Shown: positions 1-60,798 of the stretch, one piece after another | How the letters are laid out: every line of letters starts with the position of its first letter | Position numbering within the stretch: the stretch's first letter is position 1 | From: Nitrospirota bacterium | GTDB lineage: Bacteria > Nitrospirota > Thermodesulfovibrionia > Thermodesulfovibrionales > Dissulfurispiraceae | Reading direction: 5' to 3' | Length of the DNA stretch: 60,798 bases | Assembly: GCA_040752355.1 (NCBI GenBank) | Contig: JBFMHE010000024.1 | Span: 1-60,798 of the forward strand | Translations under genes and position numbers: made by a program | Notes under the pieces: generated by a model | The model's input: the letters and a program-made list of their open reading frames with translations, nothing else | What the model was told of the DNA's origin: nothing | Database searches by the model: none

Positions 1-126
1 ATCACGCGCAAGAAGCTTGATGATCTCACGCCTTTGAGGGGTAAGCTTGTATCCCTTATCACGCAGAGTCGTGATCAGCCTTTCTTCACTATTCCGTGGA
101 TCCCGCGGCGTTCTCTGGTCTTTCAT
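1..126 (-). CDS. Fur-family metal/peroxide regulator, N-terminal part only
   Basis: Read on the minus strand from the ATG at 126, the frame runs open off the left edge of the window. The 42 visible residues end in the stretch GYKLTPQRREIIKLLA, the typical start of the Fur/PerR winged helix (the LTxQR motif). Family members bind Fe, Zn or Mn and repress uptake or oxidative-stress genes. The metal-binding domain lies outside the window, so Fur, PerR and Zur cannot be told apart. The gene is divergent from the protease gene at 556. Confidence 0.85.
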   Translation of the reverse strand, partial: MKDQRTPRDPRNSEERLITTLRDKGYKLTPQRREIIKLLARD

Positions 127-130
127 AGCA

Positions 131-177
131 GGAATGATTCCTTCTTGAAACCTACTGCATATCGTGTGCCTTGTCAA
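131..177 (-). promoter_or_regulatory. Promoter region and small palindrome upstream of the Fur-family gene
   Basis: On the minus strand a perfect TTGACA (-35) lies at 177-172, with a weak -10 (TAGGTT, 154-149) 17 bp later. A perfect 11-bp palindrome GGAATGATTCC (131-141) sits just before the start codon and could be an operator, or could simply carry the ribosome binding site. Autoregulation is an inference. Confidence 0.4.
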
Positions 178-367
178 GTCAATCGGTCGGCTGGTTCCGG
201 ATAGGCATGGAGAGAGTGACCAGGTGAAAGGAGGGGGGGCGGAGAAGAGAGCGGAGCAGAAGGGAGCAATAAAAAGAACGGAAAGCATGTACAGAGATTC
301 CGGCTGCGCCCGGACCTGGGCAGCGGCGGGTGAACTCATCATGGTAAAGGTATATAATTTAACTATG

Positions 368-400
368 CCGTAACCGGGCCGTAACCGGGCCGTAACCGGT
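368..400 (+). repeat. Three tandem copies of an 11-bp unit
   Basis: The unit CCGTAACCGGG occurs three times head to tail (368-378, 379-389, 390-400; the last copy ends in T). It lies in the 429-bp gap between the Fur-family gene and the protease gene. Apart from this array and the two promoters I see no gene in that gap. Confidence 0.8.
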
Positions 401-457
401 GAGCGAGGCCCTTGAAAGCAGATCTGCGCGCCCTCCCGTCTTTCCGGACCGTATCTT

Positions 458-486
458 TTGATTTCCTCCGGTCGAATCGCTATAAA
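458..486 (+). promoter_or_regulatory. Sigma-70-type promoter for the DegP-like protease
   Basis: TTGATT (458-463), a 17-bp spacer and TATAAA (481-486) form a plausible promoter about 70 bp upstream of the start codon at 556. The ribosome binding site AGGAGA is at 541-546. Confidence 0.55.
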
Positions 487-555
487 ATAGAAGGAGTGGG
501 CGAGAGCGCAGGCATCAGGCACTAACGCAGCTTTATTGCAAGGAGAGGGAACATC

Positions 556-1986
556 ATGAGGAAGAGTATTATTCTGAAGGTCATCATCGCCGGTATACTT
601 CTTGTTGCGATCGGCATCTTTGCCGGCTACCGGCTGGGCGGCAACGGGCAGGACAGGGGGTTCACCGAGGTGATCGGGTTTCCCCAGTCCTTTGCCGATG
701 TCGCCGCAGCGGTGAGCCCCGCGGTCGTGAATATCAGCACTACGACAACGGTCCGGGTCCCGGGCAATCCTTTCAGGCATTTCTTCGGCCCCGAAGAGGA
801 GTCCCCCTTCGGCGATTTCTTCCGGAGGTATTACGGCGATATCCCCGACAGGGAGATGAAGCAGCAGAGCCTCGGCTCCGGCTTCGTGATCGACAAGGCG
901 GGCTTCATCGTTACCAATAACCATGTGGTGGAGGGCGCCGACGAGATCAAAGTGAGGTTTGCCGACGGCAAGGAGTACACGGCGAGGGTCGTCGGCAGGG
1001 ACCAGAAGACCGACCTTGCGCTCATAAAGATTTCGTCGCTGTTCAAGGATATCCCGACGCTCTCGTTCGGCGACCCCGAGAGGATGCGCGTCGGTGACTG
1101 GGTGCTTGCGGTCGGCAACCCCTTCGGCCTGGAGCATACGGTGACCCAGGGGATCATAAGCGCCACCGGCAGGATTATCGGCGCAGGCCAGTACGATAAC
1201 TTCATCCAGACCAGCGCGCCGATCAACCCCGGCAACAGCGGCGGACCTCTCGTCAATCTGAAAGGGGAGGTCATCGGTATCAATACGGCTATCGTCGCGA
1301 CGGGGCAGGGCATCGGGTTCGCGATCCCGAGCAGTATGGCCAAGACGGTCATCTCCGACCTCAAGGAGAAGGGAAAGGTGACCCGCGGCTGGATCGGGGT
1401 CGCCATCCAGAACCTCACGCCCGAACTGGCCCAATCCTTCGGCGCACCGGATACGAGGGGAGCGCTCGTGAGCGACACGGTGGAGGGCGGGCCCGCGGCT
1501 GCGGCAGGGCTGCAGCAGGGCGATATCATCACCGGCTTTAACGGCAAGGAGATCAGGACTGTGAACGATCTTTCGCGCGCCGTAGCCGAGACCCCGGTCA
1601 GGAAGGCGGTTCCGGTAAGAGTAGTGCGCAAAGGACAGACCATGACCTTCACGGTAACGATCGAGGAGCTGAAGGAAGAGCGGATGGCGTCACGGCCGCG
1701 GGCATCGAGAGATGACCTCGGCGTTGCGGTTGCCAACATTACTCCCCGCCTTGCCGAACGGTTGAAAATCACTGATAAAACAGGTGTTGTGGTCATCGAG
1801 GTGCTCCCGGGCAGCCAGGCCGATGAGGCCGGCATACAGCCGGGAGACCTCATAAAAGAGGTGAACCGCACCCCCGTGCGCAATGTAAACGAGTACCAGG
1901 CTGCCATGGAAAAGCTCAAAAAAGGCACCCCGGTCGTGCTGCTCCTCAAGAGGGGAGGGCAGACCTTTTACGTTTCGATTAAATAA
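556..1986 (+). CDS. degP: DegP/HtrA-family periplasmic serine protease (Do)
   Basis: This 476-residue protein is an ATP-independent protease/chaperone that handles misfolded envelope proteins. An N-terminal hydrophobic segment (about residues 5-24) exports or anchors it. The trypsin-like domain shows the triad His123 (TNNHVVEG), Asp153 (KTDLALIK) and Ser228 (NPGNSGGP). Two PDZ domains follow (about 275-365 and 385-475), as in DegP/DegQ. The start is set by the AGGAGA ribosome site 9 bp upstream and the downstream signal segment. It is transcribed alone from its own promoter. DegP versus DegQ naming is arbitrary here, since both have two PDZ domains. Confidence 0.93.
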   Translation: MRKSIILKVIIAGILLVAIGIFAGYRLGGNGQDRGFTEVIGFPQSFADVAAAVSPAVVNISTTTTVRVPGNPFRHFFGPEEESPFGDFFRRYYGDIPDREMKQQSLGSGFVIDKAGFIVTNNHVVEGADEIKVRFADGKEYTARVVGRDQKTDLALIKISSLFKDIPTLSFGDPERMRVGDWVLAVGNPFGLEHTVTQGIISATGRIIGAGQYDNFIQTSAPINPGNSGGPLVNLKGEVIGINTAIVATGQGIGFAIPSSMAKTVISDLKEKGKVTRGWIGVAIQNLTPELAQSFGAPDTRGALVSDTVEGGPAAAAGLQQGDIITGFNGKEIRTVNDLSRAVAETPVRKAVPVRVVRKGQTMTFTVTIEELKEERMASRPRASRDDLGVAVANITPRLAERLKITDKTGVVVIEVLPGSQADEAGIQPGDLIKEVNRTPVRNVNEYQAAMEKLKKGTPVVLLLKRGGQTFYVSIK

Positions 1987-2051
1987 CTTCTCCGGATTTT
2001 CGATAAGTATAAGTACCGAGCAGCGATCAGCAATACGGTACAAGGGGGCCT

Positions 2052-2744
2052 GTGGGAACGGCGGCGGTCAAAAGCAGAAGAGTCAGGTTCAACGCGATCA
2101 TCAGGAATATTCCTTTCTTCGCCTGCCTGTCCGATGAGGAGATCGGTGACCTGAAGCATATCCTTGTCGAGAAGCACTTCTCGAAGAACAGGATCGTGCT
2201 CCTCGAAGAGGATACGCAGAACTACATGTACATCATACTGTCGGGCAGGGTGAAGGTCGTCCACCTGAGCGAAGACGGCAAAGAGCATATCCTCGCGGTG
2301 CACAAGACAGGAGACTTCTTCGGCGAAATGGCGCTCCTCGACGGCAAGACCGCGCCGGCAACGGTGATGACCATGGAGGATACCTCGGTCGTCATCCTTT
2401 CGAAAAAGGACTTCGAGGAGTCCCTTTTGAAAAACGAGAAGGTCCTCAGGCAGCTCATCGCCGTACTCTGTTCCCGCCTGAGAGAGGCGTGGATGATGCT
2501 CAGGGTCCTGAGCCTTCCCCATGCGGAGGACCGGGTCAAGACCGTCCTGAGGATGGTGAGCCAGCAGTACGGGGTCAATGACCAGCGGGGCAGGCTGATT
2601 ACGCTGAAGCTCACCCACCAGGACATCGCCGACTACTCCTCGATATCGCGGGAGACCGTAACCCGCCTCATGAGCAAGTTCGTTAAGGATGGGAGTATTG
2701 AGGTTGTTGAAAATAAGGGAATTGTCCTGAAAGCTTCGTTCTAG
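2052..2744 (+). CDS. CRP/FNR-family transcription regulator (CRP-type recognition helix)
   Basis: The 230-residue protein has a cyclic-nucleotide-binding-like beta barrel (about 20-135), a dimer helix and a C-terminal Crp-type helix-turn-helix. The recognition helix reads ISRETVTRLM, the canonical R-E-T-V-x-R pattern that in E. coli CRP reads GTGA half-sites. No cysteine cluster typical of oxygen-sensing FNR is present. The start is a GTG after AAGGGGG. A matching GTGA-N6-TCAC site lies 35 bp past its stop codon, before the small gene at 2852, which is a likely target. Confidence 0.9.
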   Translation: MGTAAVKSRRVRFNAIIRNIPFFACLSDEEIGDLKHILVEKHFSKNRIVLLEEDTQNYMYIILSGRVKVVHLSEDGKEHILAVHKTGDFFGEMALLDGKTAPATVMTMEDTSVVILSKKDFEESLLKNEKVLRQLIAVLCSRLREAWMMLRVLSLPHAEDRVKTVLRMVSQQYGVNDQRGRLITLKLTHQDIADYSSISRETVTRLMSKFVKDGSIEVVENKGIVLKASF

Positions 2745-2778
2745 CCCCCCTTCACGTTCCGAGGCAAACAACCGTTTT

Positions 2779-2821
2779 GGTGACTGGCGTCACCGTATTC
2801 GGCTCCCCTCTCTTCTATAAT
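2779..2821 (+). promoter_or_regulatory. CRP-like operator at -41.5 with a -10 element
   Basis: GGTGACTGGCGTCACC (2779-2794) is a perfect palindrome containing GTGA-N6-TCAC, the CRP consensus core. A TATAAT -10 lies at 2816-2821 with no -35 at the right distance. If transcription starts about 7 bp after the -10 (near 2828), the operator centre (2786.5) is at about -41.5, the class II activator position. The CRP-type regulator encoded just upstream is the obvious candidate to bind it. Confidence 0.65.
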
Positions 2822-2851
2822 GGAATCAGGTACAAAAAAAGGAGGTGCGCC

Positions 2852-3091
2852 ATGTTCGGAGTTTTCAAGAAGATCGCCGTTTTATGGATCTTTTTCGTTA
2901 TGATCGCCATTGCGAGCGGGGGCGGTGACCGTTTCAGGTCGCTTCAGGGGGAGGCGGGGTGGCTTACGGAAAAGATACTCGACCTGCTGGCCGCAAAGGC
3001 TGACGACCTGAGAGAAGAGGTAGATACGGTAAAAGAACGGATACAGCAGTGGTCCGGAGGAAAGAAGGACCTCGCCCGTAACGTGCTGTAG
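2852..3091 (+). CDS. Small membrane-anchored protein of unknown function
   Basis: A 79-residue protein starting at the ATG after AAAAAAAGGAGGTGCGCC, an excellent ribosome site. The frame extends upstream, but that part covers the promoter. Residues 6-25 form one hydrophobic segment, followed by a charged helical tail (about 35-68) with coiled-coil character. I recognise no family. It sits directly downstream of a CRP-like operator, so it is probably regulated by the neighbouring CRP-type protein. Confidence 0.7.
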   Translation: MFGVFKKIAVLWIFFVMIAIASGGGDRFRSLQGEAGWLTEKILDLLAAKADDLREEVDTVKERIQQWSGGKKDLARNVL

Positions 3092-3202
3092 CTGCGCAGC
3101 AGATGACGGCCGGGTCGTGAGGCGGCAGATGCGCTGTCAAGAGATGTCCGGTTCATTAACGGCCTTCCCGAAGTCTTTCGATAGCATTTTCCCGTGATAC
3201 GC

Positions 3203-3892
3203 TTACAGTCCCCTGTTCAGGAACCCTTTCATCAGCGCCGTCGTAAACTGCTCTTCGATCGCCTTGTCGGAGCGGAGCAGCTGCTGGTTGTCCTTCAGCA
3301 CCTGCGTGACAGCGGGTACATCGAGGCGTCGATCGGGAAGTTTTGCCGCGGGGTTTGCGCTCACGATAAAGAGCCCGTCCTGGCTGGCCCACACGCGCCA
3401 GTAACAGCCGTCCTTATCCTCCACGGTAAAGACCAGGCGGGCCGTGACGAGCTCCTTCAGGATATTCCGGTAGGTCTCCAGGAACTCGAGGGGCACAATA
3501 CGCTTCGCCTCGAAAAAGCGGAGCCATAGGGGGTTGGAGAAGACACGCGGCCTCTTCTTGCCCTCACCGGGATGCCCGGCCCCGGGGAGAGGCGCTGACT
3601 CGAACTGCACCACGTCGATATGCGCCCTGTCGGCCCGGTAGGCAGGGGCGTGCTCGAGCCATACAACCGACTCCTCTTCCTTATCGGGCAAGAGATCGCC
3701 GTACAGCTCGGTGGCGATGCGGTCGCACGCGGTGGTGACCAAAACGCCCTGGTTATCCTTTCTCTCCGTTATCATCACGCCGCACACACCGTTGTCGTAC
3801 TCGACGATATCGACATCACAGATGCCGACCGGGACCTTGGGCGATGCCGGTGACGACTTGTAATGGAATACCCCGCTGTAGCGAACTCTCAT
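3203..3892 (-). CDS. Hypothetical soluble protein
   Basis: About 229 residues on the minus strand, with no signal peptide or membrane segment. I do not recognise the family. The N-terminal half is beta-rich (MRVRYSGVFHY onward); the C-terminal half is helical and ends in a helix rich in Gln and Leu. An ATG at 3904 abuts the GAAGGAGG ribosome site with no spacing, so the ATG at 3892 (12 bp after it) is preferred. It has no co-directional neighbour and is flanked by the 2852 gene and the divergent higBA pair. Confidence 0.65.
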   Translation of the reverse strand: MRVRYSGVFHYKSSPASPKVPVGICDVDIVEYDNGVCGVMITERKDNQGVLVTTACDRIATELYGDLLPDKEEESVVWLEHAPAYRADRAHIDVVQFESAPLPGAGHPGEGKKRPRVFSNPLWLRFFEAKRIVPLEFLETYRNILKELVTARLVFTVEDKDGCYWRVWASQDGLFIVSANPAAKLPDRRLDVPAVTQVLKDNQQLLRSDKAIEEQFTTALMKGFLNRGL

Positions 3893-3995
3893 TGCCGGTT
3901 GCATCCTCCTTCAGAACAGCATACTTAGTTATCGTCGCTGTCGCATGGTTTTTGAGCGGCCCGGTCCCGGTACGGTGCCGCGCCATGAAAACTTC

Positions 3996-4024
3996 TTGAC
4001 GAGTTGTAACCTAATGGGTTACAT
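3996..4024 (+). promoter_or_regulatory. higBA promoter with overlapping palindromic operator
   Basis: TTGACG (3996-4001), 17 bp, then TTACAT (4019-4024) make the promoter. A perfect inverted repeat TGTAACC-N5-GGTTACA (4005-4023) covers the spacer and the -10. That is where a HigA/XRE antitoxin dimer would bind to repress its own operon. Confidence 0.65.
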
Positions 4025-4030
4025 TTAGGC

Positions 4031-4309
4031 ATGATTAAGTCGTTTGCGCACAAGGGGCTTGAGAGGTTTTACCGTACCGGGAGCACCTTCGGCATTCAGG
4101 CCATCCACGCTAAGCAGCTCAGGCTTATTCTCACGATCCTTGACGCGGCGAGCTCGATCGAAGGCATAAACGTCCCCTCCCTGCGGTTGCACAGACTTAA
4201 AGGCGAGAGGAAAGATACCTGGGCGGTAACGGTACAGGCCAACTGGCGAGTTACCTTCCGGTTTGAAAACGGCAATGTAGAGGTCGTGAACTACGAGGAC
4301 TACCACTAA
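4031..4309 (+). CDS. higB: HigB-type toxin of the RelE/ParE superfamily
   Basis: A 92-residue protein of the plasmid-maintenance-killer family: IKSFAHKGLERFY at the N-terminus, the RLHRLKGER core, and the C-terminal WRVTFRFENGNVEVVNYEDYH. Relatives are ribosome-dependent mRNA endonucleases. The toxin gene comes first, as is usual for higBA. There is no clear ribosome site before the ATG at 4031, and the predicted transcription start falls almost on the start codon, so the message may be leaderless. The antitoxin gene starts 15 bp downstream. Confidence 0.92.
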   Translation: MIKSFAHKGLERFYRTGSTFGIQAIHAKQLRLILTILDAASSIEGINVPSLRLHRLKGERKDTWAVTVQANWRVTFRFENGNVEVVNYEDYH

Positions 4310-4324
4310 GGAGGGTTGCACAAA

Positions 4325-4630
4325 ATGGCTATGCATAATCCGGCCCATCCGGGAGAGGTTTTAAAAGGGCTCTGGCTTGAGCCTATGGGGATGTCGGTCA
4401 CAGAGGCCGCTGAGCATCTCGGGGTCGCCCGGAAAACGGTCTCCAAGATCGTCAACGGACGCGGCGCCATTACGCCTGAAATGGCGCTGAGGCTTGAGAT
4501 CGTCTTCGGCTCGACTGCCGAAACCTGGATGAATATGCAGACGGCGTATGATCTATGGCAGATGTCGGAGATGCGCAAGGCGTTGCGCCGGACGCTCCAC
4601 CGTACGGTGAAAGCAGCTGCGACAAACTGA
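4325..4630 (+). CDS. higA: HigA antitoxin, XRE-type DNA-binding protein
   Basis: A 101-residue antitoxin with a helix-turn-helix ([20 protein letters not shown]) and the family signature [11 protein letters not shown] at the N-terminus and [17 protein letters not shown] in the middle. It should neutralise HigB and repress the operon through the palindrome at 4005-4023. The ATG at 4325 is chosen because AAGGAGGG lies 9 bp upstream; a TTG at 4316 is embedded in that site. The strong site contrasts with the missing one of higB, which favours antitoxin synthesis. Confidence 0.93.
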
Positions 4631-4741
4631 GGGAGAGGGAACTGTGTTGAAAATCAGGCCAGAATCGAGGCACTGTGATGTCTCTTTGACAGCAGAGGGT
4701 AGACATAACGTGAAGTAGTTGTTCTATAATATCAGATTAAT

Positions 4742-4829
4742 GGAGAGGTGCCGGAGCGGTTGAACGGGGCGGTCTCGAAAACCGTTGACCTTTCGGGGTC
4801 CCAGGGTTCGAATCCCTGCCTCTCCGCCA
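4742..4829 (+). tRNA. tRNA-Ser (anticodon CGA, reads UCG)
   Basis: The acceptor stem GGAGAGG (4742-4748) pairs with CCTCTCC (4819-4825), followed by G and an encoded CCA. The anticodon loop CTCGAAA is closed by GCGGT/ACCGT and gives anticodon CGA. The T arm contains GGTTCGAATCC, and a long variable arm marks a class II tRNA. A TATAAT at 4725-4730 is a likely -10. Confidence 0.95.
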
Positions 4830-4944
4830 TTTTAAGCCTTGGAGAGCTCCTCTTACATGCGTCCCCGCTGTGCGCTCCTGCAGTCCCGCTGGCAACCTTC
4901 CCGCTGAACAGCCTGCAAAAAGATATTTTTCTGCAACACGGTCA

Positions 4945-4955
4945 TGTGCTATAGT
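4945..4955 (+). promoter_or_regulatory. Extended -10 promoter for the VWA protein gene
   Basis: TGTGCTATAGT ends 40 bp before the start codon at 4996. It has the TG-N-TATAxT form of an extended -10 and recurs almost unchanged upstream of three other genes in the window. Confidence 0.5.
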
Positions 4956-4995
4956 TATACATCAAAAATCTTGAAGAGCCGGGGGCGTTGGGACA

Positions 4996-6600
4996 ATGGC
5001 GATGAAAAGGGCATTCCCGCTGTTTGTAATGCTCATCCTCTGTGGTCTCCTTTCGTTGGCGGCTGCCCCCGCCAACGCCGCTGAAGAACGGAAATCACCG
5101 AGCACCCCGGAAGCAATACCCAAGACAGACGCCGCCCCGAAGCCGGCTGTTCCGCCTGAGGCGAAGCCCTCTGCAGCCGCCGAAACAGCAGACGAAGGCT
5201 TCGATATCGTGCTCCTCCTCGACAGCTCCGGAAGCATGAGAAAGACCGATCCCAAAAACTACCGCACCGCTGCTGCGCGGCTCTTCATATCGCTGCTCGG
5301 CAAGAACGACCGTATCAGCATCGTCAGCTTCGGCGACTCCGCGCACCGTCTCCTGCCGCTTACCCAGAATACGCCGGCGCATCGTGACCGCCTCTTCGCC
5401 ACGCTCGGGAAGGTCTCGTCGAAGGAGCCTACCACCCATATCCACGAAGGGGTCAAACAGGGGCTCGCCGAGTTCGGCGCCCCGTCGAGAAGGGACCGGG
5501 TGATGCTGCTCATGTCGGACGGCAAGCTGACCCTGGGATCGGGCGAGAAAGAGGCTGCCGCGCAGCAGGAGCTCTCGGCGCTCTTGAAAGAAGCGGCCAA
5601 AGGGAACATACGGCTTTACTCGATAGCCTTTACCGAGCAGTCCGATATGAAGCTCCTCGAGGATATGGCGAAGGCGACCGGGGGCTTTTCGAAGCTCGCG
5701 TCGAGCGATAAGGACATCCATGTCATCTTCTCGTCGATCTTCGAGAAGATGAAGTCGCCCGACACTGTCCCTATCGAAGGCGATGCCTTCACGATCGACA
5801 GGGATATCGAAGAGGCGATCGTCGTCATTACGAAAAAAGAGGGGACCGCTACCACGCTGATCGACCCCGCAGGCAGGAAGAATACGCCCGCACGCTTTGC
5901 CCAGAATATCCAGTGGTACGAGTCGAAGCTCTTCGATATGATTACGGTAAAAGCGCCCGCAGCAGGACGGTGGAAGGTCAGTCTGAGCGCCAAAGAGGGG
6001 AACAAGGTGTTCGTTATCACCGACCTCAGGCTCAAGAGCTCGTTCGACCGTAATTATGTCAGCAAGGGCGACCGCTTGAAGGTTTCGGCGTGGCTCGAGA
6101 AAGAGGGCGCCGTACTGGCCGAACCGGGTTTTCTCGAACAGGTCTCGTTTTTCGTCGAAGTTGCCGCTCCTCCCGGAGCCGATGACCCTGCCGGTACTGC
6201 AAAGGATGAGGGGAAGGGCGCGCGCCTCGCCCTCCGGAAGACGGAGCCGGGTCCCGACCAGGAAGGCGGAGGCCGAGCCGATGCCGGTGTATATTCCGGC
6301 GAGTTCCTGATCGACAGGGCCGGTGAGTATACCCTGAAAATAACGGCTGAGGGGAAGACCTTTAAACGGGAGAAGGTGTTTCAGTTCAAGGCGGGCGAAC
6401 CGGCTGCCCCGCAGGCCGCGGCGCCCGCGGCCGCACCGGCAGAGGGAAAGAAGGGTAAGGCAGGGGGGGATGCCTGGACCCCCGTTCTGGTGAAGTTCGG
6501 CATTATCAACTTTATTCTGCTCCTCGTGGTGGTCGCCTTCTATTTCGGAGGGAAGGCGAAGGGCGCCAAAAAAGCGAAACAGAAAAAAGGAAAGAAATAA
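4996..6600 (+). CDS. Secreted, membrane-anchored VWA-domain protein
   Basis: 534 residues. A signal peptide (about 1-28, ending ANA) leads into a Pro/Ala-rich linker. A von Willebrand factor A domain (about 72-250) follows, with an intact metal-binding DSSGSM motif and the supporting LLMSDGKL. Next come a beta-rich region (about 270-470), an Ala/Pro linker, one transmembrane helix (about 500-520) and a Lys-rich tail. The bulk is therefore outside the inner membrane. VWA domains bind protein partners through Mg. The next gene starts 3 bp downstream and encodes a membrane coiled-coil protein, so the two probably act together. The exact role is unknown. Confidence 0.85.
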   Translation: MAMKRAFPLFVMLILCGLLSLAAAPANAAEERKSPSTPEAIPKTDAAPKPAVPPEAKPSAAAETADEGFDIVLLLDSSGSMRKTDPKNYRTAAARLFISLLGKNDRISIVSFGDSAHRLLPLTQNTPAHRDRLFATLGKVSSKEPTTHIHEGVKQGLAEFGAPSRRDRVMLLMSDGKLTLGSGEKEAAAQQELSALLKEAAKGNIRLYSIAFTEQSDMKLLEDMAKATGGFSKLASSDKDIHVIFSSIFEKMKSPDTVPIEGDAFTIDRDIEEAIVVITKKEGTATTLIDPAGRKNTPARFAQNIQWYESKLFDMITVKAPAAGRWKVSLSAKEGNKVFVITDLRLKSSFDRNYVSKGDRLKVSAWLEKEGAVLAEPGFLEQVSFFVEVAAPPGADDPAGTAKDEGKGARLALRKTEPGPDQEGGGRADAGVYSGEFLIDRAGEYTLKITAEGKTFKREKVFQFKAGEPAAPQAAAPAAAPAEGKKGKAGGDAWTPVLVKFGIINFILLLVVVAFYFGGKAKGAKKAKQKKGKK

Positions 6601-6602
6601 CG

Positions 6603-7517
6603 ATGACCGTCACTCTCGATGCCCTCCATTTTCTGCTGCTCCTCGAGGCTGCCGTGGTGCTCTGCGGCACGACCATCTTTTTCATAGTGAGGAACGGCAG
6701 GCACAAGCGGTTGTACCAGAAGACCCTCAGAGAGCTCGCGAGCGTTACGGCAACAGAGAGCGAGACCGCTCTGCGGGAAGAGGCGAGACTCGAGGCTGCT
6801 CCGGAACGGCCAGTCCCCGCGGCGATAACCGAAGAGCGGGAGGCGCCGGCCCTCCCGGCTGCGGAAGAGTCCTTCGGGGGATTCCCCGACGAGATGATCG
6901 CAGCGGAGAGACCAGCCTCTGGACATGCGGAGGAGGAGACGGCGGCACCCTTCCCGGAGGAGTCCCCTGACGGCGCCGCAGCAGGCCAGGTCCGACGGCT
7001 GCAGCGGATGGTGGATTTCCAGAAGAGTACGATCCTCGACCTGATGTGCTATAAGGACCTGTTCGAGAGCGCCCAGCAGCGCCTGGCAGCGCTGCAACAG
7101 AGCAGCGCCGACCTCCAGCGTACGATCAGGAATCTTATCGATACCGGCGGTGCGGACGCCGGAACGTTTTCGGAACCGCTCGCCGTGCTCGAACGTAACA
7201 ACAACGACCTCGACCACTATATCGGGACGCTCACCTCCGAAAGTGAGGCGCTCTCGGAGAAGTTCCGGGTCTGGGAGGACGAGTTCCGGAGCATCAGTGA
7301 AGACCTCGGCGACGGCGGCAGCTCCGGGTCCGGTCTCGACGAAGAGCGCTGCACTTTACTGCTCAGGGAGAAAGAGGAGCTGGCGGCAAGGACTCTGGAG
7401 GTCGAGGGCCAGCTCCAGGAAAAGAGCACGATGCTCGGCGACCTCCAGAGGCAGTATGAGGACCTCGAAAAAGAGTATATGATCCTCTACCGGCAGCAGC
7501 AGCAGGGGAAGCTTTAG
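6603..7517 (+). CDS. Membrane-anchored coiled-coil protein
   Basis: 304 residues, starting 3 bp after the VWA gene and so surely in the same operon. One N-terminal transmembrane helix (about 6-26) is followed by an acidic, Ala/Pro/Glu-rich region and then long coiled coils (about 125-300; Leu/Gln/Glu heptads, ending in a Gln run). No enzyme motif is visible. It looks like a structural or scaffolding partner for the VWA protein. Its end overlaps the convergent gene on the minus strand by 4 bp. Confidence 0.75.
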   Translation: MTVTLDALHFLLLLEAAVVLCGTTIFFIVRNGRHKRLYQKTLRELASVTATESETALREEARLEAAPERPVPAAITEEREAPALPAAEESFGGFPDEMIAAERPASGHAEEETAAPFPEESPDGAAAGQVRRLQRMVDFQKSTILDLMCYKDLFESAQQRLAALQQSSADLQRTIRNLIDTGGADAGTFSEPLAVLERNNNDLDHYIGTLTSESEALSEKFRVWEDEFRSISEDLGDGGSSGSGLDEERCTLLLREKEELAARTLEVEGQLQEKSTMLGDLQRQYEDLEKEYMILYRQQQQGKL

Positions 7518-7882
7518 CCGCTCTCTTTGTCGAAAAGCTTCTGCTCGTAGGAAGGGAAATCCTCGAGATTGAGGGGCCGCTTCCTGAGCAGGTTGAGCTT
7601 CATAATCTTGAAGTTGAGCTCCCTCAGGCGCTTCAGCTTTTCCTTGTCGTCGTCGAGTGTCTCGATCAGGTCCTTGAGGCTGAGTATCTCCCTGTTCATT
7701 TCGATCTCGGGGGGCAGGCAGCCCGCGTTCTTGAGGATCCGGTAGGCGAGCCTGAGGTCCTCCGGTATCCACGCCTCATCCGCAAACGTGAGCGGTTTCC
7801 CCGCCCCTGCAAGATTGTCGAAAGCGCCGTTCTCCATCGCCTCCCGGATTTTTTCTTCAGCGATTTTTGCGATCACATCCAT
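7514..7882 (-). CDS. DUF1992 (DnaJ-related) protein
   Basis: 122 residues with the DUF1992 pattern: IAEEKIREAMENGAFDNLAGAGKPL, then the LRLAYRILKNAG segment, then a helical C-terminus. Relatives are called DnaJ-homologue subfamily C member 28 or YhdN, and their function is unclear. The ATG at 7882 is chosen because AGGAGCG precedes it and the conserved domain starts there; a longer frame reaches 7945 without a ribosome site. Confidence 0.85.
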   Translation of the reverse strand: MDVIAKIAEEKIREAMENGAFDNLAGAGKPLTFADEAWIPEDLRLAYRILKNAGCLPPEIEMNREILSLKDLIETLDDDKEKLKRLRELNFKIMKLNLLRKRPLNLEDFPSYEQKLFDKESG

Positions 7883-7898
7883 AGAAAACGCTCCTGCG

Positions 7899-8093
7899 TT
7901 ATCCGCGCAGCTCGAGAGCAGCATAATAAAAGGCTGCCAGCCCAAAGGCCAGCGACAATATCCAGAGCAGAAAAAGGTAGAGAGCCCGTCCCCTGTTCTT
8001 CTGCCGCAGGTGGAAGAACAGCCTCGGCGTGAGGGTGACGGTCCCGAAAAGCAGCATGAGTCCCATAAGCAGTTGTGTGGCGATTCGTACCAT
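7899..8093 (-). CDS. Small two-helix membrane protein
   Basis: About 64 residues with two hydrophobic helices joined by a short basic loop (FFHLRQKNRGRAL). No family recognised. The start is uncertain: the ATG at 8093 lies 14 bp after AGGAGG, while the frame continues up to a TTG at 8138 that overlaps the stop of the upstream oxidoreductase gene. It lies between that gene and the DUF1992 gene in one minus-strand run, so it is probably co-transcribed. Confidence 0.55.
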   Translation of the reverse strand: MVRIATQLLMGLMLLFGTVTLTPRLFFHLRQKNRGRALYLFLLWILSLAFGLAAFYYAALELRG

Positions 8094-8134
8094 AGCGGAA
8101 AAATGTTCCTCCTGCATGAGTGGTAAAGCGATAA

Positions 8135-9352
8135 TCAATCCCCGCTGCCGGAATGCACGCTTCGGCGGGTGAGCTGCAACCGGTCAAGGATGTCCCGTAC
8201 TGCACCGATCTCTCTCTTCTCGCGGACTGCAGCGAGGACTTCCTTTCTCCCTTCCTTATCGCCGCAGAGGATGCAGCCGACGACGCAGCCGTTATCGATC
8301 ACCAGCTTCCGGTAGATTCCCCTCGCATCGTCTCTGCCCGTCAGGGACTCCATCGTGTTCTCCGGATCGATATTCCCTGCCGACAGGAACTCAACGCCGG
8401 CGACCTTGAGGATATTGGACGGAAGGGTGCCGGTATAGACCGCATTCCCTCCCGCCATGTTGATGCCCGCTGCCTCTCCCTGTTGTTCCGCGGCGGGCCA
8501 TAAGCCATAGACGATGCCCCGGTGTTCTGCGAGGTCGCCGGCGGCATAGACATCGGGCAGCGTCGTTTCCATGCGGTCGTTGACCACCACTCCCTTGCCG
8601 AGGAGCGCACCGGTCCCCTGGAGCAGCGCGGTGTTGCAGCGGATGCCCGTGGAGACGATGATCATGCCTCCCCTCACCACCCGTCCATCCTCGAGCGCCA
8701 GCCCCTCGACTGCAGGGCCGCCTTTCACCTCTCTGGCTTTCGCATTAAGGAAGAAGCGAAATCCTATGGTTTCGAGTCTTTTCTGGAGCACTTCCGCGCC
8801 TTCGGCATCGAGCTGCTTCGGCAGCAGCCGGGGGAAAAATTCGACGATCGAAACCTTTTTCCCCGCCTTCCTGAGCGCGTTGCCTGCTTCGATGCCCAAC
8901 ACGCCGCCGCCGAGAATGATAGCGGTATCGGTATGCTGCGAGAAATCCTTGATTATCAGGGCGTCATCGAGGGTTTTGAGGGTGAAGACCCCCTTTTTCA
9001 GGGGACTGGCCGGGGGAGGGACAAAAGGGGTGCTTCCTGCTGCGACCAGCAGGCGGTCGTACCCGATCTTCCGGCCGTTCACGAGAGATATCTCCTTTCT
9101 GCCCGGCGCTATCCCGGCGACCCGTGTGTTGAGGAGGAGGGTGATGGCGTTCCGTTCGTACCAGGCATCTTTATAGAGTATGAGACCGTCCTCGGTGACC
9201 TCTCCGGCGAGGTAGTCGATCAGGCGTATCCTGCTGTAAAAGGGAACGGGCTCTTCGGAAAGGATCAGGAGCTCCGCGGCAGGGTCGAATTTGCGTATGG
9301 AAAGAGCGGCAGTGGTGCCGGCGATACCATTGCCGATGATGATGTGTTTCAT
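8135..9352 (-). CDS. FAD/NAD(P)-dependent pyridine nucleotide-disulfide oxidoreductase
   Basis: 405 residues with both dinucleotide folds: the FAD-binding N-terminus IIIGNGIAGTTAAL, the ATG-like LLVAAGSTPF, a second GxGxxG for NAD(P) (ILGGGVLGIEAGNAL, about 155-170) and the FAD-closing TLPDVYAAGDLAE. It resembles NADH-rubredoxin reductases and the reductase part of nitrite reductase NirB. There is no redox CxxxxC disulfide. A C-terminal Cys pair (CVVGCILCGD) could hold a cofactor or simply be structural. It is transcribed away from trxA. Confidence 0.85.
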   Translation of the reverse strand: MKHIIIGNGIAGTTAALSIRKFDPAAELLILSEEPVPFYSRIRLIDYLAGEVTEDGLILYKDAWYERNAITLLLNTRVAGIAPGRKEISLVNGRKIGYDRLLVAAGSTPFVPPPASPLKKGVFTLKTLDDALIIKDFSQHTDTAIILGGGVLGIEAGNALRKAGKKVSIVEFFPRLLPKQLDAEGAEVLQKRLETIGFRFFLNAKAREVKGGPAVEGLALEDGRVVRGGMIIVSTGIRCNTALLQGTGALLGKGVVVNDRMETTLPDVYAAGDLAEHRGIVYGLWPAAEQQGEAAGINMAGGNAVYTGTLPSNILKVAGVEFLSAGNIDPENTMESLTGRDDARGIYRKLVIDNGCVVGCILCGDKEGRKEVLAAVREKREIGAVRDILDRLQLTRRSVHSGSGD

Positions 9353-9435
9353 AAAACTATTCTATGCCACCACCGCCCGCCCTGTAAAGCGCACCGCTGC
9401 AGCCTTTATGATGACGGAACGAAGGGGCGAGCAAA

Positions 9436-9465
9436 TTGACAAAAGGTTCATTTAGAACTTATAAT
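9436..9465 (+). promoter_or_regulatory. Strong consensus promoter of trxA
   Basis: TTGACA (9436-9441), an 18-bp spacer and TATAAT (9460-9465). Both hexamers are perfect, so high constitutive expression is expected. Confidence 0.75.
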
Positions 9466-9518
9466 TGTTTTATAATATTTTTTTATTCTCTCATCGCAAA
9501 GAGTGGAGGTGCTTTATT

Positions 9519-9851
9519 ATGGCGGAAGGGGTTGTGGAGCTTACCAGTGCTGCGTGGGACCAGGATGTATTGAAGGCGAGCGGCGTGGTGATGGTGGATT
9601 TCTGGGCAGTGTGGTGCGGTCCGTGCAGGATGATCGCCCCGACTATAGAAGAGCTGGCTAAAGAGTATGCCGGGAAGATCAAGGTAGGCAAGCTGAACAC
9701 CGACGAGAATCCCGATGTCGCGAGCAAGTACAAGATCATGGGAATCCCGACGGTCATGTTCTTCAAGGACGGCCAGAAGGTTGACCAGATTGTGGGAGCG
9801 GTACCGAAACCGCAGTTGAAGGCCAAGATTGACGCACTCCTCGCCGGTTAG
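9519..9851 (+). CDS. trxA: Thioredoxin
   Basis: 110 residues, the normal thioredoxin length, with the active site WCGPC (about 32-36), the cis-proline motif GIPTVMFFKDG and no signal peptide, so it acts in the cytoplasm. The ATG at 9519 follows GGAGGTG; the frame extends upstream only through the promoter region. A TlpA-like lipoprotein gene follows 38 bp downstream, and the two may form one redox operon. Confidence 0.96.
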   Translation: MAEGVVELTSAAWDQDVLKASGVVMVDFWAVWCGPCRMIAPTIEELAKEYAGKIKVGKLNTDENPDVASKYKIMGIPTVMFFKDGQKVDQIVGAVPKPQLKAKIDALLAG

Positions 9852-9888
9852 ATACAGAGCTCCGAGGCATAGACGCGGTGCCCGATTC

Positions 9889-10392
9889 ATGAGAAGGGCG
9901 GTGTTGCTGTGCATGGTAGTGCTGCTGGGCGCTCTTTCGCTTATCTCCTGCGGGCAGAGTGAAAAGGGTGCGGCGGGTGCGGCTCATCCCTTTACTCTCC
10001 CGGATATCCATAACAACAAGGTGGCATTGAACGACTACCGGGGTAAGGTGGTGCTGATAGAGTTTTTTGCGACCTGGTGCCCTCCCTGCCAGATGTCGGC
10101 GCCGGACATCCAGTACGCATATGCGAAGTACCGGGACAAAGGATTCGTCGTCCTTGCCGTCTCGATGGATGAGGGACCCGATGCGGTTCCCGCCGCACAC
10201 TCCTTTGCGAAGGAGTTCGGCCTCTCCTTTCCGATCCTGATGGACGACGGCACGGTGAGCAGCCGTTATGCGATATCCAGCATCCCGACCTCCGTGGTTA
10301 TCGACAGAGAGGGAAAGATGAGGCATAAGCATATCGGGGCGCCTCCCGACCTGACCGAACGGCTGTCAAAAGAGATAGAGGCGCTTTTGTAG
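9889..10392 (+). CDS. TlpA/ResA-like thioredoxin-fold lipoprotein
   Basis: 167 residues. A lipoprotein signal with lipobox LISC puts the mature protein on the periplasmic side of a membrane. The thioredoxin-fold domain carries WCPPC and the cis-proline region ISSIPTSVVIDREG. Relatives reduce apocytochrome c haem-binding cysteines, which fits the ResB/CcsB genes at 20.2-22.7 kb. The ATG at 9889 is chosen because the signal peptide begins there. Confidence 0.88.
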   Translation: MRRAVLLCMVVLLGALSLISCGQSEKGAAGAAHPFTLPDIHNNKVALNDYRGKVVLIEFFATWCPPCQMSAPDIQYAYAKYRDKGFVVLAVSMDEGPDAVPAAHSFAKEFGLSFPILMDDGTVSSRYAISSIPTSVVIDREGKMRHKHIGAPPDLTERLSKEIEALL

Positions 10393-10477
10393 AAGGCGGC
10401 TATCAGCTATCCATGACGGTAAACAGCAATCAACGAACTATGAACTATACCTTACCTGATGACGGAGTTTTTCTATT

Positions 10478-11800
10478 ATGTTTGAGTCACTGAGCGATAA
10501 ACTCGAGGGCATCTTCAAAAAGCTGAAGGGCAGGGGCCTGCTCAAGGAGGAAGATGTCGATGTCGCCCTGAAGGAAATACGCCTGGCGCTCCTCGAAGCC
10601 GATGTCAACTTCAAGGTCGTCAAGGACTTTGTGCAGCATATACGTGAGCGGGCCGTAGGGAAAGAGGTGCTCGAGAGCCTTTCGCCGGGCCAGCAGGTGG
10701 TCAAGATCGTACACGACGAGCTCTGCGCGCTCCTGGGGACCACGAACACCCGCATACAGCTCGCGCCGAACCCCCCGACCGTTCTCATGATGATCGGTCT
10801 GCAGGGATCCGGCAAGACGACGACGTCGGCGAAGCTTGCGCGCATCTTCAAGAAAGAGGGGCGGAGGCCGATGCTCGTGGCCGCCGACCTCCAGCGACCT
10901 GCGGCGATCGACCAGCTGGTGACGCTCGGCAAGCAGCTCGACATCCCGGTCTTCCATTCGAAGGAGATGAAGGACCCCGTCGCCCTCAGCGAGGAGGCGG
11001 TGAAGCGCTCGAAGCTCGACGGCAGGGATATCGTCATTATCGATACCGCGGGCCGTCTGCATATCAACGAGGAGCTGATGGATCAGCTGCGGCAGATCAA
11101 GGCGAGGGTCGCTCCGAAAGAGGTGCTCCTCGTTGCCGACGCCATGACCGGCCAGGATGCCGTGACCATGGCGAAGAGCTTCAACGAGCAGATCGGCATC
11201 GACGGCATCATCCTCACCAAGATGGACGGCGACGCGCGCGGCGGCGCCGCGCTCTCGATCCGGCATATTACCGAAAAGCCGATCAAGTTCATCGGCGTCG
11301 GCGAAAAGATCGACATGCTCGAGCCCTTCCATCCCGACCGTATCGCCAGCAGGATACTCGGCATGGGAGATGTCCTGACCCTCATCGAGCAGGCCCAGCA
11401 GTCCTTCGACCAGAAAGAGGCAGAAAAGCTCCAGAAGAAGATACTGGAAGAGAGCTTCACCTTCGAAGACCTCCGGGACCAGCTGAAGAAGATACGGAGC
11501 ATGGGGCCGCTCGAGAACCTGCTCGGCATGATACCGGGCATGAACAAGGCGATGAAGGACGTGAAGGTGGACGAGAAGGAGTTCGTGAGAATCGAAGCGA
11601 TCATCAACTCGATGACCCCCGCAGAGCGAAGGAACCACAACATCATAAACGGCAGCAGGAAGAAGCGCATCGCCCTGGGCAGCGGCACGACGACGGCAGA
11701 GGTGAACAGGCTCATCAAGCAGTATCTCGATATGAAGAAAATGATGAAGATGTTCAAAGGGAAGAAGGGGTTCCGCCTCCCGAAGGTGCTGCCGTTCTGA
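10478..11800 (+). CDS. ffh: Signal recognition particle GTPase Ffh
   Basis: 440 residues. The N domain is followed by the GTPase core with P-loop GLQGSGKTT, DTAGRLHINEEL and TKMDGDARGG, and then the methionine-rich M domain (MGPLENLLGMIPGMN; basic MMKMFKGKKG tail) that binds 4.5S RNA and signal sequences. It heads the translation-related run ffh-rpsP-khpA-trmD-rplS-rnhB. Confidence 0.97.
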   Translation: MFESLSDKLEGIFKKLKGRGLLKEEDVDVALKEIRLALLEADVNFKVVKDFVQHIRERAVGKEVLESLSPGQQVVKIVHDELCALLGTTNTRIQLAPNPPTVLMMIGLQGSGKTTTSAKLARIFKKEGRRPMLVAADLQRPAAIDQLVTLGKQLDIPVFHSKEMKDPVALSEEAVKRSKLDGRDIVIIDTAGRLHINEELMDQLRQIKARVAPKEVLLVADAMTGQDAVTMAKSFNEQIGIDGIILTKMDGDARGGAALSIRHITEKPIKFIGVGEKIDMLEPFHPDRIASRILGMGDVLTLIEQAQQSFDQKEAEKLQKKILEESFTFEDLRDQLKKIRSMGPLENLLGMIPGMNKAMKDVKVDEKEFVRIEAIINSMTPAERRNHNIINGSRKKRIALGSGTTTAEVNRLIKQYLDMKKMMKMFKGKKGFRLPKVLPF

Positions 11801-11952
11801 TGCGCACAAACCTTGCAGCGAAGCGTTGAAATAAGGTAAAATTGAAGGTTTTTCCAATGAGGGGCATCGCCCCTTGAGATACCGCACAGCGTAACAACGG
11901 TGCTTCGGTACATGCGGGACGGTGTCCCTGTAACACTTCAGGAGGTGGAGAC

Positions 11953-12189
11953 GTGGTTAAGATCAGATTGACGCGGCTGGGCGCTCACAAGAAACCTTTT
12001 TATAGAGTTATCGTGGCTGACTCGAGGGCGCGGAGGGACGGCCCCTTTGTCGAGATCATAGGCACCTATGACCCGAAGAAAGAACCCTCTGAGATAAAGG
12101 TCGACCTGGACCGGGCGAAACACTGGATCGAGCGCGGCGCGCAACCTACCGGCACGGTGAAGAGACTCTTGCAGAAGGCGGGATTGTAA
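11953..12189 (+). CDS. rpsP: 30S ribosomal protein S16
   Basis: 78 residues with the conserved S16 start [29 protein letters not shown] (read here in part) and a normal length. The start is a GTG behind AGGAGGTGGAG. It lies in its usual place between ffh and the KH-domain gene. Confidence 0.97.
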
Positions 12190-12248
12190 CACCCAATCCC
12201 CACGATCGCGGCTAATTCGGATACTGCCACATCAAATGGAGGTGGACG

Positions 12249-12479
12249 ATGAGGGAATTGATCGAGGCCATGGCAAAATCGCTGGTTGACAGACCTGAAG
12301 AGGTGAAGGTGAGCGAGATCGACGGGGAGAAGACCACGGTGTTCGAGCTCAGGGTGGCGCAGAGCGATCTCGGCAAAGTCATCGGAAAGCAGGGAAAGAC
12401 CGCCCGTGCGATGAGGACGATCCTGGGGGCTGCGGGAACGAAAATCGGCAAGCGCTGCGTGCTCGAGATTTTAGAGTAA
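12249..12479 (+). CDS. khpA: KhpA-type KH-domain RNA-binding protein
   Basis: 76 residues, a single KH domain with the [15 protein letters not shown] loop that contacts RNA (a GxxG variant). Formerly YlqC; its partner in other bacteria is KhpB. The strong ribosome site GGAGGTGG precedes the ATG. It lies between rpsP and trmD, where rimM normally follows but is absent here. Confidence 0.93.
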
Positions 12480-12501
12480 GGCGCATTGCATAAATACACG
12501 T

Positions 12502-12530
12502 GAAGGGGCGTTTGCTGAGAACGCCCCTTC
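12502..12530 (+). terminator. Perfect 11-bp hairpin between khpA and trmD
   Basis: GAAGGGGCGTT (12502-12512) and AACGCCCCTTC (12520-12530) form a perfect stem with a 7-nt loop. There is no proper T-tract (TTAGTTATC follows), so it may attenuate transcription or protect mRNA ends. It sits where rimM is usually found. Confidence 0.55.
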
Positions 12531-12570
12531 TTAGTTATCACCAACAACGGTCTGAAGAAGTAAGGGTATC

Positions 12571-13323
12571 ATGGGCATCGGCTTCGATATCATCACCATA
12601 TTCCCGGAGATTATTCACGCGTACCTGGGCGAGAGTATTCTCAAGCGGGCGGCCCGGAGGGGCCTTATCGACGTCAGGGTGTACAATCCCCGGGATTTCA
12701 CGACCGATAAGCACCGCACCGTCGACGACTACCCGTACGGGGGAGGGTCGGGCATGGTCATGAAGATAGAGCCCCTCTACAACGCGATACAGGCGATCAG
12801 GAGCGACGGTATGGAGCGGCTGACCGTCATGCTGAGCCCCCAGGGGAGGTTATTCACCCAGGACGAAGCGGAGCGCCTGGCCCGGGAGCCCAGAAGGATA
12901 CTGTTCCTCTGCGGCCGGTACGAGGGGGTCGACGAGCGGGTGCGGGAGTCGCTCGCGGACGATGAGCTCTCGATCGGCGACTATGTTTTGACTGGTGGAG
13001 AGCTGCCCGCTTTGGTTATAATAGACAGCATTGCCCGCCTCCTGCCGGGTGTGCTGGGGGACGAGGCATCGGCGCAGGAAGAGTCCTTTACCTGGGGTAT
13101 CCTCGATTATCCCCATTACACGAGGCCGCCGGAATTCGGGAACATGCGGGTCCCCGAGGTGCTGCTCTCCGGCAACCATAAGGAGATCGCCCGGTACCGG
13201 CGAAAAGAGGCGCTGCGGAGGACGCTGCTCAGGCGTCCGGACCTCCTCGGCAAGGCGCATCTCACGGACGAAGATCATGTGCTGTTGAAAGAGCTTAGCT
13301 CGGAAGAAATAAAGAAGCAGTAG
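12571..13323 (+). CDS. trmD: tRNA (guanine-37-N1)-methyltransferase
   Basis: 250 residues with the TrmD trefoil-knot motifs: FDIITIFPE at the N-terminus, [22 protein letters not shown] and [14 protein letters not shown]. The enzyme uses S-adenosylmethionine to methylate G37 next to the anticodon, which prevents +1 frameshifts. It is followed 15 bp later by rplS, the classic pair. Confidence 0.97.
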
Positions 13324-13338
13324 ACCGGGAGGAGTACG

Positions 13339-13689
13339 ATGAATCTGATACATACCATTGAAGAAGGCTACAAGAGAACGGTTCCTGATTTCAATATCGG
13401 CGATACGCTGAGAATCTACGTAAAGGTCGTCGAGGGAGACAAAGAGAGGCTCCAGCCCTACGAGGGGGTCGTCATCGCCCGGAAAGGGAGCGGCATCAAA
13501 GAGACCTTCATGGTGCGGAAGATCTCCTTCGGCGTCGGCGTCGAGCGTATCTTCCCCGTCCATTCCCCGTCGATCGACAAGATCGAGCTGTTGAAGAGGG
13601 GCGACGTGAGAAAGGCGAAGCTGTATTACATCAGGAGCAAGAAGGGGAAAGAGGCGAAGATCAAGGAAAAGGGCCGGGAGCAGCGATAG
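13339..13689 (+). CDS. rplS: 50S ribosomal protein L19
   Basis: 116 residues; typical L19 with [35 protein letters not shown] and [14 protein letters not shown], plus a basic tail. The ribosome site GGGAGGAG precedes the ATG. It is co-transcribed with trmD and rnhB. Confidence 0.97.
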
Positions 13690-13733
13690 GAGTCTCAAGG
13701 TCCTGCCCTGCCCCGTCCCGGGAGGACGCGCTC

Positions 13734-14372
13734 ATGCCGATGGATCCCTTTGTCTATGACGAGACCGTGCGGGAGTCCGGCGGTTTCGAGGTGATCGCAG
13801 GGATCGATGAGGCGGGCAGAGGCCCCCTGGCAGGGCCCGTCGTCGCCGCCGCCGTCGTGCTGCCCCGCCATTGCCGCATACCCGGCGTCAGGGACTCGAA
13901 AAAGATCCCTGAGCGGGAGCGTGAACACCTCTTCTGGGAGATCCTCGAGACGGCTCTCGATTTCGGCATCGGCATCGGGGGCGTCGAAGAGATCGACCGC
14001 CTCAATATCCTCGAAGCGACCCGCCACGCGATGCGCGCTGCTGTCAGCGACCTTTCCTGCCGCTATGATCTCGTTCTCATTGACGCTGTCCGCATCCCCC
14101 CGCCGCCGGCGCCGCAGATGCCGATCGTCAAGGGCGATGCGAAGAGTGCTTCCATAGCCGCTGCTTCGATCATCGCCAAGGTGGTGCGGGACAAGATCAT
14201 GCTGAAGTACCACGCCCTCTATCCCCATTACGGCTTCGACCGGCACAAGGGGTACGGGACCAGGGCGCATCTCGAGAGCCTCGAAAAGTACGGACCGAGC
14301 CCCCTCCACCGGAAGAGCTTTGAAAGAGTGCGGTCATTAATGCTACCATTTAACGACCGTAACGGTTTCTGA
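13734..14372 (+). CDS. rnhB: Ribonuclease HII
   Basis: 212 residues; the RNase HII signature IAGIDEAGRGPLAGPVVAA holds the first acidic active-site residues, followed by SKKIPERERE and GDAKSASIAAASIIAKV. It cuts RNA in RNA-DNA hybrids, including single ribonucleotides in DNA. It sits at its common place after rplS. Confidence 0.96.
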   Translation: MPMDPFVYDETVRESGGFEVIAGIDEAGRGPLAGPVVAAAVVLPRHCRIPGVRDSKKIPEREREHLFWEILETALDFGIGIGGVEEIDRLNILEATRHAMRAAVSDLSCRYDLVLIDAVRIPPPPAPQMPIVKGDAKSASIAAASIIAKVVRDKIMLKYHALYPHYGFDRHKGYGTRAHLESLEKYGPSPLHRKSFERVRSLMLPFNDRNGF

Positions 14373-14381
14373 GGAGGAGCG

Positions 14382-15032
14382 ATGGAGAGAGAGCGGATTG
14401 ACGAGGCCCTTGAACTGCTCTGGGTGCTGAAAGAGGAAGGCCACGAGGACCTGAAGCGGTTCACCTTGAGCTCCGATGACAGCGACATCGAGGCGGTGAT
14501 CGGGGCGCTCAAAGAGGACGGGCTGGTCACGGTAAGCGGCAACGCCATAGCGCTCACCGAAAAGGGGACGGTCCTCGCCAAGGGGCTTCTCCGCAGACAC
14601 CGGCTCGCAGAGCGGCTCTTTACGGATGTCTTCGACCTCTCGATGGAGGTGGTGGACGAGGACGCCTGCAAGATGGAGCATATCCTGAGCGAAGAGCTCA
14701 CCGACAGCGTCTGCACCTTTCTCGGCCACCCCCCCACCTGTCCTCACGGCAAGCCGATCCCGCGCGGCGAGTGCTGCAAGAAGTACCGTGTCGATGTCCA
14801 GCCGGTGGTGGTGCGGTTGACCGAGTTCGAGGTGGGGCAGAAGGGGAAGATCGTCTTCATTACGCCTTCGGAGGCCTCCCGGATAAGCCGCCTGAGCTCG
14901 ATCGGCGTGATCCCCGGCTCGGTCATCAAGCTGCTCCAGCGGCGGCCCTCGGTAGTGCTCCAGATCGACGAGACGACCATCGCCATAGATCCCGACCTCG
15001 CAAAAGAGATATTCATCAAAAGGGTCACCTAA
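14382..15032 (+). CDS. DtxR/MntR-family metal-dependent regulator with FeoA-like domain
   Basis: 216 residues. The N-terminal winged helix (about 1-65) reads DGLVTVSGNAIALTEKGTVLA. The dimerisation and metal-binding region contains RRHRLAERLF, DEDACKMEHILSEE and the Cys/His-rich HPPTCPHGKPIPRGECCK. The C-terminal SH3-like FeoA domain (about 140-216) completes the architecture of iron- or manganese-responsive repressors. It starts 9 bp after rnhB behind GAGGAG. Whether Fe or Mn is sensed cannot be said. Confidence 0.88.
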   Translation: MERERIDEALELLWVLKEEGHEDLKRFTLSSDDSDIEAVIGALKEDGLVTVSGNAIALTEKGTVLAKGLLRRHRLAERLFTDVFDLSMEVVDEDACKMEHILSEELTDSVCTFLGHPPTCPHGKPIPRGECCKKYRVDVQPVVVRLTEFEVGQKGKIVFITPSEASRISRLSSIGVIPGSVIKLLQRRPSVVLQIDETTIAIDPDLAKEIFIKRVT

Positions 15033-15060
15033 TTCAGGCGTCCCTTTGATAAGGGTTAGA

Positions 15061-15084
15061 GAGTGAGGCGGCCCCGCCTCACTC
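15061..15084 (+). terminator. Hairpin terminator candidate after the DtxR-type gene
   Basis: GAGTGAGGCG (15061-15070) and CGCCTCACTC (15075-15084) form a perfect 10-bp stem with a GCCC loop. No T-run follows, so it is a terminator of the imperfect kind. It separates the translation operon from dcd-pyrF. Confidence 0.55.
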
Positions 15085-15150
15085 CCCCCGCTCATCGTAT
15101 CAGGTGTTTTACATTTTCAATGGGTGTTTCCTTGCCCCTCCGCACCCCTC

Positions 15151-15161
15151 TGTGCTATGGT
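15151..15161 (+). promoter_or_regulatory. Extended -10 promoter for dcd
   Basis: TGTGCTATGGT ends 44 bp before the dcd start codon. It shares the TGTGCTAT word with the promoters near 4945, 35231 and 58068. Confidence 0.45.
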
Positions 15162-15205
15162 AAAGGACTTGAAATTCTGAAAGGTGTGTATTAGGATTCT
15201 ATCGT

Positions 15206-15754
15206 ATGGTTAAAAACGACCGCTGGATACGCGAGATGGCTGAAAGAGGCATGATCGAGCCCTTCCACGAGAGCCAGAAACGGGAGGGGGTCATCTCCTA
15301 CGGCGTCAGCTCGTACGGCTACGACATGCGCATCGGCGACGAGTTCAAGATCTTTACCAACGTCAATACTACCGTTGTCGATCCCAAGCAATTCGACTTG
15401 AAGAGTCTGGTCGATTACAAAGGGCAGGTCTGCATTATTCCTCCCAACTCCTTTGTGCTTGCCCGATCCCTGGAATACTTCAGGATCCCCCGGGACGTGC
15501 TGGTGATCTGTCTCGGCAAGTCTACCTATGCGCGGTGCGGCCTCGTGGTGAACGTGACGCCCCTCGAGCCGGAGTGGGAGGGCCATGTGACGATCGAGAT
15601 ATCCAATACGACGCCCTTGCCGGCAAGAATTTATGCCCATGAGGGTATCGCCCAGCTCATTTTCCTCCAGTCCGCCGAGCTCTGCGAGACGTCGTACAAG
15701 GATAAGTCGGGAAAGTACCAGTCGCAGACGGGAATAACGCTTCCGAGGCTCTAG
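15206..15754 (+). CDS. dcd: dCTP deaminase
   Basis: 182 residues. The family motifs [17 protein letters not shown] and [29 protein letters not shown] (read in part; the latter holds the substrate-binding Ser/Arg), followed by [15 protein letters not shown], identify it. It converts dCTP to dUTP for dTMP synthesis. The stop codon lies one base before pyrF, so the two pyrimidine genes are co-transcribed. Confidence 0.96.
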
Positions 15755-15755
15755 C

Positions 15756-16475
15756 ATGGGATGGAAGGATAAACTCATCATCGCCCTCGATGTGCCCGAC
15801 GCAAAAAAGGCGCTCGCCATCGTCGATATGCTCGGGGAGCATGCCGGGGTCTTCAAGGTCGGGTTCGAGCTCTTTGTCGGCGCCGGTCCCGCTATCGTCG
15901 AGCAGATACAGAAGAAGGGCAAAAAGGTCTTTCTCGACCTGAAATTCCATGATATCCCCATCACCGTTTCGAAAGCGGCGGTCGAAGCGACCAGGCTCGG
16001 GGTGTATATGTTCAATCTCCACGCTTCCGGCGGACTGGCGATGATGACCCGCTGCACCGAGGCGGTCGCCGAAGTATGCCGGAAAGAACATCTCCAGCGT
16101 CCCAAGATAATCGGCGTTACGACCCTCACCAGCCTCGATGACAAGACACTGAAGAGCGAGCTCTGTATCCAGCACGGACTGAAAGCCCATGTGAAGCACC
16201 TCGCGCTCCTCGCTCAGAAAGCGGGGCTCGACGGCGTGGTGGCCTCCCCCCACGAGATCGGCGTGATCAAGCAGCACTGCGGAAGCGCCTTCCTCGTCGT
16301 CACGCCGGGCGTACGGCCGTCCTGGGCTCCTCCCGATGACCAGCGGCGGACCGCGACGCCGAAAGAGGCGATCAAGGACGGCGCGGATTACATCGTGATG
16401 GGCAGGGGGATCGTGAAGCAGGAAGACCCCATCAAGGCCATCGAGCTCATCTCTCTCGAGATGCTCACCGCGTAG
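15756..16475 (+). CDS. pyrF: Orotidine 5'-phosphate decarboxylase
   Basis: 239 residues, TIM barrel; LIIALDVPDAKKAL begins the barrel and KVFLDLKFHDIPITV carries the catalytic DxKxxD array. VTPGVRPSWAPPDDQRR closes over the phosphate. It catalyses the last step of UMP synthesis and follows dcd directly. Confidence 0.97.
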   Translation: MGWKDKLIIALDVPDAKKALAIVDMLGEHAGVFKVGFELFVGAGPAIVEQIQKKGKKVFLDLKFHDIPITVSKAAVEATRLGVYMFNLHASGGLAMMTRCTEAVAEVCRKEHLQRPKIIGVTTLTSLDDKTLKSELCIQHGLKAHVKHLALLAQKAGLDGVVASPHEIGVIKQHCGSAFLVVTPGVRPSWAPPDDQRRTATPKEAIKDGADYIVMGRGIVKQEDPIKAIELISLEMLTA

Positions 16476-16564
16476 CCGGGGACCCGCCGGCATCCCGCCA
16501 GAGACATGGCAAAAGGAACGGACATGCCCCGGATAGTCCCCTGCTGCTGACGTAAATTCCCGCG

Positions 16565-18100
16565 ATGCCGCCGGCGAACCTGAATATAAGCAAGCACGAC
16601 TTTATCGACGCCCTCCGGACAGGAGAGGTCCCGCCGCTCTACCGCGAGATCCCCTACCGACGGCCCCAGGCCGTCTACGAGGCGGTATGCCGCTCGCTCG
16701 GCTCTTCGCACTGCACCATACTCCTCGAGAGCGTAAAGGGGCCGGAGACTATCGCCCGGTACTCTTTTATCGCCTTCGATCCCTATCTTGTCCTCACGGC
16801 AAAGGACGGCGAAGTGAGGGTGAGCGCCGGCGCACGGGAGGCGGTCTCTTTCAGGCCTCCGCTCGACCGCCTGAAGGAGCTCGTCGGGGCGTATCCCCAG
16901 AAGCCCGCCGCGGGGCTCCCGCCGTTTCAGGGAGGGGCCGTCGGGCTGCTGAGCTACGATTTCGTGCGGTACATCGAGGATATCCCGGGGAGCGCCGTCG
17001 ATGACCTCCGCATACCCGACCTGCACTTCATGATGGCGGATCGCGTGATCGCCTTTGATCACAGGGAGGAGAGGGCATGGATGATCGTTGCGCCCGGCGC
17101 ACGCGCAATGGACCTCGGATACCGGGATATCGCCGCCGTCGACTTCGGCGCGGCATACGACGAGGCGGAGGAGGTGCTCCGGCGGTTCGGCGATCTGCTG
17201 GGGGGGAAGCTGCCGGCGCCGGAAAGCGGTCCGGACGCAGCGCTCCCTGCCGGTCGCACTGAGTCGCGGCCGGCAGGGCTTACCTACGAGCTCTCCAAGC
17301 AGCAGTATATGGATATGGTGGCAAGGGCGAAGGAGTATATTGCTGCCGGCGACATATTCCAGGCGAACCTGTCCCAGCGCATTGCGGCCTCCATAGGAAG
17401 CGCACGTCCCTGGGATATCTACCGGCTGCTCAGCGCCATCAACCCCTCACCCTTTGCGGCATTCGCCGACTTCGGCGCCTATTCCCTTGTCAGCTCCTCC
17501 CCGGAGCGGCTGGTGCGCGTCAGGGACGGCATTATCGATACGCGCCCCATTGCCGGCACGAGGCCGAGAGGAAAGGACCGGGACGAGGATGAGGCCCTGC
17601 GGGCGGAGCTGCTGCTGAATGCAAAAGAGCGGGCCGAGCATATCATGCTCATCGACCTCGAGCGGAACGATATAGGCAGGATTTCCGAATACGGCAGCGT
17701 CACGGTCGACGAATTGATGATTACGGAAGAGTATTCTCACGTGATCCACATCGTCTCGAATGTGAAGGGGCGGCTGAAAAAAGAGAGCAGCTGCTTCGAC
17801 GTCATCAAGGCGGCCTTTCCCGGCGGCACCATCACCGGCGTGCCGAAGGTGCGATGCATGGAGATCATCGATGAGCTCGAGCCGGTGCGGCGGGGCCCCT
17901 ATACCGGCTCGCTCGGCTATATCGGGTTTGCCGGCACGATGGACCTCAATATCGTCATAAGGACCTTTGTGGTGAAGGACGGAACCGCCTATGTCCAGGC
18001 AGGCGCGGGGATCGTCGCCGACTCGGACCCTGAGCGCGAATACTACGAAACGCTCAAGAAGGCAGAGGCGCTGCTGAGGACGCTCGAGCACCTCCGCTGA
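16565..18100 (+). CDS. Anthranilate synthase / aminodeoxychorismate synthase component I
   Basis: 511 residues with the chorismate-binding fold: FIAFDPYLVLTA at the N-terminus, SSSPERLVRV, PIAGTRPRGK, MLIDLERNDIGRI and FPGGTITGVPKVRCMEIID. The motif PIAGTRP has Ala where E. coli PabB has its active-site Lys (PIKGTRP), which points to TrpE (anthranilate, tryptophan path). The phrase DLERND is common in PabB-like proteins, and no trpG/pabA or trp gene is adjacent, so I leave the symbol open. No clear ribosome site is seen before the ATG. Confidence 0.85.
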   Translation: MPPANLNISKHDFIDALRTGEVPPLYREIPYRRPQAVYEAVCRSLGSSHCTILLESVKGPETIARYSFIAFDPYLVLTAKDGEVRVSAGAREAVSFRPPLDRLKELVGAYPQKPAAGLPPFQGGAVGLLSYDFVRYIEDIPGSAVDDLRIPDLHFMMADRVIAFDHREERAWMIVAPGARAMDLGYRDIAAVDFGAAYDEAEEVLRRFGDLLGGKLPAPESGPDAALPAGRTESRPAGLTYELSKQQYMDMVARAKEYIAAGDIFQANLSQRIAASIGSARPWDIYRLLSAINPSPFAAFADFGAYSLVSSSPERLVRVRDGIIDTRPIAGTRPRGKDRDEDEALRAELLLNAKERAEHIMLIDLERNDIGRISEYGSVTVDELMITEEYSHVIHIVSNVKGRLKKESSCFDVIKAAFPGGTITGVPKVRCMEIIDELEPVRRGPYTGSLGYIGFAGTMDLNIVIRTFVVKDGTAYVQAGAGIVADSDPEREYYETLKKAEALLRTLEHLR

Positions 18101-18191
18101 TCCCCTGGAACGCTCCTTGTTGCATCACCCGCAGTGAATAGTGTATGGTACATCGGACTGCTGAACAGCACATGACTACCGGAACGGAAAT

Positions 18192-19991
18192 ATGAGAGTC
18201 CCCTTTTCCCAGAGGCTCGCGACACGGCTCTTCATCCTGCCCCTCCTGATCACGCTGCTGGTCATTGCCGCCGGCGGCATCGGGCTCTATTTTTTCAGCC
18301 CCCTTCACCTGCTGTCGGATATGCACCGTCTGCACCTTCTCAACCTGACCTCTGAAAAGAAGATGCTCCTGGATACCTGGTTCGAGCAGAGTACCCGCTC
18401 CGTCGACTATCTCTCCCGGAGCGTCCAGCTCAGGAGTGCCGCAGCAGTGTTCCGCACGCCGCCGGCGGGAGAGGCGGCCAAAGAGGGGATATCGCCGAAA
18501 GCGGCAAAGGCCCTCGCAGAGCTCTTCCCTGTTGCACCGTTCAGGGTGGTTGCCGTTCTGTCGAAGCAAGGCAAAGTCATAGCGAGCAGCCAGAAAGAGC
18601 TCGAGGGCGGGGACTGGTCGGATAGAGACTTTTTCGAACGTGCTGCGGACCTTAAGGACGCTGCCGTTGTGGGACTGTATGATTACGGCAACCCGGACAG
18701 CGGTATCATTTTCCTCGCGCCCCTGGCCGATGCAAAGGGCGATACCGCGGGGTTCCTCTACTGCCTTGCCGGCCTGGAAAAGGTAGCGAGGCTCTTGCAG
18801 GTGGAGAGCCCTCTTTACAAGACCGGAAAGGTGGAGCTGATCGACCGGGAAGGCAATATCGTGGCGACCAAAAGCGGCGCCCCGGCAAGAAAGGTCAGGT
18901 ACAACCTCCCGAGGGCGGCGGATGAACGCCCTCTTCGTTTCAAGGAGCGGTTCTTCTACTCCCTCAGGTCCCTTGACCACGCGCCGTTCCGGCTCATCAG
19001 TACGGTTGAACGCTCGGAGGTGATGCTTCCCTTTACCCTCCTTGCCGCCTTCTCCGCGCTCTGCCTCGGTGCTCTCCTTGCGGTGGTGCTCGTCCAGGGG
19101 CTCATTGCAGCGCCGCGCCGCATCACGAGGCCGGTGGCGAAGCTTGCCGGCATGAGCAAGCTCATTGCTGCCGGCACCCTCGATATCGAGCTGGGAAAAG
19201 AGTACCGGGGTGAGCTGCAGGAGCTGAAGAAGGCTCTCGAGGCCATGGTCGAGGAGCTGAAGGCAAAGGAGACGAGCTTCAGGGAGAGCAAGGCGCCGGG
19301 GGAGATCGTCGTCAGGCCTGTCTGGTACCCGAGCATCATCTCCCACGAGGTGCGGGCCCCTTTGCAGCATATGGCCGGCGAGCTGGAGCGCCTCACCGCC
19401 TCGGAGCAGGGGCTTTCGGAGCAAGGCAGGCGGCTGTGTGACGAGGTGCGCGATACCGCGTACGATCTCTTATGGCTCATCAACAGCCTTCTCGATCTCC
19501 TCAAGCTCGAAGCAGGGGGGAGCCTTGTTGCTCCCGAGGAGTTCAATTTCTGCGACCTCCTGGGAGAGGTCGAGGAGCGGGCGCGTCGGCTCATAGGGGG
19601 CAAGGAGATCACCCTGGTCGTGGATTGCCACGAGGTGTTTACGTCCAAGGCGGTCTCCGCGGACCGGCAGCGGCTGCGACAGATTCTCTTCACCCTCGTC
19701 AGCGCCGCAGCCAAGAATACCGCAGTGGGGACCATTACGATCCTGTCGTCGGAGAGCATACGGGAGGGCATCTCCTCCATCGAAGTCTCGATAGCCGATA
19801 CAGGGAAGGGACTCGACCGTGAAGTGCTGGACCGCCTTGCCGGCGACGACTCCCTCGCCTCCCTGCCCCTCAGCATCATCATAGCGAAGAGGATGACCGA
19901 GCTCCTCGGCGGCAGAATCGAGATCGAGAGCGAGCCGGGCAAGGGGTCGGCCGTCACCGTGACGGTCCCGACGAAGGCGATCATCTATTAG
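18192..19991 (+). CDS. Membrane sensor histidine kinase with a degenerate ATP-binding site
   Basis: 599 residues. Transmembrane helices at about 12-34 and 281-303 enclose a periplasmic sensor domain of the Cache type. A HAMP-like linker (about 304-360) leads to an H-box with His385 (IISHEVRAPLQHM) and a catalytic domain with DTGKGLD and EPGKGSAVTV. The N-box is altered: LFTLVSAAAKNT has Thr501 and Ala505 where kinases have Asn (NLLSNAIKFT), and the usual GLGLAI loop reads LPLSIIIAK. Kinase activity is doubtful. No response regulator gene is adjacent. Confidence 0.8.
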   Translation: MRVPFSQRLATRLFILPLLITLLVIAAGGIGLYFFSPLHLLSDMHRLHLLNLTSEKKMLLDTWFEQSTRSVDYLSRSVQLRSAAAVFRTPPAGEAAKEGISPKAAKALAELFPVAPFRVVAVLSKQGKVIASSQKELEGGDWSDRDFFERAADLKDAAVVGLYDYGNPDSGIIFLAPLADAKGDTAGFLYCLAGLEKVARLLQVESPLYKTGKVELIDREGNIVATKSGAPARKVRYNLPRAADERPLRFKERFFYSLRSLDHAPFRLISTVERSEVMLPFTLLAAFSALCLGALLAVVLVQGLIAAPRRITRPVAKLAGMSKLIAAGTLDIELGKEYRGELQELKKALEAMVEELKAKETSFRESKAPGEIVVRPVWYPSIISHEVRAPLQHMAGELERLTASEQGLSEQGRRLCDEVRDTAYDLLWLINSLLDLLKLEAGGSLVAPEEFNFCDLLGEVEERARRLIGGKEITLVVDCHEVFTSKAVSADRQRLRQILFTLVSAAAKNTAVGTITILSSESIREGISSIEVSIADTGKGLDREVLDRLAGDDSLASLPLSIIIAKRMTELLGGRIEIESEPGKGSAVTVTVPTKAIIY

Positions 19992-20151
19992 GGGCGGCCG
20001 GACCCGGTGAGTTGAAGATTGCCCGGGATTCTGTTAATATGAGTAATTGTTCTGAAAGTATAATTATTGCCTGTAAGAAGCATATGCAGTGATCCTGAAG
20101 GCATCCTGAAGGACAATCGCGGGGGAGGAATGAAAAAGGGGGTCGCAGAGC

Positions 20152-21558
20152 GTGAGTAATGAAAAACAGAACATGTCGTTCGTTGACAGGATATGGAGCT
20201 TCTTTTCGTCCATAACCCTTGCCATCGTTGTTTTCACGGTCATTTCTCTTACGTCTATCGTAGGCACTATCCTCGAGCAGGGGGCTGCGCCGGAGCGTAA
20301 TATCAAGCTGCTCACCAAATTCTTCGGCGAGTCGTCGCCGACGGTCTATCGCATCCTCGATACGCTCGGCTTCACCAATATGTTCCACTCCTGGTGGTTC
20401 ATCGCGCTGCTCTTTATTTTCGCGGCGAATATCATCGTCTGCTCCCTCGACCGGCTGCCGAAGATTTGGAAACTGACGAAGGAGCCGATCAAGCCCCTTA
20501 CCCCAGAACAGTTCGCGGTAATGCCTATCAAACGCGAGGCGACGCTCAAGGACAAGCCCGACAAGGCGCGGGAGTCTGTCGAAGCCGCCATGAAAAAGGC
20601 GGGCTTTGCCCTCGCTGCCCACCAGGACGAGAACGGGATGCAGCTCTATGCCGAAAAGGGCAGGTACAGCCGCCTCGGCGTCTATGTCACCCATCTCAGC
20701 ATCCTCTTAATCTTCATCGGCGCGCTTATCGGTGTCTTTTTCGGATTCAATGCATCCCTGAATCTCCTCGAGGGCACGGCCTCCGATGTCGCCTACCGCG
20801 GGAGCGCCGAAAAGACGGTGCCGCTGGGGTTTACGATCCGCTGCGATGACTTCAATGTCTCCTTTTATGACAACACGGACACGCCCAAGGCCTTCAACAG
20901 CTGGCTGACGGTCATCGAGAACGGCAGAGAGGTGCTGAAGAAGCAGATCGACGTGAACAATCCGCTCAAGTACAAGGGCATCACCTTTTACCAGTCGAGC
21001 TACGGTTTCTCTCCGAGCAGGGACTCGCTCTTCGTCTTCAATCTCACCTCTCCCACGGGAAGAACCGAATCGGTCAGCCTCAAGTTCGGCGGCACCTTCT
21101 CGATCCCCGGGACCGCGGTGACGGGGCGCATCGTCGATTTCAGCCCGGCCCTCGGGCAGGATCCGTCGGGCAGACTGTTCACCTATGCGGAGATGATGAA
21201 CAACCCCGCGGTATTCGTGGAGCTCTCCGAAGGCGGGAAGGTCAAGTACAACCAATGGATACTCAAGCGCTATCCCCAGACCTGGAGACTGCCCGACGGC
21301 ATTGTCGAGTTCGTCGATCTCTGGGGCGCGCAATATACGGGCCTGCAGGTGCGGAGGGACCCCGGCGTCTGGATCGTCTATCTCGGCTGTCTTGTTATGG
21401 CCATCGGCCTTTATGCATCGTTTTTCATGAGCCATTCGCGGGTGTGGGTCAGGCTCAGGGAGGAGAAGGGCGCTACCAAGGCCATCTTTGCCGCCTCCAC
21501 CAACAAGAACAGGCTGTCTTTCGAGCAGAAGATAGACAGGGCAATCAAGAGTCTCTAG
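20152..21558 (+). CDS. resB: Cytochrome c biogenesis protein ResB (Ccs1)
   Basis: 468 residues. Three N-terminal transmembrane helices (about 18-38, 80-100, 178-200) and one near the C-terminus (about 408-428) surround a large periplasmic domain (VNNPLKYKGITFYQSSYG). Together with CcsB it forms the system II haem export and ligation complex that attaches haem to apocytochrome c. The start is a GTG with a weak ribosome site. ccsB follows 21 bp later. Confidence 0.92.
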   Translation: MSNEKQNMSFVDRIWSFFSSITLAIVVFTVISLTSIVGTILEQGAAPERNIKLLTKFFGESSPTVYRILDTLGFTNMFHSWWFIALLFIFAANIIVCSLDRLPKIWKLTKEPIKPLTPEQFAVMPIKREATLKDKPDKARESVEAAMKKAGFALAAHQDENGMQLYAEKGRYSRLGVYVTHLSILLIFIGALIGVFFGFNASLNLLEGTASDVAYRGSAEKTVPLGFTIRCDDFNVSFYDNTDTPKAFNSWLTVIENGREVLKKQIDVNNPLKYKGITFYQSSYGFSPSRDSLFVFNLTSPTGRTESVSLKFGGTFSIPGTAVTGRIVDFSPALGQDPSGRLFTYAEMMNNPAVFVELSEGGKVKYNQWILKRYPQTWRLPDGIVEFVDLWGAQYTGLQVRRDPGVWIVYLGCLVMAIGLYASFFMSHSRVWVRLREEKGATKAIFAASTNKNRLSFEQKIDRAIKSL

Positions 21559-21579
21559 GCTTTCAAGGAGGATTTCTTT

Positions 21580-22662
21580 ATGGACAGTTCCCAGTTTTTC
21601 GGTATCGCGAGCATCGCCTATATCCTTGCAATGGTTTCGTATATAGCGTATCTCGTCTTCAGGAACGGGACTATCGGCATCATTGCGACGACGATCACCG
21701 CCGCAGGTCTGGCGTCCCAGACCATCGCGTTCATCCTGCGCGGCATCGAGTTCCACGGCATCGGGCAGATGGGGTTCATGAGGGCGATTCCGCTGACCAA
21801 CCTCTATGAATCGCTCGTCTTCTTTGTCTGGTGTCTCATCGGCGGCTATCTCATCATAGAATGGAAGTACAAGAGCCGCTCCTTCGGCGCCTTTATAACG
21901 CCCATAGCGGGTATGGCCCTCGCCTTTATCGATATATCGGGGATGGACAAGAGCATCCATCCGCTTATCCCCGCGCTCCAGAGCAACTGGCTCCTGGCCC
22001 ATGTGACCATGAGCTTCATCGCCTACGCTACATTCGCGATCTCCTTTGCAACGGCGATCATGTACCTCGCCGTTACCACAGACAAGAAGGACGCTTCCTA
22101 TTCGTTCTGGACCATTACCCTCGGCGTCTTCCTGGCGATCCTGATCGGCATGGGAATCGACTTTCTCGTCTTCCGGGTGGCGGAGAGCTCTCCCGAGGCG
22201 TTCATCAAGAGCCATCTCTTCAAGGCGACCTTCAGGAACAGCTCGGGCTTCATCGCGGCGCTCAGCTATGCCGCCGCTGCAGGATTCATCTTCATCGTCT
22301 GGAAGTACGGCTCGGCGCTCAAGAGGATCATCACCTCCTTCTCCATCGAACCGGACCTGCTCGACGATCTGACCTACAAGAACATCGCCATCGGTTTTCC
22401 CATATTCACCCTCGGCGGCCTCATCTTCGGGGCTATATGGGCTGACCAGGCCTGGGGCAGGTACTGGAGCTGGGACCCGAAGGAGACCTGGTCGCTGATC
22501 ACCTGGTTCGTCTACGCCTTCTATCTCCATGCCCGGTTCCTGAGGGGATGGCGCGGCGCCAACATCGCGATGGTAGCCGTCGTCGGGTTCATCAGCACGA
22601 TCTTCACCTATCTCGGCGTCAACCTTCTCCTCAGCGGTCTCCACTCGTACGGAGGGCAATAG
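21580..22662 (+). CDS. ccsB: Cytochrome c biogenesis protein CcsB/CcsA (ResC)
   Basis: 360 residues, mostly transmembrane (about eight helices), with the haem-binding tryptophan-rich motif WAdQAWGRYWSWDPKETW and His residues in flanking loops. Partner of ResB in system II maturation. Starts behind AAGGAGG. The thioredoxin-like lipoprotein at 9889 is a plausible thiol reductant for the same pathway. Confidence 0.94.
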   Translation: MDSSQFFGIASIAYILAMVSYIAYLVFRNGTIGIIATTITAAGLASQTIAFILRGIEFHGIGQMGFMRAIPLTNLYESLVFFVWCLIGGYLIIEWKYKSRSFGAFITPIAGMALAFIDISGMDKSIHPLIPALQSNWLLAHVTMSFIAYATFAISFATAIMYLAVTTDKKDASYSFWTITLGVFLAILIGMGIDFLVFRVAESSPEAFIKSHLFKATFRNSSGFIAALSYAAAAGFIFIVWKYGSALKRIITSFSIEPDLLDDLTYKNIAIGFPIFTLGGLIFGAIWADQAWGRYWSWDPKETWSLITWFVYAFYLHARFLRGWRGANIAMVAVVGFISTIFTYLGVNLLLSGLHSYGGQ

Positions 22663-22783
22663 GACAAGTGGGAGGCAGGAACGGAGAAGTAGGAGGCAAG
22701 GATAAAACTCTTTACCTCTTACCTCTCACCTCTTCCCTCCTATTTTCTGCCTTTTACCGCTCATTTCTCAGTTCTCATTTGTC
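22663..22783. other. Short-period purine/pyrimidine repeat tract between ccsB and tsaD
   Basis: The gap holds a degenerate run of GGAGGCA/AGGAGG units followed by CTCTTACCTCT-type units (about 22670-22745), giving weak self-complementarity. No gene is seen. It looks like a small dispersed low-complexity repeat. Confidence 0.4.
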
Positions 22784-23785
22784 ATGTATATTCTCGGTAT
22801 AGATACCTCATGTGACGATACCTCGGCGGCGGTGCTCGGCGACGGGGATACGATGCTCTCGAACATCATCTCGTCCCAGACGGAGATCCATAAGAAGTAC
22901 GGCGGCATCGTCCCGGAGCTCGCCTCGCGACGGCACATAGAGATGATATGGCCCGTCACCGATGAAGCGCTGCATGCGGCAGGGATCACCCTGGAGGCGC
23001 TCGATGCGATCGCCGTCTGCCACGGCCCGGGGCTGATCGGCTCGCTGCTCGTCGGGAGCGGCTTTGCGAAGGCGGTCTCCTATGCGCGGCGCATTCCCCT
23101 CGTTGCGGTCAATCATCTGGAGGGGCATATCTTCTCGGCTTTTCTCGAAGAGCGGAAGCCGGAGCTCCCTTTCTTATCTCTCATCGCCTCGGGCGGCCAT
23201 ACGAGCCTGTATGTCGTGCATGACTTCGGCAGGTACGAAGAGCTCGGCAGGACCAGGGACGACGCCGCCGGAGAGGCGTACGACAAGATCGCGAAGCTCC
23301 TCGGGCTCGGTTATCCCGGCGGGCCGGTAATCGACAGGCTGGCGAAAGAGGGAGACCCCAGGGCCTTCGACTTCCCCCGCGCCTATGTCCCCGAGTCTTT
23401 CGATTTCAGCTTCAGCGGGCTCAAGACCGCGGTGAAACTGACGGTCGAAAAGGATCCCGTGCTCCTTGCCGATCAGCGCCGCCTGCGGGATCTCGCGGCC
23501 TCTTTCCAGGCAGCGGTCGTCGATGTCCTGGTGAGAAAGGTGGAGTGGGCCATTGCCAAAAAAGGCATGCGGACAGTCACGCTCTCGGGCGGCGTCGCCG
23601 CAAACAGCGCACTGCGGACGCGTATGCAGGCGATGGCCGAGGAGCGGGAGGTCGGGCTCTTCCTCCCCTCGATACGCCTCTGCACCGACAACGCCGCCAT
23701 GATCGCCGCTGCCGGATACCGCAGATTCATCCGGGGCGAACGGGCCGGTATCGACCTGAACCCCAAGGCATACCTTCCGCTGTAA
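22784..23785 (+). CDS. tsaD: tRNA threonylcarbamoyltransferase TsaD
   Basis: 333 residues of the Kae1/YgjD family: ILGIDTSCDDTSAAV for nucleotide binding, the metal motif HLEGH (about 109-113), SGGHTSLYVV and SGGVAANSALR. It transfers the threonylcarbamoyl group to A37 of ANN-reading tRNAs, with TsaB and TsaE. Those partners are not in the window. Confidence 0.96.
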   Translation: MYILGIDTSCDDTSAAVLGDGDTMLSNIISSQTEIHKKYGGIVPELASRRHIEMIWPVTDEALHAAGITLEALDAIAVCHGPGLIGSLLVGSGFAKAVSYARRIPLVAVNHLEGHIFSAFLEERKPELPFLSLIASGGHTSLYVVHDFGRYEELGRTRDDAAGEAYDKIAKLLGLGYPGGPVIDRLAKEGDPRAFDFPRAYVPESFDFSFSGLKTAVKLTVEKDPVLLADQRRLRDLAASFQAAVVDVLVRKVEWAIAKKGMRTVTLSGGVAANSALRTRMQAMAEEREVGLFLPSIRLCTDNAAMIAAAGYRRFIRGERAGIDLNPKAYLPL

Positions 23786-23845
23786 AAGATAGAAGAGCTA
23801 AGGCCCTCTCCCCGCTCATTGTGTTAAATACTTTGAAGTTAATGA

Positions 23846-24859
23846 TCACTTATTTTTCTTTATGATGAGCCGGAAGTTGGGCCGGTCCGAGGGGCCCCAT
23901 AAATATTTGTACTCCTCCCTGCCGCGCAGAAAATCGACCTCCCGTATGCCCTCGTCGATCGCCTCCTCTATTGCCCCCCAGAGGATGAACTTGCCCGGGC
24001 TGAGCGGCGCGGTCCCGGGATCGAATCCGCTCAGGTAGCAGTAGAGGCGCCCCCGTGCTGCAAAGGAGTAGAGCGCGGCGATGATCTTTTCCTCCAGTCT
24101 GAGCACACGGAGCCTCAGCCAGCCGAGTCCGAGAAATCCTGCCGCCACCTCCCTATGGAACTCCGCGAGGCGCGGATCGGCCAGTACCCCGCTCTGGCCC
24201 CGCTGCTCCCAGACGGCGCGGTGCAATCTGAACAGGGCATCGAGAAACACGGAGAGAGTCGCGGCAGTCGCATGCCCGGTGGTGATCTCGCCCCGTTGCC
24301 GCAAACCGTTGGCGGTCTTCCTGAGCCGCTTCCTGGAGCGCGCCGTCAGGCGCGAGCGAAAGGCGGCGACGGTCTCGGGCAGCTCCAGGAGGGGGCATAC
24401 TTCCATAACGGACCGCTCGGCACAGAGACCCGGAGGAGGCACTGCAGCGAGCAGGGGGGACTCCCGGCGGAGCTCCTGGAAATCGCAGAGGTCCCATCGC
24501 GACCGCTCCGACAGGAGATGCTCGAAGATCATGCCCGTCCCCGGGGCGGCGAGGCCGGGTTCGAGGATGATATCGAGGTAGTCCGAGATGCCGCTCCCCA
24601 TCAGCGCTACCCGGTTCTCTCCCTCCTCATGCGTGAAGATGAAGAACGGCGCAATGCCTGCGAGATGTCCCTCGCAGCGGAGCGCGAGCGCGAAGGGCCG
24701 GCCATTGCCGAAGTACTTCCACCAGGGCAGAAGCCACTCCGGCGACTGAAAAGGCGTGGCATAAGGACACCGCTCCCATAAGGCCGACCATTCGGGACGG
24801 AGCGCCTCGAAGGCGGCGTTATCGGTGATCTCTTCGAGCTCCAGCTGCTGAACGATCAT
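23846..24859 (-). CDS. GNAT-fold acyltransferase, CelD/BcsL or FemAB type
   Basis: About 337 residues on the minus strand. The pattern FQSPEWLLPWWKYFG, the central SRKRLRKTANGLRQRG and the C-terminal VDFLRGREEYKYLWG are typical of the large double-GNAT proteins annotated as BioF2-like or CelD-like acetyltransferases. Such proteins are often linked to polysaccharide or envelope modification; the substrate here is unknown. The start at 24859 matches the conserved domain, but the frame runs to 24940 and the ribosome site is unclear. Confidence 0.75.
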   Translation of the reverse strand: MIVQQLELEEITDNAAFEALRPEWSALWERCPYATPFQSPEWLLPWWKYFGNGRPFALALRCEGHLAGIAPFFIFTHEEGENRVALMGSGISDYLDIILEPGLAAPGTGMIFEHLLSERSRWDLCDFQELRRESPLLAAVPPPGLCAERSVMEVCPLLELPETVAAFRSRLTARSRKRLRKTANGLRQRGEITTGHATAATLSVFLDALFRLHRAVWEQRGQSGVLADPRLAEFHREVAAGFLGLGWLRLRVLRLEEKIIAALYSFAARGRLYCYLSGFDPGTAPLSPGKFILWGAIEEAIDEGIREVDFLRGREEYKYLWGPSDRPNFRLIIKKNK

Positions 24860-24997
24860 GGCGGTTCTCGTCCGACTCCCCCTCCTCATTCCGTCAGGCA
24901 CTCTTATATCGATTATAGAGCCGAAAGCGGAACGCTGCAATGAGCGGAAAGGGTATGGTAGAATTCACATTCAACCTGCACCCGTCTGGAGGAACCA

Positions 24998-25480
24998 ATG
25001 CTCATCGGAATTATTGCTGACACGCACGACCATCTCGATAACCTGAGAAAGGCGGTCGAGCTCTTCATCGCGCGGAACGTGGAGCGGATCATTCATGCAG
25101 GAGATTTCACCTCTCCCTTTACCTGGCGGGTGCTCAAGCATTTCCCGGGAGAGATCACCGGGGTCTTCGGGAACAACGACGGCGAGCGGGTCCTGCTGAA
25201 GAAGCTCTACCAGGAGAGAATCTATACGCAGCCGTACGTTGTGACCCTTCATGACCGCCGTATCGTGGTGATGCATGAGCCCGATGTGGTGGACGCCCTT
25301 GCCGACAGCGGCCACTTCGATCTCGTCGTATACGGGCACACGCACGAGCCGGTCATGAAGAGAGTGAAGAATACGCTGGTCGTGAACCCCGGAGAAGCCT
25401 GCGGTTGGCTCTACGGGAGGCCGACGGTGGCGGTCGTCGATCTCGGGCGCATGGAGGGAGAGATCGTCGCGCTGTCCTGA
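24998..25480 (+). CDS. YfcE/MJ0936-type metallophosphoesterase
   Basis: 160 residues with the full set of two-metal phosphoesterase motifs: IIADTHDH, IHAGDF, GVFGNNDGE, VVMHEP and YGHTHEP, followed by VNPGEACGW. Relatives are Mn-dependent phosphodiesterases of uncertain natural substrate. Ribosome site GGAGG precedes the ATG. Confidence 0.92.
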   Translation: MLIGIIADTHDHLDNLRKAVELFIARNVERIIHAGDFTSPFTWRVLKHFPGEITGVFGNNDGERVLLKKLYQERIYTQPYVVTLHDRRIVVMHEPDVVDALADSGHFDLVVYGHTHEPVMKRVKNTLVVNPGEACGWLYGRPTVAVVDLGRMEGEIVALS

Positions 25481-25508
25481 GCGTTCGACAAGAAGGCAGG
25501 AGCGTTTT

Positions 25509-26561
25509 TCAGTCAGGGGCGGTGAGATTGCTGCATATGATCCAAGCGATATGCTCCGCTTGCCGCGTCTCCTCCCCATCGGTGAATGCGACAACTGTCA
25601 GAGGGTATCTTCCTGTGCGGAAATGAAAGGCTGCGGCGGAGCAGCCCGGGCCCGAGCCGGTGTGGCCATACAGCGGGCCGCAGGGGGATTCGGCGATCAT
25701 CAGGCCGAGACCGTACCCTGGGTCGATAAACATCGGATGGGATGCGGCGCTCCCGACCGGGACCTTCTCGCACATGCGATCGAGGAGGACAGAAGGAAAG
25801 AGCCTGCCTGCAAAGAGCGAATGACAGAAGATCGAGACCTCCGCAGCGGTCGATGCAACGACCCCCGCAGGAATCCAGCCGGGATCATAGGAGGAGCGGA
25901 CCTCCTTCGCCTCCCCGTCTCCGCCGAGATAGGGGCTCGGGCCGAAGGTGAGATCTCCCAGATCGGCGGGAGTCTCCGGAACAGCGGTATTGCAGAGCCC
26001 GAGCGGATCGAAAATCTCGCCCTTGAGCACCGCGCCGTAGCTCGCGCCGCGCACGGTCTCGATGAGGCGGCGGAGCAGCATATAGCCGATATTCGAGTAG
26101 TGCCAGCCGTGGCCGGGCTCGAAGAGGAGCCTCTCTGCATGGGTGCGCGCCAGGAATTCATCGAACGTCCACGGCCTCTCTCCGCGGCGAACTGCAGTAT
26201 GGTATTCGGCAAGGTCGCCGTAGTCGGGAAGTCCGCTCGTATGCTGCAGGCACTGGCGCACGGTGATACGGTCGCCATGCGGTATGTCCGGCACCCAGCG
26301 TCCTATCGGCGCATCCAGCTGCAGCTCCCCCGAAGCAACGAGCCTCAGCACCGCGGCAGCGGTGAAGGTCTTCGAGATGCTGTAGGCCGGGAAGCGGGCT
26401 TGTGCGGTGAAGAGAGAAGCTGTCTCCAGCTCGGAGCGTGAGGCGACAAAGGCGAGCAGGCTCGACTCGTAACGGGCGGCGATCGATGCTGCCCGCGCTG
26501 AACGCACGCCCTGTTCGCGGTCGAGATAGGACTGCACTTGTTTGATCGCAGGAATTCGCAC
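25509..26561 (-). CDS. Serine hydrolase of the class C beta-lactamase / esterase family
   Basis: 350 residues. SxxK (SISKTF, about 82-85) provides the nucleophile, YSN (WHYSNIGYML) the second motif, and HTGSGPG the third (KTG position). No signal peptide is visible, so it is more likely a cytoplasmic esterase or peptidase than a secreted beta-lactamase. There is no co-directional partner closer than the beta-CASP nuclease, 134 bp downstream. Confidence 0.88.
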   Translation of the reverse strand: MRIPAIKQVQSYLDREQGVRSARAASIAARYESSLLAFVASRSELETASLFTAQARFPAYSISKTFTAAAVLRLVASGELQLDAPIGRWVPDIPHGDRITVRQCLQHTSGLPDYGDLAEYHTAVRRGERPWTFDEFLARTHAERLLFEPGHGWHYSNIGYMLLRRLIETVRGASYGAVLKGEIFDPLGLCNTAVPETPADLGDLTFGPSPYLGGDGEAKEVRSSYDPGWIPAGVVASTAAEVSIFCHSLFAGRLFPSVLLDRMCEKVPVGSAASHPMFIDPGYGLGLMIAESPCGPLYGHTGSGPGCSAAAFHFRTGRYPLTVVAFTDGEETRQAEHIAWIICSNLTAPD

Positions 26562-26695
26562 TGGTATACAAGACCCCCCGCATGGCTCAGCCGGGAAATA
26601 ATGAAGCTCTGCTATTGATTATCGTTGGTTCGGGGATTCTCTTGAATAAGGCGAGGAGGGCGGCGGCATCGGCAGGCCTTTTCTATGGGGACTTT

Positions 26696-28078
26696 TCAGA
26701 TAGTGAAGCTCTGCCCTTTGTAGGGAACATGGGTGACGAAGCCGAACCGCTCCTCGACCGCTGCTTTAAAATCGAGGGAGACCTCCTCCTCTCCATGGAC
26801 GATAAAGACTTCGGGGCTGGTCGCGAAGGCGCCGAGCCACTCCAGGAGTCCTTGCCGGTCTGCATGGGCAGAGAAGCCGCCGATGGTATGGATGCGGGCC
26901 CTTACCGCGATATCCTCTCCGAAGATGCGGACCGATCGGGCGCCTTCGACGATCTCCCTGCCGAGCGTCCCCCGGGCCTGGAAGCCCACGAAGATGACGC
27001 TGCATTCAGGCCGGCCGAGGTTATGCTTGAGGTGGTGCCTGATCCTGCCGCCGTCGCACATGCCGCTCCCCGCGATGATGACTGCTCCCGACCGGAGGCT
27101 GTTCAGCTTCATCGACTCCTCTACCGTCGTGGTGAAATGCAGAGACAGGGCGCGGTCCGCTCCCCGCTGCAGCTGCTGGAGCGACTCCTCGTCGAAGTAG
27201 TCGGGATGGGCGAGGTACACCCGCGTCGCTTCAGCCGCGAGCGGGCTGTCGACGTAGACGTCGAGACGCTTCAGGCGGCCCTCTCCGACGAGACGGTTGA
27301 GCGTGTAGAGGAGGTCCTGGGTCCTGCCGACCGCAAAGGAGGGGATGAGGACATTGCCTCCCCGGTGCAGCGTCGTTGTTATCGCCTCCACCAGTTCGTC
27401 GATGCTCTCCTCCATATTTTTGTGCAGACGATTGCCGTAGGTCGACTCCATGACCACATAGTCCGCCTCCTCCGTTGGCTGGGGGTCGCGCACAATGGGG
27501 CTCCCTTTCTTCCCGATATCGCCGGAGAAGACGATCTTCCTTTCGACGGGGCTGTCCTGGTACCAGAGCTCGAGCGTCCCCGAGCCGAGGATATGTCCGG
27601 CATCGAGAAAGCGGTATCTGACGTTCTTGCCGATGCGCTCGATCTTTCCGTACGTCGTTCTCTGGAAGAGACCCACCGCGCGGGCCACGTCATCGGGCGT
27701 ATAGAGCGGCGTGAAGGTGATCGCTGCGCCCGCCGTGAGCGCTTTCTTCGAGAACCATTCGGCATCGCTCACTTGTATATGGGCGGAATCGTAGAGCATG
27801 ATCTCGGCGAGATCGGCAGTAGCGGCGGTGGTGATGATCGGTCCGGAGAAGCCCTCCTTGACGAGGCGGGGCAGCAGACCCGCATGGTCGATATGGGCAT
27901 GGGTCAGGAAGAGAGCGTCGATCTCCTGAGGAGCGAAGGGGAAGGCGACCCTGTTCAGCTCATCCGCATGGTCGCCCTGCTGCATGCCGCAATCGACGAG
28001 GAGCTGCACTTCCCCGCTGCGGAGATGGAAACAGGTCCCCGTAACCATCCGTGCGCCGCCTGCAAAGGTGAGCCTCAT
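26696..28078 (-). CDS. Metallo-beta-lactamase/beta-CASP RNA nuclease-like protein
   Basis: 460 residues of the RNA-specificity MBL family (YSH1/CPSF73-like). Visible motifs are FLTHAHIDHAGLLPRL for zinc binding, DAGHILGSGTLEL, FSGDIGKKGSPIV, the beta-CASP segment and C-terminal GGFSAHADRQGLLEW with IVHGEEE. Such proteins process or degrade RNA. Its start overlaps the stop of the radical SAM gene by 4 bp (ATGA), so they are translationally coupled. Confidence 0.9.
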   Translation of the reverse strand: MRLTFAGGARMVTGTCFHLRSGEVQLLVDCGMQQGDHADELNRVAFPFAPQEIDALFLTHAHIDHAGLLPRLVKEGFSGPIITTAATADLAEIMLYDSAHIQVSDAEWFSKKALTAGAAITFTPLYTPDDVARAVGLFQRTTYGKIERIGKNVRYRFLDAGHILGSGTLELWYQDSPVERKIVFSGDIGKKGSPIVRDPQPTEEADYVVMESTYGNRLHKNMEESIDELVEAITTTLHRGGNVLIPSFAVGRTQDLLYTLNRLVGEGRLKRLDVYVDSPLAAEATRVYLAHPDYFDEESLQQLQRGADRALSLHFTTTVEESMKLNSLRSGAVIIAGSGMCDGGRIRHHLKHNLGRPECSVIFVGFQARGTLGREIVEGARSVRIFGEDIAVRARIHTIGGFSAHADRQGLLEWLGAFATSPEVFIVHGEEEVSLDFKAAVEERFGFVTHVPYKGQSFTI

Positions 28079-28998
28079 ACGGTCACTCCGTCGATCCGCC
28101 GCAGTCCCGCATCGAGTGCTGCACGCACCGCCTCGTCATACTCCTCCCTGGTGATCCTGCGGTCCAGGGGAGGATGCCCGAACGCGTGGTAGGCGGGATG
28201 GTACTGATCCATGATATTGATATAGGTGTCCTTCGATATCTCCTCGGCAATGAAGCGGACGACCTTGCGTGTGCCCGCTATCCCGCCGGGAAGGACGAGA
28301 TGTCTCACGAGGAGGCCCCTTACGGCGATGCCCCGCTCGTCGATGACGAGGTCGCCCACCTGGCGGTGCATCTCCTTGACGGCGGCCCCGGCTACCTGGG
28401 GATAATCTTTGACCAGGGAGTATCTGCTCCCTGCTTCGGGGTCGGCATACTTGAAATCGGGCATGTAGATATCGATAATGCCGTCCAGGATGCGCAGCGC
28501 TTCGAGCGGCTCATACCCGCCGCAGTTGTAGACGAGGGGGAGTTTGAGCCCCCGCTCGATGGCGATGGCGACGGAGCGGAGGATCATCGGCATCTGGTGG
28601 GTCGGGGTGACGAGATTGATGTTATGACACCCCTCTTCCTGGAGCTCGAGCATGACTTCCGCAAGCCGCTCAAAAGACAGCTCGCTTCCGCTGCAGACAT
28701 GGCTGATATCCCAGTTCTGGCAGAAGATGCAGCCCAGGTTGCAGTTGGCGAAAAAGATGGCGCCGGAGCCGGACCTGCCCACCAGGGGCCGCTCCTCGCC
28801 GAAATGGGGGCCCCAGCTGGCGACGAGCGGCTTCGTGCCCGTCCTGCAGGCGCCGAGCTCTCCTGCGGTGCGATCGATGGTGCAGAGGCGACGGCAGAGG
28901 GTGCACTGCTCCAGCATCGCTTCGGCGGCGGCGACCCGGTTCCCGATTTCGGTCCGGGAGAGCGTTGCATAGGCGGCGGTAAAGACCATTTTCTCCAT
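28075..28998 (-). CDS. Radical SAM protein, pyruvate formate-lyase activase-like
   Basis: 307 residues. The cluster motif is CNLGCIFCQNWDISH (CxxxCxxC, about 82-89), preceded by a second Cys-rich patch CTLCRRLCTIDRTAGELGAC. This layout matches the PflA-like single proteins related to the AmmeMemoRadiSam group. The substrate is unknown. It is the first gene of a two-gene operon with the beta-CASP nuclease. Confidence 0.88.
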   Translation of the reverse strand: MEKMVFTAAYATLSRTEIGNRVAAAEAMLEQCTLCRRLCTIDRTAGELGACRTGTKPLVASWGPHFGEERPLVGRSGSGAIFFANCNLGCIFCQNWDISHVCSGSELSFERLAEVMLELQEEGCHNINLVTPTHQMPMILRSVAIAIERGLKLPLVYNCGGYEPLEALRILDGIIDIYMPDFKYADPEAGSRYSLVKDYPQVAGAAVKEMHRQVGDLVIDERGIAVRGLLVRHLVLPGGIAGTRKVVRFIAEEISKDTYINIMDQYHPAYHAFGHPPLDRRITREEYDEAVRAALDAGLRRIDGVTV

Positions 28999-29057
28999 TA
29001 TAGCCCAAGAGGCACGGCACCGTATACACCCCGTCAGCAGTGCGCGGCAAGGCCAAT

Positions 29058-29085
29058 TTGCTCTGTATTTCCCCTATGATATAAT
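29058..29085 (+). promoter_or_regulatory. Promoter of the HDOD/GGDEF cluster
   Basis: TATAAT (29080-29085) with a weak TTGCTC (29058-29063) 16 bp upstream. It precedes the strong AAGGAGG site and the GTG start at 29125. Confidence 0.45.
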
Positions 29086-29124
29086 GTCCGGGAAAAAACC
29101 GCCGATAATACTTAAGGAGGCATA

Positions 29125-29421
29125 GTGCTTAAACTTTCCGTCGATAAGCTGAAACCGGGGATGAAGGTGGGCAAACCCGTTGTGAACGAGAGCGGCATGA
29201 TCCTCTTCGGCGCCGGTACCGTACTGACCGATGTCCTGATCGAGCGGCTCTCCAATATGAGCATCGGCAGCATCCTCGTAGAAGGCACGCCCAAACAGGA
29301 GAAGACGAAGGAGGAGCTCCTCGTCGAGCTCGATGCGCGATTCAGCAAGACCGAGAACGAACCGTATATGAAGACGCTGAAGCAGTACTTCAGAGAGCAC
29401 ATAGAGGGGACCGCGTCGTAA
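29125..29421 (+). CDS. Small protein resembling the N-terminal domain of HD-GYP proteins (DUF3391-like)
   Basis: 98 residues, GTG start behind AAGGAGG. The sequence LSVDKLKPGMKVGKPVVNESGMILFGAGTVLT is the small beta domain often found before HD-GYP phosphodiesterase domains, here alone. It is followed 2 bp later by an HDOD gene and then a GGDEF gene, so it probably belongs to a c-di-GMP-linked signalling unit. Confidence 0.7.
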   Translation: MLKLSVDKLKPGMKVGKPVVNESGMILFGAGTVLTDVLIERLSNMSIGSILVEGTPKQEKTKEELLVELDARFSKTENEPYMKTLKQYFREHIEGTAS

Positions 29422-29423
29422 CG

Positions 29424-30260
29424 ATGGATGTCCAGGCCCTTCGCGCCCAGATAGAGACGATAGACACCCTCCCGACGATCCCGAGCGTTCTCCGGAAGCT
29501 CCTGGCGGTCATCGAGAAGCCGAAGATCTCGATCAACGAGATCGGCAGCTTCATCGTCAACGATCCTGTCCTCACCTCGCGGGTGCTCAAGGTGGTCAAC
29601 TCCCCGATCTACGGATTCCCGGGCCGGATATCGTCGGTGAACCAGGCCCTCATCCTCCTCGGCCTGAATGTGGTGCGGGGCATGCTGCTCGGCGTCTCGG
29701 TCTTCGAGGCCATGCAGAAGACGATGGTGGGGCTCTGGGAGCATTCGCTCGGCTGCGCCATCACCTCCCGTCTCATTGCGAAGAAGAAAGGCCTCAGCGA
29801 GCCCGAGGAGGTCTCGGTGGCCGCGCTGCTCCATGACATCGGGAAGGTGGTGCTGGGGCTGAAGTTCCCGGAGGAGTACCGGACGATCATGGCCGAGACC
29901 GAGGCAAAAGGACTCTTCATCTTCGAGGCGGAAAGGGGCGTCTTCGGCATCAACCATGCCGATGCAGGCGCCTGGGTGGCCCAGAAATGGAATTTTCCGA
30001 AGAGCCTCGTCGAAGTGATCGAGTACCACCACAAGCCCCAGCTCTCGAAGAGCGTGCCGCTCCAGACGGCGATCGTGCACCTTGCGGATATCCTCATACG
30101 GGCCCGCGGATTCGGGTTTGCCGGCGATCACTTCGTGCCTGCCGTCAACCCCTCGGTCTGGCAGGACCTCGCCCTCTCCAACGACGATATGCGAGAAATA
30201 CTGAAGGAGATGGAGGAGTCGCTCGCGCAGGCGGAGGACTTCCTCATCTCCGATGAATAG
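29424..30260 (+). CDS. HDOD-domain signalling protein
   Basis: 278 residues. The HDOD domain (about 10-205) contains LPTIPSVLRKLL, ISINEIGSFIVNDPVLTSRVLKVVNSP (in part) and ALLHDIGKVVLG with an HD pair, then YHHKPQ. These proteins act as scaffolds in motility and second-messenger signalling. It sits in tight order between the DUF3391-like and GGDEF genes. Confidence 0.9.
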   Translation: MDVQALRAQIETIDTLPTIPSVLRKLLAVIEKPKISINEIGSFIVNDPVLTSRVLKVVNSPIYGFPGRISSVNQALILLGLNVVRGMLLGVSVFEAMQKTMVGLWEHSLGCAITSRLIAKKKGLSEPEEVSVAALLHDIGKVVLGLKFPEEYRTIMAETEAKGLFIFEAERGVFGINHADAGAWVAQKWNFPKSLVEVIEYHHKPQLSKSVPLQTAIVHLADILIRARGFGFAGDHFVPAVNPSVWQDLALSNDDMREILKEMEESLAQAEDFLISDE

Positions 30261-30273
30261 GTCCGGTGAATAG

Positions 30274-31215
30274 ATGAGGACCGCGGTCCTGATCACCAGG
30301 GATATCGTCCTGACCACGCTCGTCCAGCGGATGCTCAAGGACGCCTGCCGGATCATCACCTTTTCCAACCTGCAGTCGTCGCTCGACCACCTTTACAACG
30401 CCATACCCGACATTCTCATCATCGACATCACCAAGGACGACCGGATGAGCGCCACCATCCTGAACGAGCTCAAGGCCGATCCCATCTTCGGCCAGATGCC
30501 GGTGCTCGCGGTCTTCCCCGATGACTTTGCGATCCCCCGCTGGGACTCTCTCTCCGTCGACGACTACGTCAGCAGGGCGGAGCTCGAGAGCAGGCTGCCG
30601 GTGCGGTTCGATCTCTGCGTGCAGCGGGCGGAGCGGATGGTGGAGGTGAACCCCCTGACGAGGCTGCCGGGCAATATCACGATCATCAAGCAGATACAGC
30701 GGCGGCTCGACAGCGGCGATCTCTTCGCGCTCGCCTATGCGGACCTTGACTTCTTCAAGCCCTTCAACGACCGCTACGGGTTCACCCGCGGGGACGAGGT
30801 GCTCAAGATGCTCGGCCGGCTCATTCTCAACACGGTCAAGGACCGGCAGCCCTACGGCAGTTTTGTCGGACATATCGGCGGCGACGACTTCGTCTTCATC
30901 ATGGACTTCGAGCCTGTCGAGGATGCGGCGGCGCGGATCACCGGCTACTTTGACCGCATCATCCCGACCTTCTACGATCCCGAAGACCGTGTCAAGGGCT
31001 ATATCGAGTCGATCGACCGCGAAGGCAGCAGGAAGATATTCCCCCTCATGGGGCTCTCGATCGGCATCACCCATACAAAGCTGAAGACCTTCTCCCACTA
31101 CGGGGAGATAGCGGAAGTCGCTGCGGAGATGAAGAGGTACGCGAAGACCATCGGCGGCAGCTGCTACCGCATCGATAAGCGGCAGAATACCGGGGGGGAG
31201 CGGCGTGCCGGCTAA
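30274..31215 (+). CDS. Response-regulator-like diguanylate cyclase (GGDEF)
   Basis: 313 residues. The N-terminal half (1-115) has a receiver-like fold with Asp51 (ILIIDITKDD) but lacks the usual acidic pair at its start. The GGDEF domain (about 120-300) shows NPLTRLPGN, YADLDFFKPFNDRYGF and the active-site loop GGDDF (202-206), an accepted variant. It should make c-di-GMP from GTP. It completes the three-gene signalling operon. Confidence 0.9.
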   Translation: MRTAVLITRDIVLTTLVQRMLKDACRIITFSNLQSSLDHLYNAIPDILIIDITKDDRMSATILNELKADPIFGQMPVLAVFPDDFAIPRWDSLSVDDYVSRAELESRLPVRFDLCVQRAERMVEVNPLTRLPGNITIIKQIQRRLDSGDLFALAYADLDFFKPFNDRYGFTRGDEVLKMLGRLILNTVKDRQPYGSFVGHIGGDDFVFIMDFEPVEDAAARITGYFDRIIPTFYDPEDRVKGYIESIDREGSRKIFPLMGLSIGITHTKLKTFSHYGEIAEVAAEMKRYAKTIGGSCYRIDKRQNTGGERRAG

Positions 31216-31487
31216 TCGAAGAGCCGTATGATCGTGTCCGCCTTGTCCTCGATTGTCTTGAGGTTCTGGGCGACGGCGTTGTACTCCCGCTTCACTTTCT
31301 GCAGCTCGTCGGCGAGGGTGAGCGCGGCGAGAATCGAGGCCTTGAGCGGCGTGATGTGGGGAGAGCCGGCATACACCTCTTTGAGCTTCCTGTCTACCAG
31401 CTCGGCGAGCTCCCTGATATACTCGGGGGACTCGTCGCCCTTCACCACATACTTCTGCCCCAGGATATAGACCTCGACGCTGCCCAT
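31212..31487 (-). CDS. zapA: Cell division protein ZapA
   Basis: 91 residues: VEVYILGQKYVVKGDESPEYIRELAELVD (in part) followed by a C-terminal coiled coil. ZapA bundles FtsZ filaments at midcell. It lies 9 bp after the ZapB-like gene and overlaps the convergent GGDEF gene by 4 bp at its stop. Confidence 0.93.
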   Translation of the reverse strand: MGSVEVYILGQKYVVKGDESPEYIRELAELVDRKLKEVYAGSPHITPLKASILAALTLADELQKVKREYNAVAQNLKTIEDKADTIIRLFD

Positions 31488-31496
31488 GGCCGAGGG

Positions 31497-31718
31497 TTAT
31501 CTCACCTCGATGGCTTCGAGCTCGGTGAAGAGGTTCTCGATCTGCGCCTTGATGGAGGTCTTTTCGGCAGCGAGTTTTTCGATCTCCTGCTCTCTCGATC
31601 TGAGCATGCCTTCAAGCTCGTCCACTCTCTTCTGGAGAGCGGTCTTTTCCTCTTTCAGGGTCTTGATCTTGTCTATGGCAAAGGATATCTTCTCCTCGAA
31701 CGTCTTGAACATGTCCAC
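31497..31718 (-). CDS. zapB: ZapB-like cell division coiled-coil protein
   Basis: 73 residues, almost entirely one coiled coil (about 8-68), in the standard zapB-zapA order. ZapB links ZapA to the MatP/terminus region in E. coli. Sequence conservation in this family is low; the call rests on length, coiled coil and neighbour. Confidence 0.75.
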   Translation of the reverse strand: MDMFKTFEEKISFAIDKIKTLKEEKTALQKRVDELEGMLRSREQEIEKLAAEKTSIKAQIENLFTELEAIEVR

Positions 31719-31829
31719 AACAGCCTCCTCGTTTCTTCATGCGTACTCTGCTCGCAGCGACGGCGGGGTCCTGCGGGCATCACGGCAGGTAACATGATAC
31801 ACAATTCAGCCGGGAAAAATAAAGCGACC

Positions 31830-33842
31830 CTAGAGATTTCCCAGACGGTTACGGCTCGCCGAGAGGTCGCCGTCGGCGCTGCGACGCAGGTACTCGAAGT
31901 AGGTGGTCATGACCTTCTTGACGTAGTCGCGGGTCTCGTCGTAGGGGATATCCTCGATGAATTCGTCGATGGTCTTGTAGGTCCCCTTGCCGAGCCAGTC
32001 GTTGACCGCGTCCTCCCCGCCGTTGTACGCCGCGAGGGCGAGGGGAATGGAGCCCATCTTGTTCACCAGGTGGCTGAGATAGTAGGCGCCGAGCTGAATG
32101 TTGACCGTGGGGTCGTACAGATCGGACGATTGCGAAAGCCGCACCCCGGCGTTCCTGTTGAGCTGCCGCGCCGTCTGGGGCATCAGCTGCATCAGTCCCA
32201 GGGCGCCGGCGATGGAGCGCGCATCGGGAGCGAACCGCGACTCCTCGCGCATCACCGAGAGGACCAGGTAGGGGTCGATGCCCCTCGCGCGCGCCGCCTC
32301 TTCCACCTCGGGCCAGTAGGCGACGGGATAGAAGAAGGCGTGGAGGTCCTCGCGGTAGGGCACCTTCGCGATAGTGCTCATCGACATTTTATAATTGCCC
32401 AGCTCCTTGAGCGAAGCGCTGACCGCGATGAGGTCGCCCGGCGCGGGATTCTTTTTCGCGGCATGGAGGAGCTCCGCCACCGCCTCCTGCCTGAACCCCA
32501 GCTTCGCCAGCAGGTCGATACGCTCGGCATGGGCCGGGGGCAGCGAGGGATTCAGTGCGGCATTCCCGGTATCCGGCCGGTCAGCCGCTTTGATACCCGG
32601 CAGCCGCTGTTTGCCCCGAACGAGGGAGAGGAAGGAGTAGAAGGTGTGGCGCGGGCTCTCCTGCCTGGCGAGCGATACTTTTACGGGCTCCGGCGTCTGC
32701 TCCGGGGCAGGACCGGCCAGCAGCTCCCTCGACTTATCTCTCCAGTAAGCATATTTTGCATCGCCGTAGGTCGCGGCGAGCTGCGATAATATTTTTAACG
32801 CGCTCTCGTAATCCCGGGAGAGGTAATGGGTCCAGCCGATCGCCCAGAGGGTCTCTTCTTTTGCAGCGGGATACTGCGCAAGCACCGAATTGAAGAGGGC
32901 GAGGGCCTCCTCGATCTTTCCCTCCCGCCGTTTCTTCGTCCCGTAGGCGAGGAGCACCGTCGCAAGGCGCTTGTCTCCCGTCCTGGTCAGCGCAGGCAGC
33001 TCGGCCTGGAGCGTATCGATCTCTCCGGCACGGTAGAGCGACCGCGCTCTCCAGTAGTCGCTGCTGATCTGCTTGTACAGCTCGGCAGCCTCCTTGTACC
33101 GCTTCTGCCTGAAGAGGGAGAGGGCGAGACCCTCGAGAATATCGCTCCTGAACTGCTGCGTGTCTTTCCGCAGGGCCTCTCTGAATATCCTCTCCGACTC
33201 CTCGAAGAGCCACGCGGTGTTGAGGGCCTTGCCGCGCTTGACCATATCCTCGACCGTCAGATCGGCGGGAGAGAGCTCGGCAAGGGCGCGGGACGACAGG
33301 GGGCAGACGGTGATATAGATCTCCTTGAAGAGCGGCTTCGCCTTCTGGAGCTCGTTGTTCTCCTTGAGGAAGGTCGCGTAGGCGAACTTTACCTCCGTGT
33401 TGGACGGATGGTCCTTGATGAAGCTCTCGAAGAGCTTCGCCGTCGAGGCGTCCTTCCGCTTCCGGGAGAGCTCGATCTCCCGTATTCTCACCTGCTTGAG
33501 CAGCGGCGATTCTTTATACCGCTCCCTGATTGTCTTCAGATCGGCGAGGGCGCGGCCGGTGTCTTCCGATTTCTCGTACGCCGAGGAGCGCCAGAGGAGT
33601 GCATAGTCGCCGAGGGCCGGCGCCTTCTCATACGCGGCGCCGAGCAAGGCGATCGCCTTCTCGTACTCTCCTTTATCCAGGCTGCGTTTGCCTGCAGCGA
33701 GAGGGTGATCGGGCTCGGCAGCAGAGGCGGGCGCAGTGCCGCCCTTCGGTGATTCGGTTGCCGCGCAAAGGGGATCGATCAACGCCATGATCGCGACGAG
33801 AAGGGCGAAAAGCAGTAATCCTCTGTAATTCTTATCCGTCAT
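31830..33842 (-). CDS. Soluble-type lytic murein transglycosylase with TPR-like repeats
   Basis: About 670 residues. The signal peptide starts at MTDKNYRGLLLFALL. A long alpha-helical superhelix of TPR-type repeats (about 60-480) is followed by a C-terminal SLT goose-lysozyme domain (about 515-650) with the catalytic Glu in VMREESRFAP and ALGLMQLMPQTA, then LAAYNGGEDAV. It cleaves peptidoglycan in the periplasm. The ATG at 33860 is an alternative start. Confidence 0.9.
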   Translation of the reverse strand: MTDKNYRGLLLFALLVAIMALIDPLCAATESPKGGTAPASAAEPDHPLAAGKRSLDKGEYEKAIALLGAAYEKAPALGDYALLWRSSAYEKSEDTGRALADLKTIRERYKESPLLKQVRIREIELSRKRKDASTAKLFESFIKDHPSNTEVKFAYATFLKENNELQKAKPLFKEIYITVCPLSSRALAELSPADLTVEDMVKRGKALNTAWLFEESERIFREALRKDTQQFRSDILEGLALSLFRQKRYKEAAELYKQISSDYWRARSLYRAGEIDTLQAELPALTRTGDKRLATVLLAYGTKKRREGKIEEALALFNSVLAQYPAAKEETLWAIGWTHYLSRDYESALKILSQLAATYGDAKYAYWRDKSRELLAGPAPEQTPEPVKVSLARQESPRHTFYSFLSLVRGKQRLPGIKAADRPDTGNAALNPSLPPAHAERIDLLAKLGFRQEAVAELLHAAKKNPAPGDLIAVSASLKELGNYKMSMSTIAKVPYREDLHAFFYPVAYWPEVEEAARARGIDPYLVLSVMREESRFAPDARSIAGALGLMQLMPQTARQLNRNAGVRLSQSSDLYDPTVNIQLGAYYLSHLVNKMGSIPLALAAYNGGEDAVNDWLGKGTYKTIDEFIEDIPYDETRDYVKKVMTTYFEYLRRSADGDLSASRNRLGNL

Positions 33843-33872
33843 AAGCACGACCCTGCGCACGAAAAAAATCGC

Positions 33873-35099
33873 TCAAAAGGCTCCAAGGTATTCTTTATAC
33901 GCGGCGGCATTCCTCTTCGTCTCATGCACGCTGTCGCCCCCGAACTTTTCGAGGAGCGCATCGGCAATGACCAGGGCCGCCATCGCTTCCGCAATGACCG
34001 CAGCAGCAGGAACCGCACAGGTATCGGAACGCTCATAGGCCGCTTCGAAGGGTTCCTTGGTCTCTATATCGACCGAACGGAGCGCTTTCTTCAGCGTCGG
34101 GATCGGCTTCATCGCTGCCCTGATTATGACAGGCATCCCGTTGGTGATGCCGCCTTCGATCCCGCCCGCATGGTTCGTCGTCCGGTAGAAGCCCGGGGCG
34201 TCTTTTCCCCGGTGCTGATGGCCGGCTGCTGATGGCTGACTGCTATAGAAGATCTCGTCCATGACCTCGGAGCCGAACCGTCCCGCCATATCGAATCCGT
34301 CGCCGATCTCGACCCCCTTAATCGCCTGAATGCCCATGAGCGCCTGGGCAAGCCGGCTGTCGAGCCGCTTATCCCACTGGATATGGCTCCCGAGGCCGGG
34401 CGGTGCTCCGGCTGCAACGACTTCGAAGACTCCCCCCAGGGTGTCGCCGTTGCGCGCGGCCCGGTCGATGAGCTCGACCATTGCACGGGAGGCCGCTTCA
34501 TCGGGACAGCGGACAGGAGAGGCGTCTATGCGTTCGAGATCGCTTTCCGGAGAGAAACGGGAACGGATATCGTCGAGCGATGTCCTGCTCATGCCCGCGC
34601 TGCCGATCTGGATAACATAGCTGCCGACGGTAACGCCGAACTCGGCGAGCAGCCGCTTCGCCACGGCGCCGAGGGCCACCTTGATCGCCGTCTCCCGCGC
34701 GCTCGAGCGCTCGAGGATGTTGCGCAGGTCACGGTGGCTGTATTTCAGGGCGCCGGCGAGATCGGCATGGCCGGGCCGGGGCCTGGTGACCGGCGCGAGA
34801 GACCCCTCGTGCGCCGTATCTGCGGACATGCCGTCCTGCCAGTTCTTCCAATCCCTGTTCTCGACGAGGAGGGCGAGGGGCGAGCCGAGGGTCCTTCCCC
34901 ATCTGACACCGGCCAGTATTTCGGCGCGGTCCTGCTCGATCTTCATCCGTCCGCCGCGGCCGTGCCCGCCCTGCCGCCGCTTCAGCTCCTTGTCGATATC
35001 CCCGGCAGCAAGGGGGAGCCCGGCGGGAATCCCTTCGAGGATCCCTACCAGCCCTTTGCCGTGCGATTCTCCTGCGGTAAGCAATCTGAGCTTATACAT
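33873..35099 (-). CDS. aroC: Chorismate synthase, with an in-frame insertion
   Basis: 408 residues with all family signatures: GESHGKGLVGILEG, RRQGGHGRGGRM, RPGHADLAGALKY, RSSARETA and TNHAGGIEGGITNG. It makes chorismate from EPSP, feeding the trpE/pabB product at 16.6 kb. It is somewhat longer than usual: between MDEIF and GFYRTTNHAGG lies an extra YSSQPSAAGHQHRGKDAP (about 285-302). Its DNA belongs to the TCAGC/GCTGA mini-repeat family also seen at 51.96 and 56.43 kb. The insert is in a surface-loop position, so the enzyme is probably active. Confidence 0.95.
   Translation of the reverse strand: MYKLRLLTAGESHGKGLVGILEGIPAGLPLAAGDIDKELKRRQGGHGRGGRMKIEQDRAEILAGVRWGRTLGSPLALLVENRDWKNWQDGMSADTAHEGSLAPVTRPRPGHADLAGALKYSHRDLRNILERSSARETAIKVALGAVAKRLLAEFGVTVGSYVIQIGSAGMSRTSLDDIRSRFSPESDLERIDASPVRCPDEAASRAMVELIDRAARNGDTLGGVFEVVAAGAPPGLGSHIQWDKRLDSRLAQALMGIQAIKGVEIGDGFDMAGRFGSEVMDEIFYSSQPSAAGHQHRGKDAPGFYRTTNHAGGIEGGITNGMPVIIRAAMKPIPTLKKALRSVDIETKEPFEAAYERSDTCAVPAAAVIAEAMAALVIADALLEKFGGDSVHETKRNAAAYKEYLGAF
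34200..34250 (-). repeat. GCTGA/TCAGC mini-repeat inside aroC
   Basis: On the coding strand the stretch reads GTCAGCCATCAGC and, a few bases on, GGCCATCAGC, encoding SQPSAAGHQ. It resembles the repeat at 51955-51997 (contains TCAGCCGTCAGC) and the in-frame one in the alcohol dehydrogenase gene at 56428-56465. Confidence 0.55.
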
Positions 35100-35230
35100 A
35101 CGGTGGTAGTAAAGAATACCTTGAAAACGCCGGCATCGTCAATGAGCGTTGTCCGGGGTGCTTGTCGAGGTGCCTGCCTAAGGTGCTTGTATGAGGAAAG
35201 GGGAGGGGGCATGAAAGGGATGAAAATTTT

Positions 35231-35241
35231 TGTGCTATACT
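35231..35241 (+). promoter_or_regulatory. Extended -10 promoter for glgB
   Basis: TGTGCTATACT ends 74 bp before the glgB start codon; TG-C-TATACT is a classic extended -10. It shares its first eight bases with three other promoters in the window. Confidence 0.5.
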
Positions 35242-35314
35242 TTTCTAAGAACTGTCGGTCCAACGATGTTTTCTTCCGTACAAGGCCTTTATCCTAACGA
35301 GCAGGTGATGAACT

Positions 35315-37525
35315 ATGGAGACGATGCAGATTGACCGGAGCCTGGAAGAATTGGTCAGAGGCGAGTACAGCAACCCGTTCGAGCTCCTCGGCATACACCC
35401 CTTCAACGGGCGGTCTCTCATCCGCGCGTTCATGCCCGAAGCAAGAGAGGCATGGGTCGTTATAGTCGAGGGAGAGCGCTCCGGGCAGACGGTCCCGATG
35501 CAGAGAGTGCTCGACGAAGGGCTCTACGAGGCGGTCGTCGATAAGGACACGCGGCCCCTGGGGTATAAGATCAGGACCGTCACCCGCTGGGACGAGGTGC
35601 GGGAGTTTTACGACCCCTATGCCTTTTCCCCGGTGCTGACCGATTTCGATCTGCACCTGATCGGCGAGGGCACGCACTACCAGAATTACGAAAAGCTCGG
35701 GGCGCATCCCCGCGAGGTCAACGGCATAGCAGGCGTCCACTTCGCTGTCTGGGCCCCCAATGCGCGGCGCATGAGCGTTATCGGCGACTTCAACGGGTGG
35801 GACGGCAGGCGGCATCCCATGCGGCCCCTCGGTTCGTCCGGGATCTGGGAGCTCTTCATTCCCGGGCTCGGGGAGGGCCTGGGCTATAAATTCGAGGTCC
35901 TCTCGCGGTATCACGGATACAAGGAGCAGAAGGTGGATCCCTTCGCCTTCTTTTTCGAGGTCCGCCCCAAAACCGCTGCCATTGTCTACGATATCGAAAA
36001 CAAATATACCTGGCGGGACGACGCCTGGGTTGCGGCGAGGGAGAAGAAGAACTGGTTCGAAGCGCCGGTCTCGATCTACGAGGTCCACCTCGGCTCGTGG
36101 ATGCGCGCTCCGGAAGAGGGGAACCGCTTTCTCACGTACCGCGAGCTGGCCGAGCGGCTGATCCCGCATGTCAAGAGACTCGGGTTCACCCATATCGAGC
36201 TCCTCCCGGTCTCGGAACATCCGCTCGACGCCTCCTGGGGATACCAGACGATCGGGTATTTCGCGCCCACGAGCAGGTTCGGCGCTCCCGCGGACTTCAT
36301 GTATTTTGTCGACGAGTGCCACCAGAACGGCATCGGCGTTCTGGTGGACTGGGTTCCCGCGCACTTCCCCAAGGACGCGCACGGCCTCGCCTTCTTCGAC
36401 GGCACCTGCCTCTACGAGCATGAGGACCCGCGAAAGGGCGAGCATAGGGAGTGGGGTACGCTTGTCTTCAACTACGGAAGGAACGAGGTGCGGAATTACC
36501 TCATCTCGAACGCGCTCTTCTGGCTCGACAAGTACCACATCGACGGGCTGCGGGTCGATGCCGTCGCCTCCATGCTCTACCTCGACTATTCCCGCAAGCA
36601 CGGAGAGTGGGTCCCCAATATCTACGGCGGCAACGAGAACCTCGAGGCGATCGACTTCCTCAAGCACTTCAACGAGGTGGTCCATTACTACCACCCCGGC
36701 GTGCTCACCGTAGCGGAAGAGTCGACCGCCTGGGGCGGGGTCTCGAAGCCCACCTACCTCGGCGGCCTCGGCTTCAGCATGAAGTGGAATATGGGCTGGA
36801 TGCACGACACCCTCGATTACTTCTCGAAAGAGCCGGTCCACCGGAAGTACCATACCAACAATCTTACCTTCAGCATGATCTATGCGTTTACCGAAAACTT
36901 CGTGCTCCCCTTCTCGCACGACGAGGTCGTTTACGGCAAGCGGTCGATGCTGAGCAAGATGCCGGGCGACCTGTGGCAGAAGTTCGCCAACCTCAGGGCG
37001 CTCTACGGCTATATGTACGGCCATCCCGGCAAAAAGATGCTCTTCATGGGCGGTGAATTCGGGCAGTGGGACGAGTGGAATTTCGATACCAGTCTCGACT
37101 GGCACCTCGTCCAGTACGAGCCGCACCAGAAGCTCATGGACTATCTCTACAATCTCAACCGCCTCTACCGCACCGAGCCTGCGCTGTACGAGGTCTGCCA
37201 CGACTGGCGGGGCTTCGAGTGGATCGACTTCCACGACCACGACAACAGCGTCCTTTCGTTCATCAGGCGGGCGAAGGATCCCGACGACTTTCTCGTCTTT
37301 GTCTTCAATCTTACGCCGGTGCCGCGGCCGGGCTATCGTATCGGCGTGCCGCGGCCGGGCTACTATCAGGAGCTGCTGAACAGCGATTCCACCTATTACG
37401 GGGGATCGGATATGGGCAACGGCGGAGGCGTGACCGCGGAGGAGATCTCGTCGCACGAGCGGTTTCCTTGCTCTCTGAACCTTACGCTGCCGCCGCTCTC
37501 GGCATTGATCTTCAAGCCCCGCTAG
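35315..37525 (+). CDS. glgB: 1,4-alpha-glucan branching enzyme
   Basis: 736 residues. The N-terminal domains include a CBM48-type [15 protein letters not shown]-like region and [22 protein letters not shown]. The GH13 barrel contains the catalytic Asp in [15 protein letters not shown], the Glu in VAEESTAW and the Asp in SHDEVVYGK. It adds alpha-1,6 branches to glycogen. No other glycogen gene lies nearby. Its own extended -10 promoter is upstream. Confidence 0.97.
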
Positions 37526-37541
37526 AGAAGGGCGTGACGAG

Positions 37542-38003
37542 CTACTGTTTTCCCATCTTCTCCAGGCTCTCTTTGTGTACCTTGTAGAAGTGGACGTGGT
37601 CTTCTATCGCTTTCCATAGGACGGCCTTGATCGCAGGAGCGTCTTTCTCGTTTATCACGACATCGACGCTCCTGACGAAAGCGGTCATCGCGTCCTGGGT
37701 CTTGAGATGCGGGCCGACGAGGGCGACGATGAGGCGCCGTCGTGTCGCCATGGGCATGCCCTTCAGGTGCCGGTAGACGGCGTTGTCCTCCGGTGACGCG
37801 CCTGCGAACGTCTCGCTGAGGACCACGATCTCATACTGGTTGAACTTGAGCCATTCCAGCGCCTCGGCAGCGGTACTCGCGGTCTCGACATGGTATCCCA
37901 GTCCTTTGATCGCCTCGGTGGTGCTCTTGTTCACCTCGGCGCCCTCTGCGCACACCAGCGCGCTCCCTGCTTTCACGCCGAAGTCTCCTGCGCCTGTTTC
38001 CAT
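37542..38003 (-). CDS. Pseudo-receiver protein linked to the pilus motor genes
   Basis: 153 residues with a receiver-like fold (GYHVETASTAAEALEWLKFNQYEIVVLSETF). The phospho-acceptor Asp expected after the third strand is missing: EIVVLSETF has Ser/Glu where DLVLLD would be. It may therefore work as an unphosphorylated partner. It starts 9 bp after the pilU-like gene on the same strand and is probably co-transcribed with it. Confidence 0.7.
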   Translation of the reverse strand: METGAGDFGVKAGSALVCAEGAEVNKSTTEAIKGLGYHVETASTAAEALEWLKFNQYEIVVLSETFAGASPEDNAVYRHLKGMPMATRRRLIVALVGPHLKTQDAMTAFVRSVDVVINEKDAPAIKAVLWKAIEDHVHFYKVHKESLEKMGKQ

Positions 38004-38012
38004 AAACGCCCC

Positions 38013-39191
38013 CTATTTTGTCTTCATCCGTAGAGTGTAGTCCTTATCCATCTTCAGCCCCTCGATCGGGGTCGTCTTCTCTCCCTTGGCGCTCTTGATC
38101 ATATCGATGCCCCTGCCGACGACCGGCTTCTTCGAGGCATAGGCGAGGGCGGTCTCTTCGGTGATCAGCCCGTCCTGGTACAGCTTTATGATCGCCTTGT
38201 CGAAGGTCTGCATACCGAAGGCCTCGCCGGCCTCGATGATCTCGTAGAAGGTCTTTCCCTCGGCCTCACCGTTCAGGATTGACTCTTTCACCCTGAGGTT
38301 CGTCTTCATGATCTCGACGACGGCTATTCTTCCGCCGCCGACCTTGGGCAGGAGCCGCTGGCTCACCACCCACCGTATGGTGTCGGCGAGGCGGATGCGG
38401 ATCTGCTTCTCCTCCTCCTGTTCGAACATGCCGGCGATCCTGTTGACCGTCTGCCCTGCATCGATGGTATGCAGGGTAGAGAGGACGAGGTGTCCCGTCT
38501 CTGCTGCGGAAAGGCCTATCTCGACGGTCTCCCGGTCTCTCATCTCTCCGACGAGCACTACCTTGGGAGCCTGGCGGAGCGCTGCTCTCAGGCCGTTGGC
38601 GAACGTATCGAAGTCGATGCCCATTTCGCGCTGGTTGAAGGTCGCCTTCTGGTGCGGGTGCGCGAACTCGACGGGGTCTTCGAGGGTGATGACATGAACC
38701 GACTTGTTCTCGTTGATGATCCTGAGCACCGCGGCCAGGGTCGACGATTTACCGCTCCCCGTGGCTCCGGTCACCAGCACCAGGCCGTTCTTCTCTTCGG
38801 CGATCTGGCCGAGCACCTCGGGAATCCGCAGGTCCGCGAGGGTAGGGATATCCGTGGAGAGCTTTCTGAGCACGATCGAATAGGAGCCGCGCTGCGAAAA
38901 TATGTTGACCCTGAAGCGCGCCTTTCCGGGCAGCAGATAGGAGAGGTCGCACGATCCCTCCCTGATCAGCGTCTCGGTGAGCCGGCGGTCTGAATTGATC
39001 AGGTTCATCGCGATGATCTCGGTCTGGAAAGGGGTGAGGGTATCGAGCGCGGCCTCTTTGAAGCTGACCGGCACCAGCTGCCCCGCTGCCTCGACCTGCG
39101 GCGGCTTGCCGACCGTAAAGTTGAGGTCAGAGACATTATCGCTGCTGTCGAGCATGGTGCTCAGCAGGTAATCGAGCTCAGGTCTTCTCAT
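38013..39191 (-). CDS. pilU: PilU-like twitching motility ATPase
   Basis: 392 residues of the PilT/PilU secretion ATPase family: Walker A GATGSGKSS, Asp box LVGEMRDRETVEIG, His box HLVLSTLHTIDAGQTVNRI and Walker B region. It is longer at the C-terminus than PilT and paired with it, which suits PilU. These hexameric motors retract type IV pili at the inner membrane. Runs with the pseudo-receiver gene downstream. Confidence 0.85.
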   Translation of the reverse strand: MRRPELDYLLSTMLDSSDNVSDLNFTVGKPPQVEAAGQLVPVSFKEAALDTLTPFQTEIIAMNLINSDRRLTETLIREGSCDLSYLLPGKARFRVNIFSQRGSYSIVLRKLSTDIPTLADLRIPEVLGQIAEEKNGLVLVTGATGSGKSSTLAAVLRIINENKSVHVITLEDPVEFAHPHQKATFNQREMGIDFDTFANGLRAALRQAPKVVLVGEMRDRETVEIGLSAAETGHLVLSTLHTIDAGQTVNRIAGMFEQEEEKQIRIRLADTIRWVVSQRLLPKVGGGRIAVVEIMKTNLRVKESILNGEAEGKTFYEIIEAGEAFGMQTFDKAIIKLYQDGLITEETALAYASKKPVVGRGIDMIKSAKGEKTTPIEGLKMDKDYTLRMKTK

Positions 39192-39214
39192 GGTTCCTCC
39201 TCTTTCCTTGATGA

Positions 39215-39281
39215 ACTGTTCAAACCGTTCAAGCTGTTTAAACCGTTTGAACCGCTTAAACGGCTTAAACGGTCCGTTAAA
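39215..39281 (-). repeat. Degenerate 9-bp tandem array between pilT and pilU
   Basis: About seven copies of a roughly 9-bp unit of the form CGGTTTAA/CGGTTCAA run through the pilT-pilU gap, and the last bases overlap the pilT stop. Units alternate TTTAA and TTCAA, so the array also contains many short inverted repeats. Function unknown; it leaves little room for a conventional promoter of pilU. Confidence 0.6.
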
Positions 39282-40350
39282 ATTCCGGCGGCGGTTCTTT
39301 CAGGAACTGGACGAACTTCTGTTTATCGATTGCCTTGTCATACGCGTCTTCGGGACTGATCCTTTTTTTCTGGAGGAGCTCCATGATGGCGTCGTCCAGC
39401 GTCTGCATGCCGAATTTCTTCCCGGTCTGCATTGCCGAGGGGAGCTGATGGGTCTTCGATTCCCTGATGAGGTTCGAGACCGCGTAGGTGACGACGAGGA
39501 TCTCGAGCGCGGCGCACCGTCCCTTCTTGTCGATGCGTTTGAAGAGGTTCTGCGCGATAACGCCCTTCAGGGACTCCGACAGGGTCGTCCTGATCTGCGC
39601 CTGCTGATTTGCAGGGAAGACATCCACCACCCTGTCGACGGTCTTCGGCGCGCTCGTCGTGTGCAGGGTGCCGAAGACGAGATGGCCGGTCGAGGCAGCC
39701 TCGAGCGCGAGCTGGATCGTTTCGAGGTCCCGCATTTCACCCACGAGGATGATGTCGGGGTCCTCGCGGAGCGCTCCCCTGAGCGCGGCAGAGAAGGATT
39801 TCGTATGGGTCCCGAGCTCCCGGTGGTTGACGATGCAGCCCTGGCTTTTGTGCACGAACTCGATCGGGTCTTCGACGGTGATGATGTGGTCTTTCCGCAT
39901 CTTGTTGGCGTAGTCGATGATCGCCGCGAGCGTCGTCGACTTACCGCTTCCGGTAGGTCCCGTAACCAGCACCAGCCCCTTCTGGAGCATCGCGAACTTC
40001 TTGCATACCGGCGGCAGCCCCAGCTGCTCGGTGGTCAGGATCTCGCTCGGGATCTCCCTGAAGACCGCCCCGACACCGTATTTCTGCATGAAGAAGTTCG
40101 CCCGATACCGGGCCAGGCCGGGGATCTCGTAGCCGAAGTCGACATCTCCGGTCTCCTCGAAGGTCTTTATCTTGTCTTCAGGGGCGATCTCGTAGAGCAT
40201 CGCTTTCAGATCGTCGTTGTCGAGGGGGTTATAGTCGATCCGCTCCATCTCGCCGCGGATCCGGAGGATCGGCTGGGAGCCCGAGACCATATGCAGGTCA
40301 GAGGCCCCCTGCTCGTGCATGAGTTGAAAAAACGCATCAATTTTGGCCAT
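39277..40350 (-). CDS. pilT: PilT twitching motility ATPase
   Basis: 357 residues; Walker A GPTGSGKSTTLA, Asp box LVGEMRDLETIQLA, His box HLVFGTLHTTSAPKTVDRV and the C-terminal AIRxRK-like region. The protein drives type IV pilus retraction. The ribosome site CAGGAGGGCG precedes the ATG. First gene of the pilT-pilU-pseudo-receiver run. Confidence 0.95.
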   Translation of the reverse strand: MAKIDAFFQLMHEQGASDLHMVSGSQPILRIRGEMERIDYNPLDNDDLKAMLYEIAPEDKIKTFEETGDVDFGYEIPGLARYRANFFMQKYGVGAVFREIPSEILTTEQLGLPPVCKKFAMLQKGLVLVTGPTGSGKSTTLAAIIDYANKMRKDHIITVEDPIEFVHKSQGCIVNHRELGTHTKSFSAALRGALREDPDIILVGEMRDLETIQLALEAASTGHLVFGTLHTTSAPKTVDRVVDVFPANQQAQIRTTLSESLKGVIAQNLFKRIDKKGRCAALEILVVTYAVSNLIRESKTHQLPSAMQTGKKFGMQTLDDAIMELLQKKRISPEDAYDKAIDKQKFVQFLKEPPPEF

Positions 40351-40485
40351 GGCGCCCTCCTGTCAGCTCTTGTTGTGCGGCGGTGACGCAGTCGCTCCGG
40401 CTTGTCACATAGCAGCAATGACACAATATGCCCGATACTACTTATTTTCGGACGAAACCGGAAAAGGTTTAATGGGGGAGAAAGG

Positions 40486-40509
40486 CAGAATCCAGAATTC
40501 TGGATTCTG
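40486..40509. repeat. Perfect 24-bp palindrome upstream of secA
   Basis: The 24 bases are identical to their reverse complement, with GAATTC at the centre and CAGAATCC as the left end. It sits 66 bp upstream of the secA start codon, in a 225-bp intergenic gap. It could be a protein-binding site, a hairpin in the secA leader, or a copy of a dispersed palindromic repeat. Confidence 0.85.
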
Positions 40510-40575
40510 AAAACAGCGCTCCTTCGCTTGCATAAATTCCCTCTCGCTGTTAGTATAAAAGAGGGTGAAATTATC

Positions 40576-43245
40576 ATGGTAAATATACTTAAAAAGATAT
40601 TCGGTACGAAGAACGAGCGTGAGCTCAAACGCCTGTTCGACAACGTCGATCAGGTAAATTCCCTCGAGCCGTCCGTTGCCGCGCTGAGCGATGAACAGCT
40701 CAAGGGAAAGACGGAGGAATTCAGGAGCAGGCTCGAGTCGGGAGCGTCTCTCGACGCCCTGCTGAGCGAGGCCTTTGCCGTCGTCCGGGAGGCGGGAAAG
40801 CGCCTCATGAAGATGCGGCATTTCGATGTCCAGCTCATCGGCGGCATGGCGCTCCACGAAGGGAAGATCGCCGAGATGAAGACCGGCGAGGGAAAGACCC
40901 TTGTGGCGACGCTCCCGGTCTACCTGAACGCCCTCGACGGCAGGGGAGTGCATGTCATTACGGTGAACGACTACCTGGCCAAGAGAGACGCCCAGTGGAT
41001 GGGAACGCTCTACCACTTCCTGGGTCTCTCGGTCGGCGTCATCCAGCACGACAGCTCCTTTCTTTACGACCCGACATATGTGACCCTCGACAAGCGCTAC
41101 AACCATCTCAGGCCCTGCACGCGGCAGGAGGCGTATCGCGCCGATATAACCTACGGCACCAACAACGAGTTCGGGTTCGATTATCTCAGGGACAACATGA
41201 AGTACGATATCGCCGACTACTGCCAGCGGGAGCTGAACTACGCGATCGTGGACGAGGTCGACAGCATTCTCATCGACGAGGCGAGGACGCCGCTCATCAT
41301 CTCCGGCCCCTCCGAGGAGTCTACGGACAAGTACTTCAAGGTGAACAGGATCATCCCGCAGTTCAAGCCCGACGAGGACTTCAAGATCGACGAGAAGCTC
41401 AAGAACGCGGTCCTCACCGAGTCGGGCAGCGCCAAGGTGGAGCGGCTCATCGGGGTGGGCAACCTCTACGATCCGACGAACATCGAGCTGGTCCACCACG
41501 TGCTCCAGGCCCTGCGCGCGCACCATCTCTTCAAGCGCGATGTCGATTACGTCGTCAAGGACGGCGAGGTGGTCATCGTCGATGAATTCACCGGCCGGCT
41601 CATGCCGGGCAGACGGTGGAGCGACGGGCTGCACCAGGCGATCGAAGCGAAGGAGGGCGTCAAGATCGCGAGCGAGAACCAGACGCTCGCCACGATCACC
41701 TTCCAGAACTACTTCAGGATGTACAACAAGCTCGCCGGCATGACCGGTACGGCGGATACGGAAGCGGAAGAGTTCGCGAAGATCTACAACCTGGATGTCC
41801 TGGTCATCCCGACGAACAAGGCGATGGTCCGCCTCGATCATCCCGATATGATCTACAAGAACGAGAAGGCGAAATTCAACGCGGTCATCAACGATATCGA
41901 GGCCTGCCATGCGAAGGGCCAGCCGGTGCTCGTGGGCACCACCTCGATCGAGAAGTCGGAGCTCCTGAGCCACCTCCTGAAGAAGCGGGGCATAAAGCAT
42001 GCGGTGCTGAATGCGAAGTACCACGAACGGGAGGCCGAGATCGTCGCCCAGACCGGGCGGCTCGGCGCGGTCACCATCGCCACCAACATGGCGGGACGGG
42101 GCACCGATATCGTCCTGGGCGGCAATCCCGACGGCCTTGCCCGCGAGTATGTGAAGGACAAGCCGGAGTATACGGAAGAGGACTTCGCCGCTGCGTATGA
42201 GAGAGCGAAAGAGGTCTGCGGAAAGGAGCGGGGGCAGGTCGTCGCTGCAGGCGGGCTGCACATTGTCGGCACCGAGCGCCACGAGGCCCGGCGTATCGAC
42301 AACCAGCTCCGGGGGAGATCGGGCCGGCAGGGAGACCCCGGCTCGTCGCGGTTCTATCTCTCGCTCGAAGACGACCTGATGCGGATCTTCGGCTCCGACC
42401 GGATAACGGGCCTGATGAACCTCCTCAAGATGGAAGAGGATATCCCCATCGAGAACAAGATGGTCACGAAGGCGATCGAGAATTCCCAGAAGAGGGTCGA
42501 GGCCCACAACTTCGATATCAGGAAGCACCTGCTCGAGTACGACGATGTCATGAACAAGCAGCGGCAGGAGATCTATTCGTTCAGGCGCGAGATCCTTGAG
42601 CGGCCGTCGCTGCGGGACAAGATCTTCGAGATGATCGAAGACGAAGTGGCAGCGCTCCTCGAGGTCTACTGCCCTGCGAACAGCGGGTACGATGCCTGGG
42701 ACCTGAACGGTCTCCGCGACGCGCTCTACGGCACCTTCTCCCTTTCCCTGGAGCTGAAGGATTCCGGCGGGCTCGACGAGCTCGAGAAGACGATCGTCAG
42801 CCGCGTCAAGGAGCTCTACGAGCAGAAGGAGCAGGAGGCGGGCGCCGAGATCATGCGCTACATGGAGAAGGTGATTCTCCTGCAGATCGTCGATACGCAG
42901 TGGAAAGACCACCTGCTCGGCATCGACCATATCAAAGAAGGCATCGGCCTGCGGGGGTACGCCCAGAGAGACCCCCTCGTGGAATACAAGAAAGAGGCAT
43001 TCGAGCTCTTTGCCGATATGTCGCAGCGCATCAACGCGGAGGTGCTGATGCGGCTCTTCCGGGTCCAGGTGCGCCAGGAGAGCGAAACCGAGGTCAGGCA
43101 GCGCTCACAGCAGCGGCTTATCTTCAACAGGAGCGACGGGGACGGAGCGAGGCAGCCGGCGCATGCGGGCAAGAAGGTGGGAAGGAACGATCCCTGCCCC
43201 TGCGGAAGCGGGAAGAAGCACAAGAAGTGCTGCGGGGTCGCCTGA
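40576..43245 (+). CDS. secA: Preprotein translocase ATPase SecA
   Basis: 889 residues. The start at 40576 matches the conserved SecA N-terminus [19 protein letters not shown]; the frame extends upstream through the leader. Motifs: Walker [29 protein letters not shown] (in part), [30 protein letters not shown], and the C-terminal zinc-binding [17 protein letters not shown] that contacts SecB. It drives export through SecYEG. Confidence 0.97.
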
Positions 43246-43310
43246 TACGGCGAAGTTCCCCCTTCTAGAAACGTTCTGATCTAAGCGGCGTTCTTTTGAG
43301 GCAGGATAGA

Positions 43311-43530
43311 AAAAATGGACACCAAAGTTGAGTAAAATACAGAGTACAAAGACGGAGGTGTCACAAGAGTATGGGCAAGAGAGGGATACCGCAAGGGAAG
43401 TACACGAAGGAGTTTCGAGAGGGAGCGGTGGAGCTGGTTTGGAGGGGGCATGTCAAGAATCTTGTGTAAATGCCTTTTCGTAATATTCATGGAAGTGATA
43501 TGACAGGTCGTGTAAAGTACATTCCGCTTA
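43311..43530 (+). mobile_element. Remnants of at least two insertion sequences
   Basis: A 32-codon frame at 43371-43469 (MGKRGIPQGKYTKEFREGAV onward) is the start of an IS3-family OrfA, cut off after WRGHVKN by sequence of another kind. The join, TGTCAAGAATCTTGTGTAAA (from 43451), looks like the terminal inverted repeat of an IS256-type element (reverse complement begins TTTACACAAGATTC). The rest of both elements is gone. This marks a scar region downstream of secA. Confidence 0.6.
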
Positions 43531-43902
43531 GGATATGTCGTGCTCTTTGCTTTCTTCGGTACCGCCCTGCCACGGCCATCGCCCCGTCATTTCTACCTCG
43601 AGCGTAAAGCTCAGAAAGGTCCTTATCAGCACAATGATCCCCAGCACCCCGACGCTGCGGAAAGAGGGCTCGACGGCAACTGTAGTGATGATATCCGCGG
43701 CAACCAGGAATTCCAGGCCCAGGAGAATTCCCCGGCCGAGCAGGCGGCGGTAGGCCGAAAAAACCTCGCGGCCTCGGGCTGTTCTTGCCATGAGCGCCGC
43801 TCTGAGCGTTGCGTAAAGCGCTCCGGCGGCGATAACGCCGATGCCGAGCGCTTCGAGCGCTCTTGCCGTGACCTCTGCGAAGAGCTCTATGGAAATCATC
43901 AA
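43528..43902 (-). CDS. DUF1622 membrane protein
   Basis: 124 residues, three hydrophobic helices (about 15-38, 55-78, 85-105) with the family stretch LGRGILLGLEFLVAADIITTVAVEPSFRSVGVLG (in part). Function unknown; common in bacteria. The start could be 43902 or 43899 (double Met). It lies alone between IS remnants and a broken gene. Confidence 0.82.
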   Translation of the reverse strand: MMISIELFAEVTARALEALGIGVIAAGALYATLRAALMARTARGREVFSAYRRLLGRGILLGLEFLVAADIITTVAVEPSFRSVGVLGIIVLIRTFLSFTLEVEMTGRWPWQGGTEESKEHDIS

Positions 43903-43975
43903 ACGAGCCTCTGCCGGAGATTACGCTGGGGGCAATCCAGAACCCGTCCTCTTTTGTTCAGTGCTTAACAGATAA

Positions 43976-44133
43976 TCAAAGTGCATTCAACACAAATACC
44001 ATGAACGAGAAGACGACAACGAGGCCCACGTCTATCGCCCAACGGACAAGCGAACCCCCTCGAGCTCCCGAAGCTCCCCCACAAGCATAGCGATTTTATC
44101 GGACGGCACCGTCACCTGGACCTGTCGGGGCAT
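43976..44133 (-). pseudogene. Broken small membrane-protein gene
   Basis: From the ATG at 44133 a 33-codon frame reads MPRQVQVTVPSDKIAML, then GELRELEGVRLSVGR and stops at 44032. A frame shifted relative to it continues with SLVRWAIDVGLVVVFSF and ends in a hydrophobic tail at 43976. A single frameshift would join a soluble start to a membrane tail, which suggests a decayed or heavily deleted gene. The parent family is not identified. Confidence 0.35.
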
Positions 44134-44432
44134 CTCTCTTCTTGCAGAACGGTTGGCGATTAATTATGGAACGCTGAGGAGGCAAACCAGCTCGGCTCTA
44201 TTCATGAGCGCCTTTCAGAACCGCGCTGCCCGGGGCGGCGCTCTCGTCCTGTGCCATCGGCAATGGCCTTAGTTGATAGTAATAGTATAAAGCCGCTTCA
44301 TGAATACGTAAAGACAGGGACATCCCGCCGATAATGAAAAAGAGCGCAAGTGAGGATGCCTATCTCTTCGGACAACCGGCTGGTGATGGTGCTCAACGGT
44401 AGTCGCACGTGCGCAACGCGGCGCCGGGCGGC
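44134..44432. other. Intergenic stretch without a recognisable gene
   Basis: I see no credible coding frame, RNA gene or repeat here. It lies in the decayed region between the broken gene and the proline-rich peptide gene. Confidence 0.5.
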
Positions 44433-44561
44433 TCAGACCTTCGGCGTCGGCGTCTTCGGCACCCCTGGAGGCCGCGGCGGTTTCTGCGGGGGCCGCGGGG
44501 GCACGCCGGGAGGTTTGGGGGGTGTTGCAGCGGCTTTGGATGTGCTCACTTTTCTGGGCAT
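44433..44561 (-). CDS. Very small proline-rich basic protein
   Basis: 42 residues beginning MPRKVSTSKAAATPPKPPG and continuing as a Pro/Lys/Arg array of PPxP units. The start is fixed by an excellent ribosome site, AAAGGAGGG, ending 3 bp before ATG. There is no hydrophobic segment. PPxxP repeats are typical of SH3-like ligands, and such runs also depend on EF-P for translation. The opposite strand is open too, Gly-rich, but lacks a ribosome site. No family recognised. Confidence 0.6.
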   Translation of the reverse strand: MPRKVSTSKAAATPPKPPGVPPRPPQKPPRPPGVPKTPTPKV

Positions 44562-44930
44562 ATTCCCTCCTTTCTTATTCGGAATACTACACCGTAATTG
44601 AACGCCCTCCCTACTTATCACTTATCAATCGATCTTCACACAGTCAAGCGAAAAATGCGAGCTTGTCCGAGCTTGGGCTTTGGGGGCGTGAGTGCCGGGA
44701 TACCACTGTATCCGGAGTATTGTCAGCGGGGATGGACATGTTGCACCTACTAAGGATCTATGCAAAACTTTAACAAGGGGAAAAGTCTTACCTCTGTTGT
44801 GGTGTTTCTCCCCTTTCGTAGTGACTCTGGCGGCAACTGCCGCTCTCGTACTCACTCAATGCTGTATTCCTCAATGGCACGAGCGCCATTCAAATCAAAA
44901 CCATTTTTTCCAAAGCGTCAGGAGGCCTCC
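44562..44930. other. Intergenic stretch with one hairpin
   Basis: No convincing gene. An imperfect hairpin (CCGGGATAC at 44695-44703 against GTATCCGG at 44708-44715, loop CACT) is the only clear structure. The short open frames on both strands lack ribosome sites and recognisable content. Confidence 0.45.
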
Positions 44931-45422
44931 ATGATATCAGTTCTCCTTCAAAAGAACCGCAGCCGTTTGGCATTTCTGCGTATCGTATTATCTTCATCAG
45001 TGGCGCTGTTTATTGTTCTGTTGTTTGCCGGATCTGCTGCTCCGGGACAGGCAGGCCGGGGCAGTGGTCAGACAGCAACTCAAGGGCAGAAGCAGGTCGA
45101 GTACGGACCTCCCGAGCGGCTCATCGGGACATGGATGAGCAACGAGCCTGTGGATGTGGATCAGCCGGGGTCGGCGCGGATCAAGGTAAGCTTTCGGGAG
45201 GAAGGAAAGGTACGCGTAGTGGCATGGTCCACGCTTCCCCTCGTAGGGAAGGTCAAGACGACCAAAGGACCCTATCACGTCAAAAATAACGAGATTATTT
45301 CGAAGGCCATCAGGGGAGGCACTGCCGTCAGGTACTGGTTCGAAGACGGGCAGCTCGCGATCGAGTATAAACCGGGGCAGGTCGTCCGCTTCCATCGGGT
45401 GGATGACAAGGGCGGGGAATAA
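44931..45422 (+). CDS. Secreted or membrane-anchored hypothetical protein
   Basis: 163 residues. The ATG at 44931 follows AGGAGGCCTCC, so the longer frame upstream is not used. One hydrophobic segment (about 14-36) acts as signal peptide or anchor; the rest is a beta-rich domain (RLIGTWMSNEPVDVD, then strands ending VVRFHRVDDKGGE) that resembles a small lipocalin-like or stress-response fold. Function unknown. Confidence 0.65.
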   Translation: MISVLLQKNRSRLAFLRIVLSSSVALFIVLLFAGSAAPGQAGRGSGQTATQGQKQVEYGPPERLIGTWMSNEPVDVDQPGSARIKVSFREEGKVRVVAWSTLPLVGKVKTTKGPYHVKNNEIISKAIRGGTAVRYWFEDGQLAIEYKPGQVVRFHRVDDKGGE

Positions 45423-45508
45423 AAAGCAGAACATCTTGGAAATGCTGCGCATACCGGTATCGTCAGTTTAGCGCCGTGTATCCGCGGCTGAAAGAGAGGA
45501 TGACGCTC

Positions 45509-45901
45509 ATGAAAACGGCAGGAACAATAGTAGCGGCGCTTGCAGTCGTGATACTTGCGCTGCAGGGATGCGCGGGATTGGTAGCCGGAGGCGCGGCCGG
45601 CGCTGCGGCGGCGACGTACGTGCAGGGGAACTATGAAACTGCATACTCGGCCCCCCTGGACCGCACCTGGGGCGCCACGCTGAACACCTTAAGAGCAATG
45701 AACATGACCGTGACCGAGACCGAGAAGAGCCTTTCAGAGGCGTCCGTTGAGGCACGCATGCAGGATGGTACCGATGTGAACGTCACCCTCACGAGGTCGA
45801 GCCCCACCGTAACTGCGGCGAGCATTCGCGTAGGGCTGATCGGTGACGAGGAGGCCTCACGGATGATCAGCAGGCGGATAGAGGAGCGGCTGGCGGGGTA
45901 G
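45509..45901 (+). CDS. DUF3568-like lipoprotein
   Basis: About 130 residues. The signal sequence ends in the lipobox LQGC, so the mature protein is lipid-anchored. A glycine/alanine-rich stretch precedes YVQGNYETAYSAPLDRTWGATLNTLRAM, the usual start of DUF3568-type domains. The ATG at 45509 has GAGAGG 9 bp upstream; an ATG at 45500 abuts that site. Function unknown. Confidence 0.78.
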   Translation: MKTAGTIVAALAVVILALQGCAGLVAGGAAGAAAATYVQGNYETAYSAPLDRTWGATLNTLRAMNMTVTETEKSLSEASVEARMQDGTDVNVTLTRSSPTVTAASIRVGLIGDEEASRMISRRIEERLAG

Positions 45902-45956
45902 GGACAAGGGGCTGACGCAAGGAGGGGGCAGGGGGAACGGTCAGCTCCCCCTCTGA

Positions 45957-45985
45957 ATGGCCCTGCCCCTGCCCCTGCCCCTGCC
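45957..45985 (+). repeat. Hexanucleotide tandem run (CCCTGC)
   Basis: About four to five consecutive CCCTGC units in the gap after the DUF3568-like gene. No coding role is evident. Confidence 0.7.
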
Positions 45986-46135
45986 AAGGATAAGGCTGTC
46001 TTATTTAAAACCTTACCCCCCAAAGAGAACTTCGTTCAACTTACACCTCCCTGTCGTCGTTTTGATGCGCTTGCCCTGGGGTATCGTGGGGCTGGAGGGA
46101 CGATGCCGCATCTATGGTAAAATCCATGAGAAGCC

Positions 46136-46870
46136 ATGGAACGTACGGCAGGCGTCATTATCATCGGCGATGAAATATTGTCCGGCATGATCCAGGATAC
46201 CAACTCCTTTTTCGTGACAGGGGAGCTGCGCCGGATCGGCATCGCGCTGCGCCGCATTGCGGTTATCGGGGACGATATCGATACCATCGCGGATGAAGTT
46301 GCCGCGTTCTCGTCGCGGTTCGATTATGTCATTACCTCGGGCGGCATCGGGCCGACCCATGACGACGTGACCATAGCGGGGATCGCGAAGGCCTTCGGCG
46401 TCGCGGTCGTGATCGATACGCACCTGCGCGCTTTCCTCGAGCGGCACTACAGCGGGACGCCCACCCCCGAGCAGCTGAGAATGGCGGAGGCGCCGGAGGG
46501 CGCATCGGTTATCCAGGATACGACGATAGGCCTTCCGCTCATCGTCTTCAGGAATATCTATATCCTCCCCGGCATTCCCGAATATTTCAGGATGAAGGTG
46601 ACGGTGCTTGCCAGGCTCCTGCACGGCGGAAAGCCGCCCTCGGTCAGGAGGGTGTATGTCACCGAGTACGAATCGAGGATAGCTCCCCTCCTGAACGAGA
46701 TCGTCAGGGACTTCCCGGCGGTGAAGATAGGCTCCTATCCCGTCGTGGGCCGAAGCGACTATTCGGTCATGGTGACCATGGAATCGTACGATGAGGAAGC
46801 GCTCGCTGCGGCGCTCTCCCGGATTACCGGCGGCCTCTCCCGAGACAAGATTCTGCGTGTGGAAGAGTGA
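46136..46870 (+). CDS. CinA-like / MoaB-like molybdopterin-binding domain protein
   Basis: 244 residues: AGVIIIGDEILSGMIQDTN, VIGDDIDTIADEV and YVITSGGIGPTHDDVT are the hallmark of the competence/damage-inducible protein A N-terminal domain, which shares the MoaB/MogA fold. The C-terminal nicotinamide-nucleotide amidase domain of full-length CinA (about 410 residues) is absent. It probably acts as the ADP-ribose pyrophosphatase-like half or a molybdopterin-related enzyme. Confidence 0.88.
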   Translation: MERTAGVIIIGDEILSGMIQDTNSFFVTGELRRIGIALRRIAVIGDDIDTIADEVAAFSSRFDYVITSGGIGPTHDDVTIAGIAKAFGVAVVIDTHLRAFLERHYSGTPTPEQLRMAEAPEGASVIQDTTIGLPLIVFRNIYILPGIPEYFRMKVTVLARLLHGGKPPSVRRVYVTEYESRIAPLLNEIVRDFPAVKIGSYPVVGRSDYSVMVTMESYDEEALAAALSRITGGLSRDKILRVEE

Positions 46871-46891
46871 GGAGCGGCAGCGGGGAGCGGA

Positions 46892-48184
46892 TCAGAAGAC
46901 CCGGTTGTCGAAGACCCGTTTTGTTTTCCTCTCTGTCCGCGGCAGGCTGCCGTAATCGAGCAGCTCGACGGAGCAGGAGACCATCAGCGCATGTTTGAGG
47001 GCGTGTGCGATACGGCTGCCGAGCTCTCTGCCGGCGCCCTCATGGACGCTTTGAGCGCGCTCGACCTTCAAGGTCATGTAGTCTCTCCCGTCGCTGCCGT
47101 GGTCGAGGATGACCTGGTACTCGCTCCCGATGCCGTGCACCTCCGAGAGGATCGCGTCGATCTGCCCGGGATAGACATTGACCCCCCTGATGATGAACAT
47201 GTCGTCCGAGCGTCCGAGGATGCGGTCATGCCGGGGCAGGCTGCAGCCGCAGGGACAGTCGCCTTCGATCAGCCGCGTCAGGTCCCGTGACCGGTATCTG
47301 ATGAGCGGCGCTCCCTCTTTCGAGAGGGTGGTGAACACCATCTCTCCGGTCCCTCCCGGCGGCACCGGCTCGAGCGTCTTCTGATCGAGGATCTCCAGGA
47401 TATAGAAGTCGGCCCAGTAGTGAATACCGTTTCCGGCGGCGCAGCTGAGGCCGGTGCCGGGGCCGTAGAGCTCGGTCAGCCCCGCGATATCGTAGAGCTC
47501 GTCGATACCGAGGAGCTCTTTTATCTTCTTGACCATGGCGTTGCTCATGCGTTCGGCGCCGCAGATGACTTTTTTCAGCCTGATCCGGTCCCGTATCCCC
47601 CGGCGGTGCACCTCTTCGGCGAGCAGGAGCGCCATGGACGCGGTGGAACAGACCACCGTGGGCTGAAGATCGAGCAGGAAGGTGCACTGCATATCCATAT
47701 TGCCGGGCCCGATCGGAATCGCCATCGCGCCGTACCGTTCGCAGCCGAGCTGGAAGCCGGCGCCCGCGGTCCAGAGCCCGTAGCCGACGCAGATCTGTAC
47801 TCTGTCCTCCCGAGTCACGCCGGCCAGCTCGTAGCACCTGCCGAACATGTACGCCCAATCGTCGATATCCTTCTGCGTGTAGCTGAGAATCTTTCTCTTT
47901 CCGGTCGTGCCCGATGAGGAGTGAATGCGTACGATATCCTTGTCTTCCACCGACCGCAGAGGGAAGGGATAGCCGTCGCGCAGGTCGTCGGCGGTCGTAA
48001 AGGGAAGACGGGCGAGATCGTCGAGCGACCTGATATCGGCGGGAGAGATCCCCGCCTCATCCAGTTTTGCCCTGTAAAAGGGCGAATGGGCATAGGCGTG
48101 GGCAACCGTCCACTGCAGCCCTTTGAGCTGGAGCGGCCTGAGCTCTTCGGGAGTCTTTGCTTTTGAAGGATACCGCACGAGCAT
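46892..48184 (-). CDS. paaK: Phenylacetate-CoA ligase
   Basis: 430 residues of the adenylate-forming family, with the ATP-binding loop IHSSSGTTGKRK, the YDIAGLTELYGPG region and DMFIIRGVNVYPGQID. It activates phenylacetate or related aryl acids to CoA thioesters. It lies on the same strand as iorBA, the typical archaeal/anaerobe pairing in which Ior makes arylacetyl-CoA from aromatic amino acids. It starts 74 bp after iorB. Confidence 0.95.
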   Translation of the reverse strand: MLVRYPSKAKTPEELRPLQLKGLQWTVAHAYAHSPFYRAKLDEAGISPADIRSLDDLARLPFTTADDLRDGYPFPLRSVEDKDIVRIHSSSGTTGKRKILSYTQKDIDDWAYMFGRCYELAGVTREDRVQICVGYGLWTAGAGFQLGCERYGAMAIPIGPGNMDMQCTFLLDLQPTVVCSTASMALLLAEEVHRRGIRDRIRLKKVICGAERMSNAMVKKIKELLGIDELYDIAGLTELYGPGTGLSCAAGNGIHYWADFYILEILDQKTLEPVPPGGTGEMVFTTLSKEGAPLIRYRSRDLTRLIEGDCPCGCSLPRHDRILGRSDDMFIIRGVNVYPGQIDAILSEVHGIGSEYQVILDHGSDGRDYMTLKVERAQSVHEGAGRELGSRIAHALKHALMVSCSVELLDYGSLPRTERKTKRVFDNRVF

Positions 48185-48258
48185 AGGAAACTACCTCCTC
48201 CAGGCGTCAGACTGCGTTATCCGCGTATGGCGGCGCCAGCAGATGCATTATGCTCATC

Positions 48259-48849
48259 CTATCGCCCGTGGCGAAGACCGAGGTCGAAGGCCTCGAGCGC
48301 GCTGCGCAGCAGCTTTTCACGCTGGCCGAACCGCTGGTGTATGGCGGCGACAATGTCTTCAGCCGAGCAGAAGAGCGCAGGCGTGGTCCCCGCAGATGCG
48401 GAAGCGCGCGCTGCGGCGAAGCCGAGCATGATGGCGTTGACCGACTGAGGGTTTCCTGTCTCTTCCGCGAGTCTGTCGGCATCGATATGATGGATCGCCG
48501 CATGAAGTACCGCTCCGGCGCTCGTATCGGGCGCGGGGGGCAGGGAGCGCGCATTCATCACAATCCATCCCCCCGGCTTGAGATAGAAGCGGTGCTGGGC
48601 GAGGTTTTCGGCCTTGAGCAGCAGCAGTCCGTCTGCCCGGCCGGGGCGGATGAGAGGGCTGGTGAAGCAGCCTACTTTCAGGTGCGACACCACCGTGCCC
48701 CCCCGCTGCGCCATGCCGTGCGTCTCGGAGGTGAGCACCGGCAGCTCCTTGTGAATCGCCGTCTCGGCGAGAAGGCGGGTGATGAAGAGTATGCCCTGGC
48801 CGCCTATGCCGCTCAGGAATATCTGCTGTCCGGTCTTTTCTTCAGGCAC
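48259..48849 (-). CDS. iorB: Indolepyruvate:ferredoxin oxidoreductase beta subunit
   Basis: 196 residues: IFLSGIGGQGILFITRLLAETA at the start (gamma-domain of 2-oxoacid:ferredoxin oxidoreductases), then TSETHGMAQRGGTVVSHLKVG. It pairs with IorA, whose stop overlaps its start by 8 bp. The complex oxidises aryl pyruvates to aryl-CoA and reduces ferredoxin. Confidence 0.95.
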   Translation of the reverse strand: MPEEKTGQQIFLSGIGGQGILFITRLLAETAIHKELPVLTSETHGMAQRGGTVVSHLKVGCFTSPLIRPGRADGLLLLKAENLAQHRFYLKPGGWIVMNARSLPPAPDTSAGAVLHAAIHHIDADRLAEETGNPQSVNAIMLGFAAARASASAGTTPALFCSAEDIVAAIHQRFGQREKLLRSALEAFDLGLRHGR

Positions 48850-50668
48850 GCTCGACCCCCTCTATCGATCTTTTGGGACAGACATGGAGGCAGACGCCGC
48901 AGCCGGTGCACAGGATCCTGTTGATACGCACCTTCTTCGCCGCCTCGTCGGGCTCGAGTGCGGGGCACTCGAACTCCTTGGTGCAGTACCCGCACCCGTC
49001 GCACTCTTCGGATATCGCCACCGCCACTGCGGGGAGGCGTTCCTCTTTCGAGCGCTTATCCATCAGGCAGGGATAGCGTGCGATGACCACCGCCAGCCCG
49101 TGCGTCCTGCTGTGCTCGCGCGCCTCTTTGAGCAGCGCGACGAAGTGGGGGACCCTGTACGGATTGCCCTCCTTGCAGAAGGCCACCCCGCAGCTCTTCA
49201 CGAGGCCCTCGATCGATATCTTCCCGGTAACGTCGCCGCAGGCGCCTATGCCGGTGGCGGGCGTCGGCTGGTTGCCGGTCATCGCGGTGGTGGAGTTGTC
49301 GAGCACCACGAGCACGAAGCGGGCGTCCTGCACCACGGCATCGATGAGCGCCGGTATCCCGGCATGGAAGAAGGTGGAATCGCCGATGGTGGCGACGATG
49401 TCGGTCTCTTTTCCCATCTGGCGGTAGGCATGGTAGAATCCCGCTGCCTGGCTGACCGATGCGCCCATGCAGAGGGCCGTATCGATGGCGCCCAGATTCA
49501 GCCCGAGGGTGTAACACCCGATATCGCTGGTATAAATGCTGCGGCTATGGGGGATCGCTTTCTTTATGGCGAAGAAACTGGCCCGGTGGGGACAGCCGGG
49601 ACAGAGGCTCGGCCTTCTCCCGGCTGCTGCCGGAGGCGGGGCAGCTGTCTCGGCCGAGGCGCCGGTGAAATCGGCGATGATCCGCTCTATATGTTCGGGA
49701 AGCAGTTCTCCTGCTTCGGGCACTGCGCCGCTCATCTTTCCCCGTACTTTAGAGCGGTCCGCGAGCTGCATCTCGATGACGCCTGTCGTCTCTTCGAGCA
49801 CCAGGATCTCGTCGTAGGTGCCCAGCAGCGTCCGCATGAAGTCGGTGTGGAGCGGATAGGGCTGCAGCACCTGGTACACGGCGCAGGAGTCCCGGAGATG
49901 CAGGTCGTCCATGATCTCTTTCGTGTGCGCGGCGGCAACACCGGAGGTGACGACCGCTTTCTTCGCCGTGACCCCGGGACTGAGCAGGCGGGGCGCTGTC
50001 TGCGGATACACAGCCATCGCCTTGAGCTTATCGTTCAGCCCCCGATGCAGGAGGAGACGGAACTTGGGGGTCGCGGCCCAGCGGGTCGGTTCTTTCCGAA
50101 AGCCCCCGTTCCGCTCGATCCTGAGCAGATCGCCGAGCGCGATATCCTGCGAGGCATGGCAGACCCTCGTGGTGGGCCTCAGCAGCACCGGAACCTCGAA
50201 GGCTTCGGAGAGCTCGTAGGCGAGGGCGATGAACTCCTTCGCCTCCCGGGGTGTGGAGGGGTCGAGGACCGGGACCTTGGCGAACATCGCCATCAGGCGG
50301 CTGTCCTGTTCGGTCTGTGAAGAGTGCGGTCCCGGGTCGTCGGCGCAGATGACGATGAACCCGCCTTTCACCCCCATGTACGCCGCGCTCAGCAGCGGGT
50401 CGGCGGCGACATTGAGGCCGACCTGTTTCATGCTGACCATGGTGCGGAGGCCGGCGATGCTGCCGGCGAAGGCTATCTCGAAGGCTATCTTCTCGTTGAC
50501 CGCCCACTGCGCATGGAGGGGAAGGGAGAGCTCCTTCTTCCATTTGACGACCGCGGGCAGTATCTCGGACGCCGGGGTGCCGGGATAGGAGGTCGCCACG
50601 GCGCAGCCGTTTTCCACCAGCCCTCGGGCGATGGCATCGTTGCCCATCATCAAGACGCGACTGCTCAC
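48842..50668 (-). CDS. iorA: Indolepyruvate:ferredoxin oxidoreductase alpha subunit
   Basis: 608 residues. The N-terminal pyrimidine-binding part (GNDAIARGLVENG, YPGTPASEI) and the TPP-binding domain (TSDIGCYTLGLN, ATIGDSTFFHAG) lead to a C-terminal ferredoxin-type domain with two 4Fe-4S motifs (CDGCGYC and CTGCGVCLHVCP). The enzyme works on transaminated aromatic amino acids under anaerobic conditions. It heads the iorA-iorB-paaK operon, divergent from the TRAP transporter. Confidence 0.96.
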   Translation of the reverse strand: MSSRVLMMGNDAIARGLVENGCAVATSYPGTPASEILPAVVKWKKELSLPLHAQWAVNEKIAFEIAFAGSIAGLRTMVSMKQVGLNVAADPLLSAAYMGVKGGFIVICADDPGPHSSQTEQDSRLMAMFAKVPVLDPSTPREAKEFIALAYELSEAFEVPVLLRPTTRVCHASQDIALGDLLRIERNGGFRKEPTRWAATPKFRLLLHRGLNDKLKAMAVYPQTAPRLLSPGVTAKKAVVTSGVAAAHTKEIMDDLHLRDSCAVYQVLQPYPLHTDFMRTLLGTYDEILVLEETTGVIEMQLADRSKVRGKMSGAVPEAGELLPEHIERIIADFTGASAETAAPPPAAAGRRPSLCPGCPHRASFFAIKKAIPHSRSIYTSDIGCYTLGLNLGAIDTALCMGASVSQAAGFYHAYRQMGKETDIVATIGDSTFFHAGIPALIDAVVQDARFVLVVLDNSTTAMTGNQPTPATGIGACGDVTGKISIEGLVKSCGVAFCKEGNPYRVPHFVALLKEAREHSRTHGLAVVIARYPCLMDKRSKEERLPAVAVAISEECDGCGYCTKEFECPALEPDEAAKKVRINRILCTGCGVCLHVCPKRSIEGVERA

Positions 50669-50875
50669 TGCCGGAAACGCTCCTCAACGGTGATGATCTT
50701 CTCTCGCGACGCATCCTGCACGAAGCGGCACGAGCATTTATACTAAGGTCCTGCCCGAAAGCTTGTCAAGCAGAGACCGCATAGGAAAAAAGCACGGTAA
50801 ACATGATATGATATCGCTCTGCTTGGATACGGAACTTAGCTATAATGCCGTACCATACATTCCGGGGAGGCTGTT

Positions 50876-51910
50876 ATGAATACGAAGCGGTTTCTTTTTT
50901 TGTTCGTGGTTGTAGCCCTTATAGCGGTCGCGGCGTTCGTTGTTCCCGATAGTGCCGCGGCCCAGCCGACGATCACCCTGACCTATGCGAATTTCCCCCC
51001 TGCCGCGACGTTCCCGAGCGTGCAGATGGAGCGGTGGGCGAAAGAGATCGAGAAGAGGACCAACGGGAAGGTGAAGGTCCAGACCTTCCCGGGCGGGACG
51101 CTCCTCCCGGCAAAGAACATCCTCGACGGCGTGATTTCGGGCGCTGCCGACATCGGCAACTTCGCGATGAGCTATCAGCCGGGCCGCTTCCCCGTCTCCG
51201 AGGCGGTCGATCTCCCGCTCGGCTTCACCAGCGCCAAGGTGGCGAGCCTCGTGCTCTACGACCTCGTCGAGAAGTACAACCCGAAGGAGTTCGAGAAGGT
51301 GAAGATCATCACCCTCTTCACCTGTCCGCCGACGAATTTCATGACCAAGGCGCCGGTCAGGACGCTCAAGGACCTGAAGGGACTCGAGATAAGGGCAGCG
51401 GCTACGGGAGCGGACGCGGTGAAGCGCCTGGGCGGGACGCCGATCGCCATGCCCCAGTCCGAAGTGCCCGAAGCGATCCAGAAGGGCGTCGTGAAAGGAA
51501 TGCTGTCATCCCTCGAGATACTGCAGGACTTTAAGTTCGCCGCTTACACGCCCTATGCGACGATCGTCGAGCTCCCGGTCGTCTCGTTTGCCGTTGTGAT
51601 GAACAAGGAGAAGTGGAATATGCTTCCCGACGACGTCAAGAAGGTCATCGACGACCTGCGGAGAGAGCAGGCGCTCTGGACAGGGACGTATGTCGACGAC
51701 CATGTGAAAGAGGCGCTCGAGTGGTCGAAAAAGACTTATAACCACCAGGTCTTCCAGCTGCCGAAGAGCGACCGGGCCGAGATCCGGAAGCTCCTGAATC
51801 CCATGGTCGATGAGTATGTGAAGAGGACGAATGCCCTCGGGCTGCCGGGGACACAGATCGTCAAGGATGCCGAAACCCTGAAGAAGAAGTACGAGAAAAA
51901 ATACAAATAA
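50876..51910 (+). CDS. dctP: TRAP transporter substrate-binding protein (DctP family)
   Basis: 344 residues with a signal peptide (about 1-29, ending AAA) and the DctP pattern: PPAATFPSVQMERWAKEIEKRTNGKVKVQ (in part), LKGLEIRA and GTPIAMPQSEVPEAIQKGVV. The bound substrate is an organic acid not specified by sequence. Ribosome site GGGGAGG and a -10 TATAAT at 50841-50846 are upstream. First gene of dctPQM. Confidence 0.94.
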   Translation: MNTKRFLFLFVVVALIAVAAFVVPDSAAAQPTITLTYANFPPAATFPSVQMERWAKEIEKRTNGKVKVQTFPGGTLLPAKNILDGVISGAADIGNFAMSYQPGRFPVSEAVDLPLGFTSAKVASLVLYDLVEKYNPKEFEKVKIITLFTCPPTNFMTKAPVRTLKDLKGLEIRAAATGADAVKRLGGTPIAMPQSEVPEAIQKGVVKGMLSSLEILQDFKFAAYTPYATIVELPVVSFAVVMNKEKWNMLPDDVKKVIDDLRREQALWTGTYVDDHVKEALEWSKKTYNHQVFQLPKSDRAEIRKLLNPMVDEYVKRTNALGLPGTQIVKDAETLKKKYEKKYK

Positions 51911-51954
51911 AAGCATTGAGCCTTAAGCCCCCGGCAGCCAGCGGAACAGATTTT

Positions 51955-51997
51955 TCCTTGTCAGCTGACTGCAGAAGGCTGACGGCTGAAAGCGTGT
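51955..51997. repeat. GCTGA/TCAGC mini-repeat between dctP and dctQ
   Basis: The stretch contains TCAGCTGACTGCAG and GGCTGACGGCTGAAAGC. Its reverse complement contains TCAGCCGTCAGC, which also occurs in the in-frame insertion of the alcohol dehydrogenase gene. It occupies most of the 93-bp gap before dctQ. Confidence 0.6.
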
Positions 51998-52003
51998 TGG
52001 CGC

Positions 52004-52495
52004 ATGATCGACCGTCTCGAAAAATTCAATTCGCTCCTGAACAGGCTGCTGGTGGTCCTGGGCGGTGCGGCGCTGCTCGGCATGACGCTCCTCGCCACCG
52101 GCAATATCCTGCTCAGGATATTCAACATCCCCTACCGGGGGACCTACGAGGTCGTCTCGTTCATGGGAGCGCTCGTTATCGCCTTTGCCCTCGGTTATAC
52201 GCAGCAGAAGAGGGACCATATCGTCGTCGATATCCTCTCGGGTAAATTCCCCCGACCGCTGAAACGCCTTCTCGACAGCGTTTACTATCTCGTTACCGCG
52301 GCGCTCTTCGGGGTGGTCTCCCGGCAGATCTATCTCTGGGGAATGAAGATAAAAGAGTCGGGCGAGCTCTCGGAGACGCTCAAGATCGTCTACTATCCCT
52401 TCGTCTTCTGCGTTGCGGCGGGGTTCGCGATCCTCGCCCTCACGCTCGTCATCCAACTGCTCAAGAGCCTCGCAGCAGGGGAAGAGCGCCGATGA
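52004..52495 (+). CDS. dctQ: TRAP transporter small permease (DctQ)
   Basis: 163 residues with four transmembrane helices (about 17-37, 50-70, 88-108, 130-150), the layout of the small TRAP subunit. It overlaps dctM by 4 bp (ATGA). It bridges the binding protein to the large subunit in the inner membrane. Confidence 0.9.
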   Translation: MIDRLEKFNSLLNRLLVVLGGAALLGMTLLATGNILLRIFNIPYRGTYEVVSFMGALVIAFALGYTQQKRDHIVVDILSGKFPRPLKRLLDSVYYLVTAALFGVVSRQIYLWGMKIKESGELSETLKIVYYPFVFCVAAGFAILALTLVIQLLKSLAAGEERR

Positions 52496-53796
52496 GCGGG
52501 CCGGTCGTCGGCGTCTACGGCATCCTCATCATGTTCGCGATGCTCTTCCTGCTCAGGATACCCGCGGCCTTCACCATGGCGCTCGTCGGCTTCCTGGGGA
52601 TTACGTATGTGACATCGCTCAATGCCGCGCTCGGCATGATCGGCGCCGATCTCTGGAATATCTTTTCGAGCTACGGGCTCACCGTCATTCCGCTCTTCAT
52701 TCTTCTCGGGGAGTTCGTGCACTACGCAGGCTACAACAACAGCCTCTACCACGCGACCTACAAGTGGTTCGGCCACTTCAGGGGCGGGCTCGCCATGACC
52801 ACGATCATGGCGTCGGCCGCCTTCTCCGCCATAAGCGGATCGAACACCGCCACCGCGGCCACGATGAGCGCCGTTGCGATCCCGGCGATGAAGAAGTACA
52901 ATTATCACCCGACGCTCAACGCCGGCGCCGTGGCTGCCGGCGCGACCCTCGGCGTGCTCATCCCCCCCAGCATCGTCCTCGTCGTCTACGGCCTGTATAC
53001 GGGCCAGTCCATAGGAAAGCTCTTCTTCGGAAACGTCATTCCGAGCATTATTCTCACGATACTGATCGCAGCGACGGTGGTCTTCATCTGCTACCGCCAC
53101 CCCGATTGGGGACCGAAGGGGCCGAAGAGCTCCTGGGCAGAACGGCTGAAGGCGCTTCCCGAGGCGCTCGACATCCTGGTGCTCTTCGCCGTCATCATGG
53201 TCGCCCTCTTTACCGGCGTGGTCACCGCCACCGAAGCTGCCGCGGCGAGCTGCACCCTTGCCCTCGTCATCTGCGTGGTGCGGCGGAAGCTCTCGTGGAA
53301 GGGCTTCACGGCATCGATCACCGATACGCTCCGCATCTCCTGCATGGTTTTCATGATCCTCGCGGGCGCCGTCGTCTTCGGCCGCTTTCTCACCCTGACG
53401 CGGCTGCCCTTCGAGGCAGCGGCATGGATCGGGACCCTCGCCATGCCGAAGTGGATCGTGCTCTGGATAATTCTCTTCTTCTATATCATCGGGGGCTGCG
53501 TCATGGACGCCCTCGCCTTTCTCCTCGTCTCGCTCCCGATCTTCTATCCCCTCGTCATCCAGATGGGCTACGATCCGATCTGGTTCGGCCAGGTCATCAC
53601 CATCGTGACCACCATGGGATCGATCATGCCGCCCATCGGGATCTGCAGCTACGTCGTCGCCGGCATGGCCGATATCCCGCTCGCCACGGTCTTCAAGGGA
53701 GGGTTCTACTACATCCCCTCGTACCTCGCATCGATCTCGATCCTCATGTTCTCGCCCTACTGGACCGTGCTCGTCCTCTCGAACCTGGTGAACTGA
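52492..53796 (+). CDS. dctM: TRAP transporter large permease (DctM)
   Basis: 434 residues with about twelve transmembrane helices and DctM motifs such as VIPLFILLGEFVHYAG, GSNTATAATMSAVAIPAM and the LIPPSIVLVVYG repeat element. It is the Na+-coupled transport subunit. The location opposite iorAB-paaK suggests an aryl or 2-oxo acid as substrate, which is inference. Confidence 0.94.
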   Translation: MSGPVVGVYGILIMFAMLFLLRIPAAFTMALVGFLGITYVTSLNAALGMIGADLWNIFSSYGLTVIPLFILLGEFVHYAGYNNSLYHATYKWFGHFRGGLAMTTIMASAAFSAISGSNTATAATMSAVAIPAMKKYNYHPTLNAGAVAAGATLGVLIPPSIVLVVYGLYTGQSIGKLFFGNVIPSIILTILIAATVVFICYRHPDWGPKGPKSSWAERLKALPEALDILVLFAVIMVALFTGVVTATEAAAASCTLALVICVVRRKLSWKGFTASITDTLRISCMVFMILAGAVVFGRFLTLTRLPFEAAAWIGTLAMPKWIVLWIILFFYIIGGCVMDALAFLLVSLPIFYPLVIQMGYDPIWFGQVITIVTTMGSIMPPIGICSYVVAGMADIPLATVFKGGFYYIPSYLASISILMFSPYWTVLVLSNLVN

Positions 53797-54327
53797 TTAC
53801 CGCTTTTTGCCGGTCTTGTCTTCTACCGGCCTCGGTCTGTCTCTCCTGGCATCGACGATGCAGAAAAAGCCGAAGGGCTCGTCGTAAGGGTTGGTGAGCT
53901 GGTGGACCGTATCGGGTCCGATGTAGACGGTATCGAGATGACCGATTGCATAGAGCCGCTTCCCCATGCGCACCTTCCCCTTGCCGCGGACACCGATCAC
54001 GACATGCGCGTGGCGGTGCTGTTCGAGGCTGCTGTAGCCGCCGGGAGCGATCTCGAAATAGCGCAGATGGAACTTCGTCGCCTCGCCCTTGTTGCCGACG
54101 AGCACCTTCCTGACGATCGACGACCACCCGCCGTCCTTCTGCTTATAGCGCTCGGTCTTTACGCCGCTCCACCGGCAGCCGGGGCGGCAGCGGTGGATCC
54201 GGTCTCTTTCCGCGGGCCCGGAGCCGGCGCGCTTCCGCCGTTCTTTCCCTTTTACAGGCGGACTCGTCCAATCGCAGGAGGGTGCTGCGTCTGCCGGAAG
54301 GGGATCTTTCTTTCTTTTTGATATCAT
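53797..54327 (-). CDS. Cupin-domain protein with a basic N-terminal region
   Basis: About 176 residues. A Lys/Arg/Pro-rich N-terminus with a CRPGCRWSG motif leads to a cupin fold (about 80-165): YSSLEQHRHAHVVIGVRGKGKV supplies the His residues of a metal site, and GPDTVHQLTNP the closing His. Substrate unknown. The start at 54327 is preferred over 54363, which overlaps the cheV leader. It converges with dctM, ending right at its stop. Confidence 0.78.
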   Translation of the reverse strand: MISKRKKDPLPADAAPSCDWTSPPVKGKERRKRAGSGPAERDRIHRCRPGCRWSGVKTERYKQKDGGWSSIVRKVLVGNKGEATKFHLRYFEIAPGGYSSLEQHRHAHVVIGVRGKGKVRMGKRLYAIGHLDTVYIGPDTVHQLTNPYDEPFGFFCIVDARRDRPRPVEDKTGKKR

Positions 54328-54434
54328 GGGTTCATTATAATGAAATTCAAGAATTCCATGCAAAACCCGAATATACAGGTATATCTATGGCTAACGTTCC
54401 CATCAGAAAAAACCAGATACAGAGCGGAGGGAGT

Positions 54435-55406
54435 ATGGCTCAGAATCCCGGTGCCTTGCCGGAGGTCTTGAAGGTCGGAGCGAACGAGATGGAGCTGGTG
54501 GTCTTCAGGATGTACAGCACCCTTCCTGACGGGACCCCCGAGGTGCTCGACTACGGCGTCAATGTGGCGAAGGTGCGGGAGATCATCCCCATGCCGACGG
54601 TGACCAAGGTCCCTGACATGCCCGCCTATGCCGAGGCATTGGCCGAAGTGCGCGGAGAGGTCATCCCCATCGTGAATCTCGGCCAATGGATGAGGATAGA
54701 GGCCCCTGCTGCGATGGAGATCCGTCCGAAAGTGATCGTGCTCGAGATGCTCGGGACCACCGTCGGGATGATCGTCCATGACGTCGAGCGCATCAGGAGA
54801 ATCAAGTGGGACCAGATAAAGCCGCCGCCGTCGCTCCTCCAGGCGAAGCACAGCGGCAGGGTGACCGGAGTGACCAAGCTCGACGACGAGACCGAGTCGC
54901 TGCTCCTCATCCTCGACCTCGAGAGCATCATCTCCGAGATGGGCGGCTTTGTGCCCAAGCACGAAATAGCCCTCGAAGAGATCGAGCAGGTGGAGAAGAG
55001 GAAGCTGAAAGGGACCGTGCTCATCGCCGACGATTCCGGCGTCGCACGAAGAATTCTGAAGGATACCCTCGAGAATGCGGGCCTCCATGTCATCGAGGCG
55101 CAGGACGGCAAGCAGGCATTGGACATCCTGAACGACTTCCTGCCGAGGATCGGCGACCAGCCTATCACCAATTTCGTCCAGCTCATCATCTCCGATGTCG
55201 AGATGCCCGAGATGGACGGTCTCACCTTCACCAAGAATGTGAAGAACAACGCCAAGCTCCAGATCATCCCGATCATCATCAATACCTCGTTGAGCGGCGA
55301 TGAAAACAAGGAGAAGGCGAAGAGCGTCGGCGCTGAAGGCTACCTGGTGAAGTTCGATGTCACCAAGCTCCTGCGCGAAGTATCGCGGTGTATTAAGGTG
55401 AATTAG
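54435..55406 (+). CDS. cheV: CheV-type chemotaxis coupling protein (CheW plus receiver)
   Basis: About 324 residues. The CheW-like domain (about 15-170; ELVVFRM, YGVNVAKVREIIPMP, VRGEVIPIVNLGQWM) is followed by a receiver (about 200-324) with ADDSGVAR, phospho-acceptor Asp in LIISDVEMPEMDG and the Lys of EGYLVKFD. It links chemoreceptors to the kinase and tunes adaptation. The ATG at 54435 follows GGAGGG and matches the family N-terminus; an ATG at 54387 in the same frame is the alternative. No receptor gene is adjacent. Confidence 0.9.
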   Translation: MAQNPGALPEVLKVGANEMELVVFRMYSTLPDGTPEVLDYGVNVAKVREIIPMPTVTKVPDMPAYAEALAEVRGEVIPIVNLGQWMRIEAPAAMEIRPKVIVLEMLGTTVGMIVHDVERIRRIKWDQIKPPPSLLQAKHSGRVTGVTKLDDETESLLLILDLESIISEMGGFVPKHEIALEEIEQVEKRKLKGTVLIADDSGVARRILKDTLENAGLHVIEAQDGKQALDILNDFLPRIGDQPITNFVQLIISDVEMPEMDGLTFTKNVKNNAKLQIIPIIINTSLSGDENKEKAKSVGAEGYLVKFDVTKLLREVSRCIKVN

Positions 55407-55597
55407 AGCGTCTAACGGAATGAGCAGAGGCGAGTCAGACAAGGCACAGTATGTTCGCTCATTCTCGACGGGCATCCAGCCCGTCTCCGAGGCTGGATCA
55501 GCCCGCTTCACCATCCCTGGATTTCGCCTGGGCTGATCAAGCCGCTCACCTACTATACCTCGTCCGACTCCAAGCTGCGTTATTTCGTTAGGGGCTC
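55406..55597. repeat. 192-bp imperfect palindromic element with two inner hairpins
   Basis: The outer arms of about 50 bp mirror each other: GAGCGTCTAACGGAAT on the left against GAGCCCCTAACGAAAT on the right (reverse complement), then GAGTCAGACAAGG against GAGTCGGACGAGG. Inside are a perfect hairpin (GACGGGC-ATCCA-GCCCGTC, 55467-55485) and a second one (GATCAGCCC at 55496-55504 with GGGCTGATC at 55530-55538). It starts at the last base of the cheV stop codon and ends 18 bp before the end of the alcohol dehydrogenase gene, so it fills the gap. It could be a miniature mobile element, a structured RNA or a bidirectional terminator. Confidence 0.75.
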
Positions 55598-55614
55598 ATA
55601 GATTCGATAGAGTA

Positions 55615-56664
55615 TCAGCCGCCGAAGGTGACGAGGCACTTCAGCGAGTCGCGCGCTTCGGCGGTCAGTTTATACGCCTGCGCCGTCTCGTCGATGCCGA
55701 AGCGGTGGGTCACGAGCTTGTCCGCTGTAACGAATCCCTTCCTGATAAACTCCAACGCTTCTTTCGTATCGGTAGGACCGCACGAGTAGCTTGTCACCAG
55801 GCTGATGTCGTTGAAGTAGAGGTGGTTGGGATCGACGGTCAGCATCTCGCCCGGCTTGGCCGGGGTGAAGAGGACCACCGACCCTCCCGGCGCCGCTGCC
55901 GCTATGCCGGTCTCCATGACCGCAGCGCTGTTCGGCCCGACGATAACGATATCCGCCATGCGGCCGCCTGTCAGCTCACGCACCCTGGCGATCATATCCT
56001 CCTTTGACACATCGATGACATGATCTGCGCCGAGCTCGAGCGCCTTCCGTAATCTGGACGGTATCATGTCCGTGCCGATGACCCGCTTCGCCCCAAAGGC
56101 CCGTGCGAGGAGTACATGCATCTGGCCCATGACGCCGAGGCCGATGACGAGCATCGTATCTCCGGGCCTGACCGCCGCCCGCCGCAGCGACTTCACCACG
56201 CATGCCGTGGGCTCCACGAGCGTGCCGTCCTCATAGCTCACCCCTTCGGGAAGCCTGATCGTATCGTGCCTGAGATTCGTCTCGGGAATGAGCACGTATT
56301 CGGCGATGCCGCCGGGGACGATCTTCGTCGTGCGCCAGGTCGAGCACTGCACATGGTCGCCCCGCTCGCAGCAGGCGCAGGAGAGGCACGGCGCATGGTG
56401 GTGCACGAAGACCCGGTCACCGACACTGAACGCCGGTGGCTGAGAGCTGACGGCTGACAGCTCTTTCCCCAGCTCGACGATCTCCCCTGCCGGCTCATGC
56501 CCGATCACCAGAGGCGCCTTCTTCTCGATATACCACGGCATCACATCCCCCGAACAGATGCCGCACGCCTTCGTTTTTATCAATGCATCACGCGGTCCGA
56601 CTTTAGGGACAGGCATGTCCTCGATGCGAATATCCGTAAAGCTGTAGAGCCTGGCGACTTTCAT
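55615..56664 (-). CDS. Zinc-dependent medium-chain alcohol dehydrogenase, with in-frame insertion
   Basis: 349 residues. Catalytic zinc ligands lie in ACGICSGD and GHEPAGE; the structural zinc Cys cluster CLSCACCERGDHVQC is at about 93-107; the NAD(P) motif is VIGLGVMGQMH. It oxidises an alcohol or polyol; the substrate is unknown. Residues about 69-79 (LSAVSSQPPAF) interrupt the usual GKxVxxFxVGDRV region and are encoded by TCAGC mini-repeat DNA. Its start codon overlaps the integrase stop (ATGA), with GGAGAG inside the integrase end as ribosome site. Confidence 0.92.
   Translation of the reverse strand: MKVARLYSFTDIRIEDMPVPKVGPRDALIKTKACGICSGDVMPWYIEKKAPLVIGHEPAGEIVELGKELSAVSSQPPAFSVGDRVFVHHHAPCLSCACCERGDHVQCSTWRTTKIVPGGIAEYVLIPETNLRHDTIRLPEGVSYEDGTLVEPTACVVKSLRRAAVRPGDTMLVIGLGVMGQMHVLLARAFGAKRVIGTDMIPSRLRKALELGADHVIDVSKEDMIARVRELTGGRMADIVIVGPNSAAVMETGIAAAAPGGSVVLFTPAKPGEMLTVDPNHLYFNDISLVTSYSCGPTDTKEALEFIRKGFVTADKLVTHRFGIDETAQAYKLTAEARDSLKCLVTFGG
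56428..56465 (-). repeat. GCTGA/TCAGC mini-repeat inside the alcohol dehydrogenase gene
   Basis: The coding strand reads CTGTCAGCCGTCAGCTCTCAGCC, broken here as CTGTCAGCCGTCAGC plus TCTCAGCC, encoding LSAVSSQP. It shares TCAGCCGTCAGC with the repeat between dctP and dctQ and resembles the one in aroC. Confidence 0.65.
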
Positions 56665-57974
56665 TTGCTCTCTCCATAAAGTACATCCAATGGACTCTGA
56701 GGCGCATTTGCCATGTTACGAAGGACATGAGTATAGATCATAGTCGTTTCAACATTTTTATGCCCAAGGAGGCTCTGGACCTCTCTGATATTGATACCGT
56801 TCTGAAGCAGATGCGTAGCAAAGCTGTGTCTCAGCGTATGGACTGTTGCATGCTTAACTATACCTGCCTGCCGCAGCGCATCTCTGAGTGCAAGTTGAAT
56901 GGATTTATCGCTGATGTGATGTCGCCCGACCTTGCCGCCTCTCGGATCTACAGAAAGCTTGGACGAGGGGAAAACATATTGCCACCGCCATTCTTTAGCG
57001 GCATCAGGGTATTTCCGTTCAAGCGCATCCGGCAGAAAGACCGCTCCATGTCCGGCGGCAACGTCCTTGTCGTGAAGCGCCTTTACCTTCTTCAGATGCT
57101 CTCTCAATCGCTCCTTCACCGCTACTGGAAGCATTGTCGTGCGGTCCTTGTCACCCTTGCCACTGCGGATAAAGATCGTGTTTGCATCAAGGTCAATATC
57201 CTGCACCCGCAACCGGGCGAGCTCCATAAGGCGAAGCCCGGCCCCGTAGAGCAGCTCGGCAATCAGTAGATTGGTCCCGGTCATATGCCTGAACAACTGT
57301 CCCATCTCTTCTACGGTAAGCACAACCGGGAGCTTCTGTCCGCGTTTCGCTCTGACGGTATCGCCGAGATGTTCTGTCTCCTTGTTAAGTACATAGCGAA
57401 AGAGAAACAGAATCGCGTTGAAGGCCTGGTTTTGAGTAGAAGAAGATACTCTTTGCTTAAGCGCAAGATGGCTCAGGAAATTTTTGAAATCTGCCGATGA
57501 CAAATCATCTATTTTCTTGTCGTCAGATTCAAGGGCATAAGAGAAGAAACGCTCGATCCACTGAAGGTATGTTCGTTCGGTACTGTACGAATAATGCTTC
57601 AACCTTATCAAGCGCCTTGTCTCTCTGAAAGCGCTATCTCTATCCGCGATCCTTGCTGCGCCCGCGGTCTGACCGCCGGTTTTGCCGAGATAATTGAAAT
57701 AATAAAGCCTCAGTGCATCGCTTGCCTGCTTCGGCTGCCACTCAAGAACACGTTTGTCCGACCGCAGGGTCTCGATAAACTCCTGAACCGCTATTTCATC
57801 ATACTCCGTCACTGAGCGCTCAAGCCTGCGGGCAAATACGAAAAACCTGCTTACCCAATAAGCGAGAAACGGGATATTTTTTTCAGGGGCAAGCTTTCTT
57901 TCCGCAAGGAACTTTTGAAACTCAGGAAGGAGGTTATTATTAACATCAGACGATTTTGCCATATTTCCCGCCAT
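56661..57974 (-). CDS. intI: Integron integrase (IntI-type tyrosine recombinase)
   Basis: About 437 residues. The tyrosine-recombinase set is complete: Arg248 (YGAGLRLMEL), His379 and Arg382 (HTLRHSFATHLL), His405 (LLGHKN) and Tyr414 (IYTHV). The extra patch found only in integron integrases (about 305-336: HGAVFLPDALERKYPDAAK, then EWRWQYVFPSS) identifies it as IntI rather than XerC/D or a phage integrase. An N-terminal extension of about 115 residues precedes the core SAM-like domain. ATG at 57974 is chosen; GTG at 57998 and ATG at 57962 are alternatives. It reads away from its cassettes, as usual, and its stop overlaps the adh start. Confidence 0.95.
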   Translation of the reverse strand: MAGNMAKSSDVNNNLLPEFQKFLAERKLAPEKNIPFLAYWVSRFFVFARRLERSVTEYDEIAVQEFIETLRSDKRVLEWQPKQASDALRLYYFNYLGKTGGQTAGAARIADRDSAFRETRRLIRLKHYSYSTERTYLQWIERFFSYALESDDKKIDDLSSADFKNFLSHLALKQRVSSSTQNQAFNAILFLFRYVLNKETEHLGDTVRAKRGQKLPVVLTVEEMGQLFRHMTGTNLLIAELLYGAGLRLMELARLRVQDIDLDANTIFIRSGKGDKDRTTMLPVAVKERLREHLKKVKALHDKDVAAGHGAVFLPDALERKYPDAAKEWRWQYVFPSSKLSVDPRGGKVGRHHISDKSIQLALRDALRQAGIVKHATVHTLRHSFATHLLQNGINIREVQSLLGHKNVETTMIYTHVLRNMANAPQSPLDVLYGESK

Positions 57975-58049
57975 TTCGCTTTTAAACCATATTACCACAA
58001 AAAACGAAAAAGTGAAAATGCCTGCAATTGATTTTATGGCAGTTTTCTA

Positions 58050-58078
58050 TTTCAAAAAATCTCTCAATGTGCTATAGT
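58050..58078 (+). promoter_or_regulatory. Candidate integron cassette promoter (Pc)
   Basis: TGTGCTATAGT (58068-58078) is an extended -10; a weak TTTCAA (58050-58055) lies 17 bp upstream of TATAGT. It points into the cassettes from between intI and attI, where cassette promoters are found. The same -10 word serves host genes at 4945, 15151 and 35231. Confidence 0.5.
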
Positions 58079-58125
58079 GGAGACAATTTTAAGTAATATG
58101 GCGGTCCGTATAGTAATTGTTCGGC
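58079..58125 (+). other. Candidate attI site
   Basis: The first cassette joins the platform at GTTCGGC (58119-58125), with the crossover after G58119. TTCGGC is the exact complement partner of GCCGAAC, the 5' box of the first attC, so this is the insertion point. The left limit of attI is a guess; the integrase core-site repeats cannot be defined by eye. Confidence 0.75.
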
Positions 58126-58152
58126 ATTTAAATCACAACAGGAGGTCTAATA

Positions 58153-58848
58153 TTGAGATGTACGTGTGAGAATATAGCTGTTCCCGACATAAAACTTTCT
58201 ACGGTGTGTATTGGTCATCTGTGGATGTTCAACAACATTACCGCAACTGAGTTGGAGGTTCTCGCTGGCAATGCTAAACGTCGACAAATCGGGAAAGGCA
58301 AGTTTATTTTTAACCAAGGGGATCCATCTACCGAAATGTTCCTAATGAAATCTGGTAGGGTCAAATTGACTAAAATCCTCGAGAATGGTAACGAAATCAC
58401 CTTGGATATTAGAAAAGCTGGGGATTTTATCGGTGAAAATATTTTTTCTGGCGAAAACCTCTATCCAGTAAACGCTGTGTGTATGGACAATACACTTACC
58501 TGTGGATTTTCAAGGGAACAGTTAAGCCAGATGATACTACAATACCCAAATATCGGCTTACAGATTATAAAAAATATGAGCGAAAGAATTTCTCAACTTA
58601 CCAGCAAAGTTGGCTCAATGGCCGAAACGAGCATTGAAGATCGTCTATATAGTGTTCTCAAACAAATTGCAAATGAACATGGCATTCCAAGTCAAAAAGG
58701 TGTGAAATTACAATTCCCTTTGACCCATGAAGAATTAAGTTTTCTTATCGGCGCACATCGTGTCAGTGTCACAAAAGCCATAAAATATCTCAAGGAAACA
58801 GGGAAAATAGAAATAGACAACCGAGTCATGATTATTACACCCGGATGA
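58153..58848 (+). CDS. Cassette-borne CRP/FNR-type regulator with N-terminal cysteines
   Basis: 231 residues in cassette 1. TTG start, 7 bp after GGAGG; the ATG at 58158 is out of frame. Cys3, Cys5 and Cys19 near the N-terminus and two more in the sensor domain (VCMDNTLTCGFS) could hold an iron-sulfur cluster as in FNR, though spacing differs. The cyclic-nucleotide-like barrel (about 25-145) is followed by a Crp-type helix-turn-helix. Its recognition helix, GAHRVSVTKAI, lacks the Glu and Arg of FNR (VETISR), so its DNA site should differ from TTGAT. A palindrome TGTAGC-N4-GCTACA lies right after the gene. AT-rich relative to the chromosome. Confidence 0.9.
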   Translation: MRCTCENIAVPDIKLSTVCIGHLWMFNNITATELEVLAGNAKRRQIGKGKFIFNQGDPSTEMFLMKSGRVKLTKILENGNEITLDIRKAGDFIGENIFSGENLYPVNAVCMDNTLTCGFSREQLSQMILQYPNIGLQIIKNMSERISQLTSKVGSMAETSIEDRLYSVLKQIANEHGIPSQKGVKLQFPLTHEELSFLIGAHRVSVTKAIKYLKETGKIEIDNRVMIITPG

Positions 58849-58893
58849 TTTTTTTCACTATGAGGACAACAGAATTTAAATAAAAAAAGTAAA

Positions 58894-58936
58894 TGTAGCC
58901 TCAGCTACAACGTTTTATGTCTGTGTGGACTATATT
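58894..58936 (+). promoter_or_regulatory. Palindromic operator at about -41.5 and -10 of the flavoprotein gene
   Basis: TGTAGC-CTCA-GCTACA (58894-58909) is a perfect inverted repeat of CRP/FNR size. The -10 TATATT is at 58931-58936 and no -35 is seen. With a start near 58943, the operator centre at 58901.5 is at about -41.5, where class II activators of this family bind. The regulator gene ends 45 bp upstream. Confidence 0.65.
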
Positions 58937-58972
58937 AATCCCAACCTTAACCTAAACCGAGGAGGATTAATT

Positions 58973-59626
58973 ATGGACCCTAAAGTTATTGGTATTTCTG
59001 GAAGCCCTGTAAAAGATTCAAACACTGACAGATTAGTCAAGGCCGTACTCGAAAATAGTGGTCTGCCCCATGAATTTATCAAACTCAGTCGCGTAAAAGT
59101 ACAACCCTGCATTGCCTGTCTTGGTTGTACGAAAGACAATATCTGTAAAGTTAAAGATGATTTCCCTGCTCTCGCAGAAAAGATTAAAAAAGCTGGCGCA
59201 ATTGTTGTTGGTGGATATCCTCCATATGGAACTATAGATGGTTTTACTAAATCTTTTCTTGAAAGACTTTTCTCGCTTCGGCACCAAAATGGTTTTAATC
59301 GTGGCAAGTTAGCAGTCGTTGTTGTGACAGGAATTGGTCGTGGTGCTCCTGGTCTTGAAGAAGCTAGTAACCAGGTAACCCATGCACTGACTTTAGAAGG
59401 AATGGACGTGCTTGGCCAGCTTAAGGCTACAGGCAACCCAGAATGTATGGTTTGTGGCTTTGGTCAATCTTGCCCAATGAGCGCACTTCCTTGGATTTTT
59501 GGCAAGGATACGGAAGTAACACCTGAAAAATTTTGTAATGTGGAAAACCAGCATAATATTTGGAATGAAGCACATAGGCTTGGCAAGGAAATCCACAACC
59601 GACTCAAGCAGCAGCAATCCATGTAA
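58973..59626 (+). CDS. Iron-sulfur flavoprotein (NADPH-dependent FMN reductase fold)
   Basis: 217 residues in cassette 1. Flavodoxin-like FMN-binding start (VIGISGSPVKDSNTDRLV), then a compact Cys motif CIACLGCTKDNICKVKDDF (C-x2-C-x2-C-x5-C, about 45-57), the 4Fe-4S signature of Methanosarcina Isf-type proteins, then GGYPPYGTIDGFTKSFLERL. Isf proteins reduce O2 or peroxide in anaerobes. The ATG at 58973 follows GAGGAGG. Further Cys residues near the C-terminus (ECMVCGFGQSC) are an oddity. Pairs with the FNR-type regulator upstream. Confidence 0.9.
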   Translation: MDPKVIGISGSPVKDSNTDRLVKAVLENSGLPHEFIKLSRVKVQPCIACLGCTKDNICKVKDDFPALAEKIKKAGAIVVGGYPPYGTIDGFTKSFLERLFSLRHQNGFNRGKLAVVVVTGIGRGAPGLEEASNQVTHALTLEGMDVLGQLKATGNPECMVCGFGQSCPMSALPWIFGKDTEVTPEKFCNVENQHNIWNEAHRLGKEIHNRLKQQQSM

Positions 59627-59651
59627 TATTGGACAAATCATATTCCATGAC

Positions 59652-59683
59652 AAAAGAGGAGCGCTTCGCTCCTCTTTTTTTTT
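59652..59683 (+). terminator. Strong intrinsic terminator inside cassette 1
   Basis: AAAAGAGGAGCG (59652-59663) and CGCTCCTCTTTT (59667-59678) form a perfect 12-bp stem with a CTT loop, followed by T residues to 59683. It lies 26 bp after the flavoprotein stop. It would stop both the cassette's own transcript and read-through from Pc into cassette 2. Confidence 0.92.
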
Positions 59684-59772
59684 CGCAAGCTGCCTAACAA
59701 CCTCGGGAAATGAGTGTTAATGCGGTGTCAAAAGAAAAATTGGATACATTTTCTAACAAATAAACGACAAAA

Positions 59773-59861
59773 GCCGAACAAACGCATAGAGAGGGACGGC
59801 GGGGAGCAGCTTTCTCTGAAACTATTTCATTGGCCGCCGCCCCTCATGCTAGGCGTTGGGC
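59773..59861 (+). other. attC site of cassette 1
   Basis: 89 bp. 5' box GCCGAAC (59773-59779), 3' box GTTGGGC (59855-59861) with crossover after G59855. Between them, GAGGGACGGCGG (59791-59802) pairs with CCGCCGCCCCTC (59834-59845), giving the long imperfect palindrome that attC needs. The core GACGGCGGGGAGCAGC is shared with the second attC. 5' box complements the start of cassette 1 (TTCGGC). Confidence 0.9.
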
Positions 59862-59938
59862 GGCGCACGATGCAACCGCCCGGCAGCGTCAATCGTAGGT
59901 CTGACATACAAAACCAACAATAAATAATTGGAGATTAC

Positions 59939-60211
59939 ATGGATATAACGGCATGGCTGTTAATAGCTATCTTTTGCATAGGAATTATATCACTAATTGG
60001 ATTCTTTGTTACAAAAACAAAGGGATTTGGTCGCTTTGCAACAAGCTCGTTTCTATTGCTTCTAGTCATTGTAGTGTCATCTCTTTTTTATGCATCTGGA
60101 AAACTTGATGCCCAAGTATTTGCAAATATATTATTTGCGGTTATTGGCTTTGCCGGTGGTCTATTTACTGGGAAAGAGAAAGAACCAACAACCAATAATG
60201 TCACCAAATAG
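59939..60211 (+). CDS. Cassette 2 small membrane protein (hypothetical)
   Basis: 90 residues, three hydrophobic helices (about 5-24, 35-53, 62-77) and a hydrophilic Lys/Glu/Asn tail. Ribosome site TTGGAG 5 bp before the ATG. No family recognised. It is the first gene of cassette 2, about 80 bp from the cassette start; the cassette begins with a GGGCGG-N12-CCGCCC hairpin. Confidence 0.75.
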   Translation: MDITAWLLIAIFCIGIISLIGFFVTKTKGFGRFATSSFLLLLVIVVSSLFYASGKLDAQVFANILFAVIGFAGGLFTGKEKEPTTNNVTK

Positions 60212-60224
60212 CTACTCAATAGAA

Positions 60225-60464
60225 ATGAGCATTATATCAAATATCGCTAAGGCAGTGTCTAATTGGTACAACGGAGCATATATCCCTCACGAAAACCCCC
60301 ATGATTCTCCTTTGGTTATTCCTGGCGGGGATTATGAGTGCCACTGGACTGCAATAGCAGCTAAAGCAATTATCGGTTTCTATTTAAGGCATTGGCAATG
60401 GCTTTGGACAACTATCATTGCCATTATCGGGGTGTATGCCACTGTTCTTACGCTTAAACCGTAG
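60225..60464 (+). CDS. Cassette 2 second gene: small protein with C-terminal membrane helix
   Basis: 79 residues: a soluble start (ISNIAKAVSNWYNGAYIPHENPHDSP), shown here only in part in running text, a YECHW segment, then hydrophobic residues about 42-76 with Trp-rich LRHWQWLWTTII. It begins 13 bp after the stop of the first gene, so translation may be coupled. The frame is open back to 60090 and an ATG at 60198 overlaps the first gene; neither start has a good ribosome site. It reminds me of hypothetical proteins often seen in integron cassettes, but that is memory, not a search. Confidence 0.6.
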   Translation: MSIISNIAKAVSNWYNGAYIPHENPHDSPLVIPGGDYECHWTAIAAKAIIGFYLRHWQWLWTTIIAIIGVYATVLTLKP

Positions 60465-60586
60465 AGACTCAAGTCCCATCCCAAAGAAAGCACCAGATAC
60501 CCAGAAAAGCATATTAGACAACACAAGAAACGAAAATCTTATAGTATTTTCAGACATTAAGGCACCTATCTAAAATAAAAATCTTA

Positions 60587-60679
60587 GCCCAACAATTGGG
60601 TCAACCAGACGGCGGGGAGCAGCGTCGCGCTAGTCGCGGCAAGTTCAGTGGCCGCCGCTGGTTACCCTTGGCGTTCTGT
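60587..60679 (+). other. attC site of cassette 2
   Basis: 93 bp. 5' box GCCCAAC (60587-60593), a perfect RYYYAAC, and 3' end GTTCTGT (60673-60679) with crossover after G60673. CCAGACGGCGG (60605-60615) pairs with CCGCCGCTGG (60652-60661). Its 5' box complements the first bases of cassette 2 (TTGGGC) rather than the following bases, as expected in an array. The apical part CGTCGCG/CGCGGC forms a further stem. Confidence 0.9.
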
Positions 60680-60786
60680 GAAAATAACTGCAAAATAAAG
60701 ACGAAATTAACGGCATAATAAACAAGAAGAAATAACGGCTATACATGATGGATGAAAGAATCCAATTTCAATCGGAGGGTAATGGG

Positions 60787-60798
60787 ATGAGTAAGGGC
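60787..60798 (+). CDS. First codons of the cassette 3 gene (partial)
   Basis: ATG at 60787 follows GGAGGG with 7 bp spacing, an excellent ribosome site. Only MSKG is visible. An in-frame ATG at 60745 would give MMDERIQFQSEGNGMSKG but has no ribosome site. Product unknown. Confidence 0.45.

Follow-up and report, generated by a model that had tools for sequence, protein, structure and literature searches.

What kind of integron ends this contig, and what governs its integrase? Very probably it is a bona fide chromosomal integron. The host is likely a member of Nitrospirota, and the integrase falls in a multi-phylum lineage with a duplicated core-binding domain. The initial annotation of the window (the whole stretch of DNA analysed, 60,798 nt) had described an integron in which intI and attI adjoin two cassettes that are complete and self-consistent, and that description is backed by the IntI profile, the insertion, the attC calls and R''/R' pairing. 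The integrase gene and its domains read as follows.

56661..57974, (-): intI, integron integrase, 437 aa from ATG 57974, placed by TIGR02249, start codons and conserved residues
56721..57323, (-): catalytic domain (PF00589), including the IntI-specific insertion near 56967-57035
57375..57620, (-): canonical core-binding domain (Phage_int_SAM_4), by profile match
57663..57947, (-): N-terminal extension, residues 18-112, predicted second SAM-like core-binding domain, by profile-profile match and predicted fold

Profile searches identify the enzyme as an integron integrase. IntI scored 425.1 bits against TIGR02249 (cut-off 265) and fell below the cut-offs for XerC (158; cut-off 335) and XerD (143.5; cut-off 329.6), the ranking that the first annotation had expected. 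It also scored 294.7 against NF011946, a narrower integrase model, under the cut-off of 435. No other protein in the 44-contig genome exceeded the TIGR02249 cut-off. The insertion reported earlier (LPDALERKYP..WQYVFP) lies in the catalytic domain, and R256, K281, H387, R390, H413 and Y422 (numbered from GTG 57998) are invariant across 43 aligned sequences. The reading frame runs past ATG 57974 to GTG 57998 and further, and ATG 57974 or 57962 appears the likelier start because GTG 57998 overlaps the likely -10 element. The whole IntI model found its top fold match in 2a3v (Z 26.2 across 300 residues), which we take to be the IntI of Vibrio cholerae.

The N-terminal extension is a second core-binding domain, as judged by profile and predicted fold. 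Compared profile to profile with IntI's own core-binding domain, it matched at a probability of 94% in local and 78% in global mode. Its predicted model reached pLDDT 91.5, and the best solved match to its fold was residues 3-90 of 2a3v (Z 10.5); Foldseek alone gave the extension no match below E 0.001. The window system resembles known chromosomal integrons and the solved 2a3v enzyme (title: broad DNA-specificity in integron recombination) in its IntI core, insertion, attI G|TT crossover and attC hairpins, but differs in this second N-terminal domain and in its attI core, TATA[G/T]TAATTG|TT.

Extended integrases form one lineage that crosses phyla. A tree of 134 rows placed 73 in a single clade (SH-aLRT 99); of these, 63 carry the extension, 9 are truncated at contig ends and 1 has an interrupted frame. 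Going by labels, mostly those of MAGs, the lineage takes in Nitrospirota, Thermodesulfobacteriota, Myxococcota, Omnitrophota, Elusimicrobiota and the Verrucomicrobiota-Kiritimatiellota-Lentisphaerota group. Nemergut et al. (2008) described deltaproteobacterial IntIs, their clade 15, whose mean length is greater by about 120 aa, a gain they ascribe to one gene fusion (PMC2426708); in the parts of that paper covered here, the added part is not named, nor is an attI or promoter motif discussed. The window lineage likely corresponds to clade 15.

A doubled core-binding domain contrasts with a survey that, in the parts covered, assigns two sequential ones to RitA recombinases and states them to be absent from all other tyrosine recombinases (PMC8138268). 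The window IntI shares this arrangement in its predicted fold. RitA, however, belongs to recombinase-in-trio elements, whereas the window enzyme carries the IntI insertion and, in place of the three adjacent recombinase genes, adjoins an alcohol dehydrogenase gene on one side and the cassette array with its Crp/Fnr gene on the other. Our literature search, which covered titles and abstract openings and few subscription journals, found among the matches listed no report of a second core-binding domain in IntI or of IntI autorepression.

The cassette array is complete for two cassettes and continues past the contig end, as initially annotated.

58120..59855, (+): cassette 1, 1736 bp, start TTCGGC, attC GCCGAAC, R''/R' 7/7
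58153..58848, (+): cassette 1 gene for a Crp/Fnr-type regulator (PF00027, PF13545)
58973..59626, (+): cassette 1 gene for an NADPH-dependent FMN reductase-like protein (PF03358)
59652..59678, (+): terminator-like hairpin within cassette 1
59773..59861, (+): attC1, by stem finder
59856..60673, (+): cassette 2, 818 bp, start TTGGGC, attC GCCCAAC, R''/R' 7/7
59939..60211, (+): cassette 2 reading frame of 90 aa, hydrophobic and without a Pfam match
60587..60679, (+): attC2, by stem finder
60674..60798, (+): start of cassette 3, truncated by the contig end at 60798

Both attC sites fold as hairpins in which the R and L boxes pair and a spacer stays unpaired. Our stem finder, which extends a stem from AAC/GTT and was written with prior knowledge of attC1 and attC2, called the two proposed sites, 59773-59861 and 60587-60679, to the base and made no further call in the window. 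A strict RYYYAAC/GTTRRRY finder returned no site, missing attC1 and attC2 because their boxes are relaxed. The stem finder is palindromic and so makes the same calls on both strands, leaving array side versus downstream as its only informative contrast: across 65 of 80 loci, the array side has 70 attC-like calls in 194 kb, and the downstream side 11 in 498 kb. Just 30 of these 65 loci had an array-side call, and some with kilobases of upstream DNA had none.

The cassettes are self-consistent, as first proposed. In both complete cassettes, R'' of the attC is complementary at 7/7 positions to R' at the start of that same cassette, and with AAC/GTT fixed, four free bases remain, so that chance would give each match at about 1/256. 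The same 7/7 pairing held for 15 of 21 consecutive attC pairs over eight loci chosen for having several attCs; 5 of the 15 come from one locus (L162) whose IntI lacks the extension. When searched for the array's continuation, the last 120 bases matched themselves and two 15-base stretches, nothing else. Contig C39 contains an exact attC-core match that the stem finder does not call as an attC. Among the nine smallest contigs, only C37 (L045) was called, with two weak sites of score 9. Rfam gave a single, sub-threshold and irrelevant match on 50000-60798.

Comparison of attC sites separates a shared core from a sedentary array. The 16-bp core that the initial annotation had noticed in attC1 and attC2 is real, but its description "as in sedentary integrons" fails, because the two sites are only 57/89 identical and each has a closer counterpart outside this array. 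For attC2, identity to attCs in other genomes reaches 84/87 and 82/87, and for attC1 it is 69/85 to one elsewhere; the two visible attCs lack the homogenisation of a sedentary integron. That near-identical attCs occur in different phyla points to a common pool of cassettes, not to a sedentary array made uniform. A plasmid search with attC2 returned no match. Nine viral contigs carry the core pattern, with an overlapping attC call in four (L241, L243, L244 and L245), an IMG/VR origin being no proof of viral nature.

On the array side of intI lie the attI site and two putative promoter elements.

57989..57994, (-): likely -10 of the intI promoter, in the context TGGTAATAT, an element recurring in related integrons
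58051..58078, (+): candidate cassette promoter Pc, TTCAAA-16-TATAGT with TG, from a consensus scan only
58097..58121, (+): attI, a variable 12 nt (58097-58108) followed by the core TATAGTAATTG|TT (58109-58121), from comparison of relatives' upstream regions

The attI core is common to the window and relatives in other phyla. The crossover falls at G58119|T58120, placed by comparison only, since relatives' sequences diverge past GTT. Among 72 regions upstream of extended IntIs, 31 contain the core at 0-1 substitutions, against 0 of 72 shuffled regions and 0 of 41 for the remaining IntIs. It is clear at that level in Nitrospirota, Thermodesulfobacteriota, Myxococcota and Omnitrophota, and weak or unseen in Verrucomicrobiota-side members. 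A search for the attI of 18 IntIs without the extension, through shared 9-mers, gave nothing usable. The first reading of the sequence had overlooked both the second core-binding domain and the attI crossover position. For the intI promoter, 36 of 44 integrons have TATTA[ACT] or AATAA[ACT]A at a distance of 105-150 bp to the attI core, against a mean of 10.4 and a maximum of 19 in shuffles. The candidate Pc is one consensus match in a stretch with 11 promoter-like sites, versus 7.6 in shuffles.

The variable bases before the attI core resemble each integron's own intI promoter region. Across 44 integrons they match their own region better than those of others (0 of 2000 permutations), and the relationship persists among 28 non-redundant motifs (0 of 5000). 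These 44 come from 75 distinct upstream regions; the 31 omitted comprise 18 with no core within 3 substitutions, 11 with exactly 3 and 2 with the core placed elsewhere. In 30 of 44 integrons, the best promoter match and the attI core are 127-150 bp apart, versus a fraction of 0.39 among mismatched pairs. The window integron matches its own promoter region at only 8/12, at 74 bp, outside the usual range. Assigning the motif to one protein segment failed. In 39 of the 44 integrons, 10 of 500 permutations reached the observed slope for the extension, 22 for the catalytic domain and 142 for the core-binding domain; a control stretch further out gave 68, 27 and 190.

We propose that the integrase may control itself. 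Integron integrases use the bottom strand of attC, and here IntI would recombine the folded bottom strand with attI at G58119|T58120. It would have left the two complete cassettes, one for a Crp/Fnr regulator and a flavin reductase, the other for a small hydrophobic protein. The role we infer for the second core-binding domain is that, paired with the first, it would grip the variable element that adjoins the attI crossover. IntI would also hold the related element at its own promoter, limiting its own expression. That IntI grips both elements through its paired domains and thereby limits itself is a tentative and unproven proposal, plausible though somewhat short of an even chance; in the window itself the relation behind it is weak.

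Alternatively, the promoter copy could be an accessory recombination or topology site, like DR1 and DR2 of attI1, rather than an operator. The parts covered of one source describe these as supplementary binding sites that favour attI1 x attC recombination (PMC8946536), and the preferred spacing from the attI core would suit such a role. The copy, however, sits just downstream of the recurring -10-like element, where a bound protein is expected to hinder transcription, and we consider an accessory site slightly less likely than self-limitation.

Less probable still, a host repressor, be it LexA or a different protein, could bind the shared motif in place of IntI, with intI under SOS control as in well-studied integrons. 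LexA control of intI is described as highly conserved in the parts covered of two sources (PMC8946536, PMC3108266), and the genome contains lexA and recA. Unlike in known chromosomal integrons, no LexA site was recognised at the window intI: none of eight LexA patterns occurs in its promoter, which is no real test because they are also absent upstream of the genome's own lexA and recA. A dyad at lexA (TATACAAATGTATA) is likewise missing from the intI promoter, the host LexA site itself not being established. A single host repressor would not predict that integrons sharing a MAG carry different motifs, as the pairs L111/L132 and L138/L146 do, although three of these four integrons match their own promoter at only 8/12 and MAG bins may be mixed. 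That the integron is decaying, its activity lost, is very unlikely: broken copies occur among close relatives (matches in G026, G259 and G339 (C99), one TAA apiece), but the window intI frame is open with its catalytic residues retained, and R'' and R' pair exactly in both complete cassettes. IntI is presumably active.

Self-control by the integrase, were it to hold, would extend beyond this locus. It is conceivable, though less likely than not, that a cross-phylum integron lineage is controlled by its own integrase rather than by SOS, and that the specificity of the second core-binding domain, the attI-side element and the intI operator change in parallel, forming a recognition code private to each integron that would link site choice to expression. 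Because the promoter motif of the extended lineage changes along with attI, the recognition of attI by IntI and the silencing of integrons can both be approached directly here.

The elements claimed in the initial annotation, intI with a pair of attC sites and two complete cassettes, are all present in the window:

56661–57974 (−): intI; residues of IntI are counted from the GTG at 57998
58051–58078 (+): Pc, candidate cassette promoter
58097–58121 (+): attI (core 58109–58121), crossover between G58119 and T58120
58120–59855: cassette 1, one gene for a regulator of the Crp/Fnr type and one for an FMN reductase-like protein, with a terminator-like hairpin inside
59773–59861 (+): attC1
59856–60673: cassette 2, a hydrophobic open frame of 90 aa
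60587–60679 (+): attC2
contig end: cassette 3, incomplete, cut through by the end

Profile searches support intI, and a stem finder the two attC sites. IntI scored 425 bits against TIGR02249 (cut-off 265), its XerC (158) and XerD (143.5) scores fell under their own cut-offs, and it reached 294.7 of the 435 needed for the narrower model NF011946, short of its cut-off. It is the sole TIGR02249 match over cut-off in the 3.57-Mb genome (44 contigs) and carries the integron-specific insertion previously noted (LPDALERKYP..WQYVFP). R256, K281, H387, R390, H413 and Y422, which we take to be the catalytic residues, do not vary across 43 aligned sequences. PMC8138268 gives the family's catalytic set as RKHRH plus Y. 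Run over the entire window, the stem finder called 59773–59861 and 60587–60679 and no further site. GC content is 59.6% over 1–56660, 49.0% in intI, and 40.5% and 42.3% in the two cassettes. As an element the integron is of an ordinary type, although its host phylum is less studied; judging by the nearest named relatives, the host is probably a Nitrospirota. ARAGORN detects a single tRNA in the window, a tRNA-Ser (cga) at 4742–4829.

Relatives of the cassette 1 reductase (E ≤ 1e-30) occur in 4 other genomes among 295 searched, at 41–45% identity. In one of these 4 (genome G208), on a 3.6-kb stretch (L252), the reductase relative lies near a Crp relative (55%) in reversed gene order versus cassette 1, and the attC finder calls no site on this stretch. 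The hairpin within cassette 1 (59652–59678) is strong and terminator-like, and would presumably stop transcription that starts at Pc before it reaches cassette 2.

Both attC sites fold in circular form into a 7-bp R stem, a 4–5 nt unpaired spacer and an inner stem with bulges; 1 of 200 (attC1) and 8 of 200 (attC2) shuffles of the inside folded equally well. In the linear form in the window, the bottom-strand z is −3.5 for attC1 but only −1.66 for attC2. The two sites are identical at 57/89 positions. attC2 matches an attC of G186, a genome in the same class, at 84/87 positions and an attC from a Smithella MAG (L171, Thermodesulfobacteriota) at 82/87, and attC1 matches one on an IMG/VR contig (L241) at 69/85. 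Among 395 genomes of the phylum, only 3 contain the attC core pattern. Besides the genome of the window itself these are G186 and G173, the last with no attC called by the finder despite the pattern. This attC type is thus rare and patchy, a spread that would be expected if cassettes are exchanged.

The N-terminal extension of IntI (residues 18–112) appears to be a second core-binding domain, a reading that rests on fold and profile together. Pfam reports two SAM_4 stretches in IntI, the second one weak, and the extension profile matches IntI's own core-binding profile with a probability of 94% (local) or 78% (global). Modelled alone, the extension is a helical domain (mean pLDDT 91.5) whose top solved-structure match is residues 3–90 of the IntI structure 2a3v (Z 10.5, rmsd 3.2, 88 residues); the following 21 matches (Z 9.6 to 7.5) are tyrosine recombinases too, and unrelated structures then follow at Z ≤ 4.0. 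Both lines are needed because, for a helical domain, a Z of 10.5 is moderate and Foldseek on its own returned nothing below E 0.001, its best match again being 2a3v (E 0.1). The extra IntI length described in a 2008 paper (PMC2426708) is probably this doubled domain; our literature search found nothing identifying a doubled core-binding domain of IntI. Eight other IntIs of the phylum (L207, L209, L211, L212, L215, L218, L219, L221) carry a different, HARP-like N-terminal domain (KIKTVAGRRWH..HWTVP); PF07443, tried on two, matched L209 alone at E 0.017, under the cut-off. A separate IntI-like group (L066, L067, L068, L216, L217, L224), with open frames of 478–526 aa, combines a long linker with an N-terminal domain that is SAM-like.

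Tree placement suggests that the IntI lineage has moved horizontally: phyla are intermixed, although caution is due since most of their names are MAG labels. IntI matches at E ≤ 1e-60 occur in 92 of 395 phylum genomes, some of them without the extension. Our scan of genome contigs yielded 123 stretches encoding IntI relatives, and the best 80 of 123 were kept. A rapid tree built from 134 core sequences places the window inside a clade of 73 (SH-aLRT 99), comprising 63 members with the extension, scored as a match to the window protein starting at residue 35 or earlier, 9 cut by contig ends and one (L144) with an interrupted frame. Extended IntIs total 83 rows, some outside this clade, so a single origin of the extension does not follow from the tree; the extension label requires 17 changes along it, a figure inflated by truncated rows. 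One close relative (L056 on G026:C64, L094), 79% identical to the window integrase, is interrupted by a single internal TAA; the 10 kb upstream gave no attC call, so this is possibly an emptied integron. In several relatives, L093, L095, L100 and L101 among them, the contig breaks off no more than 300 bases from where intI starts, close to attI, as if cell-to-cell cassette variation breaks assemblies.

Upstream regions of the relatives align up to TATA[G/T]TAATTGTT and diverge beyond. The attI core was found at 0–1 substitutions in 31 of 72 extended IntIs versus 0 of 72 shuffled sequences, and in 0 of the 41 remaining IntIs, part of them truncated. From 75 distinct regions, 57 had the core at ≤3 substitutions, and 44 with ≤2 at the expected distance were kept for a motif test, which takes in extended IntIs; some of these 44 calls may be false.

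Across the 44 integrons, the 10 nt preceding the attI core resemble the integron's own intI promoter region more than the promoter regions of other integrons. The mean match was 7.39 versus 6.51 for others' promoters (z 7.5; 0 of 2000 permutations, which ignore the tree). The signal weakens with distance, with z of 7.7, 4.0 and 2.7 at shifts of 2, 4 and 6 nt; from 8 to 26 nt the top z is 2.0 (15 nt; 63 of 2000) and the others ≤0.6. Among 28 non-redundant 12-nt motifs, the own promoter scored 8.61 versus 7.43 (0 of 5000 permutations, again ignoring the tree). A match of 9/12 or better to the own promoter occurs in 25 of 44 integrons versus a fraction of 0.148 of mismatched pairs, and the own promoter's median rank is 4.5 of 44. 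In 30 of 44, the best match lies 127–150 bp from the attI core, immediately downstream of a −10-like element. In the window itself the match is weak, 8/12 at a distance of 74 bp; its nearest neighbour in the tree, L173, also scores 8/12, at 145 bp. Of all our results this link is of the greatest interest, and its mechanism is the least certain. The shared motif could mark accessory sites or be the target of a host repressor; the mechanism we prefer is that IntI would bind the motif at both attI and the promoter.

Follow-up and report, generated by a model that had tools for sequence, protein, structure and literature searches.

Integron cassettes are usually regarded as promoterless, depending for expression on the Pc promoter of the integron and on their position in the array. 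Among Crp/Fnr-type regulators, class II activation from a site centred at -41.5 is typical of FNR, and NtcA promoters carry a GTA-N8-TAC site with a -10 element about 22 nt downstream; among flavoproteins, Isf of Methanosarcina combines a flavodoxin-like FMN fold with a compact CX2CX2CX4-7C motif. The HcpR proteins, by comparison, were reported to lack FNR-type cysteines, and HcpR2 has an operator, GTAACnnnnGTTAC, arranged like the one described below (PMC1274295). Cassettes with promoters of their own (cmlA1, toxin-antitoxin) and regulator-only cassettes (LysR) have been documented (PMC8876359, PMC2669170, PMC3856429).

The window analysed here is a stretch of 60,798 nucleotides from a Nitrospirota bacterium, and it ends in an integron whose first cassette joins a regulator, an operator, and a flavoprotein. 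The features discussed are as follows:

56661–57998, reverse strand: IntI, the integron integrase (445 aa), extended at its N terminus by about 120 aa
58051–58078, forward strand: Pc-like promoter TTCAAA-N16-TATAGT with an extended -10 (TGC), from a consensus scan and conservation of the -10
58079–58119, forward strand: distal part of attI to the crossover, CGTATAGTAATTG followed by TT, conserved in loci L103 and L105 up to the crossover and divergent beyond
58120–59855, forward strand: gene cassette 1, 1736 bp, from core sites at both ends and composition
58140–58145, forward strand: ribosome-binding site AGGAGG of the regulator, read from the sequence
58153–58848, forward strand: Crp/Fnr-family regulator, 231 aa, TTG start, with C3, C5, C19, and C117; Pfam match, start position shared by homologues
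58894–58909, forward strand: operator TGTAGC-CTCA-GCTACA, perfect palindrome TGTAGCCTCAGCTACA, centred at a predicted -41.5
58931–58936, forward strand: -10 element TATATT, 22 nt past the operator's CTAC, a spacing found in other loci
58960–58965, forward strand: ribosome-binding site AGGAGG of the flavoprotein, read from the sequence
58973–59626, forward strand: FMN_red-fold flavoprotein, 217 aa, ATG start, with CX2CX2CX5C (residues 46, 49, 52, 58) and CX2CX5C (158, 161, 167)
59652–59678, forward strand: intrinsic terminator (z -4.9) with a stem of 12 bp and then a run of T
59773–59855, forward strand: attC of cassette 1, its 3' core running on as TTGGGC into cassette 2

A preliminary description had placed the cassette at these same limits and had read into it a cysteine-bearing CRP/FNR-type regulator, a palindromic operator, a promoter, and a strong terminator. 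The limits agree with matching core sites at both ends, and the components are all present—the regulator by its Pfam match and near-invariant cysteines, the operator, -10 element, and terminator as listed above, with the promoter belonging to the flavoprotein.

That 58120–59855 is a real integron cassette is confirmed. The left crossover falls between G and TTCGGC (58119/58120) and the right between G and TTGGGC (59855/59856), while the left core of attC (R'', GCCGAAC, 59773–59779) matches, letter for letter on the opposite strand, the GTTCGGC that would arise where the excised cassette closes into a circle. The bottom strand of attC folds at -19.3 kcal/mol (z -3.31; equalled by 0 of 200 shuffles), and cassette 1 has a G+C content of 0.405 against 0.595 in positions 1–55600 of the window. 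A second attC, at about 60587–60672, has long stretches in common with the first; the cassette that it closes (59856–60672) holds a 90-aa membrane-like open reading frame at 59939–60211 with no Pfam or NCBIfam match, and the contig ends within cassette 3. A continuation of the array on contig C39 was considered and rejected, as the attC-like match there sits inside coding sequence.

The integrase matches TIGR02249 over residues 126–440 (E 1.7e-127) and has homologues of 66–79% identity within the same family. Its N-terminal extension, which is common to several integrases of the family, gives a weak match to a second SAM-like core-binding domain (E 1e-4, under the curated cut-off). The attI sequence CGTATANTAATTG, followed at the crossover by TT, is identical in two related integrons (IntI 79% and 66% identical) whose first cassettes differ. 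A -10 element, TATAGT or TATATT, is conserved in both about 41 nt upstream of the crossover, and for this reason we take it to be that of Pc.

By its domains the regulator belongs to the Crp/Fnr superfamily: a cNMP-binding-like domain (cNMP_binding, PF00027, 4e-18, 65.6 bits) is joined to a Crp-type helix-turn-helix (HTH_Crp_2, PF13545, 2e-9, 37.8 bits), both above cut-off. The best NCBIfam match is NtcA, at 79.7 bits and so short of the equivalog cut-off of 244.95. The predicted structure (mean pLDDT 87.5) has the CRP fold, with Crp-type chains among its best structural matches. Compared with Crp-family regulators such as GlxR (4byy; Z 16.8, 199 residues) the rmsd is 9.0, presumably because the two domains are differently placed; matches to the sensor half alone reach 2.0–2.5. 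FNR structures do not appear among the 50 matches listed for the model, an absence that does not exclude them, and they are matched by sequence at E 2e-22. CprK is also among the solved homologues (E 2.7e-20), although it scores under the CRP-, NtcA-, and FNR-type structures.

The cysteines of the regulator form the pattern CxC-x13-C plus C117. In an alignment of 56 rows, in which the window sequence is counted twice, C3, C5, C19, and C117 are conserved in 51, 52, 51, and 53 rows, and the exceptions are mostly gaps. C19 and C117 align with C29 and C122 of FNR, whereas the other two are placed unlike C20 and C23. The four residues would hold a cofactor, for which an FNR-like iron-sulfur cluster is the likeliest candidate and another cysteine-based redox or metal switch the alternative. 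Redox sensing is suggested by the cysteine pattern, and the role against oxygen or peroxide put forward in the preliminary description is putative. Control by cAMP was rejected: it is unlikely because the position of CRP Arg82 is occupied by V, L, M, or I throughout the family, and never by R. One family mate carries tandem regulators (L025:10342-11043 and L025:11178-11903), the first of which has F and N in place of C3 and C19 and retains C5 and C117. Such a naturally occurring variant could help in probing the sensor.

The flavoprotein matches FMN_red (PF03358, 2e-14, above cut-off), and its model (mean pLDDT 89.9) resembles proteins of the NADPH-FMN-reductase and flavodoxin type (2oys; Z 20.3, 174 residues, rmsd 3.0). 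Its only sequence matches among solved structures are flavone reductase (E 2e-13) and one Trp-repressor-binding-like protein; no Isf structure is among them. Across 34 homologues C46, C49, C52, and C58 are invariant, and seven cysteines are invariant in all. The label "Isf type" given earlier is apt for the first motif, CX2CX2CX5C, which agrees with that of Isf, but loose for the protein as a whole, which has CX2CGX4C as a further invariant motif.

Within the window the operator palindrome is the sole match at zero or one mismatch, where 0.04 would be expected. In 623 kb of regulator loci GTAGC-N4-GCTAC occurs 40 times, against an average of 0.59 for the 59 other arrangements of the half-site letters, and the same half-site with other spacers (0 to 8) occurs at most once each. 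In 30 of 45 operators the distance from CTAC onward to a TANNNT element is exactly 22 nt, and every other distance is found at most twice (nominal binomial 2e-43, a value that ignores relatedness). We reject a chance palindrome on all three grounds: the count in the window, the enrichment in the loci, and the fixed -10 spacing. Beyond a brief A-G-C/A stretch bordering the operator, the aligned promoters share no conserved -35-like element. With transcription of the flavoprotein predicted to start at 58943, the layout is that of a class II activator centred at -41.5; this geometry is strongly supported by comparison of the loci, and the regulator is predicted to activate the flavoprotein gene. 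The pattern has exceptions: several loci lack a perfect operator (e.g., L027 and L042), and the -10 lies at 21 rather than 22 nt in two of three loci found later (L123–L125).

The recognition helix fits this site. Residues 180 and 181 are reported to go with site bases G3 and A6 (PMC1274295); nearly all members of the present family carry R-V-x3-R/K, so that R180-E181-R185 of CRP becomes R-V-R/K. The arginine is retained along with G3, while the glutamate is lost and A6 has become G—as expected from the rule.

In ten whole genomes of relatives, an operator followed by the TA element occurs zero to two times each, and six of the eight matches lie at the regulator locus. No further exact operator with a -10 occurs in the host genome; a lone one-mismatch match elsewhere in it was taken as chance, since it lies inside a coding region and its "-10" falls at the start of the next gene. 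With operators few or absent elsewhere, the circuit appears local and nearly private to its locus, which suits mobility: regulator, operator, and target can travel together. Behind such operators lie genes for flavodoxin, for PNPOx-like FMN proteins, and, once, for a URO-D-type methyltransferase, as well as those for the flavoprotein and the regulator itself. The operators before flavodoxin and FMN-binding PNPOx-like genes lend something to the idea that iron or iron-sulfur status is what the regulator senses, and that it calls on flavin-based electron carriers when iron is scarce, and Fur control of flavodoxin has been proposed in Desulfovibrio (PMC545781). We nevertheless think this improbable, as a main target with two iron-sulfur-type cysteine motifs would be a poor choice under iron starvation.

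The preliminary description had called for a search for the regulator–flavoprotein pair in other genomes, and a pair confined to the window would have spoken against it. The pair in fact recurs widely, so this objection is rejected. A plasmid search with the flavoprotein found pGLOV01 of Trichlorobacter lovleyi, where a Crp/Fnr gene precedes the flavoprotein gene (42% and 71% identical) in the same order as in the cassette, with TGTAGC-ATTG-GCTACA between them. In genome G006, from the window's own family, two regulator genes come after that of the flavoprotein. Using an alignment of four regulators as the sole query, we scanned 84,980 genomes and found 58 regulator loci, chiefly in Desulfobacterota and also in Actinomycetota, Acidobacteriota, Nitrospirota, and one labelled Hyphomicrobiales. 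The flavoprotein lies within 6 kb at about 30 of about 55 usable loci; around half lack it nearby, some of them cut by contig ends. In the window's phylum 2 of 296 genomes match the regulator at E 1e-40, the window's own being among the matches listed. In a class sample around Desulfosediminicola 6 of 243 match at 1e-70; three of these are loci already known, and the three new ones (L123–L125) all have regulator, operator, and flavoprotein. The trio is patchy in distribution, and the association of regulator and flavoprotein is strong. No relative of the integrase was found in the loci of chromosomal pairs, and two IMG/VR scans found no viral carrier.

The surroundings of the pair vary. On pGLOV01 a type II haloacid dehalogenase gene lies directly before the regulator (L021:224-910), and a cluster of such proteins turns up close to the pair in five further loci (L031, L046, L053, L073, and L074); cobalamin genes adjoin the flavoprotein on pGLOV01 and on Sulfurospirillum pSulSP. 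On the latter the flavoprotein (L022:4998-5648, 43% identical) stands behind a TetR-type gene without this operator, so that control of the enzyme may fall to a different regulator. Such neighbours, together with CprK among the solved homologues, would accord with a regulator that answers a small ligand—a halogenated or other xenobiotic, as CprK does—with structural or zinc-binding cysteines and a flavoprotein acting as a detoxifying reductase. We regard this as unlikely, though the foremost of the alternatives: the dehalogenase and cobalamin neighbours occur in a minority of loci, CprK ranks below the other structures, and the FNR-aligned cysteines are retained almost everywhere.

We consider it likely, then, that a dedicated local activator–target circuit is present in the cassette as a mobile copy. 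Pc of the integron would transcribe the regulator; a regulator dimer would bind TGTAGC-N4-GCTACA at -41.5 and, acting as a class II activator, switch on the flavoprotein promoter, its activity set by a cofactor held by the four conserved cysteines. As output there would be a flavin enzyme with the NADPH-FMN-reductase fold and cysteine motifs of iron-sulfur type, serving electron transfer in anaerobes, and the terminator would close the unit. Other targets at some loci (flavodoxin, PNPOx-like proteins, the regulator itself), and the loci without a flavoprotein, indicate that the flavoprotein is not the sole possible output.

The role given to Pc reflects how little sequence precedes the regulator. 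From the cassette edge to the start codon there are only 33 nt, ribosome-binding site included, which leaves no room for a promoter; the regulator is probably transcribed from Pc (58051–58078). At several chromosomal loci an operator also lies upstream of the regulator, which suggests autoregulation there; the cassette, unlike these, lacks that region. The earlier view of a self-contained module that could work wherever it lands thus finds no support, for with no upstream promoter at the landing site the regulator would be silent. The flavoprotein gene could be reached both by read-through from Pc and by its own promoter. The missing regulator promoter, the absence of a strong terminator between the genes, and the usual reading of cassettes from Pc (PMC3856429) would also be compatible with an ordinary two-gene cassette, transcribed as one operon, in which the palindrome is irrelevant in the host. 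We find this very improbable, as the cassette keeps the operator and the -10 spacing exactly as at the chromosomal loci, despite diverged intergenic surroundings.

The circuit seems to have come from outside the phylum. In trees the regulator pairs with a Desulfocapsaceae copy (support 100/99), the flavoprotein is placed with copies from Desulfocapsaceae and Geobacterales (89/83), and the Nitrospirota copies fall into supported groups of their own. From these positions both genes appear to derive from Desulfobacterota, most simply acquired together as one cassette, and the donor was probably a relative of Desulfocapsaceae.

A wider reading, which we hold tentatively and with rather less conviction than the circuit itself, is that these proteins form an undescribed Crp/Fnr subfamily with a CxC-x13-C plus C switch (iron-sulfur or other cysteine-based), the private operator TGTAGCN4GCTACA, and flavin redox targets in anaerobes, and that an integron has packaged the whole sensor–operator–effector circuit as a cassette whose promoter is inactive without the activator it travels with. 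If this is true, what moves is a signal-responsive regulon, not a gene. The subfamily is now compactly defined and testable by its protein signature, operator, promoter spacing, and targets. In the open-access literature we found no published name for the operator or the subfamily, and no report of a putatively signal-responsive activator joined in one cassette with its operator and an enzyme target.

Against the described systems, the regulator shares with FNR the Crp/Fnr fold and the cysteines aligned with C29 and C122; its CxC-x13-C differs from the spacing of FNR C20, C23, and C29, its recognition residues are R-V instead of V-E, its conserved operator is TGTAGCN4GCTACA instead of the FNR box TTGATN4ATCAA, and its regulon appears tiny and local, unlike that of FNR. 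NtcA resembles it in site and -10 layout, but the regulator is not cyanobacterial and has other targets, and we know of no such four-cysteine pattern in NtcA. HcpR and HcpR2, Crp/Fnr regulators of hcp, likewise occur in Deltaproteobacteria and anaerobes; no hcp-like gene was recognised among the recurrent neighbours of the regulator loci. Their operators are TGTGAN6TCACA, TTGACN4GTCAA, and GTAACN4GTTAC (PMC1274295), whereas the half-site here is GTAGC throughout. The flavoprotein has the predicted FMN flavodoxin-like fold and the compact CX2CX2CX4-7C motif of Isf; unlike Isf, it carries the second invariant motif CX2CGX4C. Finally, where cmlA1, toxin-antitoxin, and LysR cassettes bring a promoter or a regulator, cassette 1 unites a predicted signal-responsive activator, its operator, and an enzyme target. 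If it brings its dedicated activator along with a promoter that obeys no other, a cassette could go on expressing its gene in response to the signal once transferred, as long as the activator is transcribed. Cassette 1 would be a control circuit assembled in advance and packed for travel, though not fully independent, and its trio is also scattered through the chromosomes of sulfate reducers and their kin.
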